DNA from: a virus
Direction: 5' to 3' (one strand)
Length of the DNA stretch: 33,515 nt
Virus record (IMG/VR): IMGVR_UViG_3300021478_000085
Span: 1 to 33,515 of that record
Below are positions 1 to 33,515 of the stretch, in pieces. The notes under the pieces are model-generated. The model was not told the DNA's origin, searched no databases, and saw only the letters and a program-made list of their open reading frames with translations. Position 1 is the first letter of the stretch; each line of letters starts with the position of its first letter. The position numbers and the translations under genes are program-made.

Positions 1-777
1 CGCTGGGAGGTAATCGAGCTGCCCGCGATCCTGCCGTCTGGCGATGCGCTCTTCCCGCAGTTCTGGTCGGTCGAGGAGCTGCGCGCCACGCGCGCCACCA
101 TGCCGGTGACGCGCTGGATGGCGAACTACCAGCAGTCGCCGGTGTCGGAGGAGGCGGCCATCATCAAGCGCGAATGGTGGAAGGACTGGAAGAAGGAGGA
201 GCCGCCCGCCTGCGACTTTGTGGTGCAGAGCTGGGACACGGCGTTCAGCGAGAAGGAGAGCGCCAACCACTCGGCCTGCATCACCTGGGGCGTGTTCCGC
301 TACCACACCCACGACGAGCCGCCGCGCACCATGACCGGCGTCATCCTGCTCGACGCCTACGAGGCGCGCATCGAGTTCCCCGAGCTGAAGAAGAAGGCCA
401 AGGAGCTGTACGAGAAGTGGAAGCCGGACTCGCTCGTGATCGAGAAGAAGGCCACCGGCCAGCCGCTCACCCAGGAGCTGTACCGCGCCGGGATCTACGT
501 GTGCGAGATGAGCGTCTCGCGCTCTAACGACAAGGTGACGCGCACCAATGCGGTGGCCGATCTGTTCAGCTCCGGCGTCATCTGGGCTCCGCTCGGCCTG
601 CGCTGGGTCGAGCAGGTGCGCAACCAGATGGCGGCCTTCCCTATCGCCCAGGACGACGACCTGCACGACGCCGCCGTGTGGGGCCTGCTGCGCCTGCGGC
701 AGGGCAACCTGATCCACCTGGGGACGGACTTCGAGGAGGACGGGTGGCAGCCCCGGCCCGCCACGAAATATTATTGA
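1..777 (+). CDS. terL: Terminase large subunit, C-terminal nuclease part (5' end outside window)
   Basis: The frame is open from base 1, so the gene begins upstream and only the last 258 residues are visible. The N-terminal ATPase is missing. What remains is the RNase H-like nuclease that cuts concatemeric DNA during head packaging. Seen: WDTAF near residue 79 (first acidic residue), IEKKATGQPL in the middle (second) and DDDLHDA near the end (third), in the order and spacing usual for Terminase_6C nucleases. The preceding MANYQQSP segment matches the region that normally joins ATPase to nuclease. It stops with TGA two bases before the next ATG and heads a short rightward group. Identification is firm; the subfamily is not determined. 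Confidence 0.93.
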   Translation, partial: RWEVIELPAILPSGDALFPQFWSVEELRATRATMPVTRWMANYQQSPVSEEAAIIKREWWKDWKKEEPPACDFVVQSWDTAFSEKESANHSACITWGVFRYHTHDEPPRTMTGVILLDAYEARIEFPELKKKAKELYEKWKPDSLVIEKKATGQPLTQELYRAGIYVCEMSVSRSNDKVTRTNAVADLFSSGVIWAPLGLRWVEQVRNQMAAFPIAQDDDLHDAAVWGLLRLRQGNLIHLGTDFEEDGWQPRPATKYY

Positions 778-779
778 AG

Positions 780-980
780 ATGAAGCGCACGCTCAGATTG
801 GTGCCAGTCCGCGACGTCTGCTGTATTTACTGCGGCGGCCCTGCCGTGTACAGTGCGGAGTCGCGCTGGGGGGACAATCTGCGCGTGCGGGCGCTCTGCG
901 AGATTCACGGGCGCGCGTTTGCCATCCGCTGGGATGTCGAGCTGCCGGAGCCGCCGAGGAGGGAACAATGGGCCGTCTGA
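780..980 (+). CDS. Cys-rich microprotein, putative zinc-binding, 66 aa
   Basis: This gene starts two bases after the terminase stop. It has CCIYCGG near residues 17-23 and a CEIH motif near residue 46, so two Cys/His pairs could hold one zinc ion. I do not recognise the family. Its last 13 bases overlap the start of the following P-loop gene, and the purine-rich GAGGAGGGAAC that serves that gene lies inside its end, which suggests coupled translation. The start is the only ATG that fits between its neighbours. Confidence 0.7.
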   Translation: MKRTLRLVPVRDVCCIYCGGPAVYSAESRWGDNLRVRALCEIHGRAFAIRWDVELPEPPRREQWAV

Positions 981-1405
981 CGATTCTGATGGGTGCGCCG
1001 GGCTCCGGCAAATCAACCTGGGCCGGGGGCCGCGACGGGCGCGGCGAGGTGGTCTCGACCGAGGGGGCGCGCGTCGATCCCGGCGCGGCGGGCGAGGTGA
1101 TGAGCACGGCCTACCGGCGCATCAAGGAGCTGCTGGCCAACGACGAGCACGTCATCTTCGACACCTGCGCCGCCAGCCCGGGTGCGCGCAAGGCGGCGCT
1201 CAAGATCGCCCGCGAGCACAGCGCGGAGGTCGATGTGACCGTGTTCGACACGCCGGTCGAGGACTGCCTCGAGGCGCAGCGTACGCGCGAGCACCCGGTG
1301 CCGGACGAGACCGTGCGCCGCTACCATGCCGACATCCGCCGCCAGATTCCCGCGCTGGCCAGCGAGGGTTTTCGCCGCGTAAAAATCATTCGCCGGGCGC
1401 GGTGA
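968..1405 (+). CDS. P-loop kinase-like protein (AAA_33 / polynucleotide kinase type)
   Basis: The 145-aa protein begins with a beta strand followed by a Walker A motif GAPGSGKST at residues 9-17. Further on are VIFDTCAAS (Walker B-like strand) and a C-terminal stretch with Arg residues followed by VPDETVRRYHADI, which resembles the lid of T4 Pnk-type 5'-kinases and AAA_33 proteins. In that family the domain moves phosphate from ATP to a nucleic-acid 5' end or a small molecule. No phosphatase domain is present. A strong ribosome site, GAGGAGG, precedes the ATG. The gene ends 20 bases inside the end of the convergent leftward gene. Substrate unknown. Confidence 0.75.
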   Translation: MGRLTILMGAPGSGKSTWAGGRDGRGEVVSTEGARVDPGAAGEVMSTAYRRIKELLANDEHVIFDTCAASPGARKAALKIAREHSAEVDVTVFDTPVEDCLEAQRTREHPVPDETVRRYHADIRRQIPALASEGFRRVKIIRRAR

Positions 1406-1622
1406 CTTCCTGATCGCGGCACTGGGTGCAGAGCACTCTGCCGCCCGCCAGCTCGATCCGCCCGAACAGCATCACGCGGTGGCCGCATTCGAGAACGGCG
1501 TAATGACCCACGCGCGTCTCGGGAATCGGGCCAACGGTCTCCACGATGAGTTTGTGGTGACGCGAGGCGCGCGGCTCCTCGTCGGGCTCCAGGTACGCGC
1601 CGCCGCCGAGCGGGATCTTCAC
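1386..1622 (-). CDS. Small zinc-ribbon-like protein, 78 aa (paralogue of 3875-4102)
   Basis: This is the last gene of the leftward array. Its GTG start overlaps the previous stop (GTGA), as in the other couplings here. The motif LECGHRVMLFG followed about 18 residues later by CTQC gives a C-G-H / C-x2-C ligand set. The protein at 3875-4102 has the same layout (LECGHEPLLLGG, then CPSC), so the two are probably duplicates. Function unknown; a structural zinc site is an inference from the cysteines. Confidence 0.75.
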   Translation of the reverse strand: MKIPLGGGAYLEPDEEPRASRHHKLIVETVGPIPETRVGHYAVLECGHRVMLFGRIELAGGRVLCTQCRDQEVTAPGE

Positions 1623-1870
1623 ACTTCCCCCAGATACTCGTAGATCTTCATCGGCTCGCCGGTGTTGTCGGTGATCTGCTCCAGGTCGGGGCCAGTGCGC
1701 TGCGCCATAAAGTCCATGCGCAAGACGCCGGACGTGAACAGAACGTAGGCCTTCGTCACCTCGGCCACCCACATGGTGGATAGCATCGGGACGTTGGCCT
1801 TCGCCAGCACCACCACCGTGCGCCATTTCAACTCGCTGACTTTCAGTTCGCGGCCAATCTCGTTGTTCAT
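1619..1870 (-). CDS. Hypothetical protein, 83 aa
   Basis: The start ATG overlaps the upstream stop (ATGA) and the end overlaps the next GTG. The mixed hydrophobic middle (WRTVVVLAKANVPML, then WVAEVTKAYVLFTSGVLRMDF) predicts a compact beta-rich fold rather than membrane helices. I do not recognise the family. Confidence 0.72.
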   Translation of the reverse strand: MNNEIGRELKVSELKWRTVVVLAKANVPMLSTMWVAEVTKAYVLFTSGVLRMDFMAQRTGPDLEQITDNTGEPMKIYEYLGEV

Positions 1871-2514
1871 TGGATCTTTTCGTCCTCGTCCTTCTCCTCG
1901 GGCTCGTCGTCGCCGTCGAACTTGACCACCTGAAGGCCTATGAGCTTGGCGATGGGGCTACGCAGGAGGCTCTCGAGCCGCCGCTGCGCTTTGGTTTTTG
2001 GGCTCTCGGTTTTGACGACGACGTACCCGGCCCGCAGGCCCAGGCATTCCGCCGCGTACAGAGACGGCGGATCGATGTCGCGGATCTCCTGCCAGACTAT
2101 GTTGCGGAGCAGGTCTTCCATGCTTTCGAGCTGGGCGATCTTGGGGAGGGCGGCGTCCTTTTCCTGCTCCGTAATGGCGACGAATTTCGCCTCGAAGGTA
2201 GCGAGCGAACCACGCTTGTCGTACTCGTGAGCCAGAGCCCAGAGCCGCTGGATGTCAGGCCGGTCGAGCACGGTCAGGACCTGCTCTTCCCCTTCCTGAA
2301 CGGACATCAGGCTGGCAGTGGCTGCGGCCATTTGCTCCGGGGTCACGAGCGCTGCCTCGCGGGCCAGCCGCTCAAGTAAGTTCATCGTCGTAGCTCCTCT
2401 CTGTGCGTCATCGATCAGGCGCTGTATCTCGCAATCACTCTTGTGCTCAGTTGCACCGCCCATCAAGTAGACGCCGCAGCTGTAGCAGTGTGTCGGTAAC
2501 TCGAAGGTGCTCAC
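1867..2514 (-). CDS. Hypothetical protein, 215 aa, possible fusion with an internal start at 2385
   Basis: The first 43 residues form a small zinc-like module (CYSCGVYLMGG then HKSDC). The rest is a helical domain with an acidic, lysine-rich tail (DEPEEKDEDEKIQ). At 2385-2383 there is an internal ATG (MNLLERLAR) preceded by GAGGAG, a CTACGACG spacer and ATG, the same leader that precedes many free-standing genes here. That leader is read in frame as RGATT. The ORF may therefore make both a 215-aa and a 172-aa protein, or may be a recent fusion of two genes. Both ends use ATGA overlaps. Function unknown. Confidence 0.75.
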   Translation of the reverse strand: MSTFELPTHCYSCGVYLMGGATEHKSDCEIQRLIDDAQRGATTMNLLERLAREAALVTPEQMAAATASLMSVQEGEEQVLTVLDRPDIQRLWALAHEYDKRGSLATFEAKFVAITEQEKDAALPKIAQLESMEDLLRNIVWQEIRDIDPPSLYAAECLGLRAGYVVVKTESPKTKAQRRLESLLRSPIAKLIGLQVVKFDGDDEPEEKDEDEKIQ

Positions 2515-2753
2515 TTACGTTTCTCCGCCTGCGCCGTTTCGTAGAGCGCCATCTCGATCACCTGGATCGTCGCCGACTTACCCTTGGGAAACCACTCCGG
2601 CTTGTCGTCGGCCACGCGCAACTGGAAGCACACCCAGGCCCACTGCTCGGGTATGCTGCCGATGCCTTCGAAGAACAGTTCGTCGCCGTGCTGGTACTTG
2701 GCCCATTCGATCAGGCCGTCGGCGGCGGTCATGCTGAGCTTGTTAATCTTCAT
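2511..2753 (-). CDS. Hypothetical protein, 80 aa
   Basis: The start is MKINKLSM, whose ATG overlaps the upstream stop as ATGA; longer starts would run deep into the neighbour. Recognisable stretches are DGLIEWAKYQHGDELFFEGIG and EQWAWVCFQLRV. The protein is acidic and Trp-rich with a basic tail (AQAEKRK). It is not recognised. The spacing fits a translationally coupled operon. Confidence 0.72.
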   Translation of the reverse strand: MKINKLSMTAADGLIEWAKYQHGDELFFEGIGSIPEQWAWVCFQLRVADDKPEWFPKGKSATIQVIEMALYETAQAEKRK

Positions 2754-2971
2754 TGGCAGGGTGCTCCGCGTTCCGATGGCGCGATCCGCGCCACCTCGTG
2801 ACCGCATTGGTGACAGGAGATGATCAGATGGCCGAGCGACTTCTCGTAGCGCACGTCCACGCCGCGATGGCGGTGACAGGCGGAGTGCAGGAAGATCACC
2901 TCGTGGTCATGAGCGCAATTCGGCACGGCGCACCGGGCGGTGTCCAGGTCGGCTTTTGCGAGGATCTTCAT
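2750..2971 (-). CDS. Small Cys/His protein, putative zinc-binding, 73 aa
   Basis: The start MKILAKADLD overlaps the upstream stop (TGATG). The protein holds CAVPNCAHDHE, then HSACHRHRG and finally CHQCGHE, enough Cys and His for one or two zinc ions. The C-terminal C-x2-C-G-H is shared in style with several other microproteins in this array. No enzyme motif is visible. Confidence 0.72.
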   Translation of the reverse strand: MKILAKADLDTARCAVPNCAHDHEVIFLHSACHRHRGVDVRYEKSLGHLIISCHQCGHEVARIAPSERGAPCQ

Positions 2972-3222
2972 CAAAACTCTCCCGTCTCGATGTCGTGACG
3001 CATGGCATGCAGGCCGCTCTCGAGCACCCGCGCGCGGTCGCGCGTTTTCTGCTGCACCTTCGCCATGACGAGCAACACCAACACATTGCAAAACCAGATG
3101 CCGCAGGTCAGCGCGATGAACCAGTTATGGCGGTACAGGTTCAGGAAAACCGTAAACAGGTTGCCCACCGCGAGGCCCTGCAGGAGCCAGCGCACGAATT
3201 CGATGTCGCGATCATATTCCAT
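2971..3222 (-). CDS. Small inner-membrane protein, 83 aa
   Basis: The chosen start is MEYDRDIEF, where ATG overlaps the upstream TGA. Two hydrophobic segments (about residues 9-28 and 33-53, the latter ALTCGIWFCNVLVLLVM) flank a short polar turn. A basic, helical tail (KVQQKTRDRARVLESG) should face the cytoplasm. A holin-like role is possible, but there is no endolysin nearby and the surroundings are early-type genes, so I leave it as a membrane protein of unknown role. Confidence 0.72.
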   Translation of the reverse strand: MEYDRDIEFVRWLLQGLAVGNLFTVFLNLYRHNWFIALTCGIWFCNVLVLLVMAKVQQKTRDRARVLESGLHAMRHDIETGEF

Positions 3223-3416
3223 CAGTCGTCCGGCTCCTGGGTCTGTTTGAAGCTCCACTGGATCAGCTCCATGATGGTCGAGTTACTGAACACTTTGCCG
3301 GGCGGCTGGCGCACGGCCCAGGCGGCGGCCAGCTCGTCGAGCGCCCGGTGCAGTTCGATGTGGCGCTCGCGGCGGCGCTTGTTGGTCATCTTGCGAAACT
3401 CGCTTTGCAGTTTCAT
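3222..3416 (-). CDS. Small basic protein, 64 aa
   Basis: The gene starts at MKLQSEFRKM, with ATG overlapping the previous stop (ATGA). The N-terminal half is strongly basic (TNKRRRERHIELHRALDEL) and probably helical, which would suit nucleic-acid contact, but no defined DNA-binding motif is seen. It ends by overlapping the start of the membrane protein at 2971-3222. Confidence 0.68.
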   Translation of the reverse strand: MKLQSEFRKMTNKRRRERHIELHRALDELAAAWAVRQPPGKVFSNSTIMELIQWSFKQTQEPDD

Positions 3417-3652
3417 TTCCTTAAATGTTCGCTCATCAGCTGGCTCATGCGCTCCGCCTCTTTCCGGGCGGCCTCTTCCGGCGCGCGCATCATCCGGGCG
3501 AGCTGCATCAGGCTCTCGACGTACTTGTCCGTCATCGAGACCAGCATGTCGGAGATCATCGATAACTGGATCTCGGCAAACTCCATCAGGCGCGCCTCGA
3601 CCACCTTGTCCACCACCTCGCGAACCTGCATCTTTTCTTTCTCGGTGAGCAT
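3413..3652 (-). CDS. Helical (coiled-coil-like) protein, 79 aa
   Basis: The whole protein is predicted helical, with spaced Met, Leu and Ile residues (VREVVDKVVEARLMEF, then LVSMTDKYVESLMQLARMM) and a charged tail. It likely oligomerises. The upstream neighbour ends directly at its start (TGA-ATG). The family is not recognised. Confidence 0.7.
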   Translation of the reverse strand: MLTEKEKMQVREVVDKVVEARLMEFAEIQLSMISDMLVSMTDKYVESLMQLARMMRAPEEAARKEAERMSQLMSEHLRK

Positions 3653-3874
3653 TCACCGCTCTTCCACAAACGGCACGATGGTCAGCCGGTGCCCGTGATG
3701 CTTGTCGGTTTCGTAGCTGCACCCGGGAAGGTGCAGCCAGTAGAATTCATCGCAGCTGCGGCAGTAGTCTTTCGCCACGTGGCAATCGCAACCCGGCATG
3801 TGCCAGCCGAAGCCGGAGAACGAGCATGCCATGGAGAGCAGCTCCGCAACCTGTCGGTCTTCGAGAAATGGCAT
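3653..3874 (-). CDS. Cys-rich microprotein with an internal repeat, 73 aa
   Basis: Two copies of a similar phrase, WHMPGCDCH and WLHLPGCSYE, flank CRSCDEF, giving about six Cys and several His in 35 residues. This looks like a duplicated zinc-binding hairpin. It abuts its neighbours without gap (TGA-ATG on both sides). Function unknown. Confidence 0.72.
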   Translation of the reverse strand: MPFLEDRQVAELLSMACSFSGFGWHMPGCDCHVAKDYCRSCDEFYWLHLPGCSYETDKHHGHRLTIVPFVEER

Positions 3875-4102
3875 TCAGCTTTCCTTCGCCAATTCATAGC
3901 ACGACGGGCAGAAGCTCAGGTCGCCCACCTGGGGTGAGCTTCTGCCGCCCAGCAGCAAGGGCTCGTGCCCGCACTCGAGCTTGACCTCGTGGATGTTGGA
4001 CACGATGGGAATGGGGCGGCAGACGGCCAGGACGCGCCGCAGGAAGCGCGGGTCGGCGGTCAGCGGGTCGTCGGTGCGGTAGATGACCGGCTCGTCCGTC
4101 AT
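3875..4102 (-). CDS. Small zinc-ribbon-like protein, 75 aa (paralogue of 1386-1622)
   Basis: The N-terminal half (RTDDPLTADPRFLRRVLAV) is followed by VKLECGHEPLLLGG and, about 12 residues later, FCPSCYEL. The C-G-H plus C-x2-C ligand pattern and the leucine-glycine spacer match the protein at 1386-1622, suggesting duplication within this array. It starts at an ATGA overlap. Role unknown. Confidence 0.74.
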   Translation of the reverse strand: MTDEPVIYRTDDPLTADPRFLRRVLAVCRPIPIVSNIHEVKLECGHEPLLLGGRSSPQVGDLSFCPSCYELAKES

Positions 4103-4413
4103 TGCGTCACTCCCGGCTGCCAGAAGATGGTGGTCTTCAGTTCAGGATGGTCGAGCTTGCGCTGGACGCGCATGCCCAGCCGGAAGCACATGCGCGCCAT
4201 CTGGTAGACGTAGTCGGGCAGCACCGTGCCGATGGGCACGCGATGCGCTCCGGCGATGTCGGCCACATACGAAGGCAGCTTCTGGTCGATCTGCTGGTAT
4301 TCCTCGTAGATCGCGTGCCGCATCATGATGTCGAACTCGGCGTTGTCCCTCGCCTCGTAGCACTCCTCGTTGTACTCCTCGGTGACGGCCTCTATCGCCT
4401 CGGCGATGTTCAT
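4099..4413 (-). CDS. Hypothetical acidic helical protein, 104 aa
   Basis: The N-terminus is acidic (MNIAEAIEAVTEEYNEECYEA). The centre is aromatic and helical (HAIYEEYQQIDQKLPSYVAD). The C-terminal half (PDYVYQMARMCFRLGMRVQRKL) could pack as a helix pair. It is coupled at both ends by ATGA. I do not recognise it. Confidence 0.73.
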   Translation of the reverse strand: MNIAEAIEAVTEEYNEECYEARDNAEFDIMMRHAIYEEYQQIDQKLPSYVADIAGAHRVPIGTVLPDYVYQMARMCFRLGMRVQRKLDHPELKTTIFWQPGVTQ

Positions 4414-4697
4414 GGCGTCGTGCCTCCCTTCTGATCGACGATCTGGCGCACCAGCCAGACGAATGCGCGCAGGATCTGGTCCAGCCGCCCTGGCGGCAGG
4501 GCGGGCTGCAGCTGCAAGTTTAACGCGCGCGTGGAATTCTCCGGGTGCTTGCGCATGTAGCGGTCCCAGGCCTGATGGGCGACCGGCCCGGGGGAGTCGC
4601 CTTCGGCGGCGAACAGCAGGGCGTCGGGGTGGGCGAACTCTTCCACGTGGATCGAATGCTCTTCGAGCGTAGCCGTGACGTTCACTCTACACAGCAT
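4410..4697 (-). CDS. Hypothetical protein, 95 aa
   Basis: The start MLCRVNVTATLEEHS is chosen because AGAGGAGACACACC lies directly before this ATG; longer frames upstream have no ribosome site. Later segments are HQAWDRYMRKHPENSTRALN and LDQILRAFVWLVRQIVDQ, the latter an amphipathic helix. No family is recognised. The 43-base gap to the next gene holds only this ribosome site. Confidence 0.72.
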   Translation of the reverse strand: MLCRVNVTATLEEHSIHVEEFAHPDALLFAAEGDSPGPVAHQAWDRYMRKHPENSTRALNLQLQPALPPGRLDQILRAFVWLVRQIVDQKGGTTP

Positions 4698-4740
4698 GGT
4701 GTGTCTCCTCTTCGCTTCTCTTGTAACCCGGTTGGTGTAA

Positions 4741-5085
4741 CTAGGCAGCGCCAGCGCTTCGGTGGACGACGCGCAGCTTGCGCTTCTGCCGCTGCTTGGG
4801 GGCGCGCGGGTCCGCGAAGCCGTAGGCCACATAGTCGAAGTAGCGGGTCAGGGGCTGCGAGGGGTCGTGCCGCCGGATCTCGGTGTGGTGGAGCAGGTCC
4901 CAGGCCTTGCGGCCCTCCGGGGTGAGATGGAAGCCGTAGCCGGGCCGGTAGGCCAGCCAGTCGCGGATCAGGAAGCTGCGGAAGCCGCGCTGGTCGAACT
5001 CCATGGCCTTCTCGATGGTGACGAACTTCTGCCCGACCAGATAGCGTAACAGCGGCAGCTGGTAGTTACTAACAGTGGTGCTCAT
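4741..5085 (-). CDS. Hypothetical basic protein with winged-helix-like layout, 114 aa
   Basis: The sequence LPLLRYLVGQKFVTIEKAMEF, then RSFLIRDWLAYRPGYGFHLTPEGRKAW, reads like helix-turn-helix followed by a wing ending in LTPEGRKAW, as seen in small winged-helix proteins. A very basic tail follows (PKQRQKRKLRVVHRSAG). A DNA-binding role is an inference from this layout only. The ATG overlaps the stop of the AT-hook-like gene upstream. Confidence 0.72.
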   Translation of the reverse strand: MSTTVSNYQLPLLRYLVGQKFVTIEKAMEFDQRGFRSFLIRDWLAYRPGYGFHLTPEGRKAWDLLHHTEIRRHDPSQPLTRYFDYVAYGFADPRAPKQRQKRKLRVVHRSAGAA

Positions 5086-5528
5086 GCGGCGGCCTCTTCG
5101 TCCGTTTTAGCATGCTTCGCCCGCTTCCGCCCGCGCTGCATACTGCGCAGCAACGCCTGTTTCTTGGCGTCGGACATCCCGTCCCAGCGCTTCCTGGCAC
5201 CGGCACTCTTCTTCTCCGCGCGCCGCTTGGCCACGCTCACCTCGATGCGCCGCGCCATCTCGCGTCTGCGCGCCTCGGGGTCGGCTGGCCAGCCGGACTT
5301 TCTGACCGCCAGCAGCGTGACCTTCGGCAGCTTCTCCTCCTTCGGCACCTTCGGGGGCCGTCCCATCTTCTTGCGCTCCGGCTTGTTCTCCTCGGGTCCG
5401 CGCTCGTTTGCGAGATCGGCGTAAAAAGTCTCCAAGAGATCAATCGCCAGCCTTACCCCGTAGCGCGCGACGGTGCGCGTCAGCTCGGGAGGTAAGTTCT
5501 TGAGTAAGTCGTTTAAGTTCCCTTGCAT
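5082..5528 (-). CDS. Basic DNA-binding-like protein with AT-hook-like GRPPK, 148 aa
   Basis: This is the first gene after the promoter at 5615-5643. The start is the ATG of MQGNLNDLL, behind AAAGGACACGAACCG; an upstream GTG at 5561 in the same frame lacks a ribosome site. The N-terminal part is helical (RTVARYGVRLAIDLLETFYADL). Next comes ERKKMGRPPKVPKEEK, an AT-hook-like stretch. The C-terminal half is very basic and contains RKRWDGMSDAKKQALLRSM, a phrase shared in style with the proteins at 5698-5952 and 6122-6346 (RW-x-G-V/M-S/T). It probably binds DNA or RNA; exact role unknown. Confidence 0.78.
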   Translation of the reverse strand: MQGNLNDLLKNLPPELTRTVARYGVRLAIDLLETFYADLANERGPEENKPERKKMGRPPKVPKEEKLPKVTLLAVRKSGWPADPEARRREMARRIEVSVAKRRAEKKSAGARKRWDGMSDAKKQALLRSMQRGRKRAKHAKTDEEAAA

Positions 5529-5614
5529 CGGTTCGTGTCCTTTCGTGGAAATCCCCGCCACGAATCCGTTTTTGGCCCACCCGTTCGATTAATCCTTCGG
5601 CCAATATGCTGGCG

Positions 5615-5643
5615 ATTATAGATCCGGTTTTTAAGAATGACAA
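5615..5643 (-). promoter_or_regulatory. Strong sigma-70-type promoter, leftward
   Basis: On the minus strand, TTGTCA (5643-5638) is followed after exactly 17 bases by a perfect TATAAT (5620-5615). Transcription should start near 5608 and give a leader of about 80 bases before the ATG at 5528. It would drive the gene group 5528-1386. The surrounding 5580-5697 is the AT-rich gap of this array and contains no credible gene. Confidence 0.85.
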
Positions 5644-5697
5644 GTTTATTCTTTTTTTCCTACAAACATTCTAGGGACTCTACCGTACCGGGCGATT

Positions 5698-5952
5698 TCA
5701 CACGCCGGGCTCAGTTACTTCGTCCGGTTTCGCTTTCAGGTTGAGCGTGATGACTCCGGCCCGGCGGCAGCAGTCGAAGTACCGGTCGGCGGCGCGCTGC
5801 ATGCTGCTTGCGCCGCAGAAGCAGCGCTTGGCGGTGCGCGGCGTCTGCGCGGCCCGGCGCTGGTGTTCCTTGCGCTCGGCGGGCGTCACGCCCTTCCAGC
5901 GCTGCTCCGCCATCATGCGCGCGGCGAGGTTGATGGTTTTTTCTTTCTTCAT
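5698..5952 (-). CDS. Small basic Cys-rich protein, 84 aa (paralogue of 6122-6346)
   Basis: The gene starts at MKKEKTINL behind AGGAACCAA. The first half contains EQRWKGVTPAERKEHQRRAA. The second half holds CFCGASSMQRAADRYFDCCRRAG, four to five cysteines suited to one zinc site. The neighbour at 6122-6346 has the same two-part design (RWEGVS, then CRCGKY ... FDCCKRAG). The RWxG-V-S/T part resembles the short basic modules often attached to phage homing endonucleases, but there is no nuclease here. Function unknown. Confidence 0.76.
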   Translation of the reverse strand: MKKEKTINLAARMMAEQRWKGVTPAERKEHQRRAAQTPRTAKRCFCGASSMQRAADRYFDCCRRAGVITLNLKAKPDEVTEPGV

Positions 5953-6122
5953 TTGGTTCCTGATTTCTTTGTGCGTTCCGGCTCGGCGATCTGCCCTTGC
6001 GTCGTATCGGCGGCGGCAGCCCCGGTCGGCGGCCACACTTGCACCCACGACCCTTGACGCCACACGAACCGGCGGCCATCGGAGCAGACCACCTGACCGT
6101 TGAAGCTCAACTCACATTCCAT
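5949..6122 (-). CDS. Small hypothetical protein, 57 aa
   Basis: Its ATG overlaps the upstream stop (TGATG) and its stop overlaps the next ATG (ATGA). The sequence begins MECELSFNGQVVCSDGRR, continues FVWRQGSWVQVWPP and ends in a charged tail. The front looks like a small Trp-rich beta hairpin with two cysteines. The exact fit between two coupled neighbours is the main reason to accept it. Confidence 0.68.
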   Translation of the reverse strand: MECELSFNGQVVCSDGRRFVWRQGSWVQVWPPTGAAAADTTQGQIAEPERTKKSGTK

Positions 6123-6346
6123 CACTTACTCCCCGATTTCTTGCGATAGACTCCGGCGCGCTTGCAGCAATCAAACCCGCGCTGGGCGGCGGAGTGCAGC
6201 GTGTACTTGCCGCACCGGCAGCGCTTCTCTTTCGAGCGCGGCCTGCCGCCGCCGTTCGCCCGGATGGCCTTCATCTGGCGCGAGCGGGCGCGCTGGCTTA
6301 CGCCCTCCCAGCGCGCCTTGCCTGCGGCCTGCTTCTCCTCGTTCAT
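6122..6346 (-). CDS. Small basic Cys-rich protein, 74 aa (paralogue of 5698-5952)
   Basis: The start MNEEKQAAGK follows AAGGAAGCACCG. It shares with 5698-5952 the order RW-x-GVS, basic linker, C-x-CG, FDCC-[RK]-RAG. The linker GGGRPRSKEKR is AT-hook-like. A duplicated zinc-bearing nucleic-acid-binding module is the likely explanation; no catalytic residues are seen. Confidence 0.76.
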   Translation of the reverse strand: MNEEKQAAGKARWEGVSQRARSRQMKAIRANGGGRPRSKEKRCRCGKYTLHSAAQRGFDCCKRAGVYRKKSGSK

Positions 6347-6522
6347 CGGTGCTTCCTTTCCTGGCACTCGTCGCACCAGCTCCCATGCGAGCACTTATGC
6401 GGGCGCAGGCAGGTTGTAGCGATCCCCGCTATGCCGAGATCACGGGTCTTGATGGCGCTCGATTTCAACGCCACCGTTCTGCCGCACTTGTCACACCTCC
6501 ACGTCGGTATCGTTCGCGTCAT
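6343..6522 (-). CDS. Zinc-finger-like microprotein, 59 aa
   Basis: The 59-codon frame fits exactly between two ATGA overlaps. It contains WRCDKCGRTVALKS, a central IKTRDLGIAGIATTC, and C-terminal HKCSHGSWCDECQERKH, giving three C-x2-C-like pairs with His. It probably folds around one or two zinc ions. The family is not recognised. Confidence 0.74.
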   Translation of the reverse strand: MTRTIPTWRCDKCGRTVALKSSAIKTRDLGIAGIATTCLRPHKCSHGSWCDECQERKHR

Positions 6523-6740
6523 GCGCTATGCGCCTCCACCCGCCGTTCAAACTCGATCCGCCCGCGCGTCTCGCTACTGCAGGGCTTGCGCGAGATCTCG
6601 ACCTCGTTCTGGTAGCCGTACAGATGCCAGCCCGGCTTTTTCTCGGGTGTGCGCCACAGTTCGTAGTACCTTCCATTGACCGGCGAGGAGACCGCGATCC
6701 GGCGCGTCACCTCGGGCTTACCGTCGTCAAAGCTCGTCAT
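6519..6740 (-). CDS. Hypothetical protein, 73 aa
   Basis: The start is MTSFDDGKPEV, behind GAGGAGACCC; an alternative start six codons earlier lacks this spacing. Strand-rich content (RRIAVSSPVNGRYYELWRT, GWHLYGYQNEVEISR) suggests a small beta barrel. The first 14 bases overlap the end of the upstream gene. Not recognised. Confidence 0.7.
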   Translation of the reverse strand: MTSFDDGKPEVTRRIAVSSPVNGRYYELWRTPEKKPGWHLYGYQNEVEISRKPCSSETRGRIEFERRVEAHSA

Positions 6741-6957
6741 GGGTCTCCTCGTCGCCACCGTCTTCCTCGTCCTCCCCGCCGTTCTTCAGCGCCTGCAGGT
6801 ATGCCGCGATCCCGCTCAGCAGGGCCTCGCGTGCGTTGCGCTCCCGCTGGTCCAGGCGCTTCTGCTGTTTGCGCGTGGCTTCGATGTCCAGCATAGCCAG
6901 CTCCAGGTTGTGCGTCAGGGCCTGGAGCCGCTCGTCAATCGTCGGCTGTTCGTCCAT
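6727..6957 (-). CDS. Coiled-coil-like protein with acidic tail, 76 aa
   Basis: The start MDEQPTIDERL lies behind GGGAGAGACGAAG, part of the repeated leader described elsewhere. A long amphipathic helix (LQALTHNLELAMLDIEATRKQ, then KRLDQRERNAREALLSG) is followed by the acidic tail GGEDEEDGGDEETHDEL. It is probably an oligomeric accessory protein. An alternative ATG ten codons upstream (MKLTSKGETK) is possible. Confidence 0.7.
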   Translation of the reverse strand: MDEQPTIDERLQALTHNLELAMLDIEATRKQQKRLDQRERNAREALLSGIAAYLQALKNGGEDEEDGGDEETHDEL

Positions 6958-7180
6958 CTTCGTCTCTCCCTTGCTCGTTAATTTCATTTTCCCAGAAAAT
7001 GAGTACTTCCGTCCGCACGCCGCCCAGGCCGCCCAGCCCGGCGGCCCAGCGCGTCAGGTTCCCTAGCGGCTGGCCGATGAAGCGGCGCACGATGGGGGCG
7101 GCCTCGGTGATCACGCCATCCTCGTCGGCGGCCACGCGCACCGTGAACTTGGCGCAGGACACCCAGTAGGCGCGCATCAT
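6935..7180 (-). CDS. Hypothetical protein, 81 aa
   Basis: It begins MMRAYWVSCAKFTVRV, continues GVITEAAPIVRRFIGQPLGN and LTRWAAGLGG, and ends in a polar tail. I recall similar small proteins, with the phrase V-S-C-x-x-F-T-V-x-V followed by A-P-I-V-x-x-F-x-G-Q, in other viruses and metagenomic contigs, without known function. Start and upstream stop overlap (ATGATG over TGA); the second Met is equally possible. Confidence 0.72.
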   Translation of the reverse strand: MMRAYWVSCAKFTVRVAADEDGVITEAAPIVRRFIGQPLGNLTRWAAGLGGLGGVRTEVLIFWENEINEQGRDEDGRTADD

Positions 7181-8862
7181 TCCGCTCCAATCAAACAGGG
7201 TTCAAGCCAAATGATCTTGCGCTCCTTGCGGCCCACTCCGACCGGCTGGTTGCGGTAGTGACCCCGACGCCAGTGCAGGCGCGGGCTCGCGTGCGTGCCG
7301 GTCGCGCGCGCGCCGGTCACGAACTGGCCGTCGGCGATGCGCGCCACCTCGCGCTTGAACTTGTACCGCGCCCCGATCACGTTGGGGGTCCAGAACTCGC
7401 GCGCCTTCTCGGCCTTGCCGACGCGCTTCACCAGCTTGCCCTTCTCGACCAGCTGGGGCCGGGCGTTCATGGCCAGGATGGTGCCGAACAGGATCACGCC
7501 CATTTTCTCCAGAAACTCACTGTCCAGCTCGGTCAGGTCGGAGTCCATGAAGTTGCTCTTCTCGACCTTGGGCGCGGCTTCGCCGGGCGCGCGGTAGAAC
7601 AGGTTGTTGAGGCGCAGGGTGCGCCGCCGGTTGGCCGTCAGGATCGAGTCGTACCAGATCATCGTGTCCGGGCACGCGCCCAGCATGACGAAACTGTCGT
7701 TGGGCAGGACCGACGCCGGGATGCCGGGCCAGGGCGACGGGTTGTCACCCTTCCTGACCCGCGACCACATCAGCATGGCCACCTCGCCGTCCTTGGGATG
7801 CACCAGCGCGCCTTTGGGGAGCATCAGCATGCCGCTCTCGTAAGGCAGGTCCAGGTCCAGCCAGTCGATGTCGTTGTCGAAGTCGGTGCGCAGCACGGCC
7901 TCGAGCAGGTCCGGGGCCAGGAAGAACATCGGCATGCGGTGCTCCCGCATGTAGGCGAGGCCGGGCATCATCAGCCGGTAGGCGGTGGCGCTCCGGTGAT
8001 AGCCGTAGCGCAGCATCTCGGCCACCACGTTCGCGATCATGACCGCCATGTTGCGCGGCGAGTGGTAGCGCCCGGTGTGCTCGTAGACCTTCGGATAGAA
8101 GGCCCGGATCATGCCGGGGAAGGCCTCCTCCAGTATGTCCTCGACCGCCTTGAGGATCGGCCTGCCGGTGATCTGGCGGATCAGGTCCTTGGCGTCCTCG
8201 TTCAACTCCTGGGCCTGCTTGTGGAGATCGGGGTCGCCCCCACGCCCAGGCAAGCCAGCGACGAGGTCGTCACGCTGCTTGGCGGTGCGCTGGATCTTGG
8301 CGGCCAGCGGGAGGTCGCGCACTTCGTTGGCGTCCCTGGCCACCCGCCGCTCGTCGAGCACGCGCACCTTGCCCGCGCCGCTCTCGCGCTGGTCGAGCGG
8401 CTCATGGATGAGCGAAGCGATCCCGGCGATCATGCCGTCCAGCGTCTCCAGCTCGGCAGCGAACTCGCCGGACGGGAGCAGTTCGCGCCGCAGGGCGACG
8501 GCTTCCGCGCCCGCCTTCGCGAGCCACGCCTGGATCTGCGCTTCCGTCGCTGGCGTAATCGGGTCGATGTCGGCTACGATGGCGCGGTTCTCACTAGACA
8601 GGGCGAACGCAACCTTCTCCATCGTCTCCGTCAGGTTCGTGATGAACCGGAGCGTCTCCTTGCGCGCGAATTGGAGCACGACGGGATAGACCTGATGTAC
8701 AGAGCCCTTGAGCTTGAGGCCGCCCTCGTTGAGTTCCCCCTTGAGTTCCCCCATGAACTCCACCCGCTCGTCACCCCGGCCTGCGGCGATGAGCGCCTTC
8801 AGGCTGGTCACGATATCGCCCATCGCCGTGCCGTCTTCGATGATGTGGATCTGGTCGGTCAT
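7177..8862 (-). CDS. Large phage protein, 561 aa, with AcrVA2-like C-terminal region
   Basis: This is the largest gene of the accessory block. The start is MTDQIHIIEDG, one base after the upstream stop; an earlier GTG/ATG is not supported. The first 280 residues are helical with charged linkers. The last 280 contain RYHSPRNMAVMIANVVAEM, DWLDLDLPYESGMLMLPKG and a C-terminal block SPRLHWRRGHYRNQPVG followed by ERKIIWLEPCLIG. From memory, this C-terminal pattern (Arg-rich R-R-G-H, then a strand ending in W-x-P) recalls the end of the Moraxella anti-Cas12a protein AcrVA2 and many phage proteins related to it. The N-terminal half is not accounted for. Anti-defence activity is a hypothesis; the domain occurs widely and may have another basic role. 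Confidence 0.78.
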   Translation of the reverse strand: MTDQIHIIEDGTAMGDIVTSLKALIAAGRGDERVEFMGELKGELNEGGLKLKGSVHQVYPVVLQFARKETLRFITNLTETMEKVAFALSSENRAIVADIDPITPATEAQIQAWLAKAGAEAVALRRELLPSGEFAAELETLDGMIAGIASLIHEPLDQRESGAGKVRVLDERRVARDANEVRDLPLAAKIQRTAKQRDDLVAGLPGRGGDPDLHKQAQELNEDAKDLIRQITGRPILKAVEDILEEAFPGMIRAFYPKVYEHTGRYHSPRNMAVMIANVVAEMLRYGYHRSATAYRLMMPGLAYMREHRMPMFFLAPDLLEAVLRTDFDNDIDWLDLDLPYESGMLMLPKGALVHPKDGEVAMLMWSRVRKGDNPSPWPGIPASVLPNDSFVMLGACPDTMIWYDSILTANRRRTLRLNNLFYRAPGEAAPKVEKSNFMDSDLTELDSEFLEKMGVILFGTILAMNARPQLVEKGKLVKRVGKAEKAREFWTPNVIGARYKFKREVARIADGQFVTGARATGTHASPRLHWRRGHYRNQPVGVGRKERKIIWLEPCLIGAE

Positions 8863-8863
8863 G

Positions 8864-9019
8864 TCAGTCCTCGTCCTCCAGTTTTTCAATCGCCATCTGC
8901 ACGTTGTAGCGGGCATCCCGCAGATGCCCCAGCGCTTTCTTTGCGTCGAGGGCCAGGGCGGCGGCGGTCAGTTCCACCAGCGCCGCCTCCGCGTCCCGTC
9001 TCCATCGGTTGTCACTCAT
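8864..9019 (-). CDS. Small helical protein, 51 aa
   Basis: The start MSDNRWRRDAEAAL has GGAGG nine bases before it, inside the end of the preceding gene. The rest is one long alanine/leucine-rich amphipathic helix pair ending in LEKLEDED-like acidic residues. The ATG overlaps the upstream stop (ATGA), and the gene ends one base before the start of the 561-aa gene, so the two are probably co-translated. Unknown function. Confidence 0.66.
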   Translation of the reverse strand: MSDNRWRRDAEAALVELTAAALALDAKKALGHLRDARYNVQMAIEKLEDED

Positions 9020-9165
9020 GTCAGTAGTCCTCCCCCACTTCCTAGCCGGATCACGTAATACCGGAACAGGCTCCATAACAGCAATCCGACTTCGGGTAAT
9101 GTACGCTTGTCCCAGCCTTCCGATTCAGCCACACGAACGATGGCCGCGCGGATGTCGCCGGTCAT
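9016..9165 (-). CDS. Small hypothetical protein, 49 aa
   Basis: The frame is MTGDIRAAIVRVAES, then DKRTLPEVGLLLWSLFRYYVIRL and a Gly-rich tail. A strong GAGGAGG stands seven bases before the ATG, and both ends overlap neighbours by four or one bases. The central hydrophobic stretch may associate with a membrane or a partner. The perfect ribosome site and overlaps support it as real. Confidence 0.66.
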   Translation of the reverse strand: MTGDIRAAIVRVAESEGWDKRTLPEVGLLLWSLFRYYVIRLGSGGGLLT

Positions 9166-9341
9166 CAGTAGTCCTCCTCGATTGGCTCGTCATGCCAGTA
9201 ATTGCCGTCGGTGAAGATGTCGGGCCGGAACCCGGCCCGCTTCTTCGTCTCGCACCGCGCGCACACAAACGCGCAGAAGATGCCGCGCGCGTCGTACAGT
9301 TCCTGCCGGGGCAGGCCGCTTCCGCAGGGACAGGGCTTCAC
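9165..9341 (-). CDS. Conserved phage zinc-binding microprotein, 58 aa
   Basis: It starts at GTG, overlapping the upstream stop as GTGA. The sequence contains CPCGSGLPRQELYDARGIF, then VCARCETKKRAGFRPDIF and ends EPIEEDY. The order CxCG, D-A-R-G-I-F, C-x2-C, G-[FY]-R-P-[DE]-I-F is familiar to me from small phage proteins of unknown role. Four cysteines should bind one zinc. The encoded end EEDY provides the GAGGAG ribosome site for the next gene. Confidence 0.8.
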   Translation of the reverse strand: MKPCPCGSGLPRQELYDARGIFCAFVCARCETKKRAGFRPDIFTDGNYWHDEPIEEDY

Positions 9342-9550
9342 GGTGTCACCTCCAGGTCGGTGCGCCTGCCGGGGCTGAGAGTGACCATGCCGCGCGCCAC
9401 GTCCAGCGCATGGTGCAGACTGCGGCCACCAAGCTCGCGGAAGACCTGGGTGCCGCCCCCGTACTGCTCTTCGAACTCCTTGGTCACATCGACCACGAAG
9501 TCCTCGCCGATCATGTGGATCTCAACTTTGATGATTCTGTTTTCTCTCAT
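9338..9550 (-). CDS. Hypothetical protein, 70 aa
   Basis: The start is MRENRIIKVEIHMIG at an ATGA overlap with the previous gene. The sequence reads as a small alpha/beta protein: two strands (RIIKVEIHMIGEDFVVDVT), then a helix (SLHHALDVARGMVT) after a Gly-rich loop. Not recognised. Its stop overlaps the next GTG. Confidence 0.72.
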   Translation of the reverse strand: MRENRIIKVEIHMIGEDFVVDVTKEFEEQYGGGTQVFRELGGRSLHHALDVARGMVTLSPGRRTDLEVTP

Positions 9551-9732
9551 GCGCGTTTCCTCCCTTGCACCCTTTCCAGCGCCGCCATGCTTTGGGGCGT
9601 ACCCTGCTCCAGGTGATCCACCAGCGCGTTGCACCGGCGGCAAATGGCCAGCGTGCCCAGGCGCGGGTGCTCGCGCCGGAGAACACCGGCGCGGGTACAC
9701 TTCAGGAACCACTGGCATTGGGGGCTCTTCAT
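9547..9732 (-). CDS. Small Cys-rich protein, 61 aa
   Basis: The frame starts MKSPQCQWFLKCTRAGVL and continues HPRLGTLAICRRCNALVDHL, giving two cysteine pairs and a His for a possible zinc site. The tail is Arg-rich (VQGRKRA). Start and end are both ATGA overlaps. It resembles in style the other zinc microproteins of this array but shows no close paralogue. Confidence 0.72.
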   Translation of the reverse strand: MKSPQCQWFLKCTRAGVLRREHPRLGTLAICRRCNALVDHLEQGTPQSMAALERVQGRKRA

Positions 9733-9917
9733 TGGCGCTCCTTGAGGACCGTGATCAGTTCGTTCAACTTTTGGTAGATGTTGCTGCCCACAATCCACAC
9801 GAGCGCGGCCACAACGACGACATAGCCGATGACGTGATCCTGTGGCGAGGGGGGATAAAAATGCCAGCAGATCAGGGTTCCCCAAATGCCGACACCAAAC
9901 CACCATGGGGTATTCAA
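9729..9917 (-). CDS. Small membrane protein, 62 aa, TTG start
   Basis: The chosen start is a TTG placed right after GGAGGTGAAACC, a near-ideal ribosome site; no ATG is available at that position. Two hydrophobic segments follow, WWFGVGIWGTLICWHFY and HVIGYVVVVAALVWIVG, then a charged helical tail (QKLNELITVLKERQ). It is a likely inner-membrane protein with two passes. Its TTG overlaps the upstream stop (TTGA). Confidence 0.72.
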   Translation of the reverse strand: MNTPWWFGVGIWGTLICWHFYPPSPQDHVIGYVVVVAALVWIVGSNIYQKLNELITVLKERQ

Positions 9918-10078
9918 GGTTTCACCTCCACGCCCGGCGGCGGCTGAATCACGCGGCGCAGATCGTCGATCCGCGTCTCGCAATGGTCGATCTGGCGCTC
10001 GATGGCGTTCGATGTGCGGCGCAGGGTTTTGATCTGCTCGCGCAGGAACGTGATCTCCTGTTCGATGGCCTCCTTCAT
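9914..10078 (-). CDS. Small coiled-coil protein, 54 aa
   Basis: The frame MKEAIEQEITFLREQI, then LRRTSNAIERQIDHCETRIDDL forms a regular heptad coil, followed by a proline-rich end (IQPPPGVEVKP). Both ends overlap neighbours by four bases, and the last codons form the ribosome site for the membrane protein downstream. A spanin or holin partner is conceivable but not supported by anything else nearby. Confidence 0.7.
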   Translation of the reverse strand: MKEAIEQEITFLREQIKTLRRTSNAIERQIDHCETRIDDLRRVIQPPPGVEVKP

Positions 10079-10512
10079 TTCGTCACCCCCAGGTGTTTCT
10101 TGGCTGCCGCGCGTCCCCTGGCGCGGGCCGCGCTGGCCTTCGCCCGCACCTTGGGGTCGAGCAGATGCCGGTGCGGCGTCTCGCCGCGCGCGATGCGATC
10201 CGCCATGGTCGCCTTGGCCGCTTTGCTGCGGCTCTTCGTGCCCAGCCCGTCGCGCTGGCGGGCGATGGCCTCGGCCACCTGCGGCGGGATGGCGAGCCGG
10301 ATGGTCTCGCCGTGCCCCACCGTCTCGATGAAGATCGTGTCGCCACGCTCCTTCTGCCGGTAGGTCTGCACGATGAAGCTGCGCGCGATGCCGATCAAAG
10401 GCAGCATAGCGCGCACCGTCGTCGGCTTGCTCTTGACCACGTCCGGCAGGCCCTCGAGCGCGCCCACCAGCCGGTCGAATTCGCTGATCGTGTTGTCGTT
10501 GGTCGTCGTCAT
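10075..10512 (-). CDS. Hypothetical basic protein, 145 aa
   Basis: The start is MTTTNDNTISEFDRL behind GGAGACGACA. The middle is a helix plus strands (VRAMLPLIGIARSFIVQTYRQ, DTIFIETVGHGETIRLAIPP). The C-terminal third is very basic and Ala-rich (KSRSKAAKATMADRIARG, KASAARARGRAAAKKHLG), like a histone-like tail. Nucleic-acid binding is likely from charge alone. A similar mid-region (fIeTvghGeT-I-lP) would be the best query for relatives. Confidence 0.74.
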   Translation of the reverse strand: MTTTNDNTISEFDRLVGALEGLPDVVKSKPTTVRAMLPLIGIARSFIVQTYRQKERGDTIFIETVGHGETIRLAIPPQVAEAIARQRDGLGTKSRSKAAKATMADRIARGETPHRHLLDPKVRAKASAARARGRAAAKKHLGVTK

Positions 10513-10521
10513 TGTCGTCTC

Positions 10522-10842
10522 CTATGCGTAGATCAGAAACACATCCATCAACACGCCCGCTTCCATGCGGCCCTGCCAGTAGCCCAGCCCGGCGATGTTC
10601 TCCGCGAGGAATTGGGCCACCTCGTTGCTCGCCTTGAGCACCAGCTTCCGGTTATGGCCGCCCGGGGCGAAGCTGGCCGCGTAGCGGTCGCTCTTGTGGT
10701 CGTACTCCAGGCCGGTGAGGCTTCCCAGGTAGACCGGGGCGTTCAACCCGGCCAGGATGGCGGCGTGCTTCGCGCGGCCCTCCTCCGGGGTTGCGGGCTT
10801 GGGTTCGCCATACACAAGCTCGGTAATTGGGACGACCCGCAC
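10522..10842 (-). CDS. Hypothetical protein, 106 aa, GTG start
   Basis: GTG overlaps the upstream TAG (TAGTG). The sequence MRVVPITELVYGEPKP, GLNAPVYLGSLTGLEYDHKSD and FLAENIAGLGYWQGRMEAGV suggests a compact alpha/beta fold. I do not recognise it. It is followed by a nine-base gap before the next gene. Confidence 0.72.
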   Translation of the reverse strand: MRVVPITELVYGEPKPATPEEGRAKHAAILAGLNAPVYLGSLTGLEYDHKSDRYAASFAPGGHNRKLVLKASNEVAQFLAENIAGLGYWQGRMEAGVLMDVFLIYA

Positions 10843-11141
10843 TAGCTCACCCCCTGCGCGCTGTAGCGCGGCGCGAAGCAGCCGCCATGGGTCAGCTTGC
10901 CGGTCGTGTGATCGAGGTGCGCGGCGATGCCGAACACGTCGTGCGTGAAGTTGAAGTCGTCTGCCGCCAGCAGTTCGGCCAGCCGGAGGGGATTGCCGTT
11001 CGCGTGCGCGGCGGTCAGGTCCATCGTGGCGTCGTGCCAGCTATACTCCATGCCTTGCCGCCGGGCGATTGCCTTGGCCCGCTCGGCAATCTGGTTGATC
11101 AGGTCGTGGTCTTCCTTCGATACCTTCCAGTTCAGAATCAT
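10842..11141 (-). CDS. Conserved phage protein (possibly the DUF6874 type), 99 aa
   Basis: The N-terminus MILNWKVSKEDHDLINQIAERA, the middle DATMDLTAAHANGNPLRL and LLAADDFNFTHDVFGI, and the end HTTGKLTHGGCFAPRY match a small phage family I remember as DUF6874-like: N-G-[NC]-P-L, D-D-F-N-F-x-H-D, T-G-K-L. No biochemical role is known to me. The ribosome site is AGAGGGATAAAT before the ATG. Confidence 0.78.
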   Translation of the reverse strand: MILNWKVSKEDHDLINQIAERAKAIARRQGMEYSWHDATMDLTAAHANGNPLRLAELLAADDFNFTHDVFGIAAHLDHTTGKLTHGGCFAPRYSAQGVS

Positions 11142-11188
11142 ATTTATCCCTCTGCTCGTAATCTTCAGTTGCTCGTAATGTTCAGTGT

Positions 11189-11210
11189 GCCACGCCCTTG
11201 CGAGCGTGGC
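11189..11210 (-). other. GC hairpin between genes
   Basis: GCCACGC and GCGTGGC pair across an eight-base loop (11196-11203). On the minus strand it lies just downstream of the 48-aa gene and upstream of 10842-11141. No T-run follows on either strand, so it is more likely a processing or stabilising stem than a factor-independent terminator. Next to it (11153-11187) is a direct repeat of GCTCGTAAT-x-TTCAGT. Confidence 0.5.
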
Positions 11211-11219
11211 AAGATGTAT

Positions 11220-11366
11220 TTACTTTCGTCCTCCCAGCACCCACATCCAAAAGTTGATGAAGCCCGCTCCGCGCGGATCGAGAAAGGTACTCCAGACTAC
11301 GCCGACTACGATCAGCGCAAGAATGATGGCCACAGTACGGCCTTTGTTATCGTTTAAAAATTGCAT
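11220..11366 (-). CDS. Small membrane protein, 48 aa
   Basis: The frame starts MQFLNDNKGR, crosses the membrane once (TVAIILALIVVGVVWSTFL) and ends FINFWMWVLGGRK. GAGGAGACCA precedes the ATG. It stands alone with gaps on both sides, not overlapped. The ribosome site, clean membrane segment and basic end make it likely real. Function unknown. Confidence 0.7.
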   Translation of the reverse strand: MQFLNDNKGRTVAIILALIVVGVVWSTFLDPRGAGFINFWMWVLGGRK

Positions 11367-11454
11367 TGGTCTCCTCAAGAATTCGGCCTGTCTTCCGTCA
11401 GGCGTGGTAGGCCATCTCCACGCGACCGGCGGTGGGCGCGCCGGTTTCGACTAC

Positions 11455-11871
11455 TCAAAATGGCTCGAAGTGACCCGGCAGCGTATCGCCTTCCGCGTCC
11501 ACCGGCCAGCCGCTCGGAGTGTCGTTGAACTCCAGGTCGCCGTCGGTCCACAAGCCCCCCTCGTAGCGCAGCCGGTAGCCGTCGGCGGTCACGAAGGTCA
11601 GGCCGGGCTGGCCGCCGAAGGAGCCGCGCCGCTCGAAGGCCGTCTCGGCGTCCTGCGCGGCCTCCTCGCGCCGCTCCTGAATGGCCAGCACGCGCCGCAG
11701 CAGGCCGTAGGCGTCCTCGCCTTCGAGCAGGCTGCCGAAGGCCAGCGGGTCGCCCTTGATGTTCTCCAGGTCCTGCGCGGTGGCGAAGATGTCGCCGCGC
11801 GCGTCACGCTGCTCGCTGGCCCATTCGACCAGCGCCTCTTCCAGCAGTTCCCTCAGTTCCCGTTTCGTCAT
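11455..11871 (-). CDS. Hypothetical protein, 138 aa
   Basis: The start MTKRELRELLEEALV follows the leader AAGGGAGAGACGACG shared with other genes here. The first 85 residues are charged and helical. The last 50 form an aromatic beta-rich part (GLTFVTADGYRLRYEGG, WTDGDLEFNDTPSGW). Not recognised. Its start overlaps the upstream stop. The 88 bases downstream, up to 11366, hold no gene that I can support. Confidence 0.73.
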   Translation of the reverse strand: MTKRELRELLEEALVEWASEQRDARGDIFATAQDLENIKGDPLAFGSLLEGEDAYGLLRRVLAIQERREEAAQDAETAFERRGSFGGQPGLTFVTADGYRLRYEGGLWTDGDLEFNDTPSGWPVDAEGDTLPGHFEPF

Positions 11872-12149
11872 CGTCGTCTCTCCCTTGCCTGTTCCCAGGT
11901 GTCAATCACCACGCGTTCCTTCTTCGCCCGCGCCTCCACGTCCGTTACCTGCCTCCCGGCCACGATCTCGGTGTGCGAGGAGTAAGGCCCGGTCACGTAG
12001 CTGAAGTCCGCGACCTCATACAGCCGCCCGGCCACGTTCACGTAGACCGGGTCCGGTGCCCAGGAATCGAAGCTCGATCCCTTGCAGGGCGCGACAAGCT
12101 CGCGCAGGAACCGCAGTGAAATAGTGCCGTCGTTTCGTTGGTTGCTCAT
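11868..12149 (-). CDS. Hypothetical protein, 93 aa
   Basis: The start is MSNQRNDGTISLRF behind AGGAGATCC. The sequence is beta-rich (DPVYVNVAGRLYEVADFSYV, HTEIVAGRQVTDVEAR) with a basic helical end (DTWEQARERRR). Unrecognised. The gene lies about 190 bases downstream of structured element A; that gap (12150-12341) contains no convincing gene. Confidence 0.72.
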   Translation of the reverse strand: MSNQRNDGTISLRFLRELVAPCKGSSFDSWAPDPVYVNVAGRLYEVADFSYVTGPYSSHTEIVAGRQVTDVEARAKKERVVIDTWEQARERRR

Positions 12150-12341
12150 GGATCTCCTGTGGAAAATCTGTGGATCTCTCTCGGCCAGCGCCCGCACGAG
12201 GCGGTCACTCACGTCCCGGCGGGGCGTCCCCCGATGACTTCCCGGTGTTTCACCGTCCCTACTGTCCACCGCGCTCGGACTTACGTGGATGCTTTCAGTG
12301 GGGCAGGACGCGAGCGCCGCCTCGTGGGGGCACTGGCAATA

Positions 12342-12401
12342 CGTGGCCGGGCTTGGGAACCGGCCTGCCGCATTAGGGCCGCGTAGCGGCCCCCCTCTGC
12401 G
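12342..12401 (-). ncRNA. Structured RNA-like element, copy A
   Basis: On the minus strand CGCAGAG (12401-12395) begins the element. A seven-base-pair hairpin follows (GGGCCGC, TAC, GCGGCCC; 12392-12376), then TAATGCGG, then a second hairpin GGCCGG / CCGGCC with a nine-base loop (12365-12345). CGCA and TGCG can pair around the first hairpin. This is the most diverged of four copies: GAGTGA is here GAGGGG, and no ribosome site follows at once. The gene before it ends four bases upstream if read through its frame change. Confidence 0.72.
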
Positions 12402-12404
12402 TGA

Positions 12405-12609
12405 CTACTTCTGTCCCGGCTCGCGGGTCAACAGCGCGTACAGGGCCTTCTCCTCGTCGCGCAGCATGCGCGCTTCCAAGGGCGGCGCGTCCGCGATCTT
12501 GCTTCCGCACCTCGTGCCAGCGCTTGGCGGCTTTGCCGTGCCAGCGGCACTCGGTGTTCCAGCACTCGGGCCAGCCGCCCTTCAGGTCACACTTGCTTTG
12601 TCGTTTCAT
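12405..12609 (-). pseudogene. Cys-rich small protein gene with a frame break near 12501
   Basis: The ATG at 12609, behind AGGAGACCCAGACG, opens MKRQSKCDLKGGWPEC, WNTECRWHGKAAKRWHEVRK. Then the frame turns into Arg/Ala-rich sequence that runs into element A. Skipping one base at about 12501 joins it to a natural-looking end, KIADAPPLEARMLRD, EEKALYALLTREPGQK, with a TAG at 12407-12405, right before element A as for the other copies. The total of 67 residues would have three Cys and several His. The cause could be a real mutation, a programmed +1 shift or a sequence error. Confidence 0.62.
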
Positions 12610-12815
12610 CGTCTGGGTCTCCTCTGCGTCTGCTTGCTCGGCGGCACGCTGGTGTAGAACCCGCGCGCGGCCACGAAGCCGGTCGTCGCGGGCCATAGCT
12701 CGTGCGCGCCCGCCTCGCGCGCCTCCTCGTTGCGCTCGGTCAATTCCTGTACCGCCCGGTCGATCAGGTCGCACAGTTCGCCAGCGGTCATCTGCTCTAG
12801 TTGCTCGTTGTTCAT
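12606..12815 (-). CDS. Hypothetical protein, 69 aa
   Basis: It starts MNNEQLEQMTAGELCDLI behind GAGGGAGACGACGACG, and overlaps the next ATG. It is helical in front (DRAVQELTERNEEAREAG), with an aromatic centre and a basic tail (PSKQTQRRPRR). Not recognised. Confidence 0.7.
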   Translation of the reverse strand: MNNEQLEQMTAGELCDLIDRAVQELTERNEEAREAGAHELWPATTGFVAARGFYTSVPPSKQTQRRPRR

Positions 12816-12833
12816 CGTCGTCGTCTCCCTCGT

Positions 12834-13217
12834 TTAGAACGGAACGTCGTCGTCGTCCCAGTGCACCATCACCGGCGGTGGCGCGTTCACCGGCCCATGG
12901 ACCGGATGCGCCCGCTGGTACTCTTCCAGGCGCGTGTAGTGGCGCTTGGCGTGACCGCGCTCGTGGATCTGCTCGCACCACATCTCGAACAGGCCCCAGG
13001 CGTTCTCCATCTCGTACTGCCCCAGGATGCGTCCGGCGGTCTCGGGCAGGTCATAGCGGGCCAGCAGGCGTTCCATCTCCGCGCCGGTCAGGTGGCGCGC
13101 CGTGTGCACCAGCCGGTGCTCTTGCTCGTAGGTCATCGTCATGTCGTCGTCCTCGTCCTCGTCCTCGTTGTCGTCATGGTCCACGAATTCCGTCATGGGC
13201 AGGTAGCGCATCGTCAT
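12834..13217 (-). CDS. Hypothetical protein, 127 aa, with a Glu/Asp run and a possible internal start
   Basis: The start is MTMRYLPMTEFVDH, at an ATGA overlap with GAGGGGGA in front. Residues 14-25 are an acidic run (HDDNEDEDEDDD). It is encoded by GAGGAC repeats, which end in GACGACGAC-ATG-ACG, so an internal start (MTMTYEQEHRLV) with its own purine leader exists. The remainder is helical (GAEMERLLARYDLPETAG, GLFEMWCEQIHERGH) and ends VHWDDDDVPF, an acidic hydrophobic tip of the kind seen in single-strand-binding proteins. Function unknown. Confidence 0.72.
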   Translation of the reverse strand: MTMRYLPMTEFVDHDDNEDEDEDDDMTMTYEQEHRLVHTARHLTGAEMERLLARYDLPETAGRILGQYEMENAWGLFEMWCEQIHERGHAKRHYTRLEEYQRAHPVHGPVNAPPPVMVHWDDDDVPF

Positions 13218-13399
13218 TCCCCCTCGCTCAGTTCCCACTGGTAGGATTCGCGGGCCACCCTACGGTCTTCGATGGTGCACTCCAAGGCCACCATCGAGCG
13301 CTTCCATGCGCGTGCCGCCTGCTCCGCCATGCGCTTGGTCCGGTACTCGCCCGGAAGCTGGCCGCAATCATGGCCGTTGTCCCAATTGATTTTCCACAT
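13214..13399 (-). CDS. Hypothetical protein, 61 aa
   Basis: The frame MWKINWDNGHDCGQL, EYRTKRMAEQAARAWKRSM, ALECTIEDRRVARESYQ is a beta-alpha-beta-sized unit like small phage proteins that carry a modified double-stranded-RNA or AP2-type fold, but I cannot assign it. The leader upstream (13400-13428) is the best copy of the repeated ribosome-binding element. Confidence 0.72.
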   Translation of the reverse strand: MWKINWDNGHDCGQLPGEYRTKRMAEQAARAWKRSMVALECTIEDRRVARESYQWELSEGE

Positions 13400-13428
13400 C
13401 GTCGTTTCTCCCTTGCTCGTATTGTTCA
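13400..13428 (-). repeat. Repeated ribosome-binding leader (best copy)
   Basis: On the minus strand, CTGAACAATACGAGCA, then AGGGAGAAACGAC and the ATG. Related leaders precede the genes starting at 6957, 11871 and 12815, and a variant with a doubled TTACGAGCA precedes 11141. The conserved part spans more than the ribosome site itself, so these are copies of one leader or a protein-binding operator at the RNA level. Confidence 0.62.
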
Positions 13429-13435
13429 GACTACC

Positions 13436-14284
13436 TCAGGCGCACTCACTCCATGCCGCCCCGTCCACTGGGCCAGCGGGCACATAGCCAGCGGCCAGCG
13501 TGCGCTCGATCTGCACCAGCGGCAAGTGCTGCTTGAAGTCATGGCCGATGGCGCGCTCCACCTTGACGTACTCGCCGAGTAACTCCCGGTTGTGATAGCC
13601 CGCGAGTAACAGCGCCTCGGGCGGCGCGTAGAAGCAGAACACGCACGACAACCTCGGCATGCCCAGGTCATAGGCGCGGTGGTACTCGAGGCCGCGCGAT
13701 TTGATGTGCAGCCATACCTCACTCTCGCTCCACCCATGGATCGGCAGCCAGCGCGTCACCTCGCGCCGCGTCAGGTTGGTCGCCGGGTCGTCGCTCACCG
13801 GCTCCATGTCGCGCCGCTTGGTCGACTCCTGCGCGCGCAACCCCAGGCAGTTGAGGATGCGCACGCGCCGGTAGGGCCGCGCCGCCACGCTCCTGCCGCG
13901 CGTCAGGGCGAGCCGTTCGACGGTCTCGTTGACCAGTTGGGTCATCAGGCCGGTCACCGGCTTCGTCTTGTGATCGCTCGTGCAGTAGCGCGTGCTGTAG
14001 CCCGGCCACTTGCCGCGCGCCGCCACATGATCGAGCAGGTCATTCTGCTCGCGCCGCACCACCTCAAAGCGCAGGCCGTAGCGCTTGGCCTGCCGCTCCG
14101 CCAGTTCGCGCGTGCCGCTCCACTCCACGCGTCCGAGATCCGCGTGCACCACCACCAGCCGCTCGCGGTTGACGCCCGCCTCGTCAGCGAGGGTCACGAG
14201 ATAGTCCAGCATGGCGAGCGAGTCCTTGCCAGCGGAAGTGTTGATCAGAATCCAGTCGTACGTGCGCAGGTCCGGTGTCGTCAT
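13436..14284 (-). CDS. Phosphoadenosine phosphosulfate reductase-like PP-loop protein, 282 aa
   Basis: An ATP-pyrophosphatase PP-loop, SAGKDS, stands at residues 17-22. It is followed by VVVHADLGRVEW (second strand of the Rossmann-like fold), YCTSDHKTKPV (Cys and basic residues typical of PAPS-reductase/DndC relatives) and a late CVFCFYAPPEA pair. Members adenylate or thiolate small substrates, tRNA or DNA. In phages such proteins often accompany DNA or nucleotide modification, but no partner gene (IscS/DndA-like or modification enzyme) is visible here. Residues 125-150 are Arg-rich (RSVAARPYRRVRILN). The start overlaps nothing and sits one base after the next stop. Confidence 0.85.
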   Translation of the reverse strand: MTTPDLRTYDWILINTSAGKDSLAMLDYLVTLADEAGVNRERLVVVHADLGRVEWSGTRELAERQAKRYGLRFEVVRREQNDLLDHVAARGKWPGYSTRYCTSDHKTKPVTGLMTQLVNETVERLALTRGRSVAARPYRRVRILNCLGLRAQESTKRRDMEPVSDDPATNLTRREVTRWLPIHGWSESEVWLHIKSRGLEYHRAYDLGMPRLSCVFCFYAPPEALLLAGYHNRELLGEYVKVERAIGHDFKQHLPLVQIERTLAAGYVPAGPVDGAAWSECA

Positions 14285-14285
14285 G

Positions 14286-14564
14286 TCAGTTCAGTTCCTT
14301 TCGGTCAGCCCCGGTCATGGGCTGGACTTCGTCATCGAACGGGTAGCCACTGGCCGCGTTCTGGTCGAACGACTCAATCAGGTCGTCCATCTGGGCGCGC
14401 GTCAACAGGCCCAGGCGCGGCCCGTCCTCGATGCGCGCCGCCATCAACTGCCAGCCGTCGTCGTCCTTGGCCACGTACAGCCGCAGACTCCGCTGCACGC
14501 CGTCAGCGAAGACGTGCTGCCAGCTTTCCACCACGTGGGTGGGCTTCAGGTGTTCGTTCGTCAT
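14286..14564 (-). CDS. Hypothetical protein, 92 aa
   Basis: The start is MTNEHLKPTHVVESW at an ATGA overlap. The sequence is strand-rich (SLRLYVAKDDDGWQLMAARI), then a helical segment (LLTRAQMDDLIESFDQN). Acidic overall. It lies directly upstream of the PP-loop gene with a one-base gap, so they are likely co-expressed. Not recognised. Confidence 0.72.
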   Translation of the reverse strand: MTNEHLKPTHVVESWQHVFADGVQRSLRLYVAKDDDGWQLMAARIEDGPRLGLLTRAQMDDLIESFDQNAASGYPFDDEVQPMTGADRKELN

Positions 14565-14764
14565 TTGCTCTCCTCGGTGGTCTCCGCCACCACGCGGTAG
14601 CGCTTCTGGGGGGCATCGCCCACGATGTAGCCGCGCGTGTACGAGTACTCGTGGCGGATGTTGCGGTAGGGTGATTCGGGGCCAGCCGCGAGGCGCGCAG
14701 TGGCCACCGCGTGCTCGGCCTCGCGCAGGGTCAGGCCGTCGCGCAGGATCGTCGTCGTCGTCAT
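14561..14764 (-). CDS. Hypothetical protein, 67 aa
   Basis: It starts MTTTTILRDGLTLREAEHAV, with a helix continuing to ATARLAAG, then a tyrosine-rich strand part (HEYSYTRGYIVGD, KRYRVVAET). It fits between a two-base gap and an ATGA overlap. The family is not recognised. Confidence 0.7.
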   Translation of the reverse strand: MTTTTILRDGLTLREAEHAVATARLAAGPESPYRNIRHEYSYTRGYIVGDAPQKRYRVVAETTEESK

Positions 14765-14766
14765 GG

Positions 14767-15135
14767 TTAGCTCCGTTCCTCCAGCTTCTCGGCCAGCGCG
14801 TTTGCACCGGCCAGCACGGCCTCGATGTGCTCCGCGCCGCTGTAGTCGTTGATCACATCCCAGCCGTCGTTGCCGTACACGAGCCGGACCCAGCCGTGCT
14901 CGCGTTCCAGCCCGACAATCCGGCGTTCGAGGTGCAGCACGTCCTCGTCAGTGTTGATCAGCGCGTCCAACACGGCCTTGCGGCTGGTGGAGCGGGTCAC
15001 GGCGTACTCGTCGCCGCCATCGTCCACGCTCAGCGTGTAGCCAGCCTTCAGGGCGTCAGTGACGATCCTCTTCACAATGGCCACTTCCATGGCTTGGCGC
15101 TTGCGCACCGTTTCGTTCTCGGGGTTCAGGTACAT
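14767..15135 (-). CDS. Hypothetical protein directly behind element B, 122 aa
   Basis: The start MYLNPENETVRKRQAM follows AGAAGGAGACGACGAAC and lies about 20 bases after the second hairpin of element B. The sequence EVAIVKRIVTDALKAGYTLSV then DGGDEYAVTRSTSRKAVLDAL is familiar to me from plasmid and phage proteins of unknown role found next to DUF932 genes. The second half (GWVRLVYGNDGWDVINDY) may bind a partner through its aromatic residues. Confidence 0.76.
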   Translation of the reverse strand: MYLNPENETVRKRQAMEVAIVKRIVTDALKAGYTLSVDDGGDEYAVTRSTSRKAVLDALINTDEDVLHLERRIVGLEREHGWVRLVYGNDGWDVINDYSGAEHIEAVLAGANALAEKLEERS

Positions 15136-15154
15136 GTTCGTCGTCTCCTTCTAG

Positions 15155-15222
15155 CGTGGCCGGGGTTGTGACCGGCCTCCCGCATTCCAGCCGGGGCACG
15201 TGGCCCCGGGCTGCACTCTGCG
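15155..15222 (-). ncRNA. Structured RNA-like element, copy B
   Basis: Minus strand: TAA stop of the DUF932 gene, two bases, then CGCAGAGTG (15222-15214). A nine-pair hairpin with one bulged C follows (AGCC-CGGGGC / GCCCCG-GCT around CACGT), then GGAATGCGG (CGCA pairs with TGCG). Next is GGCCGG / CCGGCC with an eight-base loop TCACAACC (15177-15158), then ACGCTAG and AAGGAG. The P1 sequence differs entirely from the other copies while pairing is kept. Confidence 0.78.
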
Positions 15223-15224
15223 TG

Positions 15225-16016
15225 TTAGCTCTTCAGCTTCTTCATCTCCTCGGCGAGGGTCCACAGTGCCTTGTTCAGGCGCGTGTTCTCGCTGATGCCT
15301 TCGACCGGGCGCACGCGGGCGCGACGGCCAGAGGTCTGGTTGCGGTAGCGCGTGCCGCCCTGGGTCAGGTTCTCCTGGGCCACGTTGAACGTGTTCCACA
15401 GCGTGGGCTCGGCGTCCTCGGTGCGGCGCGGGCGAACGACGGCCTCGGGCGTGATCGGCGCGGCGTCGTCGTAGCGGAGGGCCAGCGCGGCGGTGGCGAA
15501 CGCGGCGCGCTCGGGCGGCGCGAGGCGCAGGTTGCGGAACGACTCCACCGACTCGAGCGCGCGCGGCATCTGGTCGATGACTTCGAAGCTGGCCTCGATG
15601 ATGCCGTCAGCCGTGCCCCGGTGTGGCACTTTGATCGCCGCCACGATGCCGTCGTCGACCATCAGGCCGTTCGCGCAGACGTAGCGGTACAGGCCGCCCG
15701 CCACCTCGTACGCGCTCGCGCCGTCGTGGCTGTTCGTCACCACCACCTCGGGCACGATGCCGCCCACGCGGGCGACGGCTTGCGCCATGTCCAACTGGCG
15801 GAAGCGGATCTGGTGGCGGGTGAACTCGGCTTTGCCCGGGACGCGCGTCCGGCTCTGCACGGCCTTGACCGGCACGAAGCCCTCGTGGCGGAGCTTTTCG
15901 ACCACCTCGATGGTGGGGATGAAGGCGTACTTGCCGGACATCTTGTGCCAGGGTTCGCTGGCGAAAATGGAAGGCGCGAAAGCGCGCAGTTGATCGTTGG
16001 TCAGTACGTTGGTCAT
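15225..16016 (-). CDS. DUF932 phage/plasmid-type protein, 263 aa
   Basis: The start MTNVLTNDQLRAF lies behind AAAGGAAAACACC. Family signs: FIPTIEVVEKLRHEGFVPVKA, RVPGKAEFTRHQIRF, VVTNSHDGASAYEVAGGLYRY, CANGLMVDDGIVAAI, and the H-R-G-T shortly after. In plasmids and phages DUF932 proteins sit in early/anti-restriction regions, with no proven activity that I know. The gene is bracketed by structured elements C (in its leader) and B (right after its stop), which makes it the strongest candidate for regulation by them. Confidence 0.9.
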   Translation of the reverse strand: MTNVLTNDQLRAFAPSIFASEPWHKMSGKYAFIPTIEVVEKLRHEGFVPVKAVQSRTRVPGKAEFTRHQIRFRQLDMAQAVARVGGIVPEVVVTNSHDGASAYEVAGGLYRYVCANGLMVDDGIVAAIKVPHRGTADGIIEASFEVIDQMPRALESVESFRNLRLAPPERAAFATAALALRYDDAAPITPEAVVRPRRTEDAEPTLWNTFNVAQENLTQGGTRYRNQTSGRRARVRPVEGISENTRLNKALWTLAEEMKKLKS

Positions 16017-16046
16017 GGTGTTTTCCTTTGGTTGCGTTCTGGGGGA

Positions 16047-16113
16047 TTTGCGTGAGCCGGGCTTGTGACCGGCTGGCCGCATTACGCCCGGGCGAAGCCC
16101 GGGTCACTCTGCG
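16047..16113 (-). ncRNA. Structured RNA-like element, copy C
   Basis: Minus strand: the stop TAA of the upstream gene, one base, then CGCAGAGTGA (16113-16104). Then CCCGGGC, TTC, GCCCGGG (16103-16087, seven pairs), CGTAATGCGG, CC, AGCCGG, TCACAAGC, CCGGCT (16074-16055), and CACGCAAA. The ribosome site and ATG of the DUF932 gene follow about 30 bases later. With copy D this is the best preserved copy. Confidence 0.8.
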
Positions 16114-16114
16114 A

Positions 16115-16465
16115 TTAGTGGGAAGGCGTGACGCTCCACCCGCACCCGGTCAAGCGCCGGTACTCGCGGCTGGCGTCGTCCATGGCGGCGCGAGAGGCGA
16201 GCACGCGCCGGTAGTGGTCGACCTTGACGTCGACGTCGTGGTCGGTGTCCTCGGTGGTCACCACCTCGTACCATGCGAACGTGGTCGGTGTGGGCTGGCC
16301 CTCGCGGTACATCACCTCGTACCGCGCCGCGCTCGGGTTACAGGGGTCACAGACCCACCAGTGCGGCCAGAAGGCCACTTTGACCACCGGCTCGCCGGTA
16401 GCGTCCGGCACGATCAGGCGCAACGGCTGGCATCCGCCCGTGCGGTCGGTCAGGGTGTAGGCCAT
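16115..16465 (-). CDS. Hypothetical protein, 116 aa
   Basis: The start MAYTLTDRTGGCQPL overlaps the upstream TGA. The centre is aromatic (VVKVAFWPHWWVCDPCNPSAARY), with a C-x2-C pair next to tryptophans. Then YEVVTTEDTDHDVDV and a basic helical end with CGWSVTPSH. Three cysteines and nearby His allow a metal site. The stop sits one base before element C. Not recognised. Confidence 0.72.
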   Translation of the reverse strand: MAYTLTDRTGGCQPLRLIVPDATGEPVVKVAFWPHWWVCDPCNPSAARYEVMYREGQPTPTTFAWYEVVTTEDTDHDVDVKVDHYRRVLASRAAMDDASREYRRLTGCGWSVTPSH

Positions 16466-16644
16466 CAGCGCACCCCTTCCACGAGCCTAGTGAACGCCAT
16501 CTCGGCGTCGTTGGTCTCCTCCAGGCGCTTGGCCCAGTGGGCGAAGTCGCCCTGGACCTCGTGCGAGAACAGCCAGTTGGAAAGCAGTTCCTTGCGGCGG
16601 GTGGCGAAGGCCACGCGGGTGTTTACTACGTTGTCGAATGTCAT
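16465..16644 (-). CDS. Small helical protein, 59 aa
   Basis: The frame is MTFDNVVNTRVAFATRR, KELLSNWLFSHEVQGDFAHW, then AKRLEETNDAEMAFTRLVEG. The ATG is behind GAGGAGACGACGACG. The stop overlaps the next start (TGATG). Entirely helical; function unknown. Confidence 0.7.
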   Translation of the reverse strand: MTFDNVVNTRVAFATRRKELLSNWLFSHEVQGDFAHWAKRLEETNDAEMAFTRLVEGVR

Positions 16645-16659
16645 CGTCGTCGTCTCCTC

Positions 16660-16920
16660 TTACATCACGCGCTGGCCGTCGCGGTAGTCGATCCAGCGGC
16701 TTTCCCCGTCTTCCACAATCTCGATCTCGGCGGTGGCGTCATGGGCCAGCATCAAAGCCATCTCGATGGCCGAGACGTGCGAGTACATGGCGGTCTCGCT
16801 ATGGCCGGTGTACAGCGTCACCACCCGTTTGCCGTTCCAGCATTCCAGGTTCTCGTTCCTCTGCGGGACCGTGCCGCGCGAGGCGTGCAGGTTCACTGCG
16901 AAGCGCTTGATCTTCTTCAT
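16660..16920 (-). CDS. Hypothetical protein, 86 aa
   Basis: The frame opens MKKIKRFAVNLHASRG, with GAGGAGACCAACC in front. The middle, RVVTLYTGHSETAMYSHVSA and IEMALMLAHDATAEIEIV, ends in WIDYRDGQRVM. It resembles a small alpha/beta protein of two strands, a helix and two strands. The last segment (TAEIEIVEDGESRWIDYRDG) is charged. Not recognised. Confidence 0.73.
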   Translation of the reverse strand: MKKIKRFAVNLHASRGTVPQRNENLECWNGKRVVTLYTGHSETAMYSHVSAIEMALMLAHDATAEIEIVEDGESRWIDYRDGQRVM

Positions 16921-16935
16921 GGTTGGTCTCCTCGG

Positions 16936-17088
16936 TTAGCTCACGCGCAGGTTCTTGCGCACCATCAGCTCGTTGTCCAGGGCCAGTTCAAACTCACGCC
17001 CGTAGCGGGCGTAGCGCCCGCGCTTGACCACGCTGATCAGCGTAGCGGTGGCGATCTTCTCGAAGGGTCTGTTGTTCGTCGTCGTCAT
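16936..17088 (-). CDS. Small basic protein, first gene of the accessory operon, 50 aa
   Basis: The start MTTTNNRPFEKIATA lies behind AAAGGAGACAAC, 12 bases after the end of element D. The body LISVVKRGRYARYGREFEL and NELMVRKNLRVS is basic and strand-rich. As the first gene of the leftward operon it would be translated most. Unrecognised. Confidence 0.7.
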   Translation of the reverse strand: MTTTNNRPFEKIATATLISVVKRGRYARYGREFELALDNELMVRKNLRVS

Positions 17089-17100
17089 GTTGTCTCCTTT

Positions 17101-17176
17101 GCGTTTGCGCGGGCTTGTGAACCGCGCGTGCCGCATTACGCGCTGGCCTTTTCAGGCTGGCCAGCGTCACTCTGCG
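17101..17176 (-). ncRNA. Structured RNA-like element, copy D
   Basis: Minus strand: CGCAGAGTGA (17176-17167), then CGCTGGCC and GGCCAGCG (17166-17159 with 17148-17141) around a ten-base loop, CGTAATGCGG, CAC, GCGCGG, TTCACAAGC, CCGCGC (17127-17107), AAACGCAAA and GGAG. Both hairpins have different sequence but the same pairing as in copies B and C. Unlike A-C, no gene ends just before it: it is the leader of the first gene after the long control region. Confidence 0.8.
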
Positions 17177-17955
17177 ATTTGGTTGATTGGTTTGAAAGGC
17201 CGGGACCATGCGTTTATAAGTGGATTCTCTTTTCAGAGAGTCAGGTGTGTTTCAACCTGTTCACTATCCCGGTCTTTCGTTTTCCATTTGCGATGTGGAC
17301 CTGTCACGTCCACTCCCGTCGCTTTTCGCGTGTACCTTGGGCGGTCAGATGATCTTCGGGACTTACGTTCGCCGCTCTCGGGGGCTTCGCGCGCTGGTCA
17401 CACCAACGGCACGCGATCCTACACACGGTCACCTACGTCCTGGTCAAAACCTACGGGATGGTCAACGGCCTACTCGCCCTACTGCCTGGGTTTTCGCTAC
17501 TTCGCTCGGGGCTATTCAGTTGTCAAGGATCACGCGGTCCAAACGGCGGAAAGCTCTCGGGTCTGGCAGGGAGTGGTCAAACCCACGCCCCCTGGCCGGT
17601 TGGTCATCCCTATGACCGGCGTTCAGCCCCTCGCTTCGTTCCGTTCTCGCCTACACTCTATAAGATGCGCTGGCTGAGTCATTGGTTACCGCATTTCACC
17701 CCAGCCTCGCTTTTCTTTTGTTTTCGAAGATCTCGCAGGCCGTTGCCGTTTCGCTCAACTGCCTACATATACTAAGATGCGCTGGCTACGTCAGTGGTTA
17801 CATGGTTTCGAAAAGAATTCCGGGAGCGGGGTGAAATCCTGGGCCGGTGGCTTAGCGGTTATTTCGGATCTTGATATGCGGCTTTACCGGGGAAGCGGTG
17901 CGGGTTGGGGGAAAGGGCCGGACCTGGAGTGCGGCTGGTTGCGGCGGAAACCGGC
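17177..17955 (-). promoter_or_regulatory. Non-coding control region before the accessory operon
   Basis: About 780 bases with no gene that I can support; the rightward frames here lack ribosome sites and known patterns. It contains a 41-base direct repeat at 17649-17689 and 17761-17801 (33 of 41 identical), each with a TATA-type hexamer on the minus strand (TATAGA at 17662-17657, TATATG at 17771-17766). A further TATAAA lies near 17210. Many TGACC words lie at 17390-17620. A GGGGTGAAAT copy at 17829 and its inverse at 17694 match the repeats beyond 18307. I read it as tandem leftward promoters and operators. Confidence 0.65.
17649..17801 (-). repeat. Two 41-base promoter-like direct repeats
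   Basis: Copies at 17649-17689 and 17761-17801, start to start 112 bases, share TAAGATGCGCTGGCT and GGTTAC. The minus strand reads TGAC, a conserved AGCCAGCGCATCTTA spacer and a variable TATA hexamer, then TGTAGGC. The differences fall mainly in the -10-like hexamer, which suggests two promoters of unequal strength recognised by one factor. Confidence 0.6.
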
Positions 17956-18306
17956 CTAGGAGCGTTCGCTCTTGACCGGGATAGACTCCGCGCTCTCGGC
18001 TTCGACCACCAACGGGGCTGGCCCCAACGCCTTGGCATACAGGCCTTTCAGGTCATTCAGCAAATCGGATCTCGTTTGCTGAAATGCCTTGACCGGCTCC
18101 GGCTGGCGCGCGGCTTTCTCGGCCAGCAGACGCTCGCCGAACTCCACGAGGTACATGGCGGCCTGCATGGCCTCCTTGGCCTGCCTGTGGTCCGGGCTCT
18201 GCGCGATCCGCACCAGACTGGCCAGCCCGTGCGCCACCAGCCCGTAGCCATCACGCGGCACGTAATCCAGTTGCACTTGCGCACCGTTGATACGCGCGGT
18301 AGGCAT
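17956..18306 (-). CDS. Hypothetical helical protein, 116 aa
   Basis: The start MPTARINGAQVQLDYVP follows TTGAGGTTTC. Helices: YGLVAHGLASLVRIAQSPDH, AKEAMQAAMYLVEFGERLL, FQQTRSDLLNDLKGLYAKAL. It is the gene nearest to the proposed origin and is transcribed away from it. A replication or copy-control role is possible from position only. The family is not recognised. Confidence 0.74.
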   Translation of the reverse strand: MPTARINGAQVQLDYVPRDGYGLVAHGLASLVRIAQSPDHRQAKEAMQAAMYLVEFGERLLAEKAARQPEPVKAFQQTRSDLLNDLKGLYAKALGPAPLVVEAESAESIPVKSERS

Positions 18307-18364
18307 GAAACCTCAAGCGTACCTCGGAGACTTGCCCGCCAGTCTCCACAAAGTTCCCGGCAAT

Positions 18365-18692
18365 GGGTGAAATCGTACAGATGCAGGATTGAGGCTGGTT
18401 GTCAACCGGCATGGGGTGAAACTTACGGGTTGCCGCTGGCGTAGCAACCTGCAAGCGCGCCAGAACTCCGTGTTCTTGCCATCTTGTTGAGCCAATTGGA
18501 CTTAGCACGGTTTGGCTTGGTTTTGGCTGGATTTCGTACAGTTTGGTCCGGTTTCGACCTGAGCGGCACTGTCAAGAGGCAGTGGGTGAAACGCGGCGGC
18601 GCACAGTCCCGGCGGCCTGTCAACCCCGCCGAGGGGTGAATTCACCTGTGCGCACCCACCGTACACCCCGTGCCCGTGTGGCACAGGTGAAA
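18365..18692 (+). repeat. Iteron-like GGGTGAAA repeats at about 50-base spacing
   Basis: Five sites: GGGTGAAAT (18365), GGGTGAAAC (18414), GGGTGAAAC (18584), GGGTGAATT (18634) and AGGTGAAAT (18685). Three have TGTCAA about 8-13 bases in front. Regular spacing of about five helical turns suggests one protein loading on one face of the DNA. Two more relatives stand in the control region at 17829 (same sense) and 17694 (inverted). Confidence 0.65.
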
Positions 18693-18881
18693 TCCGAGCG
18701 GAGGGGGCCGAGTTTCCGCCCCATAAATAGCACCCCCCCCCATCTCCGGGTCCCATCCACACGCGGATTAAAAATAACATTTCGGAAAAATGAAGGGTCT
18801 CGCGGAAACCCTCGGAAGGGTGAAGGGGGGGGGGGTGTGTGTGGGTAAAGGTAAAATAGGGTATCTTAATATCTCTTTTAA

Positions 18882-18904
18882 ATATATATATATATATATA
18901 TATA
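18882..18904. repeat. (AT)n dinucleotide tract
   Basis: Eleven AT units in the otherwise GC-rich genome, flanked by TTTAA and AAACGG. It is the most easily melted sequence of the window and lies about 190 bases beyond the last GGGTGAAA repeat, as expected for a DNA unwinding element. Confidence 0.9.
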
Positions 18905-19040
18905 AACGGAAAAGCGGTAACCAGCTGCGGCTCAGTAACTTACACCTTCTCACTTTCTCGCCACCCTTCCCTTTTCCGTTCTTCCGCATATTCCACCAAC
19001 CCCCTTGTCACCTCTTCCTACCCTTCGAAATACCGTGAGA

Positions 19041-19059
19041 CCCCCCCCCCCCCCCCCCC
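19041..19059. repeat. C19 homopolymer
   Basis: Nineteen consecutive C, one base after the end of the VRR-NUC gene. On the minus strand it is G19 in the transcript right after the stop and could form a quadruplex or pause a polymerase. The exact length is uncertain in any sequencing. Confidence 0.9.
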
Positions 19060-19060
19060 T

Positions 19061-19390
19061 TCAGTCGTATTCCCCCATCTTCGCAAGGGCGGCGCGCCGG
19101 ATGGTATCGATTGCCACATCGAACTCCGCGAGGGAATGGATGACGAAGCAGGCGGCACCGGCGCGTTTCCAGGCCTCGAGGCGGGCACACTGCAGGGGGG
19201 TGGGAGACTGGCCCGGGCGCTTCAATTCCATCTCGAAATGGTGGCCGTGCCAGCAGCCGAAAACATCGGGATCGCCGGAGACGGTGAAGACCGAGCCGTG
19301 TCGTTTGCGCCACTGGAGCGCCGGGTCGGCCTGGGCGAGCTTCTTGAGGCGGCGGGTGATCGAGGCGAGGAGCTGGCTCTCGAGGGGCAT
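19061..19390 (-). CDS. VRR-NUC family nuclease, 109 aa
   Basis: This is a small single-domain PD-(D/E)xK nuclease. Seen: SGDPDVFGCWHGHHFEMELK, with PD at residues 41-42 and E55-L-K57, then SPTPLQCARLEAW with the family Gln at 67, and GAACFVIHSLAEF. Phage VRR-NUC proteins cut branched or flap DNA in replication and recombination, and some serve as Holliday-junction resolvases. The position next to helicase and primase genes fits. The start at 19390 has only a weak ribosome site (CTGAAATCGG). Confidence 0.88.
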   Translation of the reverse strand: MPLESQLLASITRRLKKLAQADPALQWRKRHGSVFTVSGDPDVFGCWHGHHFEMELKRPGQSPTPLQCARLEAWKRAGAACFVIHSLAEFDVAIDTIRRAALAKMGEYD

Positions 19391-19483
19391 CCGATTTCAG
19401 AGATTCTTATCTTATGCTATGTCATGTAATGAGATGGGATCGGAAGCGATCTGAGCTGATGGTATCGGATCGTATCGAAATCT
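19391..19483. other. Short intergenic region with ATCGGAT and ATAAGATAAG words
   Basis: The minus strand contains GATACGATCCGATACCATC, AGCTCAGATCGCTTCCGATC and GCATAAGATAAGAATCTCTG. The same words recur in 19961-20138, so these are probably binding sites for one regulator. No gene here. Confidence 0.55.
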
Positions 19484-19960
19484 TCATCCCTCCCACTTCG
19501 GCGGCTTGGCGTCGATGCGCTTCGGGCTGGCGGCGGTGGCCAGCTTGCGCGACATCGACAGGAAGGTCTTGCTCAGTTCGCTGAGCACCGCCGAGAAGGC
19601 CACGTGGGTGACGCGCTGCTCCTGGGTCAGCTTCTCGTCCTGCACGTAGTCCACGATATCTTTGGCCAGCCCGACCTTGCGCTTGCCCTGCTTGACGCGC
19701 CGCTGGGAGGCCTTGATGTGCGCCTGGGGCTCGATCACCGTGTAGCCGTAGCCCGGCTGGTTTTCGAACCACAGGCGGCGCGCCTGCTGCATCTCGGCGC
19801 GGAATTTGTAGAACTGCTGCCGCCCGCGCGGAGTGCGGATGTCCACTCCAGCCAGCTCGCCCAGCACCTCGTAGCTGAAGTTGGTCTCGCCCCGGTCGAG
19901 CAGCGGGCCGATTCCGTCCAGCAGGCGCTTCCACTCGGGATGGCGATAGGTTTGTCCCAT
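19484..19960 (-). CDS. Phage protein of unknown function, 158 aa
   Basis: It starts MGQTYRHPEWKRLLDG. The core ETNFSYEVLGELAGVDIRTP then GRQQFYKFRAEMQQARRLW and GYGYTVIEPQAHIKASQRR is a familiar phage pattern: a helix-turn-helix-like segment with a dictated G-R-x-x-F-Y. Such proteins are found near replication genes and are often taken for DNA binding. A helical tail (LTQEQRVTHVAFSAVLSEL) follows. A candidate to bind the repeats on either side of its own gene, by position only. Confidence 0.76.
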   Translation of the reverse strand: MGQTYRHPEWKRLLDGIGPLLDRGETNFSYEVLGELAGVDIRTPRGRQQFYKFRAEMQQARRLWFENQPGYGYTVIEPQAHIKASQRRVKQGKRKVGLAKDIVDYVQDEKLTQEQRVTHVAFSAVLSELSKTFLSMSRKLATAASPKRIDAKPPKWEG

Positions 19961-20138
19961 AAAAGAGTCTCTTATCTTAAGTTATCGGATGAAATGACAA
20001 CGTATCCTAGCGCAGCATATGCAATCATATGGCAGCATATGAGAACTCTCAAACCTTGGGAAAAGCCTTATCTTATCTGACGCCATGAAATCCGATGCCA
20101 GCTGAGCTTATGCGATGGCACCTTATCGCACGCGAAAC
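19961..20138. other. Intergenic repeat region with CATATG 10-mers and ATAAGATAAG sites
   Basis: It contains three consecutive 10-base units ending in CATATG (GCAGCATATG at 20012, CAATCATATG, GCAGCATATG at 20032), one per helical turn. The minus strand has CAGATAAGATAAGGC and CTTAAGATAAGAGACTC, matching 19391-19483. It lies upstream of 19484-19960 and after the end of 20139-20739. Probably operator plus promoter. No gene seen. Confidence 0.6.
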
Positions 20139-20739
20139 CTATGCGGCGGCCTCTTCCTCGTCCTGTTGCCATGCGCAGTCGATCACGTCACATCGTCCGT
20201 ACAGGCCGCCGTTGCGGGGCCGCCACCGGCCAAAGCCGATGAACTTGCCCATCACCTTGAGGTGCTGGAGGAAGGCGTCCTCGGTGACGATGGGGTCGCC
20301 GACGTAGAAGGTCACCGTGCCTTCCCATCGCCGCACGATGGGGAAGATTCTCTTCACCCGCCTGGAGCCGCCCCGCTTTCCGTTCGCCGAGCAGAACAGC
20401 CGCTCCTCCTCCAGGGCGTCTTTGTGGACACCCAGATCAATCCCCTCGAGCACAATCACCCCGGCGTCGATATGCTTGGTGTAGGTCGAAGTGCCCTTGC
20501 CGGGAATCTTCATCCCCAGATAGAGCGCCGAGGCCTTGAAGGTGCTGGAGATCATGTTGGCCGGGATGTAGACCATGCCCTGCTCGTCGTAGTGGGCCTT
20601 CTCTCTCCAGGTCCGTTCCTCGTAATCCATGTCTTGCTCGCGCGTCTTCTTCGGCGTCCCGTGGTGCCGGGAAAAGGAGATGGGCGATGCGCTTTTCAAT
20701 CGGCAGATTGCTTGTGGCATCGCCAGCAGTATCCTGCAA
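20139..20739 (-). pseudogene. Phage replication-block protein with a frame break near 20658, about 200 aa
   Basis: Two frames join to one natural protein. The front, from a TTG at 20739, reads LQDTAGDATSNLPIEKRIA, HLLFPAPR. One base later (in GGG, 20660-20658) the other frame continues TPKKTREQDMDYEERTW, REKAHYDEQGMVYIPANMI, YLGMKIPGKGTSTYTKHID, RRVKRIFPIVRRWEG, IGFGRWRPRNGGLYGR. The joined order (P-R-T-K-K, E-E-R-T-W, G-M-V-Y-I-P-x-N, GKGxxTYTK, GxGRWRP-x-x-GGxYGR) is a phage family I remember without known function. Without the shift only a 158-aa part from the ATG near 20630 could be made. A mutation, a programmed shift or a sequence error all remain possible. Confidence 0.68.
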
Positions 20740-20792
20740 TTGAAAAACAAATACAAGAGTTTTATCTTTTTAATCTGTAAGGTCGGGCACCC

Positions 20793-20987
20793 TCAGTCCG
20801 CGCTCGCCTCGGCCACCAGCGGGATACTCGCCCCGGCCCGCTTGCGCTTGCGGCGCTCGGGCGCGGTGACGACCAGCTGGACGCGCTTGTTGTCGGCGGT
20901 TTTGAGTATCAGCATCAATGAGCCCGTGTTGGCCTTGGCGGCCTCGGCGAGCGCGAGTAGATCGTCGCGGTTGATTTCAATCTTCAT
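20793..20987 (-). CDS. Small protein coupled to the primase-helicase, 64 aa
   Basis: The start MKIEINRDDLLALAEAAK overlaps the primase stop (ATGA), with GGAGCAGAT in front. The sequence is one helix, then strands (GSLMLILKTADNKRVQLVVT) and a basic end (PERRKRKRAGAS). It is most likely a small accessory replication protein. Not recognised. Confidence 0.7.
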   Translation of the reverse strand: MKIEINRDDLLALAEAAKANTGSLMLILKTADNKRVQLVVTAPERRKRKRAGASIPLVAEASAD

Positions 20988-22849
20988 ATCTGCTCCAGAA
21001 TTCGTGCCCAGGTCGGGTTCCATGTCCACGCGCCCGCATGTTTGTTGAGGACGCCCGCGTAGACCAGCTTGCTCAAGACTTCGTAGGTTTTGGTCGGCTG
21101 CCAGCCGATCTGGTCCTTGACCTCCTTGGCTTCGAAGCTCTTCCCCCGGAAGACGCGCAGCAGGCTTTGCAGCTCGGGGTAATGGGCGGCCACCGGGCCG
21201 TCCAGAATGAAGTCGTAGTCGAGCGTGGCCTCCCGAAACATGAGGACCGCCTGCAGTCCCTTCAGGTGCCGCCCGCGCACGCTGACGAGGCGGGCTGGAT
21301 CGTTGATCGCGAGATTGGGGAAGCGCCCGAGCACGATCTGCGTGTCGCTGCAGGCCTGCATCGCGAACGTGCCTGCGGCCCGGCTGAACAGGTCGAGCGA
21401 GGCGGCGGTCTTGCTGTCGTGGTGGAGGAGCAGGATGGCGCTCTTGGTCTCTATCGCGATCTCGCCGAGCATCATGATTTCCTGAGCGTCCAGCTTGACC
21501 ACGTTCCGCTTCTTGTCGTCTTCGCCGAAGCCGCGCAGCGCGGTGAGCGAGTCGAGCATGACGAACTGGGCCGGACGCCGGAGGATCTGTTCCGTCAGCC
21601 AGGGCCGGAACCCGGGGTCAGAGATCGTGCCCGCATCGCGGGGCCGGGTCACGATGTCGAGCGGCTGGTTGGGCCGACTGGCGCGGCATTTGACGAGGAA
21701 GTCCTGCAGCGAGGCTTCGCCCTGCTGGTCGTCCCACTCGACGATCAGCACACCGGCTCCGCCTTTCACGGTGGTGTAGTTGTCGAACAGAGGCAGGCCA
21801 TTGGCAACGCTCATGGCCATCCCCACTCCGAGCACGGTCTTGCCGATTTTGCTCGGCGCGACCAGGAGCGCGATGGAAGGGACGCTGACCATGTCCTCGA
21901 TCAGTGCCTGGGGTCGCGTGATCACGCGGTGGCGCAGCTCCTCGATGGGATAGGCCTGGGGCCACTCCACCGGCTTTTTCTCCGGCGGCGGCTGGTTGTG
22001 CATCCAGGCTTCCTGGTTGTCGAGCCCGAGCAGGTGCTTGGCCCGCTTGTAGACGCGCTCGTCGATCAGCCCGGCGAGCGTGCGCAGACCGGTGATATCC
22101 TTGCCGTCGTCGTAGGACTGAAAGGTCGAATCGACCTCTTTGTCGGCGGCCCTTAGATCCGCCGCCTCCCGCCACTTCACCCGGAAGATGGCGCGCATGA
22201 GGCGCTGCGCTTTCTCGAGCGGCCACGCGGCGCGGCATAAGGCCCCGGCGAGCGCGAGGAAGATCTGGTGGCACGCCCCGTCGCGCGCATGGCGGCCCAG
22301 CATGATCGCGACCGCCGTGTGCCGGACCCGCTCCATCAGGTCGTTGCGCTCCGCCTTGCCCGGGAAGCCCGCGCCGCCCACGAACTCGATGGGCTCGTCG
22401 TTGGGATGGACCGATGGCGGTGCCATGGTATTGAGGCATTTGCCTCCTTTGTCCTGGCAGCGGATTTCGATCAGGCAGGCCTCTTTCGGATCGTCGACGG
22501 CGGGATCGAGATAGCGGAGGGTGGCGGGCGGCTCGTCGCAGAGGTACAGGTAATGCGTGGGCGTCACCTCTCCGTGCCCCCACTTCATGCCGGTCGGCAG
22601 CTCATACTCGATCCAGGCCCACACGCCTTCCAGGCAGTCGATGTCGATATCGGTCAGGTTCTTGGGGCCGGTGAGGACGCAGAGGTTCTGGCGCTCGCCG
22701 TTGAAGTACTTCTGGAAGTCCTCGGGCGCGGTGATCCGTAGTTCGTTCCAGCCCGGGATCACCGGCCCCTTCTTCATGAAAGGGGCCGGGACCGTGAACA
22801 TCTGGCGCTCGGTGAGAAACCACTGCGCCGATTCCCTCGCTTTCATCAT
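20984..22849 (-). CDS. Bifunctional primase-polymerase / RepA-like helicase, 621 aa
   Basis: The N-terminal prim-pol domain (about residues 1-180) shows the catalytic TDIDIDCLEG (D67, D69, D71), GEVTPTHYLYLCDEPP and IEIRCQDKGGKCLNTMAPPS (the conserved R/K-G and P-P-S elements). The C-terminal AAA_25/RepA-type helicase has Walker A APSKIGKT (331-338), VLIVEWDDQQGE (Walker A' region), FVMLDSLTAL (Walker B, 429-438) and SAILLLHHDSKTA (sensor, H-H-x-x-K). A winged-helix-like tail (WQPTKTYEVLSKLVYAGVLN) ends it. It would start and unwind phage replication forks. The start may be either of two adjacent Mets. Confidence 0.93.
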   Translation of the reverse strand: MMKARESAQWFLTERQMFTVPAPFMKKGPVIPGWNELRITAPEDFQKYFNGERQNLCVLTGPKNLTDIDIDCLEGVWAWIEYELPTGMKWGHGEVTPTHYLYLCDEPPATLRYLDPAVDDPKEACLIEIRCQDKGGKCLNTMAPPSVHPNDEPIEFVGGAGFPGKAERNDLMERVRHTAVAIMLGRHARDGACHQIFLALAGALCRAAWPLEKAQRLMRAIFRVKWREAADLRAADKEVDSTFQSYDDGKDITGLRTLAGLIDERVYKRAKHLLGLDNQEAWMHNQPPPEKKPVEWPQAYPIEELRHRVITRPQALIEDMVSVPSIALLVAPSKIGKTVLGVGMAMSVANGLPLFDNYTTVKGGAGVLIVEWDDQQGEASLQDFLVKCRASRPNQPLDIVTRPRDAGTISDPGFRPWLTEQILRRPAQFVMLDSLTALRGFGEDDKKRNVVKLDAQEIMMLGEIAIETKSAILLLHHDSKTAASLDLFSRAAGTFAMQACSDTQIVLGRFPNLAINDPARLVSVRGRHLKGLQAVLMFREATLDYDFILDGPVAAHYPELQSLLRVFRGKSFEAKEVKDQIGWQPTKTYEVLSKLVYAGVLNKHAGAWTWNPTWARILEQI

Positions 22850-22868
22850 CGGAGGTCAGCCTCCCTGG

Positions 22869-23672
22869 TTAATAGGGCCGGTCGGGGTCGTTGTCTTCCT
22901 GGTCCTGATCGGCCTCGCCGCCGGTGATGTCGTAGGCGGTCGTGTCCACCGTCATCGGCGTGAGCAGGCCGCGCATGCGTTCGTGATAGGGCGCGAGGAT
23001 TGCGCTCTCGCTCTCCGGCAGCGCCGTGTAGAGCTGGAAGCGGATCTTCGCGTAGGGTACGCCGCCTGTAGAGGTGGCGGGCTCGAGCACGAGCTTGGTG
23101 GTCACCGTCCAGTAGCTCAGGCCCGCGCTGATCAGGTTGAGCGAGTACTTGGTGAAATTGGCGAGCGAGGTGGGCGGGACGGCGAGCAGGTGCGGCAGCA
23201 TCTGGCCGGGCATCAGGATCAAAAGCTCGCGCAGGTCTTTGCAGGCCTGCCCCGGCCCGGCGCTTCCGTCGGCGGCCCGGGCGCTGTTGAAGGCCGCCAT
23301 CGGGCAGTCGGTGCAGTTGCCGCCCGGATCGCCCTCGCCGATGAAGCCGTCCTTGCTGCTGCAGTCGGGCGGCCCGACGCGGCCTACGCCGAAGGGCTTC
23401 TTCCAGTAGGCGCGTGCCTGCCGGAAGGCGGTGATCACGCCGGTCACGCTGCTCCGGCGCTCGACCCCGCCTGGGGTCTCGACCTTGAAGTCGCGGTCGT
23501 CGCCCGAGGGCACCTTGATGCGCGCGAGTGAGCGCGGAGAGAACTGCTGGCCGCCCAGGTTCTCGTCGATCAGGGCAAGCACCTTGCGCATCGCCCCGGG
23601 CTGGAGCAGGGGATAGTCCTTGCGCACGGTGGGCACTTCAATCGTCTGGTTGTCGTCATTCTGCGGATTCAT
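22869..23672 (-). CDS. Conserved phage replication-block protein with four Cys, 267 aa
   Basis: Its central motif PDCSSKDGFIGEGDPGGNC-x2-CP, then GPGQACKDLRELLILMPG, is typical of a phage family placed beside SNF2-like helicase and primase genes. The four cysteines should bind zinc. The N-terminus includes QQFSPRSLARIKVPSGDD and the middle LLAVPPTSLANFTKYSLNLI. The acidic end (ADQDQEDNDPDRPY) resembles that of single-strand DNA-binding proteins, which I consider the likeliest role. Its start overlaps the preceding gene by 17 bases. Confidence 0.8.
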   Translation of the reverse strand: MNPQNDDNQTIEVPTVRKDYPLLQPGAMRKVLALIDENLGGQQFSPRSLARIKVPSGDDRDFKVETPGGVERRSSVTGVITAFRQARAYWKKPFGVGRVGPPDCSSKDGFIGEGDPGGNCTDCPMAAFNSARAADGSAGPGQACKDLRELLILMPGQMLPHLLAVPPTSLANFTKYSLNLISAGLSYWTVTTKLVLEPATSTGGVPYAKIRFQLYTALPESESAILAPYHERMRGLLTPMTVDTTAYDITGGEADQDQEDNDPDRPY

Positions 23673-24186
23673 CGTTCGTCTCCTGTTCTTCCTGGTTGAT
23701 TTCCTGTTCGAATTCTTCGGCGTAGGCCCGCGCCTTTTTCTGCACGCGGATGCTGAAGGCCGGTTTGATGTTGAGAATGTGGGCGAGCGCGGGCGGCAGG
23801 AGCTTCTCGAGCGCGCCCGGCTGGAGCCCGCTGATCAGCTTGTGATGATCCTCGAGGTCCTTGATGTATTTGGTCAACGACTGCGTCGAGTAGTTCTCGC
23901 TCACCATGCGCCCGAGGCCGCTGATCTTGAGCGCCTCGCAGACCATCGGGCGCGAGACGCCGGTGATCGGATAGACCCAGGGCTCGCGGTGCGGGGAGAC
24001 CAGATAGTTTTTGACGGCGAAGCAGGGCAGGCCGGTGGCGCTCAGGTAGCCGACCAGGGCCGGTTCCAGCGTCTTCAGCTGGCCGTCGACTTCCTTTAGG
24101 CGCTCTTTGAGCGCGCGCTTCTCGAGCGTCAATTCGACGAAGCGCGCGGCGGCCTGATATTCGGGCGTCTCAACTAGTGACGACAT
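23656..24186 (-). CDS. Hypothetical protein between SSB-like and helicase genes, 176 aa
   Basis: The first 50 residues are a coiled coil (ELTLEKRALKERLKEVDGQL). Then comes a strand-rich part (AVKNYLVSPHREPWVYPITG) and two helical segments. The C-terminus is acidic (EEFEQEINQEEQETNDES). The overall design (coiled coil, small nuclease-adjacent domain, acidic end) is seen in phage replication clusters. Both ends overlap neighbours by 17 bases. No family assigned. Confidence 0.76.
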   Translation of the reverse strand: MSSLVETPEYQAAARFVELTLEKRALKERLKEVDGQLKTLEPALVGYLSATGLPCFAVKNYLVSPHREPWVYPITGVSRPMVCEALKISGLGRMVSENYSTQSLTKYIKDLEDHHKLISGLQPGALEKLLPPALAHILNIKPAFSIRVQKKARAYAEEFEQEINQEEQETNDESAE

Positions 24187-25600
24187 GCTGGGCTCCTTTT
24201 TTCTTCAGTTGTTCGAGGACCGGCCCGGCGAGATCGCCTTCTCCCAGGACACTGTCGATCAAGTCGCGCCGGGCCTCGATGGCGCGCAGGATGTATGCGT
24301 CGATGCTATCGGCGACGACGAGGTGGTAGAACACGCAAGGCCTGGACTGCGGCGGTCGGTGGATGCGCTTGCGCGATTGCAGGTAGTTGGCGAGCGAGAA
24401 GTCGAGCGAGTAGTAGATGGCCACGCGCGCCCGGGTCAGGTCCACGCCCACGCCGCCACTCTGGATCTGCACGGCGAGCACGACCGGATCGCTAGCGAGC
24501 TGCCACGCGCGCAGCTCGTCCTTCGAGCCGGACAGTTCCATCGAGGCGAGCCCGGCCTTCGCGCTCGCGCGGTGGACCGCTTCGAGATCGGCCCGGAAGC
24601 GGCAGAAGACCACCACCGGCTCGCGCAGATCCATCAACAGTTCACAGAGCAGATCCTCCTTGGCGGTGTCGATCTGGTGGCGCGTGCCGCCTTCGTCTTC
24701 GAGCGCGCCGCCGGTGATCTGGGCGAGGCGCAGGAGGCGCACCAGGGCGTTGGCGGCGGTGGCCTGCTGGGTGCCGATCCAGGCGATCATCTCGCGCTCC
24801 ATCTCGCCATAGATGCGCGCACCCTCTTTGCCCATGACGGTGGTGCGCGTCTCGTCGAGCACGGCGGGCAGCGCGAGCACGCTCTCGTCCACCTGGAAGG
24901 CCAGCTCCTTGAAGCGCGCACGCAGCCCGTCGAGATTTCTCCAGCCGACGATCTCTTTGTTGAAGTAGCCGCCCATGATGGCGTACTCGTTCTTGAAGCG
25001 CCAGTAGCTGCGGTCGAGGTGGAAGGGGTTGAGGAAGCGGAACTGCGCCCAGAAGTCGATGGGCAGGTGCGGCATGGGCGTGCCGGTCAGGCCCAGCCGC
25101 CGCCGCGCCATCAGGCCGACCTTGGCCAGCCACAGCGAGGTGCGGCCCTGCGGCTCTTTCGCCCGGTGCAGCTCGTCGGCGATCACCATGTCCCATAAGC
25201 GGTTCGCCGCCCAGCTGCCGAAGGGGGCAAGGCGCGCCGCGTCGTAGTTGATCACGATGGCCACCGGCTTATGGCGCTCCCGGCCCCAGCTGAGGATGCG
25301 CATCGCTTCCTTGTGCTTGCGCTCGACCGTGTAGCCTGCGCGGTCGTCAAGCGCCAGGACGTGGAAGTAGCCGGGGGCATAGCGGGCGAACTGCTGCTCC
25401 CAGGTGGGGACTACGCGCAGGGGGCAGGCGACGAGCATCTCCTTGACGCCGTCGTCCACCGCCAGCTCGGCGGCCACCCGGCTCTTGCCCAGGCCCATGG
25501 CGAGCGCCAGCATGGCTCCGTTCTGCTGGCGGCTCCACAGGCCGCGTACGAAGCGGAAGGCCTCCTCCTGGTGCGGCCAGCGCGGCGGGATCGGGCTCAT
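24170..25600 (-). CDS. SNF2-family DNA helicase/translocase, 476 aa
   Basis: The start MSPIPPRWPHQEEAF is preferred because its ATG overlaps the upstream stop (ATGA); a GTG two codons earlier is weaker. Motif I is MGLGKS (35-40), II is DELH (142-145) in place of DEAH, III LTGTP (171-175), V GGVGVDLTRA, and VI LQSRKRIHRPPQ with the SNF2-type R-x-H-R. The Q-like front (WPHQEEA) is also right. It is a phage remodelling helicase of the kind found in replication-recombination blocks. Expected substrate: double-stranded DNA or stalled forks. Confidence 0.93.
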   Translation of the reverse strand: MSPIPPRWPHQEEAFRFVRGLWSRQQNGAMLALAMGLGKSRVAAELAVDDGVKEMLVACPLRVVPTWEQQFARYAPGYFHVLALDDRAGYTVERKHKEAMRILSWGRERHKPVAIVINYDAARLAPFGSWAANRLWDMVIADELHRAKEPQGRTSLWLAKVGLMARRRLGLTGTPMPHLPIDFWAQFRFLNPFHLDRSYWRFKNEYAIMGGYFNKEIVGWRNLDGLRARFKELAFQVDESVLALPAVLDETRTTVMGKEGARIYGEMEREMIAWIGTQQATAANALVRLLRLAQITGGALEDEGGTRHQIDTAKEDLLCELLMDLREPVVVFCRFRADLEAVHRASAKAGLASMELSGSKDELRAWQLASDPVVLAVQIQSGGVGVDLTRARVAIYYSLDFSLANYLQSRKRIHRPPQSRPCVFYHLVVADSIDAYILRAIEARRDLIDSVLGEGDLAGPVLEQLKKKGAQHVVTS

Positions 25601-25836
25601 GGCCACATCCCGGCGCGCTCGAGCGCGAGCGTGAGCAACAGGAGCATCTCCAGCTCCTTGCTGGTATAGGCGCGTTCGGGATGGCGCAGGCGGTTGACCA
25701 GGACACGCAGCACCTCGCCGGTGAAGGTGGGCGAGCGCAGGGTGTCGGCCAGCGCCGCGATCCGGTCAATGGTATGTTTTTTGTCAGAAGTTTTAAATTT
25801 TTCTTGTATATTTAAATCGGAGATAGGGACGGGCAT
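25597..25836 (-). CDS. Small protein, first gene of the replication operon, 79 aa
   Basis: The start MPVPISDLNIQEKFK lies with AAAGGACC about a dozen bases ahead. A Lys-rich front (KTSDKKHTIDRIAALADTL) leads to a helical core (GEVLRVLVNRLRHPERAYTS, LEMLLLLTLALERAGMWP). The first 40 codons are AT-rich compared with the rest of the operon. ATGA overlap with the helicase gene. Function unknown; may bind the helicase. Confidence 0.74.
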   Translation of the reverse strand: MPVPISDLNIQEKFKTSDKKHTIDRIAALADTLRSPTFTGEVLRVLVNRLRHPERAYTSKELEMLLLLTLALERAGMWP

Positions 25837-25908
25837 GGTTCGGTGTCGGGTCCTTTCTGCCGTCCGGTTCCCGGGAAGGAGTTTCGGGCGGCTTTGGAGA
25901 CGCATCTG

Positions 25909-25937
25909 ATTCTGCTCGCAATGCAGGTTCCTGTCAA
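25909..25937 (-). promoter_or_regulatory. Leftward promoter of the replication operon
   Basis: On the minus strand, TTGACA (25937-25932), a 17-base spacer, then CAGAAT (25914-25909). The -35 is perfect and the -10 is four of six. A TGCAGGT word lies inside the spacer (25922-25928). The leader to the ATG at 25836 is about 65 bases. Confidence 0.7.
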
Positions 25938-25977
25938 GAAGCAAACCCGCAATTACGCGGGGCGGAGAGAACCGAAC

Positions 25978-26514
25978 ATGAAGAAAAAGACAAATCTACA
26001 GACGCCGACTGAGGGGGAAGTCAAGCCGCGTCAGCATGGCCCTCAGAAGGAAAAGACGCAGATCACAATTCGCGTGGATACGAACCTGATGAACGAGGCG
26101 TATGCACAGATGAAGGAGGACAATACCCGCATCACCGACATCGTCGAGCGCGGCCTCGTGCTGGCGCTCACCGAGCGCAACCACCAGTTGCCGAAATGGA
26201 ACAAGGAAGTGCGTTTCATGGTGGCCAACGCCACCAAGCAGCAGCAGGCGCTGATTCGCGGCCTGCTGATCGCCATGGTCGAGCCGCTGCTGGACCGGAA
26301 GGACACCACCACCAACAAGGTGATTGTGGATGGAAAGCAGCGGGCGGCGGTGTTTATCAGCCATGCGTTCACGCCCGAAACCGAGAAAATCTTCGAGCTG
26401 GTGCGCTGGTTTCTCGAACTGCGCAATAAATCGCCGCATGCCCCTGCCGCTCTCGAGTACTACTCGCGCTACGGCAAGAGCGCCGAGGAGATGGCCGAGC
26501 TGGCCAACCTCTAA
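25978..26514 (+). CDS. Ribbon-helix-helix regulator-like protein, 178 aa
   Basis: The start MKKKTNLQTPTEGEV has GGCGGAGAG before it. Residues about 27-62 read TQITIRVDTNLMNEAY, then MKEDNTRITDIVERGLVLAL, the strand-helix-helix form of Arc/MetJ-type DNA-binding domains, with a basic arm in front. The rest, a helical body (QQQALIRGLLIAMVEPLLD, TEKIFELVRWFLEL), probably drives oligomerisation. It stands between the leftward replication promoter and the rightward structural genes, so it is a likely switch between the two. Its targets may be the TGCAGGT sites at 25922, 26518 and inverted at 26541. Confidence 0.8.
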   Translation: MKKKTNLQTPTEGEVKPRQHGPQKEKTQITIRVDTNLMNEAYAQMKEDNTRITDIVERGLVLALTERNHQLPKWNKEVRFMVANATKQQQALIRGLLIAMVEPLLDRKDTTTNKVIVDGKQRAAVFISHAFTPETEKIFELVRWFLELRNKSPHAPAALEYYSRYGKSAEEMAELANL

Positions 26515-26517
26515 GAC

Positions 26518-26565
26518 TGCAGGTTTTTAAAATCCGCAGCACCTGCACTTGCGCCGGGCTATAAT
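26518..26565 (+). promoter_or_regulatory. Rightward promoter and TGCAGGT inverted repeat
   Basis: TGCAGGT (26518-26524) and ACCTGCA (26541-26547) form an inverted repeat with a 16-base centre. A perfect TATAAT follows at 26560-26565. The matching -35 position (CAGCAC) is poor, which suits activation by a bound protein at the repeat. Nine bases separate TATAAT from the ATG at 26575, so the message would be nearly leaderless. Confidence 0.55.
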
Positions 26566-26574
26566 TGGCCCCAG

Positions 26575-26736
26575 ATGTTGAACAAGGCCCGGCGGCAGGA
26601 AAAAGTGCAGCAGGTCATGGGCGAGTTCAAACGCGGCCAGCTGCACTCGGGATCGAAACAGGGACCGACGGTCAAGCGCCGTCCCCAGGCCATCGCCATC
26701 GCCATGCAGCAGAGCGGCCAGGGGAGGCGCAAGTGA
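26575..26736 (+). CDS. DUF6496-like small basic protein, 53 aa
   Basis: The phrase QQVMGEFKRGQLHSGS followed by VKRRPQAIAIAMQQS matches the DUF6496 pattern V-M-x-E-F-K-x-G-x-L-x-S-G, then K-Q-A-I-A-I-A, found in phages and many bacteria. The protein is basic and helical and may coat DNA. Its end carries GGGGAGG, the ribosome site of the next gene, and its stop overlaps that gene's GTG. The start is inferred; there is no ribosome site before it. Confidence 0.8.
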   Translation: MLNKARRQEKVQQVMGEFKRGQLHSGSKQGPTVKRRPQAIAIAMQQSGQGRRK

Positions 26737-27473
26737 GCCCCGCCTATCCCGTCTTCGACATCGTGGAAATCGCCCAGGAGGCGAGCGACCGGGCCGGGGT
26801 GGAGTTCCGCTCGGGCTACGCGCTGCGCAGCGCCCGCCGGGCGCTGGAGCTGGTCCTGATCGAGTGGGCCAACCGGGGCCTGAACCTGTGGACCATCGAG
26901 GGGCCGGTGGTCATCGACCTCATGCCCGGCGTCTACCAGTACCTCCTGCCGGTAGACACCGTCGACCTGATCGAGCATGTGATCCGCACGTGGCCGCCGG
27001 GCAACGGCAGCCCCGGCTGGACCCCGGACGCGGGCGATGGCTGGCACGGCAACCAGCCGAGCGATCTGCCGCTCACGCGCTTCACGGTGAGCGAGTACGC
27101 GTCCATCCCCAACAAGCTGGCCCAGGGCCGACCCTCATTGATCAGCATCCGGCGCGCTCTCCAGCCCTACTTCCTTCTCTGGCAGGTGCCCGAGCAGGGC
27201 CAGCAGAGCTACCAGCTGGCCTACTGGCGGCTGCGGCGGATCGCGCCTATGCCGCCCGGCGGGACGGCGGAGCCGGGCATCCCCTGGCGCTTCGTCAATG
27301 CGCTCACGGCGGGCGTGGCCTTCTATCTGGCGCTCAAATCGACCGATCCCAAAGCGCTGGCGAAGATCGAGCTGCTCAAGACCGAATACCAGGAGCAGTT
27401 CCAGTTAGCTTCCGACGAGGACCGCGACCGTGCCTCGTTCAACTTTGTGCCGTTCGACTACTCGTATTTGTGA
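26733..27473 (+). CDS. Phage connector/adaptor-like structural protein, 246 aa, GTG start
   Basis: GTG overlaps the previous stop (GTGA) behind GGGGAGG. The N-terminus VFDIVEIAQEASDRAGVEFR, then YALRSARRALELVLIEWAN, RGLNLWTIEG and YQYLLPVDTVDLIEHVI is the design of phage neck/adaptor proteins: a helical bundle with E-W-A-N-R-G-L-N-L-W and a beta part (SLISIRRALQPYFLLWQVP). The C-terminal helix ends in FNFVPFDYSYL. Such proteins sit between portal and tail. Related in design to the gene at 30031-30663. Confidence 0.82.
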   Translation: MSPAYPVFDIVEIAQEASDRAGVEFRSGYALRSARRALELVLIEWANRGLNLWTIEGPVVIDLMPGVYQYLLPVDTVDLIEHVIRTWPPGNGSPGWTPDAGDGWHGNQPSDLPLTRFTVSEYASIPNKLAQGRPSLISIRRALQPYFLLWQVPEQGQQSYQLAYWRLRRIAPMPPGGTAEPGIPWRFVNALTAGVAFYLALKSTDPKALAKIELLKTEYQEQFQLASDEDRDRASFNFVPFDYSYL

Positions 27474-27487
27474 TGGGGAATTGAGAT

Positions 27488-28354
27488 ATGGCTAACTCAA
27501 CCACGACTCTGACTTCCTCGCTGAATCCAGCGGTCTTTGGGCAGGCGGTGACCTTCACGGCAACGGTGGCTGTGGTTCCGCCAGATACCGGCACGCCGAC
27601 GGGCGTGGTGACTTTCCTCGATGGCGGCGTGAGCATCGGCACCGGGACACTCAACGTCTCGGGCGTGACTACTCTCATCACCAGCGCGCTCACTCCCGGC
27701 AGCCACACCATCACTGCCAGTTATGCCGGGGACGGCACCTTCAATCCGAGCATCGGTTCCTTGACCGGAAATCCACAGGTCGTCGCGAAGGCGAATACCA
27801 CCACGACCTTGACCAGCTCCTTGAATCCGTCGACGATCTCTCAGCCCGTCACCTTCACGGCGACGGTGGCGGTGGTGGCCCCGGGAGTAGGCGTGCCCTC
27901 GGGCGTCGTGACGTTCCTCAATCAAGGCAACCCCGCCGGGAATGCGACTCTGACGGCAGGCGTGGCCACGCTCACGCTGGCGGCGCTCACTCCCGGCAGC
28001 CATACCATCGTTGCCGAGTATGACGGCGACACCCGGTTCAACCCGAGCACCGTGCCATTGACCGGCAATCCGCAGGTGGTCAGTCAGCTGACGCCGGTCA
28101 CGCTCAAACCCCTCAACACGCTGAGTCTGGTGGCGGCCACGCCTCAGTGGCTGGTCGGCCCCCTGGGGAACTATACGTTTCAGATGTTGAACCTGGGGAC
28201 GGGGCCGGTTTTGATTTCCGAGAGCCCCTCGTTTAACTCATCCTACACGCTGCCTCCGCAGACGCCGTTTGCGTTATCCCTCTGGGGGCCAACGGGGATC
28301 TTTGTTTCGGCGGCGGCGGCGGAATCGCTCAGCGTGGCTCTGATCCCGAGATAA
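27488..28354 (+). CDS. Ig-like repeat protein, likely capsid or tail decoration, 288 aa
   Basis: Two tandem Ig-like domains of the Big_3_5 type fill residues 1-203: each has STTTLTSSLNP, then VTFTATVAVV, G-V-V-T-F-L-x-x-G, LTPGSHTI-x-A-x-Y-x-G-D-x-x-F-N-P-S and LTGNPQVV. The two copies are close to each other in sequence. The last 85 residues (NTLSLVAATPQWLVGPLGNY, TFQMLNLGTGPVLISES) form a different beta domain, probably the attachment part. Such Ig domains are common on phage surfaces and bind carbohydrates weakly. The 14-base gap before it contains a weak ribosome site. Confidence 0.85.
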   Translation: MANSTTTLTSSLNPAVFGQAVTFTATVAVVPPDTGTPTGVVTFLDGGVSIGTGTLNVSGVTTLITSALTPGSHTITASYAGDGTFNPSIGSLTGNPQVVAKANTTTTLTSSLNPSTISQPVTFTATVAVVAPGVGVPSGVVTFLNQGNPAGNATLTAGVATLTLAALTPGSHTIVAEYDGDTRFNPSTVPLTGNPQVVSQLTPVTLKPLNTLSLVAATPQWLVGPLGNYTFQMLNLGTGPVLISESPSFNSSYTLPPQTPFALSLWGPTGIFVSAAAAESLSVALIPR

Positions 28355-28358
28355 AACG

Positions 28359-28757
28359 ATGGCCGTTTCGCCTAAATTCGCGACCGGCAAGTACGCCTGG
28401 GGGATGTGTGACCGTTGCGGCATCAGAGCGAAGCTCCTCGACCTGCGCATGGAGACCCAGATGGGGCGGGCCAACAATCTCAAGACCTGCCCGGCGTGCT
28501 GGGATCCCGACCACCCGCAGAACTTTCTCCCGAAGTTCGTTTCGAACGATCCGCAGGCGCTGCGCCAAGCGCGCCCCGATACGGGGCAAACGCAAAGCGA
28601 GCAGATGATCCCGCCCGGCAACTGGATCAACGGCCAGCCGCCCAGCCCTGAACAGCGGGCCAAGTGGCAGCTCGAGATCGACGCCGAGCACGAACGGCAG
28701 CGCGCCATCTGGGCGCAAGAAATGGAGGCTCAGCGCCTCCGGCAAAGGAGCTTCTAG
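28359..28757 (+). CDS. Zinc-ribbon phage protein, 132 aa
   Basis: The front, KYAWGMCDRCGIRAKLLDL, followed by NLKTCPACWDPDHPQNFL, gives two C-x2-C pairs of a zinc ribbon. I know this arrangement from structural regions of other phages, next to adaptor genes. The second half is proline/glutamine-rich with a charged helix (RAKWQLEIDAEHERQRAIW). Role unknown, perhaps assembly. It stops right at the next start (TAG-ATG). Confidence 0.8.
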   Translation: MAVSPKFATGKYAWGMCDRCGIRAKLLDLRMETQMGRANNLKTCPACWDPDHPQNFLPKFVSNDPQALRQARPDTGQTQSEQMIPPGNWINGQPPSPEQRAKWQLEIDAEHERQRAIWAQEMEAQRLRQRSF

Positions 28758-30020
28758 ATGCGAATCAAAGGCGGCATGCGGCCTCGTAAGTTTCAGATGG
28801 GCGGCGGCGCGGGCGGGACGGCGTTCAATCCGGCGACCTTCAATCCGGTCGGGATGAACCAGCAGCAGATGGAGCAGGCGGCGCAGCAGGCCGCCGGTGC
28901 CGGGCGGGGTACAGCGCCGCAGAACCTCGCCATGATGGGGCTGGGGATCAGCCCGTTCACGGGAATGAGCGCGCCGGGTGGAGCGCCGGGTGGAGCGCCG
29001 GGTGGAGCGCCGCCACCGCAGGCCAACCCGTTTGCGCAGCAGCTGGCAATGCGCGGTGCCATGCCGAATCCCTCTCCGGGTGGGGGCGCGATCTCTCCGC
29101 TGGGCGCTGCGCCTCCTGGTGGGATGCCCGGCGGGATGCCTCCTGGTGGCCCGCCTCCTGGTGGTCCGCCGCCTCCCGGTGGTCCGCCTCCTGGCGGGCC
29201 GTCTTTCGGGCCGCCTCCCGGCGGCGGTGGCATGCCCGGCGGTGGGCCTCCCGGCGGTATGCAGCCGCGTCCTGGCATGGGCTGGGGAGCGCCTCCCGGC
29301 GCGGGTCCGATGGGAGTGCCTCCCGGTGGTGGGGCGGGCATGGCGGGTGCCAGCGGAATGCCGGGCGCGCCGCCGGTGTCGCCGCAGCAGCAGGCGCTGT
29401 TCGCCGCGCTGGCCGGTCGTGGCAGCGGGGCTCCCGCGCCCAGCCTGATGGGCTTCGCCGAAGGCGGCGAGGTGAACACGTTCGATTCCACCAAGGCCGC
29501 GCCCGGCAATCTGGCCACGCATCCCGGCAAGGCCAAGATGGCGAAGGGCGGGGTCTTGCGGCGCAAGCCGAAAGCGGCCAAGGCGGCCAAGGTGAAGTCG
29601 GCTCCGCAACCGCCGCCGGACGACTCGGACGAACTACCGGCAGCAGTGGGCGCTCCCAGCCTCGGTCCCGGCCTGAGCGCAAGCATGCCGCCGCCGCCGG
29701 TTGCGCCCGGGCCTCCGGGCATGGCCAAGGGCGGGAAGTTCGCCAAGGGCGGGAAGTTCGCCAAGGGCGGCAAGTTCGCCAAAGGCGGCAAGTTCGCCAA
29801 AGGCGGGAAGTTCGCCAAGGGCGGCGAGTGCATCAAGGACGCCGACAAAGACGGCATGAACAAGGGCGGCGAGTGCGACAAGATGGCGGCGGGCGGCGCG
29901 GCCAAACAGCGCAAGAAGTTTCCCAACACGAACCCTCCGCCCAAGAAGTTTGCTTCGGGCGGCGGGGTGCGCGGCGCGGGCATCGCCCAGCGTGGCACCA
30001 ACTTCAGCGGGATTTACTAA
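28758..30020 (+). CDS. Gly/Pro/Met-rich low-complexity structural-region protein, 420 aa
   Basis: The front has basic MRIKGGMRPRKFQM. Residues about 70-240 are collagen-like runs of P-P-G-G and G-G-A-P triplets (for example APGGAPGGAPGGAP). Residues about 250-275 and 320-360 hold lysine-glycine repeats, the latter AKGGKF six times. The end (KKFASGGGVRGAGIAQRG) is a recurring C-terminus of phage proteins that I remember only as hypothetical. The opposite strand also has a long open frame because of the repeats; it has no ribosome site. A flexible spike, linker or scaffolding role is possible. Confidence 0.8.
   Translation: MRIKGGMRPRKFQMGGGAGGTAFNPATFNPVGMNQQQMEQAAQQAAGAGRGTAPQNLAMMGLGISPFTGMSAPGGAPGGAPGGAPPPQANPFAQQLAMRGAMPNPSPGGGAISPLGAAPPGGMPGGMPPGGPPPGGPPPPGGPPPGGPSFGPPPGGGGMPGGGPPGGMQPRPGMGWGAPPGAGPMGVPPGGGAGMAGASGMPGAPPVSPQQQALFAALAGRGSGAPAPSLMGFAEGGEVNTFDSTKAAPGNLATHPGKAKMAKGGVLRRKPKAAKAAKVKSAPQPPPDDSDELPAAVGAPSLGPGLSASMPPPPVAPGPPGMAKGGKFAKGGKFAKGGKFAKGGKFAKGGKFAKGGECIKDADKDGMNKGGECDKMAAGGAAKQRKKFPNTNPPPKKFASGGGVRGAGIAQRGTNFSGIY
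29724..29828 (+). repeat. 18-base tandem repeat encoding AKGGKF
   Basis: Five full units and a diverged sixth (29724, 29742, 29760, 29778, 29796, 29814) within the 420-aa gene. The units differ only at synonymous positions (GGC/GGG, AAG/AAA). This points to recent slippage expansion with the coding frame kept. Confidence 0.92.
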
Positions 30021-30030
30021 GTGAGGGCGG

Positions 30031-30663
30031 ATGAACTACTCCGAGCTGCGTGCCGCGATACAGACTTACTCTCTGGATTTCGAGGCCAGCTTCGTTTCCA
30101 ATATCGACACCTTCATTCACCTGGGCGAAGCGCGCCTGCGGCTGAATGTTCGTCTGCCCAACTTCCGTAAAGACGTCACCGGCGTGCTCGCCGAAGGGGA
30201 GCCGCTGGTGGCGCTGCCCTCCGACTTCCTGGCCCCGGATTCGCTCGAGGTGGTGGTCCCCGACGGCTCGCTCGTCTATCTGCTCAACAAGGACCCGGAG
30301 TTCCTCGACGAGTGCTATCCCTCGACCTCGATCCAGGGGCAGCCGCGTTTCTATGCCTACCTGAACGAGACCTCGATCAGGATCGGTCCCACGCCGGACA
30401 TGGACTATCCCACCAACATGGGCTACTTCTATCAGCCCGCCTCGATTACGGTGACCCAGACCAGCTGGCTCGGCGAGCACTTTGCGCACGCGCTGTTGAG
30501 CGGCTCGCTGGTCGAGGCGGCGAAATACATGAAGGCCGAGGACGCTCTCTACCAGCGCTTCGACGCGGCCTTCAAAGAAGACTTGCAGATGGATCAGGGC
30601 TACGCCAAGGGGCGCACGAAGAAGGACACCTATCAGGAGCCCGATACGAGGCAGCCGATATGA
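30031..30663 (+). CDS. SU10-type adaptor-like structural protein, 210 aa
   Basis: The start MNYSELRAAIQTYSLDFE follows GTGAGGGCGG. Typical elements: FVSNIDTFIHLGEARLRLN, then LVALPSDFLAPDSLEVV, YLLNKDPEFLDECYP, RIGPTPDMDYPTNMGYFYQP and LLSGSLVEAAKYMKAED. This is the order of the phage adaptor family that closes the portal in podoviruses such as SU10. The protein would link head and tail. Confidence 0.86.
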   Translation: MNYSELRAAIQTYSLDFEASFVSNIDTFIHLGEARLRLNVRLPNFRKDVTGVLAEGEPLVALPSDFLAPDSLEVVVPDGSLVYLLNKDPEFLDECYPSTSIQGQPRFYAYLNETSIRIGPTPDMDYPTNMGYFYQPASITVTQTSWLGEHFAHALLSGSLVEAAKYMKAEDALYQRFDAAFKEDLQMDQGYAKGRTKKDTYQEPDTRQPI

Positions 30664-30953
30664 TCCAGAAGAAAGATCCGCTCTCTGTGCTGATCCGCGA
30701 GACGCTGGCGGAGGAGTACCCCGAGCTGCTGACCGCCGACGGGTTCGACGATGCGATCCTCGGCGTGGTCGAGGGCTGTGGCCGCGAGACGGTCGTTTGC
30801 TACGACTACGGCAAGTGCGTTCAAATCCTCATGCGCGATAGCAAGATGGACGAGGCGGAGGCGGAGGAGTTTCTCAACTTCAATACGGTCGGCGCTTATG
30901 TCGGCAAGGAGACGCCGATGTTTCTTCATAACTGGCGGGAGTCGATGGCATGA
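30660..30953 (+). CDS. Small phage structural-region protein, 97 aa
   Basis: The ATG overlaps the adaptor stop (ATGA). The sequence ETLAEEYPELLTADGFDDAI, then VEGCGRETVVCYDYGKCVQI, EAEEFLNFNTVGAYVGKETP resembles a small conserved phage protein encoded next to adaptor genes: C-Y-D-Y-x-K-C, then E-A-x-E-x-x-x-F-N-x-x-G-A-Y-x-G. No biochemical role is known to me. Confidence 0.8.
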   Translation: MIQKKDPLSVLIRETLAEEYPELLTADGFDDAILGVVEGCGRETVVCYDYGKCVQILMRDSKMDEAEAEEFLNFNTVGAYVGKETPMFLHNWRESMA

Positions 30954-31372
30954 TCAGCGGCCCCAAGATCTGCACCGGATTCAAGCGCGACCTCCTGCTC
31001 GGCTATCACGCCTTCGACCGGGACCAGTTCGCGCTCGCGCTCTACACGGCACAGGCTCCGCTCGATCCTGACGACACCACCAGCTACAGCGCCCTTGGCG
31101 AGGTGGTTGCTCCCGGCTACACGGCGGGCGGCCAGTGGCTCCTGCATCCGCAGATTCTGACCATGGGAGGGATCTGCTTTGTGACCTTCGACGACCCGGT
31201 CTGGAGCGATAGCACGATTGTGGCGCGCGCCGCCCTGGTCTACAACTATTCCTCGGCGAATCGGGCGGTGGCCATTTTGGATTTCGGTAGCGACCAGCGT
31301 TCGAACCAGGGCTCCTTTCACGTGCAGTTTCCGCCGCCGGGTCCGACGACGGCTTTGATTCGGATCGCATGA
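30950..31372 (+). CDS. Phage structural-region protein, 140 aa
   Basis: The start overlaps the previous stop (ATGA). The front, MISGPKICTGFKRDLLLGYH, then FALALYTAQAPLDPDDTTSY, GEVVAPGYTAGGQWLL, resembles tail or fibre-attachment proteins: DTFKxALYT-like strand followed by T-x-Y and G-Y-x-A-G-G. The second half is strands (IVARAALVYNYSSANRAVAI, FHVQFPPPGPTTALIRI). It likely forms part of the tail hub or baseplate. Confidence 0.8.
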   Translation: MISGPKICTGFKRDLLLGYHAFDRDQFALALYTAQAPLDPDDTTSYSALGEVVAPGYTAGGQWLLHPQILTMGGICFVTFDDPVWSDSTIVARAALVYNYSSANRAVAILDFGSDQRSNQGSFHVQFPPPGPTTALIRIA

Positions 31373-31575
31373 CGCCCGACACTCCATCCCGCAGCGTAAT
31401 GGTCCCGGTGGCCACCCCGGCGCTCAGCGTGCAGCTCGGCTGGGTGAAGGTGGAGGGTCTCTGGGGCGAGTCGAAACCGACGCTCGCGCGCTGGGCCGCG
31501 CGCCGCGCCGGGAAGGCGCGCTGGGGGCCGGTGGCACCGGCGCAGCGGCTGATCTGGAGAGACAGGGGACTCTGA
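31369..31575 (+). CDS. Small basic protein, 68 aa
   Basis: The frame MTPDTPSRSVMVPVATPALS, VQLGWVKVEGLWGESKPTL, ARWAARRAGKARWGPVA ends LIWRDRGL. It overlaps both neighbours (ATGA and TGATG), which supports it as a real coupled gene. The sequence is Trp- and Arg-rich and beta in front. Not recognised. Confidence 0.68.
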   Translation: MTPDTPSRSVMVPVATPALSVQLGWVKVEGLWGESKPTLARWAARRAGKARWGPVAPAQRLIWRDRGL

Positions 31576-32921
31576 TGCCTTCGACTTACACACCGAACCT
31601 GGGGATCGAACTACCGGCGACCGGCGAGCAGGCCAACACCTGGGGGCTCACCATCAACCGCAACATGGACACCTTGGATACGGCGATCAACGGCAATGTC
31701 CATCTGGCGCTTTCCACCTCGCCCTATCAGCTGACCATCAACAACGGGGCCGACGCGCCGGTGGCCGCCAATCCGGTGATCATCTGGACCGGCGCGCAGA
31801 CCGCGCAGGGCGTGGTGCAGATCGACTGGCAGAGCAACCGCAAGCACTTCTACTGCATGAGCAACCAGACCTCGGGCGGCTTCGGGATCGCGTTCGCGCA
31901 GGGCTCGGGCACGCAGTTCGTGCTGCAGGCCGGTTACGACGCGCTGCTCTATAGCGACGGCGGCGGCGCGGGTGCGAACGTGGCGGCGGCTCTGGCGAGC
32001 CCGCAGTTCACCAACCTGCTGGCGACCGGCGCGGCGCGCGTGCTGGGCGCTCTCACGGTGGCTGGCAGCATCAACGGGATCATCTCTACGGACGTGCCGG
32101 GCAACGTGCATCTCACCGGCGGCCTGGGCGTCGGGAACCCGACTGCGATCCCCGATCCGGTGACCATCCTCGGGATAGGCTCCGGGCAGCTGCGTCTGGT
32201 CTATGGCAATTACGGCGTCATCTTCCGCAATGACGGCGCGACCTTCTACCTGATGTTCACCGCCAGCGGAGACCCGTATGGCTCCTACTCCGCGCCTTAC
32301 CCGATCCAAATCGATCTGGCGTCGAGGTGCGTCGGCTTGGCGGGCTGGGGGCCGAGTACGTCTTATGGCCTGAGTGTGCCGTCGATCCATGCCTCTTCCA
32401 TCGCGGCGGATGGTGCCATCAGCGCGGGCGGCGTGATCAATGCGGCTGGCGGCTTCAACAACACGGCGGGCCGTAGCTACTTCAAGAGCGGCGATCCCTA
32501 CAACATCGGCCTGGAGTACGGCTCGTTCGTTAACTGGATCGGCACCAACGCGAGCAACCAGTTCCAGCTGGCGCGCGCGGATGGCACCGTGCTTTTCGCG
32601 GTGGATCAATCGGGGAATGCGGCGCTCACCGGCGGGCTGCATGTGCTTGCGGGCGGCGTCCAGTTTCCCGACGGCACGATTCAGACGACAGCCACCTCGT
32701 CAAGTTTTCCGGGCAACATCACGGTGACGGGCGCGATCTATGGTCCCGCCAGCACGCAGCAGAGCGCCATGCTGCATTGTCCTCCGTACACTGTGGACCT
32801 TTCCGGGGTTCCGAACTCGCTGTTCTTCTCTTACAACGCCGCCAATAACTGGGTCACTCTCTGGGTGACTTTGTCGGACGGCAGTACGCGGCACGTCAAT
32901 GTGGTTTTCGTAGTGGGCTGA
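31575..32921 (+). CDS. Tail fibre-like protein, 448 aa
   Basis: The front, STYTPNLGIELPATGEQANTW, then INRNMDTLDTAINGNVHL, is a typical phage fibre N-terminus that attaches to the tail. The middle alternates G-rich strands and repeats (TVAGSINGIISTDVPGNVHL, TGGLGVGNPTAI, SSIAADGAISAGGVINAAGG). Near the end FPDGTIQTTAT recalls the boundary used before C-terminal tips. It ends in a small beta domain (LWVTLSDGSTRHVNVVFVVG). Host receptor binding is the expected role. Start by TGATG overlap. Confidence 0.87.
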   Translation: MPSTYTPNLGIELPATGEQANTWGLTINRNMDTLDTAINGNVHLALSTSPYQLTINNGADAPVAANPVIIWTGAQTAQGVVQIDWQSNRKHFYCMSNQTSGGFGIAFAQGSGTQFVLQAGYDALLYSDGGGAGANVAAALASPQFTNLLATGAARVLGALTVAGSINGIISTDVPGNVHLTGGLGVGNPTAIPDPVTILGIGSGQLRLVYGNYGVIFRNDGATFYLMFTASGDPYGSYSAPYPIQIDLASRCVGLAGWGPSTSYGLSVPSIHASSIAADGAISAGGVINAAGGFNNTAGRSYFKSGDPYNIGLEYGSFVNWIGTNASNQFQLARADGTVLFAVDQSGNAALTGGLHVLAGGVQFPDGTIQTTATSSSFPGNITVTGAIYGPASTQQSAMLHCPPYTVDLSGVPNSLFFSYNAANNWVTLWVTLSDGSTRHVNVVFVVG

Positions 32922-33515
32922 TGCTGACCAAGATCCAAGACACGGTGACTTATTTCGACGGCTCCGCCGCCTCTGGCAAGATCGTCGTGACGTGGCCGCC
33001 GTTCAACTACGCGGGCATCGCCGTCGCGGCGGGCCAGCAGGAATACGATCTCGCCCCCGACGGCTCGGTCGTCATCGAGTGCTATCCCTGCGTCGGCGCG
33101 CAGCCTCTGGGGACTTACTACACCGCCACCTACGAGCTGGACAAGGGCGCGGTCTACGACGAGTACTGGCTGGTCCCGGCCACGCCCACGACCACGATTG
33201 GGGTGATCCGCGTCTCGGTCCCCGAGACGCCCTCGATCATGATCAACGCGCAGCAGCTGACCAGCTCGGGTGCGCTGAGCGGCATGTTCCTGGGCTGGAA
33301 CGGCTCCAACTGGGTGCCGATGTATCCCTCCAGCTTCAACTGCGCCGTGCAGAGCTTCTTTGGCCGTGTCGGCGCTGTCATGCCGCAGACCGGCGATTAC
33401 ACGGTCGCTCAAGTCACCAACGCGGTGGCCAACACGAGGCGGGTCATTGCCGGGAGCGGCCTCTCCGGGGGCGGCCCCTTGACGGCTGATGTGACGCTCT
33501 CGGTGGCGACGGGCG
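32921..33515 (+). CDS. Second tail fibre-like protein, 5' part (198 codons seen)
   Basis: ATG overlaps the previous stop (TGATG); the frame is still open at the last base. After a beta-rich domain (VTYFDGSAASGKIVVTWPP, EYDLAPDGSVVIECYP, TPTTTIGVIRVSVPETPS), residues 146-167 read FFGRVGAVMPQTGDYTVAQV, the V-F-G-R-x-G-A-V-x-x-x-x-G-D-Y motif of phage fibres, followed by ISGSGLSGGGPLTADVTLS-like sequence that usually leads into a long repeat shaft. Most of the gene lies beyond the window. Confidence 0.86.
   Translation, partial: MLTKIQDTVTYFDGSAASGKIVVTWPPFNYAGIAVAAGQQEYDLAPDGSVVIECYPCVGAQPLGTYYTATYELDKGAVYDEYWLVPATPTTTIGVIRVSVPETPSIMINAQQLTSSGALSGMFLGWNGSNWVPMYPSSFNCAVQSFFGRVGAVMPQTGDYTVAQVTNAVANTRRVIAGSGLSGGGPLTADVTLSVATG

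Follow-up and report, generated by a model that had tools for sequence, protein, structure and literature searches.

We analyzed a complete virus record of 33,515 bases, hereafter called the window, in which four short repeated elements (A to D) lie on the minus strand within one operon. The neighborhood is phage-like and includes a Prim-Pol/AAA primase, an SNF2-type helicase, an SU10 adaptor, and a tail-fiber trimerization domain. The elements, the genes that adjoin them, and the related copies in the cultured phage Tunturi_4 are listed in Table 1. The starts near positions 12819, 13400, 15140, 16645, and 17080 on the minus strand share a ribosome-site string like GGAGACGACGA(CG) or GAGAAACGACG, a leader motif that recurs in this phage. 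The open reading frame (ORF) upstream of A (12373 to 12609) has a good frame from the ATG at 12609 and then a second frame ending at the TAG at 12405-12407, and this change of frame suggests a frameshift or an assembly indel.

Table 1. Positions of the type-P5 twister elements and neighboring genes in the window and of the copies in Tunturi_4 (arrows mark predicted cleavage sites)
Feature	Position	Strand	Description
Copy A, type-P5 twister ribozyme	12347..12401	-	RF02684, 55.2 bits, E 4.9e-09; T1 = GG/CC; predicted cleavage CCCU↓AAUGCGG, between U and A
Copy B, type-P5 twister ribozyme	15160..15222	-	RF02684, 48.2 bits, E 3e-07; predicted cleavage G↓AAUGCGG; T2 covariant, L2 GG with L4 CC
Copy C, type-P5 twister ribozyme	16057..16113	-	RF02684, 52.5 bits, E 2.5e-08; predicted cleavage U↓AAUGCGG; ACGCA further downstream is able to pair with freed UGCG (3' product fold)
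Copy D, type-P5 twister ribozyme	17109..17176	-	RF02684, 44.0 bits, E 3.8e-06; before the first gene of this operon part; ACGCA adjoins AGGAG ribosome site (3' product fold)
50-aa ORF	16936..17088	-	After ribozyme D; ribosome site AAAGGAGACAAC-ATG; no Pfam match
116-aa ORF	16115..16465	-	TAA 1 nt ahead of ribozyme C; no Pfam or PHROG match
DUF932 gene	15225..16016	-	Between C and B; TAA 2 nt ahead of B; PF06067, E 9.4e-38; PHROG 12094
122-aa ORF	14767..15135	-	After ribozyme B; ribosome site GAAGGAGACGACGAAC-ATG; PHROG 5680, unknown function
PAPS-reductase-like gene	13436..14284	-	Within the B-to-A interval; PF01507, E 1.2e-16
Tunturi_4 copy 1	L275 6848-6905	coding strand	Gene end 6822
Tunturi_4 copy 2	L275 7771-7832	coding strand	Gene end 7770
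Tunturi_4 copy 3	L275 10006-10063	coding strand	Gene end 10001
Tunturi_4 copy 4	L275 11588-11648	coding strand	Gene end 11587

A cmscan search of the whole window revealed RF02684 (Twister-P5) as the only Rfam family above its gathering score (37.6 bits), with exactly four matches, all on the minus strand; the E values refer to this 33.5-kb scan. Each element matches the covariance model over its full length (positions 1 to 58) and has the P5-permuted strand order, that is, CGCAGAG, P1 hairpin, UAAUGCGG, and P4. Judged by this match, A to D are copies of a known self-cleaving RNA class, the type-P5 twister ribozyme. The original prediction of four repeated minus-strand copies was thus well founded, as they are present far beyond chance (E 4.9e-09 to 3.8e-06; exact spans in Table 1), but the element matched a known Rfam family, an outcome that it had itself named as refuting. 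The core sequence, P1, P2, P4, T1, T2, and strand order are the same as in RF02684, and all scores exceed the gathering cut-off; the only difference is a G at position -1 in copy B, and what is unusual is the presence of four copies at gene junctions of one operon. Pistol, hatchet, and twister-sister ribozymes, which are also self-cleaving and come from phage-linked intergenic regions of this kind (PMC4604425, PMC8216279) but differ in their folds, had no Rfam match in the window by cmscan. A candidate fifth, degenerate copy at 16827-16865 was dismissed as a chance regex match within a gene.

Read along the minus strand, the elements consist of CGCA (P2, the 3' strand in twister numbering), GAG, the P1 hairpin, N↓AA, UGCG (P2), GC or GG (T2), and P4 with its loop. 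The P4 loop holds the pairing partners of both pseudoknots, T1 (L1 with L4) and T2 (L2 with L4). Of the two stems described originally, the first is indeed twister P1 and folds well in all copies (-14.7 to -19.3 kcal/mol), whereas the one labeled P2 is twister P4. CGCA and TGCG do pair, as had been suggested, but they form the true P2 and are not merely an outer closure of P1. As to the sequences, copy B has GGAATGCGG rather than CGTAATGCGG, and copy A has CCCTAATGCGG. The pseudoknots had been overlooked; both of these long-range pairings covary within the window, T1 being GG/CC in copy A but UG/CA in the other three copies, and T2 being GG/CC in copy B but GC/GC in the other three. The proposal that structure rather than sequence is under selection was strongly supported, with a covariation score of 0.329 against 0.109 in shuffles, a value reached by none of 500 shuffles.

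We further characterized the helices in 32 copies from 7 genomes. In P2, T1, T2, and P4 together, 98.7% of cells were paired and both-side changes affected 38 cells (shuffles, 6.3), and slid controls were all below 45% paired. Pairing amounted to 100% in P2 and 96.9% in P4, both-side changes included, to 100% in T1 (types UA, GC, CG, and AU), and to 98.4% in T2. P1 stems were stable, with a median of 7 bp against 5 in shuffles. Besides, the T2 pair was exchanged among about 297 copies in public contigs (C/G, 201; G/C, 68; C/C, 0; G/G, 6); the searches yielding these copies fixed the L4 base and left the L2 base free, and thus the exchange was not built in. Between copies of one genome, the sequences of P1 and P4 diverge strongly, with compensatory changes preserving the core and pseudoknots.

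The residues expected for catalysis, namely, AA at and after the predicted cut and GAG of L1, were found in all four copies. The base at -1 is G in B and U in the other three copies; a review calls the U 5' of the cleavage site less conserved or nonconserved (PMC5408937). A base other than U at -1 occurred in 8 of 142 copies, copy B counted among the 8, in a set drawn from contigs that hold one or more perfect copies and comprising those of the window. In copy B, T2 remains paired through a double change, which argues that this copy is active. Among the roles proposed originally, the processing of a long mRNA agrees with the identity as a self-cleaving ribozyme, whereas a leader binding a metabolite or protein found no support. 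A riboswitch-like or protein-binding leader that controls the downstream gene without cleavage would agree with the closeness of B, C, and D to ribosome sites, but it is highly improbable given that the catalytic core is preserved in its twister form, with AA at the cut, GAG in L1, and the two pseudoknots, and that no riboswitch family is among the Rfam matches in the window.

As the original prediction had stated, copies A to C begin 1 to 4 bases after the preceding stop codon (A, 3 nt after the TAG at 12405-12407; B and C, 2 and 1 nt after a TAA, respectively), and ribosome sites come after B, C, and D, with starts at 15135, 16016, and 17088. An intercistronic position on the sense strand is complete for B and C, whereas A has it on the upstream side only and D on the downstream side only. 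Downstream of copy A, the nearest callable ribosome site with a start is at 12149, about 200 nt on, and copy D is preceded by a noncoding stretch with no gene end just upstream; thus, some copies do not separate two genes. No sigma-70 promoter or intrinsic terminator was found at the elements beyond the level of shuffles. The region upstream of D (17177 to 17955), about 780 bases without a called minus-strand gene, is possibly the operon promoter region, though no sigma-70-like site was found there.

In addition to the window, we investigated public contigs, in which an exact core pattern retrieved 111 stretches from viral contigs and 40 from genome contigs. At least three copies, and up to nine, were present in 19 of the 77 viral records scanned whole (about a quarter), the samples being drawn by exact patterns that favor consensus copies, with redundancy removed by k-mer overlap and with many records being fragments. 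With the window and Tunturi_4 included, there are 21 arrays of 3 to 9 copies each (109 in total; median gap, 601 nt), and 20 of the 21 lie on a single strand. One gene is the commonest content of an interval between copies (20 of 44 gaps, by crude gene calling). Of 138 copies, 83 have the stop of an ORF (50 codons or longer) at -1 to 3 nt on their upstream side, a spacing shown by 2.9% of positions drawn at random from the same contigs, and a start with a ribosome site mostly follows within about 60 nt. This broad sample supports the placement between a gene end and the next ribosome site on the sense strand. The AUG within the ribozyme itself (AAUGCGG) is in frame with the next gene in 67 of 222 cases (P = 0.35), giving no selection signal either way.

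The array loci have few genes in common, their content being largely unrelated, and thus most arrays look independent. A link between the array and the DUF932 gene was dismissed, since RF02684 matches occurred in none of 19 contigs with DUF932 relatives; the array is therefore not tied to particular genes. The sporadic occurrence of arrays among phages with largely unrelated gene content, the DUF932 relatives without ribozymes, and the repetition of ribozyme-plus-leader cassettes within a single contig, e.g., L009, might instead reflect small selfish or hitchhiking elements that spread among the gaps between genes and are tolerated since a cut at such places does no harm, with no role for the phage. 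We consider this unlikely, since P1 and P4 differ strongly between copies of one genome and the core and pseudoknots are kept compensatorily, so that activity appears to be selected; the strict sense orientation and tight placement behind stop codons also speak against it.

The same arrangement is found in the cultured phage Tunturi_4 (PP885687.1; contig L275), on Tunturiibacter empetritectus, whose four copies have the coding-strand orientation and each occupy a gap between annotated genes, three of them 0 to 4 nt past a gene end. Ribozymes go unmentioned in the paper describing this phage (PMC11924767). The gene directly ahead of its first twister ribozyme (L275 5545-6822) is annotated as a porphyrin biosynthesis protein.

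Elements A to D match the family, possess all of its helices and both pseudoknots, and are placed between genes; we think it likely that they act as type-P5 twister ribozymes on the coding strand of the phage operon and that their cotranscriptional self-cleavage at gene junctions splits the mRNA. During synthesis of the polycistronic mRNA, each ribozyme would fold and then cut itself at N↓AAUGCGG. The upstream message would retain CGCAGAG and the closed P1 hairpin, its 3' end being a 2',3'-cyclic phosphate, and the downstream message would begin with 5'-OH-AAUGCGG, followed by the P4 hairpin and then the ribosome site. The operon transcript would become a series of segments of one or a few genes with hairpin ends. 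From bacterial mRNA decay in general, hairpin ends and a 5'-OH would be expected to slow degradation, and in such segments the stability and translation of neighboring genes would be uncoupled. Two cuts would also free each intervening segment with ends joinable by RtcB-type RNA ligases, which join 2',3'-cyclic phosphate and 5'-OH ends. That stable small RNAs or circular RNAs released in this way are the functional product of the array is nevertheless very unlikely, as the freed segments are gene-length and carry ribosome sites, and an RtcB gene was found in none of 15 array-bearing records, the window included; a host RtcB is possible.

A further lead concerns the leaders downstream of the ribozymes. 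Among 246 non-redundant leaders, the tetramer CGCA was counted 74 times (dinucleotide shuffles, 21.9) and ranked behind GGAG alone, and it was present in 59 of 169 ribozyme-led leaders versus 165 of 1,716 other leaders in the same contigs (Fisher P = 7.5e-17). It lies either 3 to 12 nt or 13 to 26 nt past the loop CAAGC. In the farther class, the flanks extend the complement of AAUGCGG, with C before in 23 of 41 and U after in 20 of 41 (background, 18%). The nearer class has the context ACGCARA, which comes closer to CGCAGA of the ribozyme itself, so that this CGCA may also be a remnant or reflect a twister-like refold. The 5' end was paired downstream in 123 of 187 folded 3' products, against 95 in shuffles, a modest gain, and covariation of the closing pair was weak (P = 0.04), with two of its three cases looking like duplicated TGCAGAG strands. 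The window's leaders carry ACGCA after C and D and only ACGC after B. The truncated 3' product of D was considered as a type-P1 twister and dismissed, its best match still being P5, as a truncated hit. An additional TGCAGAG strand lies behind P4 in L193 (about 1627-1678) and in L213 (about 910-960), so that one P4 could take part in either a type-P5 or a type-P1 twister; this arrangement is possibly a permutation intermediate or a tandem copy. In L009 (2681-5405) and L061 (4585-7244), the ribozyme and its ribosome-site leader repeat as a cassette, with the ribosome site inside a small hairpin (TTGAGGAGACATCTCAA, TTGGAGAGTAGTTCCAA).

From these leader sequences, we hypothesize that the CGCA present in roughly one third of the downstream leaders could form a new pairing with the UGCG set free at the 5' end. 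As a weaker part of the proposed mechanism, the leader CGCA and the UGCG released by cleavage may form a 5' stem just before the ribosome site, in about a third of the relatives and, in the window, at C and D. A more general scheme is more doubtful and is offered only tentatively: phages may time and again assemble arrays, with as many as nine type-P5 twisters, that cut operon mRNAs gene by gene, after which AAUGCGG would trade its P2 partner for the leader CGCA and make its own 5' stem beside each ribosome site.

Twister and hammerhead ribozymes have been reported to be enriched near Mu-like phage genes and other self-cleaving ribozymes in a 2023 study of ribozyme permutations, with the biological reason still unknown (PMC10085705). 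The phage setting and clustering are common to those ribozymes and to the window, in which the copies lie at successive gene junctions of an operon. We found no description of twister arrays in phage operons in the literature searched, whose coverage ended short of the original twister discovery papers, so that an earlier account is possible. The element belongs to a known ribozyme class, and it is the recurrent arrays and the leader motif that lift it above a routine Rfam match. Twister ribozymes are abundant and ordinary, but similar arrays recur across many unrelated phages. Arrays on one strand at gene junctions point to operon mRNA processing, and since Tunturi_4 carries four copies and is in culture, this idea is open to direct testing.
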